The notes under the pieces: generated by a model
Seen by the model: only the letters and a program-made list of their open reading frames with translations
Told to the model about the DNA's origin: nothing
Database searches by the model: none
Part shown: positions 1 to 64,000 of the stretch, piece by piece
Numbering within the stretch: position 1 is the first letter of the stretch
How the letters are laid out: the number at the start of each line of letters is the position of its first letter
Made by a program: the position numbers and the translations under genes
Assembly: GCF_950295315.1 (NCBI RefSeq)
Contig: NC_080181.1
Span: 769,026 to 833,025 of the forward strand
Direction: 5' to 3'
DNA length: 64,000 nt
Source: Erinaceus europaeus
Lineage: Eukaryota > Chordata > Mammalia > Eulipotyphla > Erinaceidae

Positions 1-160
1 GGGAGGGAAAACGGAGACAGAGAGAGAGAGAGAGAGACTTGGAAGCCTGCTCCACTGCTCATGAAGCTTCCTTCCTGAAGGTTGGCTCTTGGAGCTTATC
101 CAGGTCCTTAAGCATAATAATGTGTGTGCTCAGACAAGTACACCACCACCCAGCCCCTGG
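1..160 (-). mobile_element. SINE family B, cut by window start
   Basis: The minus strand carries a family B body. The A/G-rich complement of the CT tract is at 12-39, the 'gctccactgctcatgaagc' core is at 48-66, and the complement of the tRNA-like head ends at 'accaccacccagcccctgg'. The 3' tail lies outside the window. The copy is diverged from the better-kept family B copies further right. Confidence 0.75.
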
Positions 161-302
161 ATCTACTGAGGGGGTGAAGGGGAGAAGAGAGAGAGAGAAT
201 AGCACCTAAGTTTTCTCCAGTATGGTGAGGACTGGGCTCAAACATTGGTCCCATTCACTGCAAAGCAGGTGGACCCTTCAGAAGAGCTATCTTGCTGGTC
301 CA
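161..302 (-). mobile_element. degenerate tRNA-derived SINE
   Basis: A purine-rich tract (180-200), a 'tgaggactgggctcaaac' stretch resembling a B box complement, and a terminal 'agagctatcttgctggtcc' look like an old minus-strand tRNA SINE abutting the family B copy. Divergence is high, so the family is not assigned. Confidence 0.4.
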
Positions 303-900
303 GTCATCCAACTCTAATATTAGACCTGTGAGTACAGACAGAGCACCTTCCTGATGGTTTGATGCCTCCATGGTCCCTAACTTTTACTTCAAGCTCAGTG
401 TAAAAGAAAAGAAAATACTCACTACTATTTTCTTTTCAGGGGAAAAAGAAAATACTCACTACTGGCCAGGGAATGCAGTGCATAACTGCTGGAGAAAGTA
501 CCATCACATAGTCTAGAAAGTGAACTGTCAAAGGGGGAACAAACATTAATTAAGCAGCTTGGATCTTCAAACCTGCCTCTTCTCTCTAGGTTAAGGGTCC
601 TTACAGTCCTTCTGAGCTTCAGGAAAGAGCAGCGCTGGCATCTCCTTTTGCCTAGTACCAGGCTCTATCTTTAGTCACTTCTCCCCACGAGAACTTTCAT
701 TCCATTTCCCAAGCCTGAAAATCATTTCTTTCTCCTGCCAATAGAGTGTGACCAACCTCTACAACCTTGATTTAAATGGGCCTTCCTCCACTTCCATGGT
801 TAATACAGAAAGACTTATGAGTTATTTAAGTTCTTAGTTCTTTCTATGTATGCTAACATGCTCGTTCAGGGCAGCTATGCATGAATGACATGCAGTGTAT
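303..900. other. no gene or repeat recognised
   Basis: AT-rich unassigned sequence. The only structure seen is a short direct repeat, 'gaaaatactcactact', at about 410-425 and again at about 449-464. Confidence 0.5.
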
Positions 901-914
901 GACTCACCCTTCTT

Positions 915-1266
915 TTTTTTTTTTTTCCTCCAGGGTTATTGCTGGGCTTGGTGCCTGCACCATGAATCCACTGCTCCTGGAGGCCATTTTCCCCCTTTTT
1001 GTTGCCCTAGTTGTTGCTGCCTCATTGCGGTTATTATTGCCATTGTTGACGTTGCTTTGTTGTTGGATAGGACAGAGAGAAATGGAGAGAGGAGGGGAAG
1101 ACAGAGAGAGAGGGGAGAGAAAGATAGACACCTGCAGACCTGCTTCACCACCTGTGAAGCGACTCCCCTGCAGGTGGGGAGCCGGGGGCTCGAACCAGGA
1201 TCCTTACACCGGTCCCTGCGCTTTGCGCCACATGCGCTTAACCCACTGCGCCACCGCCCGACTCCC
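915..1266 (-). mobile_element. SINE family A, long form
   Basis: Full-length minus-strand copy. It has a poly-T start, the complement of the 3' module ('ccatgaatccactgctcctgg'), the 'ggataggacagagagaaatgg' complement of the body, and a tRNA-like head complement ending 'ccaccgcccgactccc'. A perfect 14-bp target-site duplication, gactcacccttctt, flanks it at 901-914 and 1267-1280. The perfect flanks suggest a fairly recent insertion. The open frames here are SINE sequence, not genes. Confidence 0.93.
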
Positions 1267-1628
1267 GACTCACCCTTCTTGATGACTGGACCCGGGGCTC
1301 CATGTGTGGAATTGCTCATGGTTGCTTGGCACATCTCTGGAGTCACACCCTGTGTTCTGGTCCAGTTCACCTCCCCAATACCCATGAGTCAGTTTCTTGG
1401 CTGCCTCAAAGGCTGAAGGCACAGGGTTTTGCTGTTGGAGGGCAGCTGATGGAAAGCAGCACCCTCTCACTGCACCCTGCACTCTGCAGGAAGCCAGGAG
1501 AAGGCCCAGAGGCTGGCCCAGAAGCAGGCCCAGAAGTCCACAGTGTCTGCATATCCTTCCCCAGCTCCCAAAAGGTCACAACATTGCAGATGGAGGCAGA
1601 TGTAATACCTGGAGACAAGACGCCCTTC

Positions 1629-1917
1629 AGGGCAGTAGCACAGCTAGTTAAGCACAGGTGGCAGCAAAGCACAAGGACTGGAGTAAGGATCCCAGTTGGA
1701 GCCCCCAGCTCCCCACCTCCAGGGAGTCACTTCACAAGCAGTGAATGAAGCAGGTCTGCTGGTGTCTAGCTTTAGCTTTCTCTCCTCTTCTCTGTCTTCC
1801 CCTCCTCTCTCTGTTTCTCTCTGTCCTAGCCAACAACTACGACAACAGTAAAAAACAATAAGGGCAACAAAAGAGTATACATAAATAAATAAATTTTAAA
1901 AAAGAGAAAGAAAGAAA
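1629..1917 (+). mobile_element. SINE family A
   Basis: The head reads 'gcagtagcacagctagttaagc', followed by the CT-rich body, 'gtcctagccaacaactacg', and an 'aataaataaattttaaaaaa' tail that ends in GAAA repeats. It has head and body substitutions and no clear flanking duplication. Confidence 0.88.
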
Positions 1918-1948
1918 GCTGGGAAGACCAGGGGCTGGGGCATATTTA

Positions 1949-1950
<2 letters not shown>

Positions 1951-1982
<32 letters not shown>

Positions 1983-2006
1983 CTCTTGCTCTCTCTCTCT
2001 CCCCCT
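1951..2006. repeat. (TC)n microsatellite
   Basis: An almost pure CT dinucleotide tract with two interruptions, followed by a C-rich end. Confidence 0.95.
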
Positions 2007-2039
2007 CCCAGAGAGGTGGTGGTGTACATGCCTCCATGG

Positions 2040-3540
2040 CTTGTACTTTCTTCTCCTTTTCTGTCCTTACTTTTCTCCCAATAAATGCTCATCTTCTCCC
2101 TGAAATATGACTGGCTCTCTTTGTTCTTCTTCCATGTAGGAATCAGTCTAGAAGCCCACAGGAGGAAGCAGGGGAGCTGCCACAGTTAGCTGCTCCCTAT
2201 TCCCTTTACAATTGCCCACTCCAGCCCAGGCAGCATGGGACAGCTGACTCCCCACAGAACAAAACAAACCCTCCTGTAACTGTGTGTGTGCACATGTGTG
2301 CATGTGCGTGTGTGTGCAGGGCAAGACCATGCTCTAGAAGCAACAGATGAAATACAGAGTGAAAAAAAAGGGAGAGAGATAAATACAGAATGAATTACAA
2401 GAGTTACATCAAACCATAGGATGTGGAATTTCAGAATCTCAACCCCCCCAACCCCCAGACACCCCAGGGCCATCCCCTGCTCTAGCTCCACATCCCTGAT
2501 CACTGTCCCCACTGCTGGAAAGTTCAGGTCCCCTCTAGACCCAGGGGAAGGCTTCAGGTCTGATGCAGATTCAGTCTCTACATTCTCTTACATCCTAAAC
2601 CTGATCATGACTTTGGACCTCTTCCATGTTGGGTAGCATATGGGTAGCATGTGGCCCCATATGGAGACCTGAGCATCAGCTGAGTGGGTCCTGCTGGTAA
2701 GAAAACTACACAGAAACCAGCTGGGCTCTGCCACTCCCAGTGACAGATTCCTTCAAATGGCACTGAGAGGTGCCTGATGGTTTACAAGGATTTCATCTAT
2801 GTAAGTTCAATCACACATGCATTTTCATCCTAAAACTAAAATAAGATTGAGATTCTGAAATTCCACACCCTGTGATCCAGCAAAGGTGCCCAAGTACCAG
2901 TTTCCTGGTCATGGTCATGGGTCAGATGAAGTGGCATCTAAATCCAGCTGGCGTTCAGTCTCTCTCCAGCCAGCATGGGAAGGGGAGAGAGGATGAGCAT
3001 TTGGTAAGTGCCCACAGATTCCCGACAGACACCTGAGGGCTGGTTCCACCTAACAAAGAAGATCAGATTCAGAGAGTGAATCAGGGCAGCTATGAGAACC
3101 ATTAAGGGATTTCCCTGTCCTCTCTGGCTTGGGGCTCATCTTCAAAAAAACATTAGCAGACCAATACATAAACTCTAAGTGAGAACTACCTCAAAGGGTG
3201 ATGAATTCAAAGTTTTGAATGGTAAACCTTTTGTTTCTGTTGAGAAGTGACTTTGTCTGCTCAGGAATAAATGATTCATGCCCCCACAGGGTCATCTCGG
3301 AGGGCCCCTAGACCCAGCAGCCAAGGGTGTCGGAGCTCTTAAGACAACATGACTTAATTGCATATAATAAGTGTTTGCTAAATTAACTCTGGTGAAGAGA
3401 GAGCCCATTACATCCAGGTTTCCTGACAGTTACTTGACTGGAATTCATAAAGATTGCAAATGTCGCTTGCTCAGACTTCTGCTTCAGCTGAGAAATGCTG
3501 CCAGATATCTACCTGTGCATGTAAAACGACATTTATGATT
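2040..3540. other. unassigned sequence
   Basis: No coding or well-preserved repeat signal. A TG/GC-rich stretch lies at 2280-2315, and a small local repeat ('gggtagcata', 'gggtagcatg') at 2631-2650. The poly-C run near 2440 is low complexity. Confidence 0.5.
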
Positions 3541-3549
3541 TGGCTCTCA

Positions 3550-3660
3550 CAAGCAAGGCATCTGTGGTGCAGAGAGGCTTCACAGCTTGCCAGCAGAGAA
3601 GCCAGGAATTTGATTCAGGTTTATCTGCTTCCGGCTCAGTGCACTCCTGCATCTCACAGG
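3550..3660 (+). mobile_element. MIR fragment
   Basis: The order 'cagagaggcttcacagcttgcc', then 'gaagccaggaatttgattcagg', then a degraded 'ctcagtgcactcctgc' matches the MIR core followed by its conserved 'ccaggatttgaacccagg' region. This is recognition by eye on an ancient, diverged element. Confidence 0.55.
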
Positions 3661-3826
3661 CCCGGGCACTGAAATCTGGGATGCTGAGGACAGGAGCTCA
3701 GGGAGTGAGAAGCAGTGCAGTGCTGCCAGTCCACTGGAAACAGAATTTTCCACAGGATTTCAGAACAGGAAGGGTTGCTGGCAAGCCAGGGATGGAGTAG
3801 ACTCATCCACAAGATGACCATAAGAA

Positions 3827-5316
3827 ATGTGGAAGGACTTTTTCAGAGCTGTAAAAGCTATACACTCTCCATTGACTCTAGCCACAGTCCACTGCCCAGG
3901 ACACCAAAAAGGGGAAGACAAGGTAGCATCAGGAAATCGGAGGGCAGACCTAGCAGCATGCCAAGCGGCTAAAGGGCCAGTTAAGGTGGAAGTTATGACC
4001 CTCCGGAAACTAGGGATAGGAAATTTACATGCAAGACCCAGTTATAGCTTGGAGGATCAGGCTTGGATACAGAAAATAGGTGGAATCGAAAAAGACAATT
4101 CCTGGGCCCAGGATGAAGACAAAAATCTCCTTATCCCAGAGGTGTTAAGAAGCTACCTAATGAAAAACCTCCACCACACAACCCATCTGGGTTCTAAAAA
4201 GATGTTCCAGTTACTCCAGAAGGGGCTAATGAAATTTCAACATAGCTGGAAAACAGTGGAGCAGATAGTTAGTGAATGCAGAGCATGCCAGATGATGCAA
4301 CAGGGAAACAAAAGACTGGCAGGTGGAACATGGGTAAGAGGACAAACACCGGGAACAAACTGGGAAACAGATTTTACTGACGTAAGACCAGGGAAGTATG
4401 GATTTAAATAGTTATTAGTGCTGGTAGACACTTTTTCAGGTTGGGTAGAAGCATTTCCCACAAAGAATGAGACAGCTAGGACTGTGGCGAAGATAGTATT
4501 AGAAGAGATAGTGCCAAGATATGGGGTCCTGGGGGCTATAGGATCAGACAGTGGACCAGCATTGGCGGTCCAGGTTATCCAAGAGTTAGCCAAACAACTG
4601 GGGATAGATTGGAAACTACATTTTGCATACAATCCCCAGAGTTCAGGACAAGTAGAAAGAATGAATAGAACATTAAAAGAGACCTTAACTAAATTATCAA
4701 TAGAGACTATTGAGAACTGGGTGACTCTCCTTCCCTTAGCCCTGTTTCGAGTCCGGAACACTCCCTATACTGGGGGATTCACCACGTATGAAATTCTGTA
4801 TGGTCAACCCCTGCCAGTGATTCCTCTCTATCCCAATGAAAGTGAGTCTGAAGGACCTTGGGATCTGTCCCTTAGAGCGTTGGCGGGAATACATGAAGAA
4901 ATTTTGGTGAGGGAGGCGTACAAGAAACAAGCCTCTGGAAAAAGAGAAGTTAGTCATTCTTTCCAGCCTGGAGACTGGATATGGGTAAAAAAAAAAAAAA
5001 AAAAAAAAAAAACCAGACCAAAACTCTGGAACCTAGATGGAAGGGACCTTATCAAGCAATCTTTGTTACTCCCACTGCCCTTAAGGTGGACGGGCTGACT
5101 CCTTGGATACAACACCTGCATGTTAGGAGAGCTGAACCCAGCACTGTACCAGATGATGAGTGGAAAGCAGAGACTGATCCCAGGAACCCACTCAGGATTC
5201 AGATTAAGAGATATGACGACAGCCACCCTAATTACGAGGGAACAAGAGAATTGGACTCTGATCCCGACAATGACTCTGATCTCCTTGCTGATCCAATACA
5301 GCAGCTGAATCAATAA
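3827..5316 (+). pseudogene. broken retroviral pol: RNase H end and integrase
   Basis: The reading frame opens in the last part of RNase H ('VHCPGHQKG' near 3883). Next comes the integrase zinc-binding region, with paired histidines near 4170-4185 and CxxC near 4280. The catalytic core keeps all three acidic residues: Asp at 4370-4372, Asp at 4547-4549 and Glu at 4655-4657. The segment between them has the usual 'SGQVERMNRT' setting. A TAG stop at 4409-4411 interrupts the frame just after the first Asp. A 26-base A run at 4987-5012 moves the reading frame into the C-terminal domain, which continues to a stop at 5314-5316. An in-frame TAA lies immediately upstream at 3821-3823. The polymerase domain is missing. 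Confidence 0.88.
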
Positions 5317-5321
5317 CCCGC

Positions 5322-5736
5322 ATGGACCCCAGAAGCAGACTTGGATTATTATGAACACTACTACAGGTGACATTGTCTACTCTACCACCTCAACCACCTA
5401 CTCCTCAGGCCAGTGGTATCCGGACTTAATCTTTAACTTTTGTAAGCTAGTTGAAGATGATGTATGGGGTGGGGGGGGATGGGATAGTGGGTGGTTAGGA
5501 TGTGGTCACACAAAGAAAATTCTCCCCACAATTACAGGAGAATGGACAGAAGACATTACCCCAGCTTTCTATTACGTCTGTCCAGGACACCTTAATTCCA
5601 AGACGTGTGGGGGACCAGGGGCCTATTTCTGTTCTAGTTGGAGTTGTGTCTCAACAGGGTATATTAATTGGTCACCCTCGGTGAAAGGAGACCTAATCAC
5701 AGTAGGTAAATTCAATGACAATAATATAATATAATA
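5322..5736 (+). pseudogene. partial retroviral envelope surface subunit
   Basis: An open stretch at 5351-5734 carries gammaretroviral surface-subunit features: a 'YVCPGH' cysteine motif, 'CGGPGAYFC', 'SWSCVSTG', and a 'DLITV' signature near the end. It follows directly after the pol stop, as expected for env. It stops in an ATAAT-rich stretch at 5725-5738. There is no recognisable receptor-binding C-terminus, furin site or transmembrane subunit, so only an N-terminal portion survives. Confidence 0.8.
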
Positions 5737-5739
5737 TAA

Positions 5740-6612
5740 CCATATGCTAATGCTACCTACCCCCACCATCCTTGCAAGTCTCTTTGTATGGCTAAAACCC
5801 GTAGGGGATTAAGCAGATTTTCCCAGTAACAGCTGCTCCTTTCTGCTCAAAACTCACTTTGTGTTCATTCCTGCCCCAAGGGCTTCTCCTAACCCTCTGG
5901 TCTGCTGCTTCCCAGGGTGCAGGACAGTGCACAAGGGCCTCTGTTTCAGGGCTATGAGGCTTCAGGTGTAATAGTCACTGATGCCCTCCCTCAGGCACTG
6001 TGACCATTCTGGTCCCTGTCACCAGGTACTGTTGAGCAAGCCTGAGTCACAACTCAGCACCATCTCTTCTCAGTGCCCTTTCCATGAGCACGTTTGCCTG
6101 TGGCTCAGGGTCCTGAGGACCTTCTGCTGTGCATCTCACTTTATGGGAGTGTTGGGGCCTAGGGTTAGGGTTCCTTGCCTGCCTTCATCAGAACCTCATG
6201 CACAAATCCTCCAGCGTCCCTACATGTGTGACACTCCATTTATATACTGAAGTATTTTGGGTGGCTCGGGGCAGCAGTTTTCCATGCAGAAAGAAATAGG
6301 TCTTCCTTCTATGGTGACTTACTCTTTTAATAAACTAAAGACCAAGCACAGAACTAGCAGGCAATTTTGAAGGCATTTTAGTCATTTACACCTCTCTCAT
6401 GGAAAACCTAATTTCTACTGAAGCACCTTCCACCAGCCCCAGACCTCATCCATCACCAAGCCTTATGAGCTCTACTTTCAAGTCCTGCTCACACCCTATC
6501 CACTGTTCTTCATAGCAGCTTTGTTATGCTGCTGTAAGGCACAACATGTCTTCCTAAAACTTTGGCACAGCTGGTGAGAGGTCTGGTTTTTGGCCACAGC
6601 AACCTTTGCAAT
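5740..6612. other. unassigned sequence 3' of the retroviral remnant
   Basis: No LTR-like TG...CA unit, poly-purine tract or coding signal was recognised. Retroviral sequence may extend to about 5815, but nothing clear supports that. Confidence 0.45.
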
Positions 6613-6624
6613 AGCTCATCTTTT

Positions 6625-6904
6625 TAAAAATTTTTTTTCATTTATTTATTTATTTCCTTTTGATGCCCTTATTTTTTTATTGTTGTAGTTATTATTGTTG
6701 TTATTGGATAGGACAGAGAGAAATGGAGAGAGGAGGGGAAGACAGAGAGGCGGAGAGCAAGATAGACACCTGCAGACCTGCTTCACCGCCTGTGAAGTGG
6801 CCCCCCTGCAGGTGGGGAGCTGGGGGCTCGAACTGGGATCCTTCTGCCGGTCCTTGAGCTTTGTGCCATGTGCGCTTAGCCCTCTGAGCTACTGCCCAAC
6901 TCCC
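6625..6904 (-). mobile_element. SINE family A, short form
   Basis: Minus-strand copy lacking the 3' module. It has a T-rich start, the 'ttggataggacagagagaaa' body complement and a head complement ending 'ctactgcccaactccc'. Imperfect flanks agctcatctt (6613-6622) and agctaatctt (from 6907) look like the target duplication. Confidence 0.9.
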
Positions 6905-8023
6905 AGCAGCTAATCTTTGAGAATGTATAGTCATGACTCGCCTCTGTGTTCATAGCCCCGCACTCTGAATGACAGCTGCAAACACCTGACTCCCCAAAAT
7001 GTCTTGGTTAAAGGTCCATTTCATGAGAAGGTTCTGAAGGAGAACAGAGAGGTCTGTGAAGAGATGTTTACCTGTAAGCATCTCTGTGAGGATGTCTTCT
7101 GTACCTCACCAACAGACCAATCTTCTTTTCTATGGAGAAGAGAAACCTTCCCCCTCCTGCCTCATTTTGCTGAGCCTTCCTTGACAGCCTCCATACTTGG
7201 CCCTCCCAGTCTCTTCCCCTTCATTGCAGCTTTACTTCAGGTGTTTTCTTTAATGTCTAAGCTGGTGATGTGTGACTCACATCCCCTCTGTATATAGGAA
7301 GTAGAAATATTACTCACAAGATTCCCAGATTGTCTCTGATCAATTTGTCTGATGCTTGTATGATTATCTGTTCAATCTCTGGAGAACCCAGAGAGATAAA
7401 AACTAAATACAATTGCTCAAGAATCTGACCACTGGTGACCAAGAGAAGCTGTCATTCCAAGTCACCTGGCACTAGTACAGAAACACAGACTCCTGGATTA
7501 AAGTTTCCAAAGGGGTTGGGTAAAATATTCAGAATGTGTGCCCTGCATTCATGGCATGATATTTCATACTGCATGTGCATAAAGAACTCCACATCAATTG
7601 CAGATTAAATTGGCAGGCACTTGAGTTTGTATAGATAGCAGCACCTTTAAATGCGTATTCCTAGCTCCTAACATTCAGTCCATGTAGAAAGCATCTCATT
7701 AGCAGATGTTGTGTGCTCTCCAAATTAAAGAAACAGCACACAATCAGAAAATGGCTTGAAAGGAATCTGGAATATGCACATAGATGTGTTTAATAGCAGG
7801 CATTTCTGCACTCAGCACAGTCTACCCAGATCACAGGTCTCTTTGAGGGCCATGATTATGGGTCTGGGAAGCCAGGAAGAGATATCTTATCACTGGGCTG
7901 GAGTGTGAACACCTAATTTATGGAGATTTGATTCTGTTGTCAAGGGGAAGCAATGAAAGGCATTAACAAGCTTCATTCTCAGGACCTTACTGCAAGCAAG
8001 AATAGAACGGCGGAACTGCAAGA
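6905..8023. other. unassigned sequence
   Basis: No supported exon. Short open frames, such as the one at 7004-7297, show no recognisable domain. Base composition is like the surrounding non-repeat DNA. Confidence 0.45.
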
Positions 8024-8040
8024 AAGATATCGCAGGCCTA

Positions 8041-8209
8041 GAAATCATTGTGAACCCATATCTGCGACCTTGGCAGAACTGCTGTAGCTCCCAATGGAAG
8101 GAATGGGGACACAGAACTCTGGTGGTGGAGACAGTGTGAGATTATATCCCTGTTATTTTATAATTTTGTAAATCAATGTTAAATTACTAATAAAATTAAA
8201 AGGACAAAT
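8041..8209 (+). mobile_element. repeat X, 3' end insertion
   Basis: A 5'-truncated copy of the LINE-like repeat X. It shares 'gaactctggtggtgg', 'ttttgtaaatca', 'ttaaat..actaataaaa' and an A-rich tail with the copies at 11.4, 25.3 and 27.6 kb. A 17-bp target duplication with one mismatch (aaagatatcRcaggcct) flanks it at 8024-8040 and 8210-8226. This shows that the family moves by target-primed reverse transcription. Confidence 0.8.
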
Positions 8210-8486
8210 AAAGATATCACAGGCCTGGCTGCACATATGCCACCTGGGGGCTCATAGGTGCTGCTCCCCTCCAGGAGCACCTCCTCTGCCACATGCTGTG
8301 TCCACTGAAGTCTGTGCACACAGTGAGCCCAGGGGATGCAGGGATTGCCGTGGAAGACAACTGCAGATTTCCCAGGAGCAAACAGACTTGCTGGGGGGTG
8401 TATGTGTGCATGCACAAAATGCAGATAGCAACTGTGTTCACACAACTAAGTGGGAATGTCTACATTTCCCACTAAAGATCAAACGG

Positions 8487-8745
8487 GGGGGGGGCAGACA
8501 GTGGTGCACCTGTTAAGTGCATATAGTACTAAGCACGAGGACCTACACCCGACTCCCTACCTGCAGGGGCATACTTCATAAGCAGTGAAGCAGGTCTCTC
8601 TCTCTTTCTATCTCCCCCTCCTCTCTCAACTTCTCTTTTTGCTATCAAATAAAATGGAGCAGTGGACTCAAAGTGCTGGCACCGAACCCCAGCAATAACC
8701 TTGGATGTAATAATAATAAGAACAACAAAAAGTAAACATCAAATG
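8487..8745 (+). mobile_element. SINE family B body with family A 3' module
   Basis: The head 'cagtggtgcacctgttaagtg' and the CT-rich body are followed by 'ggagcagtggactcaaagtg' and 'agcaataaccttgg', the module otherwise seen on long family A copies, then an AATAATAAG tail. It is preceded by a G run at 8485-8494. Confidence 0.82.
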
Positions 8746-9236
8746 AGGGTAGTACTGTTTAAAGAAAGCTGTAGTAAAACCAAGTCACTCCAGACTGACA
8801 ACACCCAAGGGAGCAGCCAGGAGGCCCCACATCCTAGACAGCAGGGCCAGTGGCTTCCAGGTGCCTCCTTTTGCCTTTGACCAGCAGGGCTCCCTGAATC
8901 AGATCAGCTCCATGGTGGGTTCTTAGTTCTGTTCTTGCTTTTGACCCACAGTCCTTGTTCTGTCATCCTTTAGGAATATGGTCTCCACCTCCATTTCTTC
9001 CAACATGTGTCTGTCCACAGTACTGGCCTCAGCTGTTTCTGGGATGCATCAGGGCAGTCAAGAGCTCTCTTAATGGAGCCATGCCCCACATGACCTCAGG
9101 CGCTGGCCCACAGCCCACTCTGCATAACACGCCCACATGGAAGTCTCCTCATCTGCCTGCATTGGGGAAGGTGTTATTATCCCACTTCCTAAATGAGAGA
9201 GGAGTGTGGCACCCATGTAGTCATCATATCCAGAAG
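8746..9236. other. unassigned sequence
   Basis: No coding signal. 9165-9215 ('gttattatcccacttcc') faintly resembles an MIR core but is too short to call. Confidence 0.4.
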
Positions 9237-9248
9237 AGCATCTCCTAG

Positions 9249-9928
9249 GTTGTGGGGACAAAGGAACCCTCCTGCACTGCTGGTGGGAATGTCCATGGGT
9301 CCAAGCCCTGTGGAGAGCAGTCTGGAGAACTCTCAGAAGGCTAGAAGTGGACCTGCCCTATGACCCTGCAATTCTTCTCCTGGGGATAGATCCTAAAGAA
9401 CCAAGCACACCCACCTCAAAAGATTTGTGTATACCTATGTTCATAGCAGCACAATTTGTAAAAGCCAAAATCTGGAAACAACACAGGTGTCCAACAACAG
9501 ATGAGTGGCTGAGCAAGTTGTGGTCTATATACACAATGGAATACTACTCCGCTGTTAAAAATGGTGATTTCACCTTTTTCAGCCCATCTTAGATGAAGCT
9601 TGAAGAAATCATGTTAAGTGAGATAAGTCAGAAAGAGAAGGATGAATATGTAATGGTCTCACTCATAGGCAGAAGTTGAAAAACAAGATCAGAAGGGAAA
9701 CATTATCAGACCTTGGACTGGAATTGGTGTATTGCACCAAAGTAAAAGACTATGGGGTGGGTGGGGGGTGGGGTTCAGGTCCTAGAACATGGTGGCAGAG
9801 GAGGACCTAATGGGGGTTGTATTGTTATGTGGAAAACTTGGAAATGTTATGCATGCACAAATTACTGTGCTTTATTGCCAACCATAAGCCATTAATCACC
9901 CCAAAAAAGAAACTAAAAAAAAAAAAAG
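9249..9928 (+). mobile_element. L1 3' end, 5'-truncated
   Basis: Starts in the terminal part of ORF2 ('ggaaccctcctgcactgctg') and runs through the L1 3' region. Landmarks are 'aacacaggtgtccaacaaca', 'acacaatggaatactactc', 'gaaatgttatgcatg' and a final poly-A run at 9916-9928. The local flanks agcatctcct (left) and agcatcacct (right) look like a diverged target duplication. The frame at 9347-9592 is this L1 region, not a gene. Confidence 0.92.
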
Positions 9929-9929
9929 C

Positions 9930-10489
9930 ATCACCTGTCTGGAGAACTTGCTGGTATCAGGCACCAGATGGGCACATGGACAATTCACTCACTAACTTGG
10001 GGGAGTCCTGTTTGCCTGACACTGACTTCTGTGTGCAGAGGGGAGCCTGAGTCTTAGAGAGGGTAAGTACATTCCTAAATTGGGCTCATAGATGCCAGTG
10101 CATAGAGAACTGATGTGCACTCATGAAATCAGCTTCATAGACTGCACACCCAGGTCTCTGAGGGCACCTTATGCTTCAGAAGTTGAGCTGGCTGCTTCCC
10201 TTGAAGGGAGTGCACTCAGGAGGGAGGCTCTGCAGAGCCACAGGGCAACTGGGATTCTGCTCAGTGCCGTCACTGACCTGGCAGACACAGGAAGCTGGAA
10301 AAATAAGTGACCTACACTAAGTTCCCAAAACCCAAAGTTAGATCATCTGCCAGCCTCCCACCTCTGGTCTCAAGTATCAGAGCTCCAAGTGTGGGTGCAA
10401 ACAGGTAGGAATTGGCACATTTTCCCCTCAACCCGCATTAACTAGATAGTCCCATAAAACCCAGGGGCTGCACCAACCACAGTGATCTG
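9930..10489. other. unassigned sequence with possible MIR trace
   Basis: 10035-10110 ('gagggtaagtacattcctaa' context) weakly resembles an MIR core. Otherwise nothing is recognised. Confidence 0.35.
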
Positions 10490-10727
10490 TTGCTGAATCG
10501 ATTACAGAGTGATAGAACATCTGCTTTTCAGACAGACTGATACCTGTCAAGTGGACCTCCATCTGTGGCAGTGCTGTGTTCATTGTGAGTGTGGTGGAGA
10601 CTGAGTTCTAGTCCCCATCGAAGGAGGAAAGCTTCACAAGTGATGCAAATGTCTCTGTCTTTCTCCCTATCTCCTCTTACCCTCTCAATTTCTTTCTGTG
10701 TCTATCCAATAATCAATAAAATAAAAG
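10490..10727 (+). mobile_element. degenerate tRNA-derived SINE
   Basis: A diverged head is followed by a CT-rich body ('gtctctgtctttctccc') and a tail 'ccaataatcaataaaataaa', which is the order seen in family B and C copies. The head is too altered for a family call. Confidence 0.5.
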
Positions 10728-11451
10728 ACTGAATTTAGTACAATTCATGACTTCTAGGCATTTCAGTGAAGAGATGACAGACTGTTACTTAGCATGGAAT
10801 GGGGCCCTAGGGAACCTGGGTGTGTCTCAGACCACATGGGTCCACTGTCCAGCAGAGGTAGCTTGCACCTGTCTGGGCTGTATCTTCACCAAGAACTTTG
10901 ACTGGGAGGAAACTGCAATAAAAACAGGCACAGTTGACAGCATGCCTTCAATCTACCAACTTCACAATCACTCAGAAATACTGAATAATTAAGTTTTCAT
11001 CAACACAGCCAATGAGAAGCAAACACGATGCAGTAATGTAGGCCTATTATCTGTTCTTTTTTAAGCTTTTGGGCATTTTTGTTAGTCAAATTTTATGATA
11101 GCAAATAAATTTAATGTTATGAACAGAGGGCAAGAAGCCCTTGTTACATAGAAATAAACCCAGGGTTTTAAATGTTCCCAGTGGCCAGACTCATTACAGC
11201 TGATCTTGTGTGGTAAGTCTAAATGGGAACCAATACACTTGTGCCTGGTTTATTTTAGTTAATGGTAGCAATATGCTCTGATCACACAATCTCTGCATTG
11301 AAAGAGATAAAATCAATTAGCCTACAAGAGGCACTTCATACTCTACTGCTGCAGGACATTGCATTCACATAAAACTAGCCCTATTTTGAGAGGGTCACTG
11401 TAGAACAGCAGGAAAGGAGAGAGAGATGGCTTGTGGAGACAGAATTTCTGT
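10728..11451. other. unassigned sequence
   Basis: AT-rich, no exon or intact repeat recognised. 11030-11140 is especially T/A rich. Confidence 0.4.
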
Positions 11452-11781
11452 CTTCACCAGTGTGTCCTGGAAACTCACCTCTCCAGAGCCCTATCCTACT
11501 AGGGAAAGACAGAAACAGCCTGGAGGTATAGATCCACCTGCCAACACTCATGTCCAGCGGAGAAGCATTTACAGAAGCCAGAACTCCTGCTTTCTGCACC
11601 CCATAATTATCCTGGGTCCATATTCCCAGAGGGACTAAGAATAGGGAAACTTCCATTGGAAGGGAGGTGACACGGAACTCTGGTGGTGGGAATTGTGTGG
11701 AATTGTATCCCTCTTATCCCACAATCTTGTCAATCATTATTAAATCACTAGTAAATAAAATAAGATTAAAAAAAAAAAAAG
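11452..11781 (+). mobile_element. repeat X, longer 3' copy
   Basis: Contains the upstream block shared with the 26.9 kb copy ('gtgtcctggaaactcacc', 'agatccacctgcc', 'acagaagccagaactcc') and the 3' block ('ctctggtggtgggaattgtg', 'attattaaatcactagtaaa'), ending in 13 A. Possible 8-bp target duplication atttctgt at about 11444-11451 and again just after the A run. Confidence 0.82.
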
Positions 11782-12984
11782 GATTTCTGTGTCTTCAGAG
11801 CAGACTCAGGGAGGTGGGTTTCTGGGAGATAGCCTGGTGTTTCTCACTGTGTAGACAGAGGAGCAGATGTGGGGGCTGCTGTTGAGATGAGGTACATACA
11901 CAGTGACAATGACTCTTGGGGAGCTTTTCCTCATGCTCCACAAAGTGGGGCTGCTCCCTTCTTCCTTCTTCCTTCTGAACTCTCCTTCAAGCTGATCTCT
12001 GCCAACAGGAAGTGGGGGCTGGGATCTGTGAGCCTCTTCTGGGGATGTTGAGTAGGGATGCTGAGTAAAGGATGCTACTGGGCAGAAGCCCCCATGTGAG
12101 GCCCAGGACCGGCACTGCCTGTGTCCAGGACTCTGGGTGGAGTTGGCTGACCTGCAGGACCAGGAAACCAGTTTTCTAGTACAGGTCAGGGACTCTGGGT
12201 GCCAGTATCAACACAGTAGCTTCCAGAAACCTGGTAAGCAGGATGCTGCAAACTGAAGGGGGGCATTTCTAGCTCTGTGCTCCCCTTCCACTGGGTTCTG
12301 AGTGATCTACGTACTTCATTCTGCATGTTCTAAAGGTTTCTCAGCTGACAGCTCTCATCTTGGTACCGATTTTTTCTCTCCTGAGAAAGAAGAGAGATTT
12401 GATAATACTCAGAGTCATTTCTGAAATAATTTCAGACAGAAGTTTGAAGATGTCTTCATCTGTCTTGAAAAGATTCTCCTACTCTCCACAGGATAAATAC
12501 TCTGTTGTTTGTAGACTAGTTTCTCTCAATGCATCTGTGACTTCCAGCTGGAGCTGCTGCCTCAACCTTGCTGGCTGGTGTCTCTGACTGCAGTCAGCAT
12601 CCAGGGGTGGGGACTCTGGATGGTGCTAAGTTGATCAGTTGCTGTAGTTCTTAATACTGTATTTGATTTGCTGCACATTGGTTTCTTTTTATTTGATGTG
12701 GAAGTAAGTATGCAGTCGCTGAACACCCCAACCCAGCAGGCTGACCCTGCAGGGCCTGTCCCTCGGCTGCCTCCCATGTGCTGAAATCCAAGTTCTTGCA
12801 TAATCATCACCTGTGGTGAGAATCACTGGAGGCTGAAGCCAGCTCTGCATTAAGAGAATGTGCTCCGCAGATAGACTGAATCTAGAGGATCCTGAGGGTG
12901 TCAACACTGGAGGCTGAGCTGAATTTTAACTACATTGTCCAGCACCAGTCAAACGAGTAAACATTTAGAGTTCTTCTCTTTCCA
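11782..12984. other. unassigned sequence
   Basis: No coding evidence. The open frames here are short and have no family resemblance. A TTCC/CTTC stretch lies near 11958-11980. Confidence 0.4.
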
Positions 12985-13262
12985 TGCTTTTTTTTTTTTT
13001 TGCTTTCAGTATTATCACTGGGGCTCAGTGCCAGCACTATGAATCCACCATTCCTGAAGACCATGTTTCCTTTTTTTCCCCTACTTTATTCAGTAGTGCA
13101 GAGAGAAATTGAGAGTGGAGGGGAGATAGGAAAGAGAGAGAGAAAAAACTGTAGCTGTGTTTCACCACTTGTGAAGTGTGCAGGAGGAGAGTGGGGACTT
13201 GAACCTGGGTCCTTCCACATACTACTATGTTTGCTTAGCCAGGTGTGACACCAGCCGGCTCC
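12985..13262 (-). mobile_element. SINE, family A/B-like, minus strand
   Basis: Poly-T start, 3' module complement ('actatgaatccaccattcc'), purine-rich body complement and head complement ending 'acaccagccggctcccc'. Flanks tccatgctttt and tccatggcttt suggest an imperfect target duplication. Confidence 0.82.
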
Positions 13263-14517
13263 CCTCCATGGCTTTCTTAAAAACTTACTTTAAGACTAAA
13301 TAAGAAGACTGCCTTTAAGTTCTTCTTTGTGGACTTTCTGTTTGCTAGAGCTGAGAGCCTATGCTGAGTCTGATGTGCAGTAATTTGATGGAAGCCTTCC
13401 ACATACACTTCCAATGTGGACAGAAACCTCAGAGATACAGCATTTTCCTGGAGAAATGCGGAGACTCCGGTGCCCCTCCTTGGGCAGGGACAGGAGACTC
13501 TTGGCACAGAGCCCACTGTGAAGTAGAAGCCCTAGTTCTCTGAGGATGGGGCCCAACTACACTGGCAGTGCACCACCTCTCTGTGCCCTGGCCCAGCATC
13601 ACACAGCATCTCAGCCCTCTGGAGATGACAGGCCTCCTAGGCTGCTGTCATATGAACTCATTGGCAGTGTCCTGTGGCCACAGCAGATGACAGTATGCTT
13701 GTGTGAATCCCCTCCTCACAACCTCCTAGCACCAGGACAGGTGTGTCTCAGTGGAGGGAACAAGGGACCAGAAGACAAAACCACTGCTCATTCTCACCAT
13801 CATGACCACAAAGGCCACATCCTAGGCCCTAGAGTGTTGCCACAGCTCCATGGAGACAAAGTAGGCATGTGGCCTAGAGGGGTCGGTCTGTCCTGGCTCT
13901 TTTGAAAACTGGTGGTGAGCATCCTTCTTCTTCTACATTCCCAGAGCACAGGCAAGAAGATCCTTGGGGGGGGGGGGGTAATCCAGGCTTCAGCATGGCC
14001 TGAGCTCTTTCTTTCAATAATGTGCATGTATGGCCTCTATCTTGAATTTGCTTCACAAGAGAGCAGAGGCATCACCTGACTTATGTGAAGGTAGGAGTGG
14101 CAGTCTGACAAGTCACAGGATCTGGCTAGCATCTCCTCTGACACCTAGGTTAATCACCACCACCTGGCATGGTACCTTGCTGCATCCCAAGTGTACCCCC
14201 CCATGGCCTGTGCTCTGGATCCCCCCCAACACTTATCCCTAGGCACCCCAGCCCTTCCTGTAGTCACATTTGCACAGATGTCACCAGGGATGAGACTTCC
14301 TGAATACATTCAAAGAGGAGCCACTCTTGCTCCTGGCTCACTCCCTTCCTAGGGTCTTGGTAATGTGTGTGACCACATGTGTACTTAACATGCAAACCTC
14401 AGCCCACAGGGAAGGAAGTTTTACACAGACTCTGAAAACATGGATGTATGTTGATTTCCTTTAGCAAATTATCCAGAACAGTTTAAGTCATGTTAATCCT
14501 CTCTTTACTAGTAATGG
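13263..14517. other. unassigned sequence
   Basis: No recognised repeat or gene. A run of 12 G at 13967-13978 and several C runs at 14195-14230 are low complexity. Confidence 0.4.
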
Positions 14518-14524
14518 CTCTGTA

Positions 14525-14646
14525 TTTATTTTTAACAGAGCACTCCTCAGCTCTGGCTAATGGCGGTGCTGGGGATTGAACCTGGGACCTCAGAGCCTCA
14601 GGCATGACAGTCTGTTTGCATAACCATTATGCTATCTCCCCTACCC
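14525..14646 (-). mobile_element. SINE family D fragment
   Basis: Minus-strand copy: 'cagagcactcctcagctctgg', 'gctggggattgaacctggg', 'aaccattatgctatctcccc'. This is the complement of the head and B-box region also seen at 19.3, 32.5 and 37.8 kb. Confidence 0.8.
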
Positions 14647-14649
14647 ATG

Positions 14650-15950
14650 ACACCTCTTTATCACATGTAGTTATCACATGTAGTTACTAGAGAGAGCCAT
14701 CCCTGAGAGTCTCTTCCGCCCATTGGTCACCCAAGGCTCTCAGCCCAGCTCCAGGTATTCACTGCCTTGCTTCAGAACAGCTCTCACAATGCAGTTCAAG
14801 CCTCACCAGTCACCTCCCCACACAGCCTGAGTAGACTTAGAAAGGTCTGATTTGAAAAACAAATGATGAGGATCACACTATCACCAGAAGGCCTTGCATC
14901 TAAAAGTAAAGTGATATCCTGTCTCCCTCTGTTCAGCTTATTGGAAGTGTGGAGACCAACACACTCACAACAATCCTGTGTTTAGATAATACTGACAGCG
15001 AGCCTGCACTGACCCCTCAGCTGCCCTGGCAGGAATGCAGAGGATGCCAGCTAAGATCACTCCTCAGATGCCTGCCCTGTCCTTCCCAGGACCAGCCAGA
15101 CCCTACAGACCAGCCCTCCACAGAGCCCTGAGACTGGTTTAAGAAGCCAGATCTCGGGAGGTCACTCACCCACCCACCACCACCTGGCCAGGAAAGGAGA
15201 GAGCCCAGGATGCTGACAGTTTCTCCTGTGTGGTCTACTGGGAGTACTTCACTCAGAAGAGTGTTCACCTCACTATGAATGAGGTCCAAATTCTAATGCC
15301 AGAACAACCAGGGAGCACTATGCCACTGGGGGTCCCTGGGGTGCTGGGGCAGGACTGTGGCAATCCCTTCTGTCTCTCTCCACGTTCTAAGATGTTAGTG
15401 TTTCCACTAATATAAAAGGCTGGTGGCCAGGAGTAGCAAGGTCCATCAAGCAGATCGGGTCTAATCCATTGGCATCTTTCCCTGGACACTCAGAACACCT
15501 GCACCTGTGCCCTGTCTCAGCATTTGGTGGCATTTGTGTCTGTCACCTCTCTTACCCTGAGACACAGCAGAACCCACATAGTCATAGGAAACTACTGGGA
15601 GAAGAGACGCTGGCTAAACTAACTGAGCCTGTGCTCTCACTGTGCTGGGAGCCTAGAGAGATAAGACAGAGGTAGATGCCAGACACACAGACATATTTCA
15701 TTTAAAACCTTCTGCATTGACTAGGGGGGAGCTCACAGTTGGAGCACTGGGCCTGAGTACCTTATGCTCCAGAAACCCCATCTCCAACCCCTGGAACCTC
15801 TATAAACCAGAGATGAGTGGTGTTCTAGTCTCTTTGTCTCTCATAAAAGAAAGAAATGTGAAAACAAAAATCTGGACGTCAAGGGTTCTCCTTGTACCAG
15901 GCCCACTCATCTCCTCCTCACCTAGAGGAAAATGATGTGAGTCCCAGACT
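14650..15950. other. unassigned sequence
   Basis: Direct copies of 'tatcacatgtagtta' at about 14660-14688 are the only local structure noted. No exon could be supported. Confidence 0.4.
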
Positions 15951-15954
15951 GTAG

Positions 15955-16162
15955 CCTCTGGAGGCCAGGGCAGGTGAGTGCCTGGGAGCCAGGACAGGTG
16001 ATCTGCTGGGGGGCAGGACAGGTGAGGTCTTGGAGGCCAGGGCAGGTAAGACCCTGGGGTCCAGAGCAGGTGAGGCCATGAGAACCAGAGCAGTCGAGCC
16101 CCTGGGGGCCAGGGCAGGTGAGCCTTTGGGGACCAGGGCAGGTGGGTCCCTGGGAACTAGTT
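15955..16162 (+). repeat. 27-bp minisatellite, about 7-8 units
   Basis: Diverged tandem units of the form 'ccagggcaggtgag' plus 'cctggggg' repeat every ~27 bp. Because 27 is a multiple of 3, both strands stay open, which explains the 68- and 116-residue frames here. Nearly every unit contains CAGGTGAG, CAGGTAAG or a one-base variant. Confidence 0.85.
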
Positions 16163-16924
16163 CTGCTCTGAGAATTGTAGTGAGTAGGGTAAATGAATGT
16201 CCACCTGAGCTCACAGGGGGTACACAACCTTCTTGAGCTACTGCAGGCCCTGACTGGCTACAGCCCATAAGGACAAGAATAGAAGCATGTGGAGATGTGT
16301 ACTAGGGTCATGTCAGTGGATTGGAATACTTCCCACAGCCTGACAAGCATGTGCACTTACCCTGAGGACCATCATGGTCCTCCCCAAATCAATCCTCAGC
16401 TTTACTCTGGGGGGTGCCCTGTGCGCTCCCTGCATGTCTGAGGGGGAACCGTGGCTGACAACTCGCTACTCTCCAGAGACTGGTCAGCCCAGAACAGTGA
16501 CCCAGCATGTTTTCTTCTGGAAGAGACCTGCCTCAGTACTGCCAAGCAAGGGGTTTCTACACTTCCTAGTTGTCAGCCTGTGTGGGCAAATGTGAATGCC
16601 AGACAGTGAGACAGACAGACAAGGCACCTGCAGGCAGCCCCAATACAACCTCAGCACCCAAGAACATACTTCAGAAGGCACAAGTTATGCACTGTGAGAG
16701 AGGAAAAGTGGGTGGGTAGGTGGGGCTTCTGGAGAACAGTCCCTGAGTGGCCTGAGTGCAGGCAGCAGGTCAGCCAGACCCACAAGGAGGCAGCTGTGAG
16801 TCTGTCCAGGTGTCCAGGTGCTCCATAGTGACAGCCACAGCACGTTCTTTTGGGAAAGTGTGCTCTCCACCATACTGAGGGCTCCAAAGAAGACCTTAGA
16901 AGAACACTTACAATCTATACTTCA
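16163..16924. other. unassigned sequence
   Basis: No recognised gene or repeat. A short dinucleotide-like stretch, 'agtgagacagacagacaagg', lies near 16605. Confidence 0.4.
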
Positions 16925-17775
16925 AAATTTTCTTAAGGACCGGAATACATAAAAACTCAGTAAACATCATCAAAAACCAAACAATCCCATCAGAAAATGG
17001 GGTGAGGACATGGACAGAAACATCATCAAGGAAGAGATTCAGAAGACCCACAGACACACGAGAAAGTGTTCAAAGCCACTGATTGTCAGAGAAATGCAAA
17101 TATAGACTACAACATGATACCACTTCACTCCTGTGAGAATGCCATATATCAGAAACAACAGTAATGACTAATGCTGGAGAGCATGTGGAGAAAAAGGGAC
17201 ACTTCTACACTGCTGATGGGAGTGTAAATTGGTCCAACCCCTATGGAGAGAAAGCCCCTGTGGTTTCTCAGAACAGAAAAATGGACCTACCCTATGATCC
17301 AGCAATTTTCTCCCAGAGATTTACCCAAAGGAAGCAAGATCACCTATCAGAAATGCCTATAACAATGAAGTCATCTCCTTTGCCTCATCTTGGATGGAAC
17401 TTGAAGACATCATGTTAAGTGAGATAAGCCAATAAGAGAAGAAAAAACACTGAATGAACTCACTTATAAATGGGACTTAGTAAGTAGGGGCAGGGAGGGA
17501 GAATATAAAATGAAATGTGAACTGGACATGGTGTGTTGTATCAAAGCAAACAACTCTGGGAAATGAGGAGGAGGAAGGGGCTGAAGAGAACATTGGAGTC
17601 CTGGAGTGTGATGGTATAAAAGGACCTAGGTTTTGGGTGAGTGTGTTCTGCACAGAACTTTCACAGGAAGAGGAAAAATTGCACCCACGTATCAATAACT
17701 GCATTGCAAGTCATCAACTCCCCCTAATCAAAATGATAGAAAATGTCAAATAGTAAATGTAATTTTGGAATAATA
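16925..17775 (+). mobile_element. L1, ORF2 C-terminal end and 3' region
   Basis: Matches the L1 order from the last part of ORF2 ('cagagaaatgcaaatatagac', 'gataccacttcactcctgtg', 'gctggagagcatgtggagaa') into the 3' region ('gaacttgaagacatcatgtt', 'gtgagataagccaataag'). Compared with the 9.3 kb copy it lacks the 'caatggaatactactc' segment, so it has an internal deletion near 17370. It ends in an 'aataataaaaa' tail near 17775. Confidence 0.88.
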
Positions 17776-17838
17776 AAAAATCTTTATAATTCTCCTGTAA
17801 ACTACCAAAAGCAAAACTCTTTTGACATTTGTGAAGAC

Positions 17839-18063
17839 TCTTTTTTTATTATTTTTCATTATTATCTTTATGTATTTATTGGATGAGCAGTCATAAATCA
17901 AGAGGAAAGTGGGTAATAGAGAGGGACAGAGACAGAGAGACACCTGTAGCACTGCTTTACCACTAGAAAGCTTTCCCCCTGCAGGTGGGGACAGGGGGCT
18001 TGAACCCAGGTCCTTGCACATTGTAGCATGTGCGCTCAACCAGGTGTACAACCACTCAGCCCC
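17839..18063 (-). mobile_element. SINE family B
   Basis: T-rich start, 'agagacacctgtagcactgc' body complement, 'ccctgcaggtgggga', and head complement ending 'acaaccactcagcccc'. An 8-bp flank, actctttt, occurs at both ends. It abuts the MIR that carries the 18.1-19.1 kb insertion. Confidence 0.88.
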
Positions 18064-18065
18064 AA

Positions 18066-18121
18066 CTCTTTTCCATCTATACAATATAATGTTATCATCT
18101 CGCACATACTCTTGTTGAGAT
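18066..18121 (+). mobile_element. MIR, left half (split)
   Basis: 'acaatataatgttatcatctc' through 'tcttgttgagat' corresponds to the MIR segment 'ggggataataatacctacctcatagggttgttg'. The MIR is interrupted at 18122 and resumes after 19107. Together the two halves give a continuous MIR 3' region. Confidence 0.75.
18110..18121. repeat. target-site duplication, left copy
   Basis: tcttgttgagat, identical to 19096-19107, flanks the non-LTR insertion. The bases on either side belong to the MIR on the outside and the insert on the inside. Confidence 0.85.
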
Positions 18122-18125
18122 TCTT

Positions 18126-18957
18126 CTAGCGTTTGCCCTTCTTCCATAGCCAGTCAACAGCGTCGGGTTGAGCCTGATGTAAAGTCTCGAGACCTCCTTT
18201 GAATCTGGAGAGGTGGCAGTCGCTGACTATGTGGGTCATAGTCTGTCTGGAGCCGCAGGGGCAGTTCGGGTCGTCTCTGACTCCCCAGCGATGGAACATA
18301 GTGGCGCATGGCCTGTTCGATAGCGATTGAGGAGGGCCCAATCATAACGTGCTAGGTCAAAGCCGGGTTGACGCTCGCGGGGGTCTGTGATGAGGTGTTT
18401 GTTCTTTACCTCAGCTGACTGCCAGCTCTGTTTCCAAGAGTCTGGAACAGAGAAGTTCAGTGTAGGCATAGGGGACCAGATTGGGTGACGAGACGTCAAG
18501 CGTTGGACAGGGTGGGCGAAGATATCCGCATATATTGGCAGGTCGGGTCGAGCAAAGACGTGGGAAATGAACTTAGATGATGCCGCATCCCGACGAATAT
18601 CTGGCGGGGCGATGCTGCTAAGAACTGGCAGCCATGGAACCGGGGTGGAACAGATGGTTCCAGAAATTATCCTCATGGAGGAATATAATTTGGAATCGAC
18701 CAAGTGGACATGGGGGCTACGAAACCATACTGGGGCACAGTATTCTGCAGTGGAATAGCATAATGCCAGAGAGGATGATCGTAGTGTGGAAGTGCTCGCG
18801 CCCCATGAGGAGCTGGCCAGTCTTGCAATGATGTTATTCCTCGCGCCCACCTTTGCTGCAGTTTTTATGAGATGTTTGTGAAATGGGGTGCATTGGATCG
18901 ACCTTCCCATGGTGCATTCCCGTGAGTACCCATTCATTGGGGAAACTGACGATCCTT
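18126..18957 (-). pseudogene. ORF2 C-terminal part: reverse transcriptase end and zinc knuckle
   Basis: The minus strand encodes the region after the reverse-transcriptase catalytic core. Motifs in order are 'TAAKVGARNN', 'SSWGAS', 'ALCYSTAEYCAPVW', 'MRIISGT', 'PWLPVLSSIAPP', 'QPGFDLARYDWALLNRYRTG', and a terminal C-x1-C-x7-H-x4-C zinc knuckle ('CPCGSRQTMTHIVSDC'). That knuckle is typical of the I/Jockey/R1/CR1 groups and absent in this form from L1. The frame changes once near 18300-18315, between 'RYRTG' and the knuckle segment, and probably once near 18905-18925 at the upstream end. The catalytic YxDD region is not included. The fragment is non-functional, but its long open frames and CpG content suggest limited decay. 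Confidence 0.85.
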
Positions 18958-19095
18958 CCTAGCCGACCGAATCCACATGGATCCCAGTCACTTTCAAAGC
19001 CAGCAACAAGCAGCTCCTGACAGCTTTCAAGCTGTTGGTCCTGTTCTTTGAATCCTCCAACTTAATGTTGAGGGGCTGTCCTTTGCCAAACGCGT
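18958..19095 (+). pseudogene. inverted 5' piece: start of endonuclease ORF
   Basis: On the plus strand an ATG at 18977-18979 opens a frame that meets TGA at 19049-19051. It continues directly as 'ILQLNVEGLSFAKR', which strongly resembles the first strand of the apurinic-type endonuclease in the same group of elements. This sequence lies opposite in strand to the reverse-transcriptase part next to it. The endonuclease catalytic residues further downstream are missing. Confidence 0.75.
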
Positions 19096-19180
19096 TCTTG
19101 TTGAGATGATTAAATATCATACTGTGTGTAAAATGCCTAGCACATTATTTGGCACAAACTAGGCACCAAATAAACATAAT
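19096..19180 (+). mobile_element. target duplication and MIR, right half
   Basis: Starts with the second copy of tcttgttgagat (19096-19107). The MIR 3' end follows: 'gattaaatatcat', 'tgtaaaatgcctagcac', and 'ggcacaaactaggcacc' with 'aataaac', corresponding to the MIR 'cttagcacagtgcctggcac...aataaatg' region. Confidence 0.78.
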
Positions 19181-19261
19181 TTATATAATATAATTATATA
19201 AATTCTTTTTAAAATGTCTTTTTAAAAATAATTCTTTTAAAAAATGTCTATTTAAAAATTT

Positions 19262-19374
19262 TCTCCAGAATACTGTTCAACTCTGGCTTATGGTGTGCTG
19301 GGGATTGAATCTGGGAGCTCAGAGGCTCAGGCATGAGAGTTGTTGGCGTAACCACTATGCTATCTCTCCAGACC
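19262..19374 (-). mobile_element. SINE family D fragment
   Basis: 'ctgttcaactctggcttatgg', 'gctggggattgaatctggg' and 'accactatgctatctctcc' are the complement of a family D head and body. It sits after an AT-rich stretch at 19170-19260. Confidence 0.8.
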
Positions 19375-22200
19375 CTAAAAAACGCCTTTTGAATACTCTG
19401 GTGGGAGTATTCATGAGATCAGTGGAGAGATGGAGGTGGTAAGACATGGGGTTAGGAAAGCTGAGCCAGAGCCCAAGGGTCCCATATGCCACTTCCTCTG
19501 TGAAGGTCACAGCTGGCCTCCTGCTCTGTCATCAGAGCCATGGGTGGCCACTGGGCACCTGAAGTCCCTCATTTGTGCCAAAATACACGTCAGTGTGAAA
19601 CACCTACCAGATGTGGGGGGGGGGGGGACTGCGTAGTTTTGAAACTAAAATATCTCGAATGATGCCTTAAGTCACTTACATATTAAAATGATAACAATTT
19701 GAGTGTACTGGCTTAGGGAAGGATGTTAACATTAACTTCATCTGTTTTTATTTTGCTTAGAGAGGCCACACTCAAGCTGCGGCTGGCATCACAGCTGTAC
19801 CTGTGTGTTCTGGAAACAACGCTTTGGGCACAGAAAGGTCCAGGGTGACCGTGCCCAGCTCAGCAGGAGGGGCTATGATGCAGACAATGCTAAGGGCCAC
19901 ACACAGGCAGCCATGGCAGAGCTCACAGCAGATGGAAATTCCTTCTGAGAAGGATAATTGGATATCTCCACTGGCCTGGTCATAATTGAATTCTTGCAAC
20001 ATTTCACAGCGGAATATTTTCTCTAAGCAGGAGAGCCATGAAGAACCCCTGAAGCTCAAAGGAAAAGCTCTGATTATGACTTGTGATAGCTCTATTGGCC
20101 TCTGATATGGAGAAAAGGAGGGGAGCGCTCAGGCTCAGGACAGCCACAGCTCTCTCCCCTGAAGTCCCCTATGCGGACTCCCATCCCAGAATACCTGGCT
20201 GTCTGCTGGGGCTAGGACAAGGATGAAGATCACACGAAGAAGACCATGTGGCTGGTGTCCACTGCTCCACCTTCACCCCTGAGGGAAGAGGGTGACCCAC
20301 AGAGAACTGATCTCAAGGCTGATCCAGGTGAGAGGAGAACCCCAGAAATCCACAGATGAGGAGGTGGCCTCTGAGTCAGGGAATTTATTGTATTTCAACA
20401 CAATTTCATCTGGCGCCACTGCCTGCTCACTCTGATGTGTCTGGAGAAGCTCCACCGAGTGTGTGAAGCCAGGGATGTTTGGACATAAACAAAGCTGTAT
20501 CCAGTCTGAATTTCTCCTGACACGTCAGGCCTGGCCTCACGTTTACCTCATCCTCCCCTTGGTGCTGGCTGACTTGAGGACTCAGAAGCAGATGTGTGTC
20601 AGACCCAGCAGCCAAGTCCTCCTCCCTAGAGCCCTTCTGTAGGGTTCTGTAGAAAGTGAGTCCGCAGAGTCTGAGGGAGTACTTGCTCAATGTGGGATCC
20701 AGTCACCTGCAGCTGTCCAGGTTTGTGGTGCCAAGTCACAGCTCTCAAATGCACTTGTGACAGCAGCAAGACTGAGGGAGACAGACAAGCTGACAAGGCT
20801 CTCAGGTTACAGGTGGAGGGATCCTTCCAGCCAGGGCACTACACGAAGACTCTCCTCTCCTGCAACTGCCATAGGCCAGTCCCAACAGAGACCATCAGCA
20901 CAGAGTGAGCTCCTTTGCGAGACCAAGAACATCAGCCACACTCTGTGTGTGAGCCACCTTACTGTGGAGTTAATTAGAAATCACTCATTCTCACTTTAAG
21001 AGAGAAATGCTGAGCTACTGAGGGGAGAGACTCAGGGAGAGGTGTTAGAGCTCAGCACAGCCTGACCCAAACCCCCTCCACACTTCCTTCCTGTGGCTTC
21101 ATTTAACCAGGAGCAAGTGTGGCCTCCAGGAAGTCCTGATTGAGTGGAGTACACCAACAGTATGTCCGGATTCTCCTCTCTGTGTGAACCAGGGTCCCCA
21201 CAGGACAGCTGGCCGTTGAGTGGTCCTTGATTATTCTCCATAGGTCACAGATCTTATTTCCCCAATTCCCAGGAGATAAGAAATGACTCTGTGCAGCACC
21301 TCACTGCTCCAGGTCTCCAGCCCCACCTTGCTGGGCACAGGCTCGCATTTGGGTGCTGGAATGAAGTCCAGGCTTTGGAGACACCTGTGTATTCCAGCTG
21401 CTGCGCCAAATTACTTTGCAGTAAGGACAGTGGCTGAAGAGACTGTGACTGAGAGTTCAGCCTTGATGTCTTCTCTTCACTCAGAGGACAGAGGGATGGC
21501 AAGCACAAGAGCCTGCTCCCTGCTCTCTAGCTTCCTGTCACTCACTAGCTTGGGATGCTCCTGTGCTGATGGCTCTCTGGCTGAGCGACAGCAAGATGAG
21601 CAGAACCCTCAGAACTGGCTACTGGGAAGCTGGATCTGTGGGGGTGGCAAGCCCTGGGTGGCTATGTGGAGAGCCGCTTGGGAGCAGGCCCCAAGGATTC
21701 CTTGCTCTGTGAAGTGCAGTCTCTCAGGTGAGCACTGAGCCAGGGTTAAACCAACACTAGGATATGAGCAGCCCTGAAGGAACCTGGGGACCTCCCCCTA
21801 GGTAGCAACTCTGACTGAGAGGAGGAAGGAGAGAGTGCCAGGCCCAGTCCCAACTCTGTACAGGCTTCCTCTAGAATCATGAGAGGGTTCCCGGAGAATG
21901 GCAGGTGACAGATGAAAGAAGGGAAAGCATGGTTCTCCTGACAGGAGGTGGGAATGGAGTCATAGGACCTTTCCTGTATTCTCACCTGCTATAGTTTCCC
22001 CCTTGGAACCAGTAGGATGTGGCTCAGACTTTCCCCTCACAGAGCCAGGCCCACATAGGAGCACAGGGGAGAGTGTTAGTTTTTATCTGCCGTCAGCCTT
22101 AGAGTGGGCTGTATGGTCAGTCTGTGGACCACACTGATCCTCAGGAGCATCTCATGCTCACTCAGTTATGTCACCAGGAAGTCACTGGTCAGGACTCATG
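19375..22200. other. 2.8 kb without a supported gene
   Basis: Includes a 13-G run at 19615-19627 and open frames up to 151 residues (21283-21738). None of these frames shows a recognisable domain, a splice-site context I could trust, or codon structure. The minus-strand frame at 19772-20059 is cysteine-rich with a hydrophobic stretch, but it has no family I can name. Confidence 0.4.
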
Positions 22201-22311
22201 TCAGAATTTGCAACTTAGTCCCCCCGCCCCCCATCTCTCTTTCTCTCCTACTACATTTTATGGGGGTGGGGGGGGCAGTGGTTTACAGTACCGTTGTTGA
22301 GCATTCTTATT

Positions 22312-23062
22312 TTTGTTTCCCTTGCCCATGGGGTGGAGTCTCCAAGTACCTCTTTAATGTTAAGGCCCTGAAATGTTTCACCAGTATGTTCTTCTATATA
22401 TTGTATGGTTTCAGGTCTGATATCAAGATCTTTGATCCATTTTGAGCTACTGTTGGTGCAAGATGTTAAGCAATGTTCTAGTTTCGCTTTCCTCCATGTG
22501 GCTGTCCAACTCACCCAACACCATTTGTTAAAGAGACTTTCTTTTCCCCATTGGGCAGTTTGGACTCCATTGTGGTATATAAGTGCCTGTACATGTGTGG
22601 GGTTAGTTCTGGGCTGTCTCTCCTAGTCCATTGGTCCTTATGTCCATTTTTGTTTCAGTACCACACTATTCTACTACTCCTTTGTAGTATAAACTTAACT
22701 TGGGCATTGTGATGCCTCCATTTTTCTTCTTTTTCATTAGGAGAGTTTTTGCCACTCATGCTTTTTTAAATTTCCACAAAAATTTCTTGAATAAATTGTT
22801 CAATTTCCTAAAATATGTCATTGGGATTTTTATAGGGATTGCACTGAATCTATAGATTGCTTTTGACAGGACTGCTATTTTAATATTTATTCTCCTAATC
22901 CAAGAACACAAGATTTTCTTCCATGCCTTTGTGTCATATTCTATTTTTTTAAACAATGTCTTAAAGTTTTCATTGAAAAGAAAACTTCACCTCCTTTGTT
23001 AGATTTATTCCTACGTATTTCCTATCTTGGGGTACAGTTGTAAATGAGATTGCTTCCTCTAG
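22312..23062 (-). mobile_element. L1 fragment, ORF2 segment
   Basis: Minus-strand L1 matching the middle part of the large L1 at 32-34 kb. Shared landmarks are 'gtggagtctccaagtacctc' here and 'gttgagtctccaaatacatc' at 32154, then 'tttgatccattttga', 'gagactttcttttccccatt', 'gattgcactgaatctatag' and 'ctcctttgttagatttattcc'. A G-rich spacer lies just left at 22262-22275. Confidence 0.88.
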
Positions 23063-23312
23063 TCCTCTTTCCTCAGACCCACCTTTTGTGTAGAGAAATG
23101 CCAAAGATATTACTGTGCTTAAACTTTATGTGGAAGCAGACTGTGCCAGAAAGAGGCACTGAGAACAAGGTGCACTGAGGCAGAGGCACTGCTGGGTTCA
23201 GAGCCATGGTGAAGGTCACATAAGAGTGAAGACAATGACAGCATCCAGGCCTGTGTCTATCTCAGGACAAAGTGAAGTTGAGAAAACTTTAGCCTAAGAG
23301 GCATAGAAACAG

Positions 23313-23502
23313 AATATGGACTGAGCAGTGGCACACCTGGTTGAGCACACACATTACCATGCACAATAGCCTGGGCTCAACCCAACTGCAGGGGAAGAAG
23401 CTTCATGACCAGTGCAGCAGGGCTGCAGGGGCTTATTTTTCTCCCTCTTTGTTTTCTTCTCCTCTATCAATTTCTCTCTGTCCTGTCAAGGAAAATAAAA
23501 CA
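23313..23502 (+). mobile_element. SINE family B, 5' part
   Basis: The head 'gagcagtggcacacctggttg', a B-box-like 'gggctcaacccaactgcagg' and a CT-rich body end at 'ctgtcctgtcaaggaaaataaaa'. The tail has been replaced or expanded into the purine-rich array that follows, and the 3' module resumes after 23780. Confidence 0.85.
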
Positions 23503-23780
23503 AGAGGAGAGGAGAGGAGAGGAGGGAGGGGGAGGGGGGAGGGGAGGGGAGGGGAGGGGAGAGGAGGGAGGGGGAGGGGGGAGGGGAGAGGAGGGGAGAG
23601 GAGGGGAGAGGAGGGGAGGGGAATGGGGAGGAGAGGGGAGGGGAGGGGGCATAGAAGGGTAGGGGAGGAAAAGGGAGGGGAGGAAAGGAGGAGAGGGAAG
23701 GGGAGGAGAATGGGGAGGAGAGGGAAGGGGATGGGGGACATATAAGGGGAGGGGAGGAAAGGAGAGGCAAGGCAAGGAGT
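23503..23780 (+). repeat. G-rich purine minisatellite inside a SINE
   Basis: About 280 bp of nearly pure purine on the plus strand, built from GGGGA, GGAGA and GGAGGGG sub-units, with many runs of 4-6 G. The open frames on both strands here simply reflect the repeat. The potential for G-quadruplex or triplex structure is high. Confidence 0.95.
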
Positions 23781-23870
23781 GTAAAAGAAATGAGATGCTA
23801 GGAGTGGTGGATTCATTTTGCAGGTACCAAGCCCCAGCAATAACCAAGGTATAAATTTAAAAATAATAAA
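23781..23870 (+). mobile_element. SINE 3' module after G-rich array
   Basis: 'ctaggagtggtggattcattt', 'accaagccccagcaataacc' and an AAATAATAAAAG tail match the 3' module of long SINE copies. The array therefore sits within one SINE insertion. Confidence 0.8.
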
Positions 23871-24171
23871 AGAAACAGAATATTACAGTCATGGCTGTAT
23901 CCACTGTTTTTATATAAAGGCTGATAAGATAGAGTGAACTGTGGTAACAAAGATTGTCAAGGAATCAGGACACAAAACTCAGGTTACTTTGTGATAGTGA
24001 GAAACCTCCCTCAGCCCTTTGAGCAATGGCTTCAGTATCTAGGAAGTGGAGAAGTTCACTTCTATTTTGGTGCTTTTGAAAATTTAGTGAAACCACCCAC
24101 ATGGAATGCTGGGAACAGCCTGGCAATCCATGTAGAGAAAATGCAGCCTTTCTGTCAATTTCATTTTTTCT

Positions 24172-24448
24172 TTTCTTTATTTCTTTTTTTTTGCCACCAG
24201 TGTTATTATTGGAGCTCTGCACCTGCTCAATTCTACCACTCTTGGTGAATTTTTTGTTTTTGATTTAGTGAGAGACAGAGAGAGGTGGAGAGGGAGAAAG
24301 AAGCAGAGAGAGGAGACACCACAGCACCTCTCTATTGCTCATTAAGCTTCGGCATGCAGGTACTCCTATGTGGGGGCCAAGGGCTTGAACCCTGGTCCTC
24401 TGGCATGGTCAATGTGTGAGCTATAACAGAAGAGCCACCTCCTAGGCC
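24172..24448 (-). mobile_element. tRNA-derived SINE, minus strand
   Basis: The T-rich start and 'gccaccagtgttattattgg' (3' module complement) are followed by 'gtgagagacagagagaggtgg', 'agacaccacagcacctc' and a head complement 'gctataacagaagagccacc'. The head differs from families A and B and may be a fourth head type. Confidence 0.72.
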
Positions 24449-24449
24449 T

Positions 24450-25330
24450 CTCTTTCACTTTATACAAATCAGGGAAAAGCACAGATGCAGGAACAGCACT
24501 GGTGCTGAGGTTGCTCCATTTTTGCCAGTGCACTTGCATACTACAATCCAGGTCAAACTTAAGAGAACAAAAAACTAAAAATAATTCTACCTGACAGAGC
24601 ACTTTTCTCCAAAGGCTTGCAGTACCTGGGCTCTTGGCCTGGTCTCCCAACCTAAAACGGCCCTCACTTTGGGTGCTACCTGGCCTCCTATCCTGCTTTC
24701 CTTGCATAAAGCACACACAGTTTTCACCACAGCCCCTCACTTCCAGGGGCAGTGCTAATAGAAAAATTACTGGAGTAACTGAAACGTGCAGGTGTACCTA
24801 CAGAAGTAGCTGTGTGCATGACTGTCCAGTCCAGAGCTAGGGCCAGCCAAGGAGACCTGGCCTGGCCTGTGGGCCCTCCTGTTTTGTGGGCCCTCCTGTG
24901 CCTTCCCTGTCCTATACCTGTCAAGTTCCCAGTCTCAGGCTAGAATTCTGCAAGAAACACACCTTTCTCTTTCTGCCACCCTCGGACATAAATTAGAAAG
25001 CATTGTATGATCGCTAAGAATATTCACGAGGAAATGGAGTCTTTTAAGGACACAAGTTAGGAATGAAGATTAAGGCTCCTTTTCCTTATTGTATGGGCTA
25101 TGTCTCCAAGTTCAACACTGTCCTTTTCAATCAGAGTCACACCCAGCACTTGAAGACGTGGCCGTGCTTGTCCCTGTCAGGATGTCAGTGTAACTCTTTC
25201 AGTAGCCAGGTCTCTGTCCTGTACTGGGGCTCTGGATGTAGCTCTGGATGCATGTTGGACTGATACTCCTAGTATTGAGTGACTCAGCTCAATTTCCTTT
25301 TGGAATCCTCAGTAATAAAGATAAAACAGG
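24450..25330. other. unassigned sequence
   Basis: No gene supported. A doubled phrase, 'gtgggccctcctgt', occurs at 24869 and 24887. Confidence 0.4.
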
Positions 25331-25335
25331 GCTAA

Positions 25336-25475
25336 AGAATAGGCAAGCTATCAAGGGAGGGGATGGGATACGGAGTTCTGGTGGTGGGAATTGTGTGGAG
25401 TTGTACCCCTCCTATCCTATGGTTTTGTCAATGTTTCCTTTTTATAAATTAAAAAAATATATTTAAAAAAAAACA
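25336..25475 (+). mobile_element. repeat X, 3' end
   Basis: 'ggaggggatgggatacggag', 'ttctggtggtgggaattgtg', 'tgtacccctcctatcctatgg' and an A/T-rich tail ending near 25475. It is 5'-truncated. A weak flank similarity (acaggg) may be its duplication. Confidence 0.82.
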
Positions 25476-25864
25476 CAGGGGATCGAGAGAGATGCATACA
25501 TACTGATGTCATGAGCAAAGAGGGCATAATGACCCTACTCTTCACACAGTGAGCATGTCTGCTCCCTGTTCTTTGTCCCTCGTGTGGGGAACACTGGCTC
25601 AGCCCTCAGACTTCCAGTCCCAGGAGCTCTGCTATGGCTGGGTCAGTGAATCTTCTGTCAGGTGTCTCAGCTCTCATCATCGACTTTTTTTTCTCCCTTG
25701 GGTGAAGCCACCCCACCTTCTAATTCTAGAATTGGGATTCATGTCAATTTCCACAGTTAAGCCCATGCTTGGGCCTTCATTACCGCTCAAGAAACCAATC
25801 CCATTGAGAATCAAAAGGAGTTGTTATTCTTAAGAAATAGCATCATGTGCACTAAACCTCAGTC

Positions 25865-26035
25865 TTTAGTTTTAATCTTCAGAAAATCCAGTCAAGACAG
25901 GTATAATTATCCCCACATTACAGATAAGAACCTGGGGCTTAGGGAGTAAGTCACAAAGGACAGGCAGGAGCAGGGGGGGACAGAACTCAACACCCCAGTT
26001 CACTCCACAGCCTGCTGTTTCAATAGGGCAAGGCA
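25865..26035 (+). mobile_element. MIR
   Basis: 'aattatccccacattacagat' and 'aagaacctggggcttaggg', followed by a degraded 'cacacagct' region and 'cagaactcaacaccccag'. This is the classic MIR order. Confidence 0.7.
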
Positions 26036-26437
26036 ACAACTGTGTGCTTCCTGATGCTCCTACAGGCATCTGTGCCCTCACCTGGGTGGAAAAAGACAAT
26101 AACAGTGATGGTGGAGTGGGCACACAGACACCACACAGAAGCAGAGGAAGATGAAATAACACCCCTACTCCAGAGACTCTGGAGGGCTCTTTCTCCAGTA
26201 CAAGTAGACGATTCGAAGAGGGGAAGGAAGCCTTCAGAAATGACAGTGCTTGGAGTCAGAATGGAGTTTGGAATGTGCTCACAGACTCTATGAGATGATT
26301 GCAGATTGCCTAGAATGTTCCCAGCTGTGACCAGGGACTGGGAGCTTCGAGACACAGAGGTTTTGTAGGCTCCTGTGCTAAATATGAATAAACATGGACC
26401 CCCCAGGTCAGAACAATGGGGTAAATAGTCAATTTAT

Positions 26438-26574
26438 CTTTCTTTCTTCCTTCCTTCCTTCCTTCCTTCCTTCCTTCCTTCCTTCCTCCCTCCCTCCCTC
26501 TTTCTTTCTTTCTTTCTCTCTTTCTTTCTTTCTTTCTTTCTTTCTTTTCTTTCTTTCTTCCTTTCTTTCTTCTT
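26438..26574. repeat. (TTCC)n/(TTTC)n tract
   Basis: Pyrimidine tetranucleotide array that changes unit from TTCC to TCCC to TTTC. It produces artificial open frames on both strands. Confidence 0.95.
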
Positions 26575-26839
26575 TAAATTTGGAAGTCACTCTCTGCCCT
26601 AACCTGGCTTTCAGGTTATTCTCTATTCTGACACCATCCTCCCAGACAATATTTCTAGTCAACCTCCATGTTAGCTATCAAGTTCAAACAAAGATTACTA
26701 AAGTCTTGAGGCCCTAGGAACATGCCAAAAATAGACTTTGTTTCTTCACACTCTAGGATGCCTATTATCATTTGTTCTATTCCTATTCTTTGGGTTTCTG
26801 TTCATTAATCATTTTGTCCTGCTTTATATCTTACCACCT

Positions 26840-27065
26840 TTCAGCCACCAAGTTGCAGATGCTATTATGATGTCATCCTTATTTCCCTGAGCAGATGACT
26901 TCACCAATGTGTCCTGGAACCCACCTTCCCAGAGCCCTGCCCCACTACAGAAGGATTGAAACAGGCTGGGAGTATGGATCCACCTGCCATTGCCCATGTC
27001 CATCAGAGAAGCTGTTATAGAAGCCAGATCTTCCACTTTCTGCACCTCATAAATAATTTTGATCC
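26840..27065 (+). mobile_element. repeat X, upstream block
   Basis: Shares 'cttcaccaatgtgtcctgg', 'tatggatccacctgcc' and 'agaagccagatcttcc' with the 11.5 kb copy. It continues across the SINE insertion at 27066-27300 into 27301-27660. Confidence 0.78.
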
Positions 27066-27300
27066 AAGTGGGCTGGGTGGTAGCACACCTAGTTGAGTGC
27101 ATATGCTACAATGCACAAGGACTTGGGTTCAAGCCCCTAGTCCCCACCTGCAGGAGAAATGCTTTGTGATTTGTGAAACAGTGCTGCAGGTGTCTCTGTT
27201 TCTCTCTCCCTCTCTACCTCCCCCACCCTCTTGATTTCTGGCTGTCTCTATACAGTAAATAAATATATTAAAAATAAAAAGAAATTAAATTAAAAATAAA
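27066..27300 (+). mobile_element. SINE family B, nested in repeat X
   Basis: The head 'gggtggtagcacacctagttg' is followed by a CT-rich body, 'gctgtctctatacagtaaata' and an A/T-rich tail. The flanks aattttgatcca and aattttggtcca form a 12-bp target duplication with one mismatch, and repeat X reads continuously across the site. Confidence 0.88.
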
Positions 27301-27660
27301 GAATTTTGGTCCAGACCTTTGGTGGGGGGAATTATAGGGGAAGATATGACCAGAGGGCTCTGAACCCAATTCCACTAGGACCAGAAACATTTGTCACCAG
27401 GAATCTTTGTTTTTATATCATCACTGAAAGGGAAGAGAATCTGGAAAACACGAGAGGATGTCAGACACTCAGTAATCTTAGAAGAGGAAAAGGAATGGAC
27501 ACTCTGAAATAATAATAGTTATAGATCTGTGAACTTGTGAGAAACCTTGACGTTTCTTCTGGGCGGGGGAGTGCAGACCTTTGGTGATGGGACTGGTATG
27601 GAATTATACACCTATTATCTTACAATTTTGTAAATCACTATTAAATCACTAATAGGAAAA
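27301..27660 (+). mobile_element. repeat X, 3' block
   Basis: Continuation of repeat X after the SINE: 'accagagggctctgaaccc', 'attccactaggaccagaaac', then a 3' end 'ctattaaatcactaatagg'. The minus-strand copy at 39.8 kb carries the complement of the first part, which shows that these blocks are one element. Confidence 0.75.
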
Positions 27661-27800
27661 ATATGATTGCAGATTGATTACAACAGGACTTGAACATGAT
27701 TAAGTCAAGACATTATCCTGGGACAGGATACCTCCAGTGACAATTACCCCTCCCTAGGATCTGGAGATAGAGAGGACAGAGAAAGCAGAAGATTATGATC

Positions 27801-28340
27801 AGAGTGCACACTGAGATGATGGGGACTGAGGGACCACACAGAGGAGGGACACTGAGATGACGGGGACTGAGGGGCCACACAGAGGAGGGACATTGAGATG
27901 ATGGAGACTGAGGGGCCAGACAGAGGAGGGATACTGAGATGATGGAGACTGAGGGGCCATACAAAGGAGGGACACTGAGATGATGGAGACTGAGGGGCCA
28001 TACAGAGGAGGGACACTGAGATGATGGGGACTGAGGGGCCACACAGAGGAGGGACACTGAGATGATGGGGACTGAGGGGCCACACAGAGGAGGGACACTG
28101 AGATGACGGGGACTGAAGGGCCATACAGAGGAGGGACACTGAGATGACGGGGACTGAGAGCCACACAGAGGAGGGACATTGAGATGACGGGGACTGAGAG
28201 CCACACAGAGGAGGGACACTGAGATGACAGGGACTGAGGGGCCACACAGAGGAGGGACATTGAGATGACGGGGACTGAGGGACCATACAGAGGAGGGACA
28301 CTGAGATGACGGGGACTGAGAGCCACACAGAGGAGGGACT
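27801..28340 (-). repeat. 41-bp minisatellite, about 13 units
   Basis: Units with core 'actgagatgatggggactgag' followed by 'gggccacacagaggaggg' repeat every 41 bp, a few being 40 bp. The period is not a multiple of 3, so each of the three minus-strand frames cycles through all phases and stays open, giving the 168-203 residue artefact frames. Unit variants (gacgg/gatgg, cacaca/cataca, aggggc/agagc) are intermixed. Confidence 0.95.
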
Positions 28341-28486
28341 ATGTGGAGGTATCATCTATGATTCTATAACTGGTTACTAACTGCTCCTAAGGCAAAGGAT
28401 TAATTGAATATTCAACTTGGCTGATAGTTCTAGGTCCTCCCCAACCTCCAAACAAAGATACACCTCAAAACACAAGAAAGTAAAAC

Positions 28487-28605
28487 TTGGGACTAGGAGA
28501 TAGTAAGGTGTTAGCTCATAGGGTTTGAATACCAGCTTCCATCCTTGATACCATAGCAGCCAAAACTGAAAGGTGCTTTGTTCACAAAAGAAAAGTAAGC
28601 AAAAC
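28487..28605 (+). mobile_element. possible degenerate SINE
   Basis: 'gggactaggagatagtaagg' and 'gggtttgaataccagcttcc' are arranged like A and B boxes of a tRNA SINE, but the rest is too decayed. Confidence 0.3.
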
Positions 28606-29617
28606 AAGAACAATATGAATAGGTGCTGGATGATGTGTACTTCTAAAATGTGTGCGTTTCACGGTCAGAGAGTCTAGTAGGGCACTTCTGGGAGTTGAAT
28701 GTGCTTCTAACCACAGGAGGATGTTATTAAAATGTGGAGTCTGGCCAAGTAGGTCTGGGTGTAACCCAGGAGCCTCTGGCTGCACAGTCCCAGTACTCCT
28801 GGTGCTGCTCACAGTCTACACTGGGAAGCATTGTGCCAGGCACAATGACAGCAACTTTGCAAATATGGTGAGTGTTCCATAGATGGAAACAGAACACTGG
28901 GCCTAGAGGGTGGTGCCTGGAATGAGAGTCTTCCACAGTGTGTCCTGTGCTGCCTGGGAGATCTTGGCAGCTCCTGCTAGAGAGCTTCACATCTGAGATG
29001 GAAACAACTGGGTCCATACTAGTGGAGAGCCATTACCATCACAGCCAAGAGCCTTCACCTTCCCCAGTGTTTTCCTTTCCCAGGGCTCCAAGACCGCCCC
29101 CCGTCCCCCCCCCTCACCCCAGAGATGGACAAAACATTCTGCATCTGCTCCCTGCAAGAATGTCAGAAACACACAAAGAGAACTTTGTCCAAGAGTGAGT
29201 GATTATTGTTTGGCAACTGCTTAGAACAAAGGATGGAACGGTACACAAATCCTATGCTCTTGCTGCTGACAACTGCCTGCCTGCTTCAACTTGCAGGTGT
29301 TTCTGTTTTAATCTGGATCCATAGAGGTTTCCAGTGAAATTACTCAGAAGGAACACATGCTAACACCGAAGACACCCAGTACTAAGAGAGCTTGAGTGTC
29401 TGCTGGGACTCCCAGAAGTCCTGTGCAGAAGCCCAGCCACATGGTAAGGGCCCTCTGCTAGCCCCTCCATTGCTGGGCCACTCACCACTGCACAGTGCAG
29501 GACACTGTAGGGAGGTCTACAAGGCATCCCAAGATGGCTTCTGACTTTCTATGATTAAACCTGGTTCCACACTGAAGTGACAAGGACAAATGTAATCCTC
29601 TTTAAATAGAGAGTTTC
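28606..29617. other. unassigned sequence
   Basis: No exon supported. A C-rich run lies at 29095-29115. Confidence 0.4.
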
Positions 29618-29825
29618 AGGGCTGGCAAGGTAGCACACCTGACCAGTATGTCTGCTCAGCCAAGTACATGACCTAGGCTGGAGTCCAGCCCCACTATACT
29701 GGGGGAAGTGTTGGTTCTGTAGCATCTGTCCCTCCCTCTGTCTCTGTCTCACTCAGTCTGAAAAGGCTGCCTAGAGGAGTGAAGCACAGGCAAAAGTGAA
29801 AACAGACAAGCAAACAAAAATAGGG
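29618..29825 (+). mobile_element. degenerate SINE family B
   Basis: The head-like 'ggctggcaaggtagcacacctg' and a CT-rich body ('cctccctctgtctctgtctc') are followed by part of a 3' module and an A/C-rich tail. Confidence 0.6.
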
Positions 29826-30099
29826 GATAGGTAGCATGGCTGGGAGAATTCCCAGCTACCCAGGCCAAAATATCTGCTTTGGACTATTCCTTTTATAACA
29901 TGGACCTGGTGACCAGTTCTCTCAGAGCACTCCAAGTTTCTCTACTAAACTGTAGTGTTCTTAAAGAGAAGTTCTATGGAACTCAGAGTACCTTTGATTA
30001 AAATGTACCTATTTTGTCCTTCATATTACCTATTTTCTCCATCTTAACACATCCTAAGACACAAATGAGCCAGAAAGAGAAAGAGTATGTAGACCCAGA

Positions 30100-30230
30100 G
30101 AAAGAAGAATTTGAGGCTGGAAATCTAGTCCTATATGCTGCAAGCTATTGATAAATGAGCAAGTTATTTAACCTATCAGATTAAAATTATAGCTTATTAA
30201 GTACCAAATATCAAACTTGAGTTAAAGACA
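30100..30230 (+). mobile_element. MIR, left part (split by SINE)
   Basis: 'gagcaagttatttaacctatc' corresponds to the MIR 'gcaagttacttaacctctctg' segment. The element resumes after the SINE at 30231-30388. Confidence 0.62.
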
Positions 30231-30388
30231 GTGAAATATCTCAGCTGGTAGTGTAAAATGTGCATGCCAAAGGCTTCTAGTTGCATCCACATATAGCAGG
30301 GAGGAATTCTGGCTTCTCTTTTTTCTCATGTGAAGCTGTTTATATCTCCTTCATAGCAAGTAAATAAATCGTTTAAGTAAGAATTAAA
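30231..30388 (+). mobile_element. degenerate SINE inside MIR
   Basis: 'gaaatatctcagctggtagtg' head, 'ctagttgcatccacatatagc' B-box region, CT-rich body and 'aagtaaataaatcg' tail resemble a diverged family D-type SINE. Confidence 0.5.
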
Positions 30389-30475
30389 GGTAGACATGGA
30401 ATGTGTAAACACAAGCATGCAAAGTCCTTAACAATACCTGGCATGTAGTAGGTATTCAGTAAACTATAATCACAT
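30389..30475 (+). mobile_element. MIR, right part
   Basis: 'cttaacaatacctggcatgt' with 'agtaggtattcagtaaac' is the MIR 3' end. Confidence 0.68.
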
Positions 30476-30773
30476 CCTTAATTTTTATATTCTGACAAAC
30501 CATACTAATAATTAATCTGTATTCCACACATGAGCATTGCATACCTCCAACATTTTATGGCCTATTTCATCAGTACAATTAATATATGGTGAAACCAAGG
30601 GTGTGAGTTGATTTTCTATATCTATCTTTATTTCTCCCAAATAGTCATCTATCAGAGACAGCTGAATTATTTCTGGATAATTCTTGTGAGTAACATGCTA
30701 TTGTTTCAGTGTTTCAAAAATTATAAAATCTTGTGTTAAAAAGCATATCACTGTTTGAAAACAAAAGCTTCAT

Positions 30774-30774
<1 letters not shown>
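30476..30774. other. unassigned AT-rich sequence
   Basis: Nothing recognised. Confidence 0.4.

Positions 30775-30822
<48 letters not shown>
30775..30822. repeat. (CA)n microsatellite
   Basis: About 23 uninterrupted CA dinucleotides followed by degenerate CACTCA units. Confidence 0.97.
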
Positions 30823-30828
<6 letters not shown>

Positions 30829-31579
30829 CATACTCTAGAACAAAGACTCCTAGGACTGGCTATATCACAATTCTGATAAACTTTTTGGATCTAGTCCTGG
30901 ACCTCCTGTCCATTGTTGTTTATCTTAAAGCCTCCTTACCCACCTTCTCTTTCACAAAGATGTCACAGGAGATTCTGACATTACACTAAAGTCCAAGCAT
31001 GTACTATTCAGACCTAACCACCAAAGATGTTTTATTCTTGGCAAACCCAGGACCTTCAGTAATAATCAAGACTCCTTTTCCTGTATACTCAAAATATTGC
31101 CTTATAAATTTTTTTCTCTCTCATTTTAATTTTTTTACATGTGACTAATGGTAGGTTACAAGATTGTAAGGTTACAGTGTAGTTCCTCACCTACCACCTG
31201 AGTTCTGTATCCCCACCCTTACAACTTCCAAAGAAAGCTACTAGAGTTCTTACAAATCCTAGAAGCAGTTTGCCTATTTCAGTATTTTTTCCCTCAAGTT
31301 CATGTGTGCCAGTTCTCTACATTTCACATATGTGTGAAACCATTTGGTAGTTGTCTTTCATCTCTTTACTTTCATCTCTTTACTTATTTTGCTAAGCATA
31401 GTCACCTCCAGTTTCATCCATTTTGTCCCAAAGGATACAATAGCATCTTTTTTGATTGCAGAGTAATATTCCATGGGACATATATCTCATACCTTCTCTA
31501 GACAGTCATCTGTTCATGGGCACTTAGGTTGCTTCCACGCTTTAGCTATTGTGAATAATGCAGGTATGAACATAGTGGT

Positions 31580-31988
31580 TCATATGCCCCTTAAAATTAG
31601 AGTCTCACTGTCCACTGGATAAATGTCCAAGAGTGGTATTGATGGGTCATAATGTAATTTCATTTTTATTTGTTTAAAGGTTGTCCAAACAGTCTTCCAA
31701 AGGGGCTGTTCCAATTTGCATTCCCAGCAGCAGTGAAGCAGAGTTCCTTTTTTCTCCAAAACCTCTCCAACACCTGTCATTTCCTAGTTTGTTGATGTAA
31801 GCCATTCTCTCAGGTGTGAGATGATACCTCAGCTTAGTTTTAATTTGCATTTCTCTAATGATAGCATTAGAGTATTTCTTCATGTGTCTGTGGGCCATGT
31901 GTATCTCTTCTTTAGAAATTATCTGTTTTGTTCTTTGGCCCACTTTTTTTATTGGGTTATTGTTGCTTCTTTTGTAGATCTGTACCAA
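31580..31988 (-). pseudogene. L1 ORF2 C-terminal remnant
   Basis: Two overlapping minus-strand frames encode the end of ORF2, with the recognisable 'YNPIKKVGQRTKQI'-like region, 'MKKYSNAIIREMQIKTKLRYHLTPERMA', and the terminal zinc-finger-like 'CCWECKLEQPLWKTVW' context. Frames shift between 31674 and 31780. Confidence 0.75.
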
Positions 31989-32234
31989 TTCTGTATAGAT
32001 GTTTGATATCAGTCACTTATTTCATGTATAATTTTTCTCCCATTTATTTGGTTGCCTGGTTATCCTGGCGCAGTTTGCTTTTGATGTGTAGAAGCTTTTG
32101 ACTGTTATGTCGTCCCATTTATTTACTCTTATTTTCATTTCCCATGCCCAAGGGTTGAGTCTCCAAATACATCTTTAATGTGGAGGTCCTACAAAGTTTC
32201 ACCAACATTTTCTTCTATAAATGTTAGAGTTTTG

Positions 32235-32490
32235 GGGAATCAGGTGGTAGTGCAGCAGGTTAAGCACAGGTGGTACAAAGCGTAAGGACCAGTGTAAGAA
32301 TCCCAGTTCAAGTCCCCGGCTCCCTACCTGCTGGGGACTCACTTCACAGGCAGTGAAGTAGGTCTGCAGATGTCTATCTTTCTCCTGTCCTAGCCAACAA
32401 TGATGACATCAATAATAACTACAACAATAAAAAAACAACAAGGGCAACAAAAGGGAATAAATAAATAAATGTTTAAAAATTTAAAAAAAT
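32235..32490 (+). mobile_element. SINE family A in L1
   Basis: 'caggtggtagtgcagcaggtt' head, 'gtcctagccaacaatgatgac' body end and a 'caagggcaacaaaaggg' tail. The host L1 is interrupted after 'aaatgttagagtttt' and resumes near 33119 with 'tgtgtagagtttctgg'. Confidence 0.9.
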
Positions 32491-32625
32491 GTGTAGAGAG
32501 ATACAGGAAACCAGAGCACTGCTCAGCTCAGGCTTATGGTAGTGCTGGTGACTGAAGCTGGGACCTCAGAGCCTTAGGCATGAAAGTCTTTTGCAGAATC
32601 ATTATACTGTCTTTCCAGCATGAAC
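32491..32625 (-). mobile_element. SINE family D fragment in nested cluster
   Basis: 'cagagcactgctcagctcagg', 'gctggtgactgaagctggg' and 'aatcattatactgtctttcc' form a minus-strand family D copy directly after the tail of the previous SINE. Confidence 0.8.
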
Positions 32626-32644
32626 ATTTAAAAAGTGATAATAG

Positions 32645-32941
32645 GGAGCCGGGCGGTAGTGCAGCAGGTTAAGCACACATGGCGCAAAGCGCAAGGACTG
32701 GCGTAAGGATCCCGGTTCGAACCCCCGGCTCCCAGGGGATTCAGGGGAGTCACTTCACTGGCATGAAGCAGATCTGCAGGTGTCTATCTTTATCTCCCCT
32801 TCTCTGTCTTCCCCTCCTCTCTACATTTCCCTCTGTCCTATCCAACAAGGATGACATCAATAACTACAACAATAATAACTACAACAATAAAAACAACAAG
32901 GCAACAAAAAGGAAAATAAATACATATTAAAAAAAACTTAA
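32645..32941 (+). mobile_element. SINE family A, well preserved
   Basis: Head 'gggagccgggcggtagtgcag' with an intact 'ggttcgaaccc' B box, CT-rich body, 'gtcctatccaacaaggatgac' and a long CAATAA tail. It is among the least diverged copies in the window. Confidence 0.93.
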
Positions 32942-32956
32942 AAAAAAACTAAAAAT

Positions 32957-33118
32957 AGTGGTCTGGGAGGTAGTGCAGTGGTAAAGCTTTGGACTCTCAA
33001 GCATGAGGTCCTGAGTTCGACCCCCCCCGACAGCACATGTGACAAAGTGATGTCCAGTTCTTTCTCCTCTTCTTTCTCATAAACAAAATCTTGTAAAAAA
33101 AAAAAAAAAGAAAGAAAA
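32957..33118 (+). mobile_element. SINE family C
   Basis: 'ggtctgggaggtagtgcagtg', 'ggactctcaagcatgaggtc', 'gagttcgacccc', a CT-rich body and a 15-A tail. Confidence 0.88.
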
Positions 33119-33151
33119 AAAATGTGTAGAGTTTCTGGTCTATTATCTAGT

Positions 33152-33215
33152 TTTTTTTCCCCAGTGCTTTATCCACTGCACCAGCTCCTGTGCAATTAAG
33201 TTCTTTATTTATTTT
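33152..33215 (-). mobile_element. short SINE family C fragment
   Basis: 'ccagtgctttatccactgc' with 'accagctcc' is the complement of a family C head. atctag occurs on both sides (about 33145 and 33222) and may be its target duplication. Confidence 0.6.
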
Positions 33216-33400
33216 CTAATATCTAGATCTTTAATCCATTTTGATTTGACCTTGGTGTACAGTTGTTGGGTATGCCAGCTCCCCCTGGCTTCTGCTTAAC
33301 CATATGCCTATATAGGGATTGATTTGATCCCATTCAAAGCTTTGGTCTATTTACATAAATCACTTTTACATTTACATAAAGCACCACACTCCCTCCAGGG

Positions 33401-33429
33401 GATTGGTGGTTTAGTGGTAGAATTCTCAT
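33401..33429 (+). other. tRNA-Gly-like stretch in LTR U3
   Basis: 'gattggtggtttagtggtag' followed by 'aattctc' closely resembles the 5' half of tRNA-Gly, including its A box. The 3' half and B box are absent, so this is not a tRNA gene. Confidence 0.7.
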
Positions 33430-33431
33430 CT

Positions 33432-33520
33432 GCTCCGCCCCCTCTCCTTGTCACACCCTGATCTTCCACCAGTCACTTTTTGCTCCACCCTCTCTATATC
33501 ACATCCTGTTTCCACCCTAC
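33432..33520 (+). repeat. two ~45-bp tandem units in LTR U3
   Basis: 'tgctccgccccctctcc...cacaccctgatcttccacc' and 'tgctccaccctctctat...cacatcctgtttccaccc' are imperfect direct repeats immediately upstream of the TATA box, as in enhancer duplications of retroviral U3 regions. Confidence 0.75.
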
Positions 33521-33528
33521 TTGGAGAG

Positions 33529-33556
33529 TATAAAAACAGCTGCTCTTCTGATTAAA
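33529..33556 (+). promoter_or_regulatory. LTR TATA box and poly-A signal
   Basis: TATAAAAA at 33529-33536 and ATTAAA at 33551-33556 are in promoter-then-polyadenylation order on the plus strand, which orients the LTR. Confidence 0.7.
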
Positions 33557-34384
33557 GACACTTGGAAATTGCTTTCTGGCTCCAAGAGTTCCAGATTGTA
33601 TCTCCTGCGAAGTTAGTGCGGCATGAGTTCCTAATCCCTCTCCCACGCAGCAGCCTAGATCGGCTCCAGTTGAGTTCTCTCCAACCCAGAGAGCTCGAGC
33701 TTGGGAAGAAGCACCCTCAGGCCATCCCGGCATCCAGTATTAGGTGGTGGTCTGGTTTCACTTTTCTACATGTGGGGTCCAGTTTTCCCAGCACCACCTG
33801 TTGAAGAGACCTTCTTTATAACAGGTTTTGGCCCCTTTGTCATATATTAAGTGCCAGTGTCATGTTGTTCTGACTACTACTGCTCTTCAGTATAAACTGA
33901 AGTTGGGAGTGTGATACCTCTGTATTTTCCCTTTTTTTCCTCAGAAGTACTTTGGAAATGTGTGGCCTTTTGTTGTTCCATATAAATTTTTGCACACATT
34001 GTTTAATTTTCTTGAAAAATGCCACTCAGGTCTTAATAGAGATTGCATTGAAATTGTAGATTGCTTTTGGTAGAATGGCTATTCTCATACTGTTATTCTC
34101 CCAATCCAGGAAAAAAGAATGTCCTTCCACTTCTGTGTGTCCTTCTCTATTTCTTTTAGCAATGTCCTATAGTTTTCATTATAAGGGTCCTTCACCTCCT
34201 GCATGAGATTCAGTCACCCTAAGTTATTGTATCTTTTGAACTTCTACTGTAAATGAGATTTGAGTCTTTTATTTCCCTTTCCTCTGACTTTTTTTTTGTA
34301 TACAGAAATGCAACAGCTTTGTGTGCATTGATTTTGTATCCTTTTACTCTACTGAATTTATTAATTATTTCCAGTAGTTTTTTG

Positions 34385-34460
34385 ATAAAGTCTTTGGGGT
34401 TCTCCAGTTATATTGTCATGTCATCATAAATAAAGATAGTTTGATTTCTTCCATTCCAAA
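34385..34460 (-). pseudogene. L1 reverse-transcriptase catalytic block
   Basis: Minus-strand codons read 'FIYDDMTI', with the paired aspartates at 34420-34425. This corresponds to the catalytic 'FADD' motif of L1. The frame is broken on both sides. Confidence 0.7.
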
Positions 34461-34653
34461 TTCTATGCCTTTGATATCTCTTTCTGATTGCAGTGACTAG
34501 AACCTCGACGACTATGTTGAGTAACATTGGAGATAGTAGATATCTTTATCTGGTTCCTGATTTTAGGGGAAAGTTTTCAGCTTTCCCCCATTAAGAATGA
34601 TGTTAGCTGTGGGTTTATCATAAATAGTTTTTATTGTACTGATAAATAGTACT

Positions 34654-34885
34654 TGGAGCCGGGTAGTGGTGCACCTAGTTGAGTGCACACATTACAGTAC
34701 ACAAGGACCCAGGTTTGAGCCCCCAGTCCCCACCAGCAGGGGGAAAGTTTTGTGAGTGGTGAAGCAGTGCTGCAGGTGTTTCCCTGTCTCTCTATCTCCC
34801 CCATCCCTCTAGATTTCTGGCTGTCTCTAGCCAATAAATAAAGATTAATAATAATAATAATAATAAAAATAAAAGAAAGTTTAAA
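34654..34885 (+). mobile_element. SINE family B in L1
   Basis: 'gccgggtagtggtgcacctag' head, 'ggtttgagcccccagtcccc', CT-rich body, 'agccaataaataaag' and a (TAA)n tail at 34845-34866. L1 sequence resumes at about 34890. Confidence 0.92.
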
Positions 34886-35493
34886 AAAGAGAGAGAAATG
34901 GTCCTTGGAAGCCTTTGTCATAAAAGGGTGTTGAATCCTGTTGAATATCTTTTTGGCATCAGTTGATATGACCATGTGACATTTATCTTTTTGTTGTTGT
35001 TGTTGTTATGACAATTACATTGATTGACTTGCAGATTTTGAACCATCCCTGTTTCCAGGTTTGAATCCCACCGGTCTTAGTGAGCTATTCTCTTGATATG
35101 TTGTTGGATTTGATTTGCCAAGATCTTGTTCAGGATGTTTGCATCAATGTTAATCAGGGATAGAGGTCTATAGTTTTCTTTTCTGGTAGAGTCCTTTCCT
35201 ACTTTGAGGATCAAAGTGAAGTTAGCATCATAAAACATGTTTGAGAGTAACTGTCCCTCCTTAATTTTCTGGAAGAGTTTGATGGGAATCAATTTTAGTT
35301 CTTTTTTGAAAGTCTTATAGAATTCATTAGTAAAGCCATCTGGGCCTGGGATTTTATTCTCAGGAAGATTTTTGATGGCTGATTCAATTTCAATACTAGT
35401 GATTGGCTTATTTAAGCTATCTACTTCCTGTTGGGTTAGGCTTGGCAGGTGATATGATTCTAGAAATGAATCCATCTCTTCTTGGTTGTCCAA
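34886..35493 (-). pseudogene. L1 ORF2 reverse-transcriptase remnant
   Basis: The longest intact piece of this L1 (35077-35493) encodes '[20 protein letters not shown]', 'FYKTFKKEL' and '[20 protein letters not shown]', the N-terminal fingers region of L1 reverse transcriptase. After a stop near 35077, a second frame carries 'ISTDAKKIFNRIQHPF' (about 34926-34973), the motif A block. Stops and frame shifts separate the blocks, and a SINE interrupts further downstream. Confidence 0.88.
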
Positions 35494-36368
35494 TTTAATT
35501 GCATAGAGATGGCATAATTCTGATGTATTATTCTTTGTTTCTCTCTATCTTCAGTTGTAATTTAATCTCTCTCATTCCTGATTGTTTTCATCATAGTTTT
35601 CTTGTTTTTTCTTTTTGTGAGCCTAGCCAGTCATTTATATGTTACTTATTCTTTCAAATAACCAGCTCTTGGTTTCATTAATCTTTTCAGTCGTCTTTCT
35701 GGATTCTATTTCATTAACTTCTGCTCTGATTTTGACTATTTCCTTCCTCCTGCTGACTTCTGGGTCTCTTTTCTGCTACTTGCCTAGTTAACTCAGTTGT
35801 GATGTTAGGTAGCTTACCTGAGATCTTTGCTGCTTTGTTAACATGCTATAAACTTCCCTCCTAGGACAGATTTTGCTGCATCCCACAGTGCCCAGTAGTT
35901 GGTCTCTTCATTTTCACTGTTTTCCAAGTAAATTTTAAGTTCTTTTGATTTCTTGAGTGACCCAGGTACTATTCAGAGGTATATTTCAGTCTCCACAGTT
36001 TGGGTGTATTTCTTTGTTATTTTTTTGTGTTTGATTTCTAACCTCACTGCCTCATGGTCAGAACAGATACTTTTTATGATTTCAATATCCACATATTTCT
36101 TAAGGCTATCTTTATGTCTCAACACATGGTCAATCCTTGAAAATGCCCCATGTGCACTTAAAAATAATGTATATTCTTTTTAATGGGGATGAAAGTTTCT
36201 GGATTTATCTGTTAGGCTCATCTCATCTATGACTTCATTTGAAGCCTCTATTTCCTTGTTGATTTTTTTGTCCTGATGATCTGTCTCTTGCTGTGAGTGG
36301 TGTGTTGAGGTCTCCTACTAACACTGTGTTGCTATCAATGCCTCTCTTGAGGTCATTAAAAGTTACAT

Positions 36369-36705
36369 TTTTTTTTGCCTCCAGGGTTACTGCTGGGGCT
36401 CAATGCCTACACTAGGAGTCCACTGCTCCTAGAGGCCATTTTTCCCATTTTTGTTGCCCTTATTGTTGTTGTCATTATTATTGTTGTCATTGCTCTTGAT
36501 GTTGTCAGATAGGACAGAGAGAAATCGAGAGAGGAGGGGAGACAGAGAGGAGGAGAGAAAGACAGACACCCGTAGACCTGCTTCACCACTTGTGAAGTGA
36601 CCCCCCTGAAGGTGGGGAGCCAGAGGCTTGAACCTGGATCCTTAGCTGGTCCTTGGGCTTCACGCCATGTGCGCTTAACCCACTGCACTAACGCCCGACT
36701 CCCAG
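36369..36705 (-). mobile_element. SINE family A, long form
   Basis: 3' module complement, 'cagataggacagagagaaat' body and a head complement ending 'cactaacgcccgactccc'. A perfect 9-bp duplication, aagttacat, lies at 36360-36368 and 36706-36714. Confidence 0.92.
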
Positions 36706-36764
36706 AAGTTACATATATATATTTTCTAATTTCTCTTTTACAATCTCTGTCTCTATCTGTCTAC

Positions 36765-37000
36765 CAGGGTCATCACTAGGGTTCAGTGCCTACATGGGTA
36801 ATCCTATCGCTTGGGAGGACCTTTTTGTTTGTTTGTTTAATGAGATAGCAAGAAACAGAGGGAGGAAAGGAGAGAGAGACCCCTGCAGTACTGCTCCACC
36901 ATTCATGATGCTTCCCTCCAGCAGGTGGGGTCTGGAGAGTTGAAACTGAGTCCTGACACATGATAACATGCTCTGTCCTGGTGCACCACCATCCAGTTCC
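36765..37000 (-). mobile_element. SINE family B
   Basis: 'ccagggtcatcactagggttc' module complement, a (TTTG)n stretch, purine-rich body, 'cctgcagtactgctccacc' and a head complement ending 'caccaccatccagttcc'. Confidence 0.85.
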
Positions 37001-37002
37001 AA

Positions 37003-37532
37003 AATAGTTTATTTAAAAAGTTTTAGAATTTTAGCAAAATCAAGAGGCAAATATAGAGAATTCCCACATATTCTACCACCACCTCCACTCCCCTGTCATC
37101 AGTGCCCACTCTAGCAGGGCCACCTGACAGAACATGAGCCTATACTAGCTGTCATCACATAGTCCACAGCTGGTACTGGGCCACTCTAAGTACTGGATAT
37201 TCTGTGAGCTCAGACACGCACACAACAACACATGCACACCATGAATGCATCTAAGTGTTTTCTTTGCCCTAAAATTCTACCTAGTCATTCTTCCTCCCAG
37301 CAAAATCTGCCAGCCCCGATCCTTTTACTACCTGCATTGTTTTGCCTTCTTCAGATTATCATGAGTTGGATTTATATAGTAAGCAGTTTTTTTTTCAAAT
37401 TGGCTTCTCTCACTTACAGATATACATGTTAAGAGTCTTAAGAGTTCTCCATGTCTTTTCACAACCTTTCAGTTCATTTATTTTTGTCACTGAACAAAAA
37501 AAAATCATCTTCTGGATGTGCCACATTTACCT
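37003..37532 (-). mobile_element. old L1 3' region
   Basis: The minus strand resembles an ancient L1 3' UTR: 'gagttctccatgtcttttcac', 'ttcatttatttttgtcactg' and 'cttctggatgtgccacattt' parallel the L1M '...tggcttgatagctcatttc...ttgtctggatgtaccac' region. Confidence 0.6.
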
Positions 37533-37810
37533 ATAACATTTCTTCTTAACAGTCTTGTTTTCATTTCTTCACAAGAATCCAAAAGTGCAAATTTCTTTCT
37601 CACTAGTGGGAAAAGCAGAGATGATAAGAAAATCTATTTTCACAAGACTCTTCAACAAAAAGGTAAGTTAAATCAGGAGAGCATTTTACAAACATAAGTT
37701 ATAGAGAGAAAACTATTGCAGGAAGACAATCCATCTCAAAGTCTAGGGATGACTAAAAAAATGTGAACATGTCTTAGAGACTTCAAGTTAAAATAGTTCA
37801 TTAAATCTAT
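37533..37810. other. unassigned AT-rich sequence
   Basis: Nothing recognised. Confidence 0.4.
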
Positions 37811-38030
37811 AAGAACTCAGGCTGGGGAGATAGCATAATGGTTCTGCAAAAGACTTTTATGCTTTGAGACCTTGAGGCTCCAAGGCCCCAGGTTCAATCC
37901 CCAGTTTCACGATAAGCCAGAGTTGAACAGTGCTCTGGCCTTTCTCTCTGCATCTTTCTCTCTATAGCTCTCTCTGTCTGTCTCATTAAAATAAAATAAA
38001 TAATAATAATAATAATAAAGCTAGCCAACA
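37811..38030 (+). mobile_element. SINE family D
   Basis: 'ggctggggagatagcataatgg', 'ggttcaatccccagtttc', 'gagttgaacagtgctctgg', a CT-rich body and an (AATAAT)n tail. This is the most complete family D copy and defines the order used to call the fragments elsewhere. Confidence 0.88.
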
Positions 38031-38093
38031 TTAAAAACTATAAAAATTCCAATTAAAAATACTTTTAGGTGACAAATGAAAATACTCTATACT

Positions 38094-38309
38094 GGGTCCA
38101 GGTGGTGGTGCACCTAGTCGAGAGCACATGTTATAGTGCACAAGGACCCAGGGTCAAGTCCCTGGTCCCCACCTGTAGGGGGAAAACTTCATGAGTAGTG
38201 AAGCAGGGCTGCAGGTATCTCTCTGTCTCTCTCCCTCTCTATCTCCCTCTCCCCTCTTGACTTCTGGCTGTTTCTATCAAGTAAATAAAGACAATTAAAA
38301 AAAAAAAAA
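38094..38309 (+). mobile_element. SINE family B
   Basis: 'ggtggtggtgcacctagtcg' head, 'tccctggtccccacctgtag', CT-rich body, 'tatcaagtaaataaag' and a poly-A tail. The duplication actctatact (38084-38093) / actccatact (38310-38319) has one mismatch. Confidence 0.92.
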
Positions 38310-38489
38310 ACTCCATACTAAGCTCTCCAAACATAATTCCATTTAGATGAAATGGACTGGGAAATAAGCCTCCCTCACACAGAAAGAGGCTACCATTGTA
38401 GACACAGAGTTCAACTAGTTGTGACAAATCTACATACTGACATGTTTCACGATCATGATAAAGACAGAAAATATATATTTTTGTTTGTT

Positions 38490-38850
38490 ATGTCAGTCTT
38501 ACATTTTTTGTGATTTAAAATAGTGAATTTACAAGATTGTAAGATAATAGGGTATAGTTCTACACCATTTCTCCACCAAAGTTTTGTGTCCTACCACCAG
38601 CAATAGCCACTTTAGTTCTCCTAGGTCTTAGATAAGGATTGACTATATATGTATTTTTTTTCAAGTCCATATGTTTCAATTCTTTATACTCCACACATAA
38701 GTGAAATCACCAGGTAGCTGTCCTTCATTTCCTTACTTTACTCAGCACAGTCACCATCAGTTCTGTCCATTTTGTCCCGGAGGACGCAATATAGTCCCTT
38801 TAATTACTGAGTAGTGTTCCACTGAGTATATGTCCTATGACTTGTTCTTG
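38490..38850 (-). mobile_element. L1 3' region
   Basis: Parallels the start of the large L1 at 31.1-31.5 kb: 'tttacaagattgtaag', 'ccatatgtttcaattctttat', 'ttctgtccattttgtccc' and 'gagtagtgttccactg' match the same order there. Confidence 0.85.
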
Positions 38851-39127
38851 GGTTTTTTTTTGTATTTATATAACTCAAATGAGTACTTCTTATTCTACTG
38901 TTAAAGGCTTCCCTCCTTATTCTATCAAAATATTCATCATACAGTTTATTTTTAGATATTTAAATTTTTCAATCTGGAAAATGAAAGGGCATGTGCCTGA
39001 GGAGGACGAGGGCCATTTGAGTAAAGTGGCTGGCCTTATGGAGAAGCTGAAGCCTGTTTTTATTCACTTTTAAGGCCCTGTCTCCACTTCCTTTCTAGGC
39101 CACACCTACACTTACTACAACTCCCAG

Positions 39128-39220
39128 GTAAAAAATATTTTCATTCATATCATAAGTGTCACCATTTGTGCTGTTTCCATCTTGGCATTATCATTAGTAA
39201 ATTGACTTTGTATAGACACA
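39128..39220. repeat. duplicated segment, copy 1 (left part)
   Basis: 'gtgtcaccatttgtgctgtt' through 'agacacatattttcac' is about 93% identical by eye to 40378-40475. The copy is interrupted by a SINE and resumes at 39570-39642. Confidence 0.85.
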
Positions 39221-39229
39221 TATTTTCAC

Positions 39230-39569
39230 TTTATTTTTTTAAATGTTTTTCTTTTCCTTTTTATTTTATCTTTTTTTTATTTCACTTTAATTAATTAATT
39301 AATTAATTAATTCCCTTTAGTTGCCCTTGTTTTATTGTTGTAGTTATTGTTATTGATGTCATCGTTGTTGGATAGGACAGAGAGAAATGGAGAGAGGAGG
39401 GGAAGACAGAGAGTGGGGGTAGAAAGATAGACACCTGCAGACCTGCTTCACCGCTTATGAAGCAACTCCCCTGCAGGTGGGGAGCCTGGGGCTCGAACCG
39501 GGATCCTCATGCTGATTCTTGCGCCTTGCGCCACGTGCGCTTAACCTGCTGCCCTACTGCCCAACTCCC
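39230..39569 (-). mobile_element. SINE family A inside duplicated segment
   Basis: (AATT)n and T-rich start, 'tgttggataggacagagaga', and a well-kept head complement ('cgccacgtgcgcttaacc'). The duplication tattttcac lies at 39221-39229 and 39570-39578. The insertion postdates the segment duplication or hit only one copy. Confidence 0.92.
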
Positions 39570-39642
39570 TATTTTCACGTTTTTAAGCAAGTACATAGTA
39601 GAGTTAGACTCATTTAATGTCTAGCTAACATGACACAGGTCC
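39570..39642. repeat. duplicated segment, copy 1 (right part)
   Basis: 'aagcaagtacatagtag' and 'actcatttaatgtctagcta' match 40480-40533. Confidence 0.85.
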
Positions 39643-39779
39643 TTCCATTTTCCTCTTCCTTCTCAGGTAAGAAAAATAAGACCTGGCTTCCTCAGGTATT
39701 TTCCAAATTCTCTTCCCTCTCAGCAATGGGGCAAAAACAAATTTCCTGATCATAAGATTTCCAAGTCTCGGTAGAATGA

Positions 39780-39915
39780 GATCCAGGGTCCTCTGATGAT
39801 CTCCCCTAAAATTTCTCCCCTCTGGGTATATGGACCAAAATTCTTTTGGGGGTGCAGAAGGTGGAAGGTCTGGCTTCTGTAACTGCTTCTCTGCTAGACA
39901 GGTTGATCCATACAG
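39780..39915 (-). mobile_element. repeat X, internal fragment
   Basis: Read on the minus strand this matches the join of the two repeat X blocks at 27.0/27.3 kb: 'cagaagccagaccttcc', then 'aattttggtcc' and 'cagaggac'. Its uninterrupted join independently supports the SINE insertion there. Confidence 0.75.
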
Positions 39916-40083
39916 CCAGCCAAGACAGAAAATATTGGGTTGTCAGAAAACTCATGACATATTTTTGTACACTTTTCTCTGCAAAAATATGTTGTGACTT
40001 CTCTGACAACCCATTATTTCTATCACCCCCAAATTTTGCCTTATGTCCCTTCATCCTCAATCCCTAAATATCCAAACTCCGAG

Positions 40084-40370
40084 CAACACCTTCTATGAGA
40101 CTATATCTGATTTCTCCTCTCTAGAATTTCATGCAAACAAAGTCATACCCTCTTGATTGTGATGTCCTCTACTCAAACTAATGTTTTAGAGAGTCATGCA
40201 CAATTTTGTATGTATCAGTAGCTATATCTTTCCTTCACTGCTGGATGGTATTCCATTGCATGGACAAGCCAGAATTTGTTTTTCCCATCCAGGTACTAAC
40301 CAGATCCATGCCTGCTTACTTCCTGAGGTAAGAGGAGATTGGGTGTGTCCAGAGTGGTCTACCCATAGAT
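40084..40370 (-). mobile_element. old L1 3' region, first part
   Basis: 'cactgctggatggtattccat' with 'tttgtttttcccatccagg' parallels the L1 3' UTR 'cactgctgtatagtattcc...' region on the minus strand. Confidence 0.55.
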
Positions 40371-40377
40371 AGAAAAA

Positions 40378-40533
40378 AATATTTTCCATTCATATCTTGA
40401 GTGTCACCATTTGTGCTGTTTCCATCTTGGCACAATCATTAGTAAATTGACTTTGTGTAGACACATACTTTCACTTTCTTGAGCAAGTACCTAGTATAAT
40501 TAGACTCATTTAATGTCTAGCTAACACGACACA
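40378..40533. repeat. duplicated segment, copy 2
   Basis: Uninterrupted copy of the segment at 39128-39220 plus 39570-39642, in direct orientation about 1.25 kb away. It lies between L1-like blocks and may itself be part of that old L1. Confidence 0.85.
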
Positions 40534-40640
40534 GTGTGGGGTTGCTTTCCACAGTGGGTTGAGCCATTTTCAACTCCTTCACATCTTACATGTGTGAGTC
40601 CAGTGGGTCTCCATTTTCACCAACAATTAGTACAGATTTT
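40534..40640 (-). mobile_element. old L1 3' region, second part
   Basis: 'gctttccacagtgggttgagc', 'ttcacatcttacatgtg' and 'ccattttcaccaacaattag' parallel L1 'gttttccacagtggctgcaccat...caccaacac'. Confidence 0.6.
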
Positions 40641-40663
40641 TTATCTTAAAATACAGTTGTTTA

Positions 40664-40904
40664 GGGGAGTCGGGCAGTAGCGCAGTGGGTTAAGCGCATG
40701 TGGCGCAAGGCGCAAGGACCAGTGTAAGGATCCCAGTTCGAGCCCTGGCTCCCCACCTGCAGAGGAGTCACTTCACAGGCGGTGAAGCAGGTCTGCAGTT
40801 GTCTTTCTCTCCCCCCCATCTTCCCCTCCTCTCTCCATTTCTCTCTGTCCTATCCAATAACAACTATAACAATAAAACAAGGGCAACATAAAGGGAATAA
40901 AAAA
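40664..40904 (+). mobile_element. SINE family A, recent
   Basis: 'gggagtcgggcagtagcgcag' head, 'agttcgagcc' B box, CT-rich body, 'gtcctatccaataacaac' and A tail. A perfect 14-bp duplication, aatacagttgttta, lies at 40650-40663 and 40905-40918. Confidence 0.95.
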
Positions 40905-41299
40905 AATACAGTTGTTTAATTTAAGAACTGAGAGTTTTTCATGCATTGCTCTAGAATTGATTTTCTAACTTAATTCTGCTTTGATGAGGAAGTAGACTAA
41001 GTTCCAAGTAAATAGTTTAAGCTAATTAAGACTTGATCATAGACCAGTTTATAGCTTTTCTTGGTGACCTCACAAAATGGCCAAAATCATGCTTTCTTCC
41101 CATTTTGTGTAGAGATCGCCACAATGTCAAGACAATTGGCTAAAAGTTCAAACCTTTTTCGTCCTTTTAATTTCCTATGTCAATTGCTGAAATCTTCAAG
41201 TATGTCAGATTCAATTTATTTCTCAGTTATCAGTTTTACAGCATGTACTTATTTGCTTGTGGAGTGAGCACCTCACCCAAATAAAATTTCAACACTCTA

Positions 41300-41466
41300 G
41301 GCAGCTTTCTTTCTTTGAGATAGAAACCATGAGAGATACCACAGCACCAGAGCTCCCTTCAGAACCGCAGCACTTTCCGTGTGGGGCTGGGGCTTGAATG
41401 TGGGCTGTGTGTATAGGAATCAAACACTCCTCCCTTTCCAGGTGAGTTCTCTCTTCAGCCCACAGC
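41300..41466 (-). mobile_element. degenerate tRNA-derived SINE
   Basis: 'ccatgagagataccacagcac' and 'ggggctggggcttgaatgtg' resemble a minus-strand body and B box, with a decayed head. Confidence 0.5.
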
Positions 41467-44460
41467 ATGTACACTGAAGATATGCTGAGATGCATTAGGT
41501 GCTTGTTGAGGTTGCGGTCTCTCACTAGATAGGAAAACCCACTTCTCATCATAAGCCATATTCTTAGCTGAGGAAAACACTGGGGGGGGGAGAGAATACT
41601 AACAGAGCCATCCCCACATTCTTTTGATTTGTTTGCCTTTTCATTCATTTTAATTTACTGCCAACTCAGCAGGAGATTTTATTTAATTGAATGTTCATTT
41701 AATTGGTTACTGTAGATATGCCTTTCTGACATTCTGTTTTGTGCTTTATTCTGTGCTTTATTCTGGGAGTCTTCTGTGGCTTTGATCTCCAGTTTGTTGA
41801 TCTTTCCTTCTGTAGAATCTAATCTTTTGTTAGTAAGGTCCTAATTCACAGCTCAGCAAGATGCCATGTCCTAGAGACACCACCCTCTCAGTGCCAGGGA
41901 CCAGAAAGCGCTCCTGAGAAAGTCAGTCGCAGGACACACAGCTCACTGTCTCCTCAGCATCAGAATCCATACAGCTGCTCTCCTGATTCATGTCTGGACA
42001 CAGGCTCCTCCTGCATTTCACCCACTGAGGTAGTTTTCCTGCAGAATGGTGACTTCCCTCTCACTGCCTCTTTCCTGACTCAATGTAAAAGTCTTACCAT
42101 ATAAAATTTACAGAGGAGTTAAATTATAAAAGACTTGTATAAGTAATTGAGACTAGTTTTTATATTTCTGAGTCATTGCTTTCCAATAATGTGTTAAGAG
42201 AATAATAACTAATTCATGGAAATTTTTAAAATGAGAGGTCCCTAACTTAAATTGGTATTAAATAGTCAGAAGACAAATTGCATGCACATAATTTGAGGAA
42301 GAAAAAGCTTAAATTAAGTCAGAATATTTTCAGGATAGTTGTTACAGGACACACTATGAGTAATATCACATTATGTTTAATTTATCAAAAATTCTTATTT
42401 GTACATTAAAGAAGAGGTTCTTGCCTAGTTCCCCAATTAAAACATTAAAAGCAGGCATCAAAAATTTGTCCAATATTACTGGGCAAAGTGTGTATCATCC
42501 TTTCTAAGACTTGCATATGCAGCTGTGGAAAGGAGACTAAGAAGAGTGAAGTGGCATTTCACTGCTCAAGGGGACACAGCTTGTTTAATGTCAGAAGAGC
42601 TGCCTTCATCCCCAGGGCCATGGTTTCCCACTGCTCCTCCTCCCTCAAAGCCCCAGAGTGCACAGAAATGTTCTAGGCTGTGAAACCACCAATATAAATA
42701 GGCTGCAACCAAGTAACATGTAGAGTTATCTTTCAGTTATGATATTGCTCCATTACTTGTGTTTTTTTTTTTAATTTTTATGCTCTGTTACTTGTAAGTT
42801 ACAATGAAACAAATGCTAGAGAAGATTCTACTGTATACCAACTTCCTCTACAGCTAAGTGCATCTTTTATACCCCCCTCCCCCACAGCATTCCAGGGTCA
42901 GTACAAGGGCAGACAGTGACTGCACATGTCCTTTGTATCATGATGCCAAGGACATTCTGAAGTCACATGTTCTGTCTGATCAGTGCTTAGTGCAGTGAGG
43001 CACTGAGGTCCAGTCTATGGAAACAGTCATCTTGGGAGTCCACAGAGAATGCAAAGAATCACATTCTTTATCAGAATCCTTAATCCTTAGGAAAGAGCGT
43101 ATCCCCTCAAGTGGTTCCCCAAGGCTCTATATTTACAGTCTTGCCCAGCAAACCTTTCAGCAAATCATTCATTGGAGTGAGTTGTCTGTGTATGTGAACT
43201 GAGTCTTCAGCAAGCTTTTGTTAGATTAAATACTGACCTGAATGATGCTCAAACAATTTAGCCTTAGCCTTTGTGGAAGAAGCTTATCACACCCTTCACT
43301 GTTTCCTAGCCCTGCATTGACTCACCTGCTGGGAACTGAAGCTTGAATTCAGAGAAAGGAGAAGCAGAGCATGTGGGAGCAGACACAGATTTGAGCCACT
43401 GCAGTTCTGTTGGTGTCCTGCAGGCAAAGCTAGGGGGCTCTTTCTGTCTCTCTGTCTGGTCCAGCACAAACCCAAAGCCTGACTTTCATTGGACATCTTA
43501 GGGAACACACTTTCAGCCATATGAGCTATCAGGAAAGACTGAATATTTGATTCAGAGGCAATGATTTCCCAGTCATGCACTTGGGATATAAGCAGATATG
43601 TGGGGGTACAAGAAATCGGGTAAAGAACGCTCAGCATAGAGCCAGAGTGATGATCAGAAGTCTTCAGTCTGCTCCAAGTGTCTCTAGTCAGGGACTGCTT
43701 CGCTTCCAGTAAACCTGTCACCCCAGCCTTTCTGCACATCTGTCTGCCACCCCATCATCTCTTGTTCAATCAACTGATTGCTCCCCTTCGAAGCCCATGA
43801 GCAGTACAGCGGGTGGTGTAATGAACAACCCTGGCTCACCTCAGCTGCCTGATGTTAGGGCAAGGAAGGAGAAGGTAGGTAGCACAGCACACAGTTAAAA
43901 GGAGGGTGTGGTTGAGAGCTTCAGAGTATGGTCTATCCATATTTTATGATTCTGAGCACTGAAACAAGAATTACTTATTCATATCTATTTACTGATCTGT
44001 TTTAGACATTTTTCCACTTTTCTTGACTCCCTCTCATTACTGCACAATAAGTATGTCAGAGCAAACTGGGGTGTCAGAGTTCAGGCAGGAGTCCTAGTAC
44101 TCTTGGGGAGGACCTGGGACATCTCTGTCCCCCACTCTGTGCACCACCAGCTAGTGAGGTGCTCTTCCCCAGAAACAGCCACATTCAAAGACCTGCTGAG
44201 CAACATAGAAACAATGGCTCCTCCTTGGGGAATCAGAAGAGAGAGCTATAACATGCAGCAAAGTCTATCACCTCTTTTCTCCCCAAGGTTCTCCCCCCAC
44301 CCTGCCCTACACTCCCCTGCCACTGCACAGAGTCATCACTTCTCAACTCCAGTCCTTCTGCTCCACTAAACAAGGCATAAATCACCAATAAACTGGTCAT
44401 TCCTTGGGCATCTCCCCCCCAGGACATCCTAGCAACAGCAAGCTCCATGAGCACTGCACT
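41467..44460. other. 3 kb of unassigned sequence
   Basis: No gene supported. 41700-41850 ('tccagtttgttgatctttcc') resembles antisense L1 weakly. A 'gtgctttattct' phrase is doubled at 41741 and 41753. The minus-strand frame at 43296-43739 (147 residues) shows no domain I recognise. Confidence 0.4.
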
Positions 44461-44464
44461 TGAA

Positions 44465-44650
44465 CTTGAACACTGCCTACATGAAGCATTTCACCTAATT
44501 CTATTCCTGTAATGGTATCTTCTCTATAGAGTCATGACCTCCATTTCAAAATAAGTATCTTGGGCTTTGAAAAGACAAGAACTTGTTCAAGCTCACATGG
44601 CAAGAAGTTGAGTAGGGATGCACATCTTACTTTGTCTCTCTTGCTTCCTG
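44465..44650 (+). mobile_element. MIR
   Basis: 'catttcacctaattctattcc', 'gacctccatttcaaaata', 'acttgttcaagctcacatgg' and 'agtagggatgcac' follow the MIR order. Confidence 0.68.
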
Positions 44651-47520
44651 TACCCACTCTGCTGGAGTTATGCCCCAGCCCCTCACTTGGCAGCCAGCAC
44701 CCCTGCAGCCCTACTAAGAGGTGGTTTCCAAGTCTCCAAGAAGCATGTCTCTGAGGTGAAGCTCCCACCTCTCTACCTAGACGGTGTCCACACAAAATGT
44801 TCTGATAGTAAAATACCTACTTATTTTCAAACAAAAAACCCCACCCACTTTTAAAGTTCTCATATGACTTTGTTTAGACTGAAAGAGAAGTAGATCATTC
44901 CCGACTGTCTTCAAGAATTGCATTCATTTTCAGGTATTTAGGCAGAGGTTTGCTAGGCAGTACAGTGAGAACATAGATGGCTCTGACAGCTTCCAGTGGA
45001 AGAGACAGCAGTAAAGCCACCACACAGGTTGATAATGTACAGCAAGATGTGACGAGTCCCAGACAGAATAGAGGAGCTTTCAGAATGCATTAAGGGTCAG
45101 CTATCCCAGTGAGCACTTCCTCTTGACCTTCACACCCCCACCCTGGGCACTTGTGCCCTTCTCTGCCCCTATGCTCCTGCACTTTTGACCACAGGCTGTA
45201 GCTCTGATCAATAGGCACATTCTTTTGTCAAAGTGGGAGCTGAGGCAAAGACAAGAAGTGGTCATAAACCACATCCTGAGGGGAAAATATGGTATCCTGG
45301 TGACAACACCCACCTCCCTGGCCCTCAGCCTCTGGAGCCAGGTCTACTCTTCTTCTGCTCTATCTTCAAGCTTACTACAGGGAGTGCTACAGCGTGGGTC
45401 TCCCATCTGCCCTCAGGGATGCTGGCTCCTCTGACATCCTCCCGAGTGGAGCTTTCATGTGGTATTTATCACCTGCACAGTACCTTGTTCATAATAGTTA
45501 TGAGACGGTATTGAAAGGAGAGTTGAGCTGACTTTGTTCCAGGTTCTTTAGCAGTGTTAGCTCTTCTAACATAACATTTAATGCTCTGTTTCTGAAAGAT
45601 GGAAGGCTGCAGTTTTCCTTGTAGAGAAACCCAGAGCAGTGCACACAGGAGTGCAACCTAGAACTAGGTAACTGGACTAGATGACTGGAGAGCTCCCCAG
45701 CCATTGGGTGCAGACTGCCATGCCTGCATGGAGGTCCTGGCATGTAGGATGCATGTTCCACGTATAGCCTGAGTCACTGGGAAGTCACAGACTTAGGGAG
45801 AAGAGAGTTTATTCTCAGCTCTAGAATCACAGGGGCCACCCCAACCTCTGACATGCGGGTGAGCATTAAATTCTTCTGCCTCAGACTCAGAGCAAATGCA
45901 TGTGCAGCTTGCTGGTTTTGAAGGGGCTGTCCTTGGCCTAGCAGCCACAGAATAAAACACTGATCTTTACCAAGCAGAATGATTTCACAGCCCACATCCT
46001 GAGTCTTAGTCTGTGACAAAGCACATCCCATCCACTCTCCTAGGCCCTCTACTTCCAAGAGCTGTGTCTGTATTCCTCTTTACTAAGAACTTCTGGGCTT
46101 TCATAGCAGCTTAAATTAAATTGGGGGAATATCAATTATGTGATACCTTCAGGAAAGTGATTCCAATTACAGGACCAATCTGTCAAGAAAAGTTAGGAGG
46201 CCAAAACGTTTTAATAGCAGAGTTCCAGTGAACAGAGGATGAATATCATAAGTAGAAGGCGAGTTTCATAATTAGCCTCGCCTTTAGCTAAGTCTCACAG
46301 AAACTGCTCAGGCTCTAACTGCAAGAGCTTGGATGCAGTGGGGGGCTGGGGGGCCCTCAACCTCTGACCATAGAGGGCTCCTGGAGGGCCTTTGAGGGTG
46401 GGGCAGGGAAGGCCCTGCTTGGCCTTTGCTGGGACCAGGCCAGAACAGCAGTCATTCTCCTGAGAGGCCCCACCACCTGAGCTCTCTAGCATGTCATGTC
46501 ATCACCTGGATGCCTCCTTCTCTTCCTCTTCTTCTTTAATTATTTCAATTGTTACTTGAATTAATAAAGCCAATGACCCTGTCCTCCAAACCTTGGCTTC
46601 TAGGTGCCACATAGATACTAGCAGCAAAGCTAAACCCTTATTTTAAAGTAACTGTTCACTCTCTGAAACACACTTATCCTCCTGATATTTTATTCCTTAT
46701 CTAGATGTAACCAAAGCCAACCTTCTAAAGCTAACTGAAGGAGTCTCTGGTCTAAAGAGGCCTTACCCCATGAACCATAAGACCTTACTTACATGTTGAA
46801 CTTTGTCAAGTGTCATCAAGTCTGTCCACCTCAGACAGATGTCCTTCAGCAAAAACACAAAAATAAGAACAGAAAGTTCTCAGCAAAGCAGATCTGATTC
46901 AAATCAAGTGCCACGCTAATGGTTTATCTCTCATGTATAGTATATACATACTCTCATGGCATAAACACTGTTCCAAGAAAAACTGAAGGAACTTCTAGCT
47001 AATGATGCTGCCTGAGACCACTAGAAATAATTTGTTATCCATTCATTCTTCCCCCATTTACTGATACCAATATTGCTTTCATTATTTCTCAGTAAGGACA
47101 TACCCAGACTAGCAGCCAGCTGGGGCAGGGGGTGAAGCCAAAAATACTGTTTTGGGGCCATGGCTAGCAAATGAATGAGGATGTGAGAACAGAAAGAGTG
47201 TGGATATCAGAACATCTGGATGTGAAACTGGGTCACAGAACTTGCCCCAATTCTTGGTAATAAGTGATGGTAATGTGGGAACACTCCGAGTCTGGGAGTC
47301 TCCTGAAAATGGAGAATAAAGATGGCACACAGGATTGCTCAGACAATGCAGAAGACCTGGCAGAGCAGATGAGGCTTACAGATAAAAAGGGGAGACCTAA
47401 ACATAGTTGTCACTGCAATCAGCAGTACTGGAGGCATGGGTGAGTGCCAAGGGAGCTGAGCTGAAGGAGCAGGGAGGTGAGCTCCTCAGAGAGAGGTAAA
47501 GAGGGAAGAGAGGAAGACAC
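44651..47520. other. 2.9 kb of unassigned sequence
   Basis: No recognisable exon, RNA gene or preserved repeat. Open frames are below 95 residues and lack family features. Confidence 0.4.
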
Positions 47521-47524
47521 CAGG

Positions 47525-47672
47525 GCAGGGGACTGTCCTGCATACTGCACATTTGAGGATCCACACTTTATACCCAATGCTGTGCTCATCATCACCAGAA
47601 ATGCCAACAACCACTACTGGAACTTTAGGACAGGACACTGTGCCCCTGGAGCAGAGCTGCCTCAGGAGTACT
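47525..47672 (+). mobile_element. MER5A-like hAT DNA transposon relic
   Basis: 'gactgtcctgcatactgcac', 'tatacccaatgctgtgctca', 'agaaatgccaacaacc' and 'ggacaggacactgtgcccc' parallel the MER5A order from its 'tgtcctgtgcattgtaggat' start to the 'caaatgtcccctgg' end. The minus-strand 129-residue frame here is this relic. Confidence 0.5.
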
Positions 47673-48567
47673 CTTGAGGTGGGGAGCAGGAGGGACCCTG
47701 GCCCACAAGCTGGGGGTGATGATCTTAACTTCCCAGACTGCTGCTGAGAAGGACTGGTTTCTATGGAGATGGTGCCTATGAACCCAATCTGAATGCTAAG
47801 TGAGAATCTGTCACCCTTGAGGGATGGCTGGCATATGGGTGCTGGGCCAAGGGCCCCTGCCCTAGTCAGCTGCATGTCTTACTGTCTGCTGACAGACATG
47901 AGCAGGGAACAGCAGAACAGTTGTCCAGATAATAAATCTCAGGGAAACCATCAGTACATCCCTGCAGGAGTTACAATTAAGATCTTAGCTTCAGGTTAGA
48001 GGGTTGCGGAGGGGTCTCTAGGCCGTGGTCCAGGCTCCACACTCTGTTTGACCAGATGGGCTAGTCAAGCAGTAGGGAGGTCTAAGTGGCAGCACACACT
48101 GAGTAGTCTTTCTTTAAAAACAAACAAACCAGCAGTCATGGGTATTGCTGTGTCAAGAAATACCCCTCAGGTAGAGACAGGGCTCCTGGACTGTGCTGGG
48201 CTGCCCTGGGATCCCTATTTCCCTGGAAGTTTCCATGTGGACCCAGGAATCTGTGTCTTGGTTTGCATGTCTATCTTCTCTGAGGGACTCAGCTTTTGAA
48301 CTCCTGTAGTCTGATATTTCACAATGATGATGTCAGCAACTTCCCGAACAGGAGGCTGGGGTTCAAGATTAAAGCCAGGACAAAAGGACACTGGTGTAAG
48401 ACTAAGAGAGTGGGCAGTGCTGCAGAACTCACTGCAGTGCTACTGAGGAGTCAGAAGGACTCTTGCTGCCTGGCTTCCCAGGAGCCCTTCCTGACACGCA
48501 TTGATCAGGCTTCTTCAGGCCCACTTTGGCACTGTATGTCAATGCACACACTCATAAACGGCTTTTC
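47673..48567. other. unassigned sequence
   Basis: No gene or repeat recognised. Confidence 0.4.
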
Positions 48568-48785
48568 AGAGGCTGGGAGGTGGTGCACCTGATTGAGTGC
48601 ACACATATCACCATGCACAAGGACCTGGGTTTAAGCCCCCAGCCCCCACCTGCAGGGGAAAAGTTAATTTCATTAGCGGTAAAACAGTGCTGCAGGTGTC
48701 TCTGTCTCTCTCCCTTTTTATCCCCTTTTTCTCTCAATTTCTCTCCATTATATCAAGTCAAATCAAATCAAATCAAATTTAAAAG
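48568..48785 (+). mobile_element. SINE family B
   Basis: 'ggctgggaggtggtgcacctg' head, 'ggtttaagcccccagccccc', CT-rich body, and an unusual (AAATC)n pentanucleotide tail at 48756-48778. Confidence 0.9.
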
Positions 48786-48813
48786 ACTCTCTTTAAAAAA
48801 GTTCTTCATTTGC

Positions 48814-48972
48814 TCAGGGAGCTGGCTCAGTTTTTAGAGCACCAGCTTGCATGCTGGAGGTCCCACAGGCCCCAGGCTCAATCCCCAGCACCACAGTATA
48901 CCAGAATTGAGAAGAGCTCTGGCCTCTCTTTTCTCTCTCATTCAGTCTCTAATCAAAACAAACAAATAACCT
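48814..48972 (+). mobile_element. SINE family D variant
   Basis: 'gctcagggagctggctcag', 'agcttgcatgctggaggtcc', 'ggctcaatccccagcacc' and a CT-rich end with an A/C-rich tail. The head departs from the 37.8 kb copy. Confidence 0.72.
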
Positions 48973-49149
48973 TTCAATAAGCTCTTTGTTTAAACTGACC
49001 ACAATAGATAGCTGTAGCCAGAAACTAGAACAGACATCCCCAAATCAACAACAAATGCACTGATATCCTGACCTTTCGGTGCTGAGCAGACCTGGCTCAA
49101 TCAGCTCTCTGAGCTAGAGGAGCCTCTGCTCACCTGTGTTTTCAAGATG

Positions 49150-49280
49150 GCAGCCACTTGTCCACACCACAGAGCCTGAAGGTGAAGTCTTCAACCCTAC
49201 ATCTAGCCAGAGGCTGCAGGTGAAGCCTCCAGCCATCTGTCCACACACACAGAGCCTGCAGGTGAAATCTCCCAGTTCAC
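49150..49280 (+). repeat. local tandem duplication, ~80-bp unit
   Basis: 'gtccacaccacagagcctg' with 'aaggtgaagtc' recurs as 'gtccacacacacagagcctg' with 'caggtgaaatc', and a partial third copy ('gaggctgcaggtgaagcctcc') lies between them. Confidence 0.7.
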
Positions 49281-50336
49281 AAACACAAGTGCAGTTGCAG
49301 GCCTGGCTCAGGAAAGAGCACCCTCCTCTTCTGCACCTGCTGCAAATGGAGAGCTATGCAAATGGAGTAGTCATATTGACCTGCCTTCATTTTGCTGCCT
49401 ATGTGTGCTTATGAGGTCATTAACTGCCACAAAATCATTGCCAAATCCAAGACCATGAGGCTTCTTCCTGTGCTTTCTTCAGAGATGATCCATTTAGTTT
49501 AACCCATATTGAGCTAATTTTCACATATGCTGTAGGGGTGCAATGAGAAATCCAGCACTGCTATTATCCAAGACACCCTGGCTTGAATGGGCAAGTGTAA
49601 ATTCCTGCACTTTGCTGAGCCACGATCTGGGTTAGAAGTAAGACAGCCAGTTTTGTGTAAGGATGTGGGCATGGGGCGGGGGGGTATATGCCTTTCCTTC
49701 CTACCTCCATCCCTGCAGCCCTGAAGACCACTGTCCCCTCCCACAAGGACCCAGTGTCTTTGGGCATTAACAGACTCCCTTGAACATGTACCAGGAAGGA
49801 ACCTGTATCCCCTCCCTCTGCATCATCTGCAGGGAACTTGCTCTTGACCTCATGTCTGTCTCAGGTCAAGCTCCATGTGCATTTCAGTGAGGAGTTCAAA
49901 TCCTTTCTGCCTCACTGTGCCTTCACTCATTGGTTCACATGCTTTTGTGTTCTGGCCACCAATACCTGTGGACACCAGGTATGCATGAGGCACCAGGCAC
50001 AGGTCTTGGAGTAATACTATGGGAAAGGCCATAAAGAACTTACTACTTATTTGAAATTTAAAGCTCCAGTGATTGCTGAAATAATTCAAAATATATCCCT
50101 GAGAATGACAGTCACCCCACTGGATATGGGGTGCAAGCAGTATGGCTCCCCACAGAGGTTCTGTGTTCTGTTGTTTCTCCTGGGAGTGGCTTAGGTGTTT
50201 GCTGCCTATGTCCCTTAGTCATGTGAGTCTGGTTCTGTGGATCTGGAGGGGTAAGGCTCTTTCCCAATGCTCTTGGTACAGCCCCAGAAGTGGTCTAAGG
50301 GGTCCTCTGCATTTCCCAAGCAGTAGCCCTTAAGGA
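49281..50336. other. unassigned sequence
   Basis: No gene or repeat recognised. There is a G run at 49675-49684. Confidence 0.4.
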
Positions 50337-50348
50337 AACTGTCACCTC

Positions 50349-50562
50349 AAGGTAGCAGGCAGTGGTGCACCTGGTTAAGTGCACACATCATAGTACACAA
50401 GGACCAGGGTTCAAGCCCCTTCTCTGCACCTACAGGAGGAAAGCTTCACAAGTGGTGAAGCAGGACTGCAGGTGTCTATCTGTCTCCTTCTCTGTCTCCC
50501 CCTTTCCCTCTCAATTTCTCTATCTTAATGCAGTAACAAATAAATTAATTAAAAAGATTAGA
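50349..50562 (+). mobile_element. SINE family B, first of a fused pair
   Basis: 'ggcagtggtgcacctggttaag' head, 'gggttcaagcccc', CT-rich body and 'aaataaattaattaaaaag' tail, running straight into the next SINE. Confidence 0.88.
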
Positions 50563-50885
50563 GGACTGGGCAGTAGCACGCCAGGTTAAGTGCACATAGT
50601 GCAAAGTGCTGGCAGGGACCAGTGCAAGGATTCTGGTTCAAGGCCCAATCTCCCCACCTACAGGGAGTTCGTTTCACAAGCAAAGAAGCAGGTCTACAGG
50701 TTTCTATCTTTTTCTCCCCCTCTCTATCTTCCCCTCCTCTCTCAAATTCTCTCTGTTCTATCCAACAACAGCAGCAGCAGCAAAACAACAACAACAATGG
50801 AAAAAATATGGCTACTAGGAGCAGTGGATTCATAGTGCAGTCACTGAGCCCCACCAATAACCTTGGAAGCAAAAAAGAAAAAAGG
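50563..50885 (+). mobile_element. SINE family A long form, second of a fused pair
   Basis: 'gggcagtagcacgccaggtt' head, CT-rich body, (CAG)n/(CAA)n stretch, then the 3' module ('gcagtggattcatagtgcag', 'aataaccttgg') and an A-rich tail. The pair together is flanked by aactgtcacctc at 50337-50348 and 50886-50897. Confidence 0.88.
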
Positions 50886-50897
50886 AACTGTCACCTC

Positions 50898-51702
50898 GGA
50901 ACAACTGGAACTTGAGTCAGATGACTCTCTTGTCCTGAAAGGAGCTGCACTTTCAGCTCCCATGCCTGCAGTCACCCCTGAAAGGCACAGGTCTATGAGG
51001 GGTTCTCAGAGACAGGACACTATCTAAAGTGGATCTACAGACAAACAGCCAAGCCCTGCGTTGTCTGACACTAGCAGACACTTTAGTGACACAAAGGCTT
51101 ATATTCACAGGATGACAGGCCTCTGAAAGCTTTCTCAAGGCCTTTTGAAATCTCTCTCTAATGAGGAATTAAAGCTGAAAGAGTGATCATATCAGAGAGA
51201 TTTCCCCCTACTTTCTCTGGACGGAGAAACAAAATCCCTGAATGCTCTTTTGTGACTAGACCAACTGAGTGTTCCTGGAGGAGTTTCTTTCTGAAGCCTT
51301 TAGAAAACTCTAACCAGGTGAGAACAGCCTGCAAAGCCAGTGATCCCCAGGGAGGCTCCAGGGGAAGATGTGCTCTGTGCCTGGGAGCACGGGACTCCTC
51401 TGAACCCCCACCAGGCATAGGGGCAGGAGGAAGAAAGCAGCACATGGTGGTGGTGGGGGCGCTAAGAACAGAGGACTCCCACCTCCCCAACACAGGGGTC
51501 CGGAGGCTGAGAACTTCTGGAAAAGCACCACAGGCCAATGTGGAAACATGACATCCGTCTCCCAACTCCTTTTCCCCAGTAGCTACACGAGGAGACCATT
51601 AGTGCACCTGTGGCACACACAGGCGAGTTCACTTAGTCTGGGCTCCTCTCTCTAAGTGCTGAAAAGCTAAGGAAAGTTAGTGACCAATACGAAACAGTAT
51701 TC
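50898..51702. other. unassigned sequence
   Basis: Overlapping open frames on both strands at 51158-51565 have no recognisable domain and are treated as chance. Confidence 0.4.
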
Positions 51703-51832
51703 TGTGGCCCGGGAAGTGGCACAGTGGGTAAAACATTGAACTCTCAACCGTGAGGTCCTCAATCTGACATCGCATGTGCCAAAGTGATGTTCTGGCTCTC
51801 TCATTAATAAATAAATTAGTCTTCTTAAAACA
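51703..51832 (+). mobile_element. SINE family C
   Basis: 'ggcccgggaagtggcacagtg', 'aactctcaaccgtgaggtcc', 'gccaaagtgatgttctggc' and 'attaataaataaatta'. The B-box region is shortened. Confidence 0.82.
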
Positions 51833-51898
51833 GTGTACATATTAAAAGTGTCAGGATAATGTCACACATGTGGAAAACTTGCAAATCATTAGCTATTT

Positions 51899-52178
51899 CT
51901 TTTTCTGTTTCCAGGGTTCTCTCTGGTGCTTGATGCTGGCACTATGAATCCACTGCTCCTGTGCCTTTTTTTTTTTTTCATCTTATTGGATAGAACAGAG
52001 AGAAATTTAGAGAGAAGGAAGAGATGGAGAGAGAAAGAGAGACACCTGCAGACCTGCTTCACCACTTATGAAGCTTGCCCCTGAAGGTGAGGAGCTGGGT
52101 TCTCAAACCTGGATCCTTGTGTGGGTCATTTGGCTTAGTACTATGTGTGCTTATCTGAGTTCACCACCACCTGGCCCT
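51899..52178 (-). mobile_element. SINE with family A module, minus strand
   Basis: 'tttccagggttctctctggtg' module complement, 'ttggatagaacagagagaaa', 'acctgcagacctgcttcacc' and a head complement ending 'caccaccacctggccc'. Confidence 0.87.
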
Positions 52179-53089
52179 GTTATTTCATTATCTTCATGGG
52201 ATCTCAGGAAGACAGTTGGGGTAAGGTGACATCTGCTCTCTGAGCAGACAATGTGAGCCTAAAGTACAGACAGGTACAAACACCCCTGAACAGCACATGA
52301 CAAAGCACTCAGAAGCCCTCCTCCAGCAAGGCCTGGCATTTTCCTCTAAAACTGGAAAGCATAAATGTGCTTTGGCACAGAGACCACAGTACAATCATTT
52401 GGCATTCGATGGGGTGTCCCTGACAGTCATTGCAGTGTGGATTCCAGTCACATCCCAGCAATTTTGCCATTGCCCTTGCTGTAAAGTCACCTTGCCAGAT
52501 TCTGAATGCAGCTGCAATTATTTTTCAACATTACTTCTAAGCTGATTTTGTTTTCCATGTGCTTATTGATGAATTTTGCTGTTAAGCAGAGATATTTGTT
52601 CTGGGCTAGTTGCAAACCCAGGGAACCTGACAGGACAAGTGCTTCACACAGGCAGCCCTGATGGGCTGTGGGCACTGCTCACACCACATCTTGCATAATA
52701 CCCACAAGCTCCATAGCAAAGCACAGCAAGCCCACAGCCCACCTGCAGAGTGACAGATGAAGGGGTCCCTGTCCATGCCTTCTCTATGCCCAGCTCATGA
52801 GGCTGGGGAGCCCTCACTACTGACCCAGAACAGAAACTATTCACGCTGACTGTGCCCTGGGCTTCTACCCTTCCCGAGCTGTGCTCTACCATCCAGGAAG
52901 ACATGGGCTTGCTGCTCAGTCCTGGGGATACCTCAGAGAGAAGAGTACCCAGTGAATATCCACACTATTGGGCCACATGGCACAAGCTACCCAGGGTTGC
53001 ATCCTTAGATAGTTAAGTTCTATATTTATCAATCTAATAGGATCCGGACATGCTGCACTTTTGGTCATCATTGGGGTATCGCCACCCTG
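52179..53089. other. unassigned sequence
   Basis: No gene or repeat recognised. Confidence 0.4.
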
Positions 53090-53153
53090 GACCAATGTTG
53101 AGAGTGGGAGTGAGAGAGAATGAGAGAAAGAGATAGAGAGAGAGAAACACACA

Positions 53154-53188
<35 letters not shown>

Positions 53189-53282
53189 CAAAGCTTCTTT
53201 CAATGCAGCAGAGGCCAGCCTGAATCTAGGTTACACACACTGTAAACCAAGTGCACTATACAACTAAGCTATCTTGTTATAT
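53090..53282 (-). mobile_element. tRNA-derived SINE with (AC)n
   Basis: Purine-rich tract, an (AC)n run at 53155-53187, and 'aagtgcactatacaactaagc' as a head complement. The microsatellite appears to have grown from the SINE body. Confidence 0.55.
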
Positions 53283-53309
53283 CTCATAGTCCATTTAAAA
53301 CAAATATTT

Positions 53310-53565
53310 AAACTAGAGGGCAAGAAAATTACACAGCATGATCCGTGCATATGCTTCCCATACCTGAGACCCTGAGTTGGACACCCAGAACCATAGATAG
53401 CACCAGGAGAACTCCATGAATGGTAAAGCAGTTCTACGAGCTCTTTCTTCTAGCACGAAAAGAGATAGAGAACAGGAGTTGGACCAGGAAGGCTTCCTGT
53501 AGTGCCATGCATGTGCAAGAACAGGGATTCATTCTCCCTGGCCCACATTAAAAAAAAAAATTAAA
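53310..53565 (+). mobile_element. degenerate SINE
   Basis: 'gagggcaagaaaattacacag', 'cctgagaccctgagttgg' and later 'gagttggaccaggaaggc', ending in an A-rich run at 53550-53561. The head is too diverged for a family call. Confidence 0.4.
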
Positions 53566-53870
53566 TGCCCATGGTTCAATATCTTTCCAAAAATCACTGC
53601 TGATGCTTTCATGTACTTAATTTCCACTGACTGGTTTGTTTTACAGCCTCATGTTTATACTGAATGTTTGTGAGAGAGCCTTAGTCACATCATACACACA
53701 ATTTGAAGCAAGCCTTTGGCATTCCTTTAGTATGATTGGGTCAGATGTTCCATGTGTCTGGACAGAGAGGTGGGGAAACCCTAGGGAAACTCACACGGAT
53801 TTTACTGGTGTTTAGTATCTTCATGGAATCCATTGTTTTCTGTTGCTAATTCTTTCTTCTCTTTCTCTTG

Positions 53871-53945
53871 CCCTTCCTTCCTTCCTTCTTTCCTTCCTTC
53901 CTTCCTTCCTTCCTTCCTTCCTCCCTTCCTTCCCTCATTCCTTCC
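53871..53945. repeat. (TTCC)n tract
   Basis: Pyrimidine tetranucleotide array with a few interruptions, directly upstream of a SINE. Confidence 0.95.
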
Positions 53946-53964
53946 TTTCATTCTTTCTCTTCCT

Positions 53965-54160
53965 CTCTCTCTTTTTTTGTTACAAGTGATAAACAAAGAG
54001 AAACAGAAAGGGAAAGAGAATCAGAGAAGGAGAGATGCCTGTAGTACTGTACACCACTCGTGAGCCTCCTGCCCTTTCACGAGGTGGGGACTAGAGGGTT
54101 GAACCCCGGTCCTCATGCATGGTAACTTGTATGTTCTAGCGGCTGAGCCATCACCTGGCA
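53965..54160 (-). mobile_element. SINE family B
   Basis: 'gagaaggagagatgcctgtag', 'cacgaggtggggactagagg' and a head complement 'gctgagccatcacctggc'. Confidence 0.78.
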
Positions 54161-54446
54161 CCCACACTGATTTTAGATTTTACTCTCTTTATAACTTTAG
54201 TCTTGTCATCTAAACAATGCAACATATTTTTACTCTGTCCCCCCATATTCTATAATGTCCCACACTCACATACACACTTTGATCTTTAAAAGAGGACACC
54301 ACCTCCTTACACCAGATCTTCACCTTCTCAGAAGCCATGACTCTGCCCACCAGGGAAACCATCCACATGGCTGTCTCCACAGCAGAGGAGACCTCAGAGC
54401 CAACCAGCACATACACGGGATCTTTCTTTTATCTTCTTTTTTTTTC

Positions 54447-54660
54447 CAAAAAATATTTATTTTTTTATTTTCCCTTTTGTCGCCCTTGTTTTTTATTGTT
54501 GTTGTTGATGATGTCATCGTTGTTGGATAGGACAAAGAGAAATGGAGAGAGGATGAGAAGACAGAGAGGGGAGACAAAGAGAGACACCTGCAGACCTGCT
54601 TCATCCCCTGTGAAGCAACTCCCCTGTAGGTGGGGAGCCGAGGGCTTGAACTAGGATCTT
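54447..54660 (-). mobile_element. SINE family A, 5'-truncated, inverted partner
   Basis: T-rich tail complement, 'gttggataggacaaagagaa' body and 'gggcttgaactaggatc' B-box complement. The tRNA head end is missing. It faces the plus-strand copy at 54684 in head-to-head arrangement. Confidence 0.9.
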
Positions 54661-54683
54661 TTATATTCTAAAAAAAGATTGTG

Positions 54684-54960
54684 GGGGGGGGTTGGATGGT
54701 AGCGCAGCGGGTTAAGCCCACGTGGCACAAAGCGCAAGGACCAGAGGAAGGATCCGGGTTCAAGCCCCTGGCTCTCCACCTGCAGGGGAGTTGCTTCACA
54801 GGTGGTGAAACAGGTCTGCAGGTGTCTGTTTTTCTCTCCTTCTCTGTATTCTCCTCCTCTCTCCATTTCTCTCTGACCTATCCAACAACATCAACAACAA
54901 CAACAACTATAACAATAAAACAAGGGCAACAAAAAGGAATAAATAAATATTTAAAAAAGA
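54684..54960 (+). mobile_element. SINE family A
   Basis: 'ggatggtagcgcagcgggtt' head after a run of 9 G, 'gggttcaagcccc', CT-rich body, 'gacctatccaacaacatc' and an 'aataaataaatatttaaaaaa' tail. Confidence 0.92.
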
Positions 54961-55183
54961 AGATTACAGGGGGGGTTACCGTGGTTTGTTTTTTAAGGTG
55001 TTTATAGTTTGGGGAGATGTGAGACCATGCCTCTGAGCCTTGAAAATCAACCTTTCCATAATACAAGTCAATAAGGAAAAATTAAAAGGCTTATTTATTG
55101 TGACATTAAGGTTTCACCATGAGTGATTCTATCACTCTTCTGCCAAAATTTTTATTCTATTAAAACATTTAGAAAAAAAAAGT

Positions 55184-55394
55184 CAGGGCTGGGTGCTGGT
55201 ACACCCAGTTGAGCATATATGTTACCATACACAAGGACCCAGGTTCAAGCCCCTGGTCCCCACCTATAGTGAGGAACCTTCACGAAGTGGTAAAGGTGGC
55301 CTGCAGGTCTCTCTCTCTCTTTCTCTCTCCCTCTCTATCTCCTTTCCCTCTTGATTTCACTCTGCCTCTATCTAATAAATAAAAAGAAAAAATC
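55184..55394 (+). mobile_element. SINE family B
   Basis: 'ggctgggtgctggtacaccc' head, 'ggttcaagcccctggtcccc', (CT)n body and 'ctatctaataaataaaaag' tail. Confidence 0.9.
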
Positions 55395-55397
55395 TAT

Positions 55398-55545
55398 ATG
55401 TTGAGAGGAGGAGAAGAGGAGAGGCATAACAGCACTGCCTCACCATTCCTGGGACTTCCCCTGGGGTTTGGTATTCTCATGTGGTGCCTGGGTTCAGACT
55501 TGGCCAAGCACTTCATTTACATGAACTGGCTCATACATGAGTTTG
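55398..55545 (-). mobile_element. possible degenerate SINE family B
   Basis: 'ggcataacagcactgcctcacc', 'gacttcccctggggtttgg' and 'cctgggttcagacttggcc' fit a decayed minus-strand family B copy. Confidence 0.45.
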
Positions 55546-56932
55546 TCCCTGGGAGGGAGGGCAGGACTCCATTTAAAGAGAGACCCAATCCACAGAGCTA
55601 CAGTGGCGTAGGGTCACTTGGGTTTTAAGGTGGAGATCCCAGTGAGGACAGCCCCCAGGACAGGGCTCAGAGAAAAGAGCAGCTGAGGAAGTCCATCATC
55701 CAAAGGAGCATCTCAGCTTGAGACAAGGTCCCCATGGCTGGGATGTCTGAGCACAGTTCTGTCTAATGAGGGCAATTAGGATGAGTTTAGGTGCTGTACT
55801 ATTTATGATTGAGCAAGGTCAGGGTGATTAAGCCTCTTTCATTATTTATAAGTCTGTGTGTAATTGTTTCAGATTCTAGGTGTTTGTATGTTCTGACAGA
55901 ACTCCTGGTGATGCTATTCTAGGTCCTCCTGATGCATGCATCTGTTTCCCCCCAATTCCAGTCATTAAGCCAAAAATACAGTCTGCTCTGACATTAATCA
56001 AAAGAGTGAGTGTGATCACTTTTGGCAAGCTGGAGCTTTTTGAAAAGAGCACAGGGAATGAAAAGCACAGTCACTTTTACTCTGTCCTTTACTTAAGGAA
56101 AAGACTTAAGAGCCATTTACATCATCCTCAGGACTGGAGTCTCATATGGCTCTCAGTGGCTACTGGCCATGAGAAATGGCTCCTGGATCAGCATCCACAT
56201 TCCTGGATGAGTCCAGTGTGGAGTCAGCACTCACCCCTGAGCTCTGTGCAAACATGAGCAGCCCTCTCCCCAGATCTGCAGGACAGACATGTGCATGTTC
56301 ATGGGGAGGGAGCCTAGAGCATCTGTTTCAGACACATGAAAATTCAATTAAAGGATCAGCTCTCAGAATTACCATGAGCAAGTATCAACAGAGGAAACCA
56401 CAACCTAATTATATTACACATTTTAAAGTGAAGATAAAGGCTCCAAGCCAAGTCGGTCACACCAGTGGACTCATTTCCCAGAAAGCCAGCACACATTTTT
56501 TTACCTAAGCTGTCTCTGGAAGCAGGAAAGGCAAAAAAGAATCATCTTTTGTTTAGGCAAGATTTTATCAGATCCTTCCAAAATACAATTCAACCACAAA
56601 ACTGAAAGACTGGAAGGCTGTGAAAACAGTAGGTAATGAAGAGGAGGAGGTTGAGTCACTAATCTCACAACCATGGATTTCTCTCCCACTGCCTGCCACT
56701 CTGACAGTAACAGAGAAGTATATGTGCTTGGGAGGGGACAGAAGGCAGGGGATGAGGGACAGGGGACAAGACCCCCTCCAACCTACAGCCACTCAGGCAG
56801 GGGGCAAAATGCCCCATAGCAGTTCAGAGCCTAGGGTGGCAGTAAGCCTAGTAAGGTACATGGCCTGGTCCCATGTGACTCCTGGTGACACCTGAGCATT
56901 TCACAGATGCTGCTACCCAAGAACACTGTAGG
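55546..56932. other. 1.4 kb of unassigned sequence
   Basis: Open frames up to 125 residues (55880-56257) have no recognisable domain, and no exon is supported. Confidence 0.4.
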
Positions 56933-57202
56933 GAGTTGGGCAGTAACACAGCAGGTTAAGTGCAGGTGGCACAAAGCACAAGGACCAGAGTAAAGATCCT
57001 GGTTCAAGCCCCCAGCTCCCCACCTGCAGGGGAGTCGCTTCATAAGCAGTGAAGACGGTCTACAGTTATCTATCTTGCTCTTCCCTCTCTGTCTTCCTCT
57101 CCTCTCTCCATTTCTCTCTGTCCTATCTAACAAGGATGACATCAATAACTACAACAATAAAACAAGGGCAACAAAAGGGAATAATAATAAAATAAAAAGA
57201 AT
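56933..57202 (+). mobile_element. SINE family A
   Basis: 'gggagttgggcagtaacacag' head, 'ggttcaagcccccagctcccc', CT-rich body, 'gtcctatctaacaaggatgac' and an AATAATAAAATAAAAAG tail. Confidence 0.92.
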
Positions 57203-57543
57203 ACTATATCCTCACCAGGTGGGTATGTGCCCACAAGCTCAAGGACTAAGGGGCCTAGAAGGAGGAGCCAGTCCTCTGCATCAATACAGGCATCACCACC
57301 CACCCTGCCTCCAGTTAGAGCAACGTGACCTGGAGAGGAGTAAAGGCCCCTTCCTGAAGACACTGGACACATGTGGGGAGACATATCTAAACCCACCAGA
57401 GACCCTTGAGCCTGGCTGGCTCCCAGGGAGGGTTCACTCTGAGCAGCTGGAGCTAGGATCAACCAGAAGGGATACCCACAACAGTATCTCAAGATGAAGG
57501 CCCACTGTAAAAAGTCATGTCCTTGGCACATTAAATGGGCCAA
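57203..57543. other. unassigned sequence
   Basis: No gene or repeat recognised. Confidence 0.4.
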
Positions 57544-57554
57544 CAAAAAGGTGC

Positions 57555-58108
57555 CCATATATACCCCAAAGGAGTCAAACTCACCCATCCAAAAATATCT
57601 GTGTTTACCTATGTTCATAGGAACACAATTTGTAATAGCCCAAACCTGGAAGCAACCCAGGTGTCCAACAACAAATGGGTGGCTGAGCAAGCTGTGGTCT
57701 GTATACACAATGGAAGTAGTAACTCAGCTATTAAAAATGATGAATCCACCTTCTTCATCTCATCTTAGATCGAGCATGAAGGAATCATGTGAAGTGAGAT
57801 CAGCCAGAAAGAGAAGGATGAATATGGAATGATCTCATTCATAGACAGAAGTTGAGAAATAAGAAGAGAAGGGGAAACACAACATAGAGCTTGGACAGGT
57901 GTGGTGTCTTGCACCAAAGTAAAGGACTCTGGGAAAGGAAGGAGTGTTTGGGTCCTCAAACATGATGGTGGAAGAGGATGTGTGTGTGTTTGTGTGTGTG
58001 GGGGGAGTTTACAGTGTTATGTGGGAAACTAAGAAGTGTCACACATATAGACTCTACTATATTTTACTGTTGACTGTAAACCATTAATTCCCCCAGTAAA
58101 GAAAAAAA
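57555..58108 (+). mobile_element. L1 3' end, 5'-truncated
   Basis: Starts at 'catatataccccaaaggag' and follows the same order as the 9.3 kb copy: 'ggaagcaacccaggtgtcc', 'atacacaatggaag', 'aaagtaaaggactctggg', a (TG)n stretch near 57980, 'gttatgtgggaaac', then poly-A. The target duplication aaaaaggtgcc lies at 57544-57554 and about 58109-58119. Confidence 0.92.
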
Positions 58109-58120
58109 AAAAAAGGTGCC

Positions 58121-58756
58121 TGTTTCTGAAATGCTACCACAGCAGGCCAAACTCAAGCACTTCCTCATTCCTGTAACAGAATTTCCTGGAGGTCAACTAG
58201 CAAAAGCTTTCATTTCACTAAGAGGAAGCTGAGAGCCCCTGAGAGCTGATGGGACCAGGTAGGTATGGAAATGGGTTGAGGGCTGAGAGACACACTTCAT
58301 GGAGATGCCGGGACTCCACAGCAAAGTCCGTTTAAAATAAGAGCCCACTGAAGATGCTTGGCTGCCACCTCCTGAGAACCAGTAGGCCGAACACCATCTT
58401 TTCCTTGAGATTAGAGAGATTAAAGAGGGGTTATTCTGGATCTGTGCAGCCAGAATGCTCCTGCAGCACTGCCTCTGTGGTGCAATGCCTGCCTGAATAC
58501 AATAGGTAAAAAGACAGGACCATAAAGAAGACACTAGACTTCTGGCTGCCTGCATGAGCTACTTGTAGCTAGAAAACATCATAAGACATCCTCAGGTCCA
58601 CACACACACCAAGTTTTTTCTGTAATTTCATATATAAAACACAAATAGAAAGATAAAAGTAAAGTGAGTACCCGCAGCTGCCAACCTGCCTGTGGGACAA
58701 CTGAGGTCCCAGCCATCTCTCTGATAGACGTGTACACGGCCTTTTTGCTCCCAGGG
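58121..58756. other. unassigned sequence
   Basis: No gene or repeat recognised. The 120-residue minus-strand frame at 58193-58555 has no recognisable domain. Confidence 0.4.
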
Positions 58757-58758
58757 GA

Positions 58759-59028
58759 CATTTTTTTCCCTCCAGTGTTATTAACAGCACTATTAATCAC
58801 TGCTCCTGGAGGCCATTTTATTGGATAGGAAAGAGAGCAATTGAGAGGAATCAAACTCACCCATCCACATGATGAGTGAGGGGAGAAGGAGATAAAGAAG
58901 GAGAGAGAAAGAGATACCTGAAGAACTCCCTTAGTGGTGGGGAGCAAGGAGCTTGAACCTGGATCCTTGAATGGGTCCTTGCACTTAGTACTATGTGCAC
59001 TTACCTGGGTGTACCATCACCCAGCCTC
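58759..59028 (-). mobile_element. SINE family B with 3' module
   Basis: 'tccctccagtgttattaacag' module complement, 'ttggataggaaagagagc', a purine-rich body, and a head complement ending 'gtaccatcacccagcc'. The body appears to contain a short foreign stretch near 58848-58872. Confidence 0.82.
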
Positions 59029-59056
59029 TAGGGGACTTTCTTCATTGACTCTTTCT

Positions 59057-59403
59057 TTTCTTCCTTTTCTTTTTTTTAAAATAAAGTACAGCAATTTAAA
59101 AAAGTTTTTTTTAATATATTTTACTTATTTATTTTCCCTTTTGTTGCCCTTGCTGTTTTTTATTGTTGTTGTAGTTATTATTGTTGTTGTTATTGATGTC
59201 ATCATTGTTAGATAGGACAAAGAGAAGTGGAAAGAGGAGGGGAATACAGAGAGGGGGTGAGAAAGACAGACACCGGCAGACCTGCTTCAGAAGCGACTTC
59301 CCTGCAGTTGGGGAGCTGGGGGCTCAAATCGGGATCCTTACACTGGTCCTTGTGCTTTGTGCCACGTGCAGTTAACCCGCTGCGCTTCCGCCCAACGACT
59401 CCC
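59057..59403 (-). mobile_element. SINE family A
   Basis: T-rich tail complement, 'cattgttagataggacaaag', a body shortened in the 'gctgaag' region, and a head complement ending 'cttccgcccaacgactccc'. A perfect 14-bp duplication, cattgactctttct, lies at 59043-59056 and 59404-59417. Confidence 0.95.
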
Positions 59404-59417
59404 CATTGACTCTTTCT

Positions 59418-61172
59418 AAGTAAAACCCAGCAAAGGACGGTTCATAACAGATCTCTTACATATATAACATATAAACTCTAGAGCCATAGATCCCACTCCC
59501 CACAGCCCCCATTCTGCCAGCCCCTCATGACTAATCCACCCAAGGTCTTGCTCAGTCCCTGCCTCCTTCTCCCCAAAGCCACCACACACCTCTCCCTGCA
59601 GGACTCAGCATTCACAGGCAGGTCTGCTGTGATGCTTTCTCCTCTCAGAGCCACCTACTGACAGCCCTCTACTGACAACCTCCTGGAGTGCTTTTCCTCC
59701 AATGCCAGTTGTACTCTGCACCCATCACAATGCAGCACTTCCAGGATATCCCCTTTCCCCCCACCCCAGTCTCCAGCACTAGGTACCACTTGCACCCCAG
59801 AATGCAGGCATGCACTCCCAGCACCCCCGTGGCTGTCTCACCCCTGACCTCCCACCTGTCTTCTGCATGTGCCTGACAGCAGTGCTAAGGGACCTGCTGC
59901 AGAGGCTCTGATTTCTTTCCCAACCCACCGCCCCTGCCTCCCTCTCCTGTTCTCAGCAGTGCCACCTGCCCATTAGCTCAGGTCAGAACACACAGCCACT
60001 TATGACTGATGTCTCTCTCCTACTCCCACACCTAATTAGTCAGTCCACGGTTTTGGTGCTGCTTTCAAATCAGTGCAGAGAACCACTACTCCAGAAACAC
60101 CTGTGGGGAGACACATGACTCAGAATCGTGAATCCTACCTGGGTCTCTGTACTGTGAAACAGGCCCCTTAAACAATCTGCACATGGTTATGGAGCTGCTT
60201 CTCTGAATATACTACACAAAATGAACTTTTGGCTTAATTTATGCTTTGCCTTTTTCTAAACATCTTTCTCCACAGATGCCAATGTCTCACAGTTCATTAT
60301 TACTGACTCTTTTTTTCCCCCAGAAGAGCATAATACTTTCATCTGGCACTCTGGAGAGGCTATTAATATAGTTTAAGGTATGTAAGGATAGTCAAGGGCA
60401 GGCTGTTTTTAGTTTAGCCAGCCCCATAGTAAGTAGAAACAAAAAATCATCTTACTATGTCTTAATACATACATATTAACTTTTCTCTCTTCCTACAGAA
60501 TGATAAAAATGTATGTTTGTGCCCTAGAATAAACATATTTATTTCTCTATATGTATAAGACACACTTTACATGAAAATTGCAAGCAGTGTATAGTATCAG
60601 AGACCCTCCATGGTTTATAGAAGGAATGAGAGACCAGAAGGGTGTCTCTCCTTCTGCATTGAGAAGACCCTTGTACAGATGAGTGTGGGCACTTCACTAG
60701 GCACTAGTGAGCCAGAAGGTGCAGTTTTTGTCTCTTACTAACTTATAGTTACAAAGAGACAAGCTTTGACACGACAGTTTACACCTGGGGAGAAAGATCA
60801 TAAAGGGCCCAAACACAAGATGTCTCAGGGAATGTTTCTTTAGTTCTGATTTAACGGCTGAGTGGAGAGATGCAGCCAGCCAAAGACTAGAGATCAAGGT
60901 TCTGGGATAGGGTGTCTGTGCCAAGACCCCAAGGAAAAGATCACCCCTAGCTCTGAGCAGTTCCCAGTGCTGCTGAGGGAGGAGGCATGAGCAGTGTGGT
61001 TCTTTATTTCCCTTTTTCTTTACTTTTCTTTTCTCTTTCTTTCTTTTTTTTTGTGTAGGGATTCTAAGAGGATTGCATTCCACAGCCTCTTCACCTCCTC
61101 AGCCCCCCCAGTTACCACAACACTGGGGTTGGGATTCCATGAAACTTGGGCATCTGATGAGACCTTTCTCAT
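59418..61172. other. 1.75 kb of unassigned sequence
   Basis: No gene, RNA or preserved repeat seen. A pyrimidine-rich stretch lies at 61005-61052. Confidence 0.4.
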
Positions 61173-61187
61173 GAAAGTGAACATGAC

Positions 61188-61305
61188 TAGTGGGAGGTTG
61201 TATTGTATTATTGTTATGTGGAAAACTAAGAAATGTTATGCATGTACAAACTATTGTATTTACTGTTGAATGTAAAACATTAATCCCCCAATAAAGGGGA
61301 AAAAA
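61188..61305 (+). mobile_element. 118-bp L1 3' tail insertion
   Basis: Only the last ~100 bp of the L1 3' end: 'gtattattgttatgtggaaa', 'gaaatgttatgcatgtac', 'ttaatcccccaataaag', then an A-rich tail. A perfect 15-bp duplication, gaaagtgaacatgac, lies at 61173-61187 and 61306-61320. Confidence 0.95.
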
Positions 61306-61331
61306 GAAAGTGAACATGACAATGCATGTTT

Positions 61332-61553
61332 CTTTTTAAATTATCTTTATTTATTGGATAGAGACAGTCAGAAATCGAGGGGGAGGGGAAGATAGAAAGC
61401 AAGAAGGGGGAGACAGAGAGGAAGAGAGACAGACACCTGCAGCCCTGCTTCACCACTCATGAAGCCTCCCTGATGGTGGGGACTTGGGGCTCGAACCCAG
61501 GTGTTTGTGCACTGTAACATGTGCTCAATTAGGTGTGCCATCACCCAGCCCCT
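61332..61553 (-). mobile_element. SINE family B
   Basis: 'ttatttattggatagagac', 'acacctgcagccctgcttcac', 'gggctcgaacccagg' B-box complement and a head ending 'gtgccatcacccagcccc'. The duplication gacaatgYatgttt lies at 61318-61331 and 61554-61567. Its left copy overlaps the right duplication of the adjacent L1 insertion. Confidence 0.93.
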
Positions 61554-61794
61554 GACAATGTATGTTTCATCCAGTGTCTTATGAAGACACTGGCAGAGTG
61601 GACAAGGTCAGAAGGAGGGGTAGAAACACCAGTACACATGACTTTGGGAAGAAATGCTGGAGGTCTGAACTGAAAGGACGAGAACAGGAAGAGAGAATGC
61701 AATGAGACAGGACCTACGAGTCTGGAGCACTGCCAAGTAGAATTCTGACCACATGTGGGGAGAAGGGTGAATGGATTTACATGCTAACAGCACA

Positions 61795-61975
61795 TTCACA
61801 CTTATAGGACCTGCTGAGCATCTATCAGCAGAATCGTCAAACTTCCATGCGAAAACCAAGGCCCAACAAAATTATCTAAATTAACCAAGGTCACACAGAT
61901 AATTGCTGCATAACTGAGTCTAATGTGGGTCTTCCAGGCCTGTGATTACAGTTTACACCTGAGAATGCAACAGTG
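61795..61975 (+). mobile_element. MIR
   Basis: 'attaaccaaggtcacacagat', 'tgctgcataactgagtct' and 'tgtgggtcttccaggcctg' are in MIR order. Confidence 0.7.
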
Positions 61976-62960
61976 CACTCAACAAAATGGGTTCAAATTC
62001 ATCCATCTAAAAGGCTACAAAAGGAAGGTAATGGACTACTATGTTTAAGTTAAGCTCAGTTCTGAGCCTCACAATTTACATTTCAGAAGTGGGATTAGTC
62101 TGAGCACCTGCCCACAATAACTCAGTCCCCTCAAATCATTCTATACCCAGTATTGCAACTCCCACCAGGAGGGCTTGAGCCTGTGATCCAGAGACCACCT
62201 CCCCGTGCCTATCATCACTCAGGCCATTAGCAGACAAATTTATCACCTGCATTAACCCACTGCCTGGAACAGAGGTTACTGAAATAATGGCCAGGAGGGT
62301 CAAAGTCATGAATAAAAGATGGAGCAAGGTTGGGGCTCCCTCCTGAAGCTGCTGAGCAGTAGTGCTCTCTGAGGCTCGCCCCTCTATCCTCATGACTGAA
62401 TGATGCAGCTGATTAAAAAGGAGAGAAGCACCGTTAGCACCTGAGGTCCCACCCTGCTGGCCTTGCTGCAAAGAAAATGTGGTGATTTTCCTGTTTCCTC
62501 AGAATTCAGCTGTGAAAATTGGAGGTGTCTTATGAAGCAGAAGATAAAGAAAATATGTGGAGGCAGAATAGTTTCTTTCATAAGACAAAAGAAGTATGAG
62601 TGGAAGAGGATATTTCTATTAAAATCAAATTATTTGTAGGAACAAGATATAATCTGTTTGCTTGTATAGCAAGGCCCAGAGAATGAATGCAGGATGCTGT
62701 ACTGGGAGCAGGGATTCTACCCTAGTAAAAGGGGTGATGCTGGTCTAACATAAAAGAAAGATGCTGGATGCCTGCATTAAAATTCAGGTAAGCCTCCATG
62801 AGACTGTCAGTGGTTTTACATAGTTCAACTAAATTTCTCCAAATTCAGTCACAGTTTAAAAAACTAGAGAGAGGCCAGTAATTACAAAGTCATCAAGTCC
62901 TACTTAAAGTACTCAAATGAGCAGATGCCAATGATTGGCTCTAACCAGTGCTAGCCCAGC
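61976..62960. other. unassigned sequence
   Basis: No gene or repeat recognised. Confidence 0.4.
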
Positions 62961-62976
62961 ATCTGTCACTGACCCC

Positions 62977-63630
62977 TATATAGTGCTGACCCCTGACCCT
63001 GTGCCCACAGCTGACCCCTTCCCAGTGCTGACTGATCCTGTGCCCACAACTGACTCCTTCCCAGTGCTGACTGATCCTGTGTCCACAGCTGACCCCTGCT
63101 CAGTGCTGACTGATCCTGTGCCTACAGCTGACTCCTTCCCAGTGCTGACTGATCCTGTGTCCACAGATGACCCCTGCTCAGTGCTGACTGACCCTGTGTC
63201 CACAGCTACCCCCTGCCCAGTGCTGACTGACCCTGTGCCCACAGCTGACCCCTTCCCAGTGCTGACTGATCCTGTGTCCACAGCTGACCCCTTCCCAGTG
63301 CTGACTGATCCTGTGTCCACAGCTGACCCCTGCTCAGTGCTGACTGACCCTGTGTCCACAGCTACCCCCTGCCCAGTGCTGACTGACCCTGTGCCCACAG
63401 CTGACCCCTTCCCAGTGCTGACTGATCCTGTGTCACAGCTGACTCCTTCCCAGTGCTGACTGATCCTCTGTCCACAGATGACCCCTGCTCAGTGCTGACT
63501 GACCCTGTGTCCACAGCTACCCCCTGCCCAGTGCTGACTGACCCTGTGTCCACAGCTGACCCCTTCCCAGTACCTGCCCTTATGTCCACAGCTGGCCTCT
63601 GCCTAGTTCTGACTGACCCTGTGTCCATGA
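62977..63630 (+). repeat. 39-bp minisatellite, about 16-17 units
   Basis: Units of the form 'gtgctgactgatcctgtgtc' plus 'cacagctgaccccttccca' repeat every 39 bp. Sub-types alternate: 'gacccctgctca', 'taccccctgccca', 'gaccccttccca', 'gactccttccca'. The 13-codon period keeps both strands open, giving 174- and 140-residue frames with no proper start. A 1-base deletion near 63431 shifts phase. The last units (63570-63630) are diverged. Confidence 0.96.
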
Positions 63631-63639
63631 GAGAGAACC

Positions 63640-64000
63640 AGAACACTATTCAAGCACACATGCTACCCAAATTCAACTGGGGACATCAGGATTATAAACC
63701 CCGTGTCCTAACATGGTGCCACCTCTCTGACCTTTGACAATTATAATGCATTAAAAATAAAGAATACTTGCTTCTTCCGATATTCCCTCAAAGGTTATTT
63801 TTGTCCTTGCTTCTCCTTTAACAAGTTATTTCAGTTTTACATTTTCTTCCATAGGTCTTCATTTAGCAACTTTATTTCCTCTTTGCAGCAGTCCTAAGAG
63901 AGTGCATTACCCTACTGCTTGGAAGCCCGGTGCCTTCCCCTGAAAATGTATTTGCTAGGCAGCTACTGGTTCAGGGGCAGGCTTGCCGAGGTAGACAGTA
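63640..64000. other. unassigned sequence to window end
   Basis: No gene or repeat recognised. Confidence 0.4.

Follow-up and report, generated by a model that had tools for sequence, protein, structure and literature searches.

Vingi-1_EE and Vingi-1_AAl are names of hedgehog Vingi families, and the non-autonomous Vingi families of hedgehogs have a leader that is joined to the 3' part of the element by internal deletion. The Vingi clade was reportedly established from hedgehogs by Kojima, Kapitonov and Jurka in 2011, as a sister to Ingi that lacks RNase H; the same study is said to have covered non-autonomous Vingi derivatives and to have proposed horizontal transfer, and its title, as cited, contains 'Ingi-related'. 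Passages on Vingi in other papers report the element from hedgehogs and reptiles (PMC5753468), propose its horizontal transfer in hedgehogs (PMC3183009, PMC5753468) and place hedgehog Vingi among the older likely horizontal transfers, with families common to several species (PMC3183009). For Erinaceus europaeus itself, the relevant passage gives 311 copies of Vingi-1N3_EE that are <1% diverged (PMC3183009). According to the parts of the literature that mention them, a locust transcriptome contains Vingi (PMC3391268), Vingi-2_Acar is listed for a lizard (PMC3747384) and human X12_LINE is listed as a Vingi trace (PMC5753468). By this last entry, an old presence of Vingi in mammals exists. The available text of a paper on Atelerix repeats mentions neither Vingi nor Ingi, and the 4476 I-Jockey copies in its table may or may not include Vingi (PMC12026660). 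In the accessible portion of a further paper (PMC3500645), the mention is limited to citing Kojima, Kapitonov and Jurka 2011.

We analyzed a stretch of 64,000 nucleotides of E. europaeus DNA (hereafter the window), in which a non-LTR retrotransposon insert was delimited (Table 1). The insert probably belongs to the Vingi family of hedgehogs (probability about 0.87). This assignment, the most likely one, rests on homology, anatomy and the literature, the sequences compared being ones that carry no Vingi label. Since a retrotransposon of this kind, suspected to have arrived from another animal, has been described in hedgehogs, the insert would be ordinary for such a genome.

Table 1. Features of the insert and its target site, in window coordinates
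Feature	Positions	Strand	Basis
Non-LTR retrotransposon insert	18122..19095	-	974 bp; flanked by exact 12-bp copies; homology to reverse transcriptase (RT) relatives
Target-site duplication, copy beside the element's 3' end	18110..18121		Same 12 bp as 19096-19107
Target-site duplication, copy beside the element's 5' end	19096..19107		Same 12 bp as 18110-18121
MIR portion ahead of the insertion, weak alone	18065..18109	+	Joined flanks aligned to MIR consensus; start placed after SINE end at 18064
MIR portion past the insertion	19108..19174	+	Joined flanks aligned to MIR consensus
5' leader, ~182 nt, probable 5' untranslated region	18914..19095	-	RT relatives match convincingly on neither strand
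Region following the RT core, first frame	18305..18913	-	56% identical to P0001; E 4e-73 for this and the second-frame part jointly
C-terminal region with knuckle and stop codon, second frame	18126..18311	-	52% identity to P0001 over 18308-18147

Boundaries and target site

A preliminary description of this DNA had placed the insert between perfect 12-bp repeats, and both its length and the repeats were borne out: an exact target-site duplication, as expected of a non-LTR retrotransposon, surrounds it. The same description had put the insertion within a MIR. When the flanks were joined with one target copy and aligned to the 3' half of a MIR consensus, the score was 39, while none of 500 shuffles exceeded 17, and the alignment spanned the insertion junction. 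The right flank alone scored 29 against this consensus (shuffle maximum 19) and the left flank alone 17 (shuffle maximum 14.5), so the left-side match is weak by itself; its first ~15 bases are the tail of a SINE copy at 18009-18064. Exact target copies inside a MIR mark a genuine germline insertion, as claimed. Contamination of the assembly with invertebrate DNA would account for a composition unlike that of the surroundings, but it leaves unexplained why an exact duplication inside a MIR flanks the insert, and we find it hardly conceivable.

Reading towards the 3' terminus, the knuckle is followed by a short C-terminus, a stop codon and four bases, and then by the target copy; a 3' untranslated region is practically absent. 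The insert ends without the poly-A tail by which an L1 would be recognized, in agreement with the earlier view that it is not L1. No credible second copy was found in the window: the other blastn matches of the insert were 12-25 nt long (E 0.63-7.7), and tblastn with 120 of 288 protein relatives gave 755 matches outside the insert at E ≤ 10, the best at 0.012 and none credible. The repeat families listed for the window comprised 20 direct ones, out of 28, and 25 inverted ones, out of 69; none of those listed lay within the insert.

The repeat content of the window includes many copies of a SINE-like repeat, spread along its length in both orientations and ~60-91% alike (e.g., 1076-1266, 39379-39569, 54687-54837 and 56931-57081), which we take to be tRNA-derived SINEs of the hedgehog type, in keeping with hedgehog as the source of the DNA. 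There are also two minisatellites, at 62993-63627 (39-bp unit, 16.4 copies, 87% matches) and 27808-28339 (41-bp unit, 13 copies, 93% matches), a tandem repeat at 15953-16154 (24/48-bp unit, 8.2 and 4.2 copies, 72% matches), and a purine-rich GGAGG array at 23506-23735 (5-bp unit, 45.4 copies, 72% matches).

Coding content and protein relatives

The insert encodes the portion of a non-LTR RT that lies downstream of the RT core and ends in a C-x-C-x7-H-x4-C knuckle, so the C-terminal part of an RT that had been read from the letters was found again by homology. The relatives are RT proteins; RVT_1 was detected upstream of the matched part in three of the seven scanned, the other four starting within or after the RT core. 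The single frame formerly drawn from 18126 to 18937 was replaced by two, as one frame holds the matches of relatives between 18913 and ~18305 and a second frame those between ~18311 and 18147. The reading frame is thus broken once, near 18305-18311, a break that all members of a non-autonomous family may have or that may have arisen in this copy alone. Tblastn with 120 of the 288 relatives gave 193 matches to the insert region at E ≤ 10. Frame -1 accounts for 124 of these, frame -3 for 67 and the plus strand for two.

In profile scans, the knuckle piece matched zf-RVT only weakly (E 0.025; 15.7 bits, where the cut-off is 27.5). For the first-frame piece the single match, to GHL13 (E 0.26), was at the level of chance. 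No RNase H family turned up in any of the three pieces of the insert (E ≤ 1), in the seven relatives scanned (E ≤ 0.1) or among the precomputed domains of the protein-search rows listed. Judged from these profile scans, the absence of RNase H is what the definition of Vingi leads one to expect, yet it is not specific to Vingi.

Of 610 candidates in a protein search with the first-frame piece, 288 were relatives at E ≤ 0.001 (best E 1.3e-68). The best near-full-length relative covered 87% of the query at 56% identity; in a few shorter matches, which covered about half of it, identity was 61-62%. A second search, in which the 7991 candidates sharing most words were scored, gave 1773 proteins, of which 120 were listed. 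The organisms named among the matches listed were Synaphobranchus, an eel, the beetles Cylas and Callosobruchus, the psyllids Diaphorina and Cyamophila, the planthopper Nilaparvata and the pseudoscorpion Cordylochernes; no mammal was named in the matches listed (120 of 288 and 120 of 1773). Judging by their sources, most rows that lack an organism are presumably metagenomic. A quick tree of 68 of 220 proteins and the insert grouped the latter with P0004 and P0009 (SH-aLRT 94; no starred set), and the end branch of the insert was long (0.76). The missing starred set and the long branch count against the Vingi assignment. The first-frame piece had no pattern match in IMG/VR contigs and 35 pattern matches, none of them a relative, in GTDB contigs; records near the genome of the window were possibly left out of both sets.

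Leader and internal structure

Strong RT homology in the insert starts at 18913-18916. In an alignment of 16 relatives, most extended upstream of the match start, while P0001 begins near there and P0036 differs there. Three relatives were displayed in full, and their matches start at 18913 except for that of P0061, which reaches 18994 with poor identity and crosses a stop codon, so that the boundary of the leader is not beyond doubt. This extension was taken as spurious, as were three weak matches (E 0.17, 5.3 and 8.2) that were the other leader-side exceptions among the matches listed. Since homology starts at 18913-18916 though longer relatives continue upstream, the leader looks like a 5' region that was placed beside the 3' part through internal deletion. 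The structure, a leader without convincing RT homology joined to a 3' part, was seen in one copy only. We lean towards a non-autonomous Vingi subtype.

Alternatively, the insert might be a private defective copy of the same Vingi family, that is, a full-length Vingi that was 5'-truncated or rearranged. One copy is visible in the window, and taken singly an element that was truncated at its 5' end and rearranged privately would look the same. Non-autonomous families of the kind in question are described by internal deletion, which speaks against a private event, as does the lack of a credible inverted RT piece among the 193 tblastn matches, whose two on the plus strand have E values of 4.0 and 5.7. 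For this host, moreover, a family with a non-autonomous-style name, Vingi-1N3_EE, appears in print in the passage cited above (PMC3183009). A private origin is a variant within the best explanation, and their odds overlap; we regard it as possible, though doubtful.

Two further candidates were tried and rejected. Twin priming would have left an inverted 5' piece, and the same two plus-strand matches out of 193 included none that was credible. An HDV-like ribozyme is found at the 5' end of some Ingi-group elements, and none was among the four Rfam matches obtained for 18050-19200 at E ≤ 10 (E 2.7 to 9.9), of which no RNA family was credible in the leader. At the gathering threshold the whole window had 0 Rfam matches, and the RNA fold of the leader was no better than that of shuffles (z -0.28).

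Age and origin of the copy

About 45 CpG between CpG-poor flanks had been counted by hand, and the count was exact: 18125-19095 holds 45 (observed/expected 0.68), against 352 in the 63002 bp outside 18110-19107 (0.11). The neighboring 1001-bp stretches hold 2 (17100-18100) and 9 (19110-20110), and the median over the window is 5 per 970 bp (1261 overlapping windows, including those that cover the insert). The high CpG content needs two qualifications. Mononucleotide shuffles of the insert (n = 2000) had a mean of 66 CpG (sd 6) against the 45 observed, so the insert is itself somewhat CpG-depleted, far less than the DNA around it. TpG and CpA are equally frequent inside and outside (observed/expected 1.23 and 1.23 in the insert, 1.26 and 1.28 in the remaining window), which makes CpG content alone a soft measure of age. 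Of 51 near-invariant residues, 50 are retained in the first-frame part; the 204 relatives used for this count, those of 220 with a match of >150 residues, keep a median of 96% and at the lowest 82%. Together, the exact target copies, the CpG content and the conserved residues point to a young copy whose source, the frame break aside, was recently functional.

The Jockey/CR1/R1 label of the preliminary description is probably not the best one, Vingi being the sister of Ingi and the cited title reading 'Ingi-related'. The terminal knuckle is common to several of these clades, and could also belong to a CR1/L2, Jockey or R1 element that has decayed. An old mammalian repeat passed on by vertical inheritance finds some footing in X12_LINE, the Vingi trace that one passage lists for human (PMC5753468). 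Great age of either sort is, however, at odds with a CpG ratio of 0.68 against 0.11, exact target copies and 50 of 51 conserved residues, and we consider it very unlikely. High CpG content and a conserved coding part would also suit a second, unreported I-group lineage of hedgehogs besides Vingi-1, brought in by a separate recent transfer; the donor would then be one not yet sampled, given that the best near-full-length relative among the matches listed is 56% identical. That idea seems improbable to us, because a family already known from hedgehogs shows the same features and accounts for the insert with no need of a new event. Nor was any near-identical protein present among the matches listed; the proteins of the hedgehog element thus seem to lie outside the database, so that a missing near match says little.

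Under the Vingi assignment, we postulate one copy of relatively young age, made up of a short 5' leader and, joined to it, the final ~790 bp of the element. It would have been inserted by target-primed reverse transcription: at a nick in the MIR, its RNA would have been copied by the enzyme of a complete Vingi element that lies at another site in the genome. As the endonuclease and the catalytic RT core are missing, the insert itself would be unable to make active enzyme. The recent arrival suggested earlier is borne out as to the apparent youth of the copy but incomplete: for hedgehogs the element is probably not a foreign one, and it fits Vingi, known from them since 2011. The idea of a horizontal transfer is already in print, and the copy most likely belongs to a described hedgehog family.

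The insert would exemplify a family whose presence in a mammal lineage is cited, in the passage on hedgehog Vingi, as a likely case of horizontal transfer (PMC3183009). The Vingi family bears on the crossing of LINEs between species and on their later loss of CpG, to which a single copy adds little. Of the known systems, Vingi-1_EE, Vingi-1_AAl and the Vingi-1N families come closest, with an RT lineage without RNase H, young copies and a hedgehog-like genome; the likeness to the Vingi-1N families, one of structure rather than of letters compared one by one, may extend to an apparent internal deletion. The Ingi clade of trypanosomes and others is a related RT lineage that differs in having RNase H, of which none was found in the insert pieces or the seven relatives, and the insert differs from the Ingi group also in a 5' end without an HDV-like ribozyme match. 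RTE1_Sar of the common shrew is, according to the part of the source that deals with it, an RTE element that is linked to nematodes and was not detected in hedgehog, and it resembles the insert as a eulipotyphlan retrotransposon for which horizontal transfer has been argued (PMC6542046).
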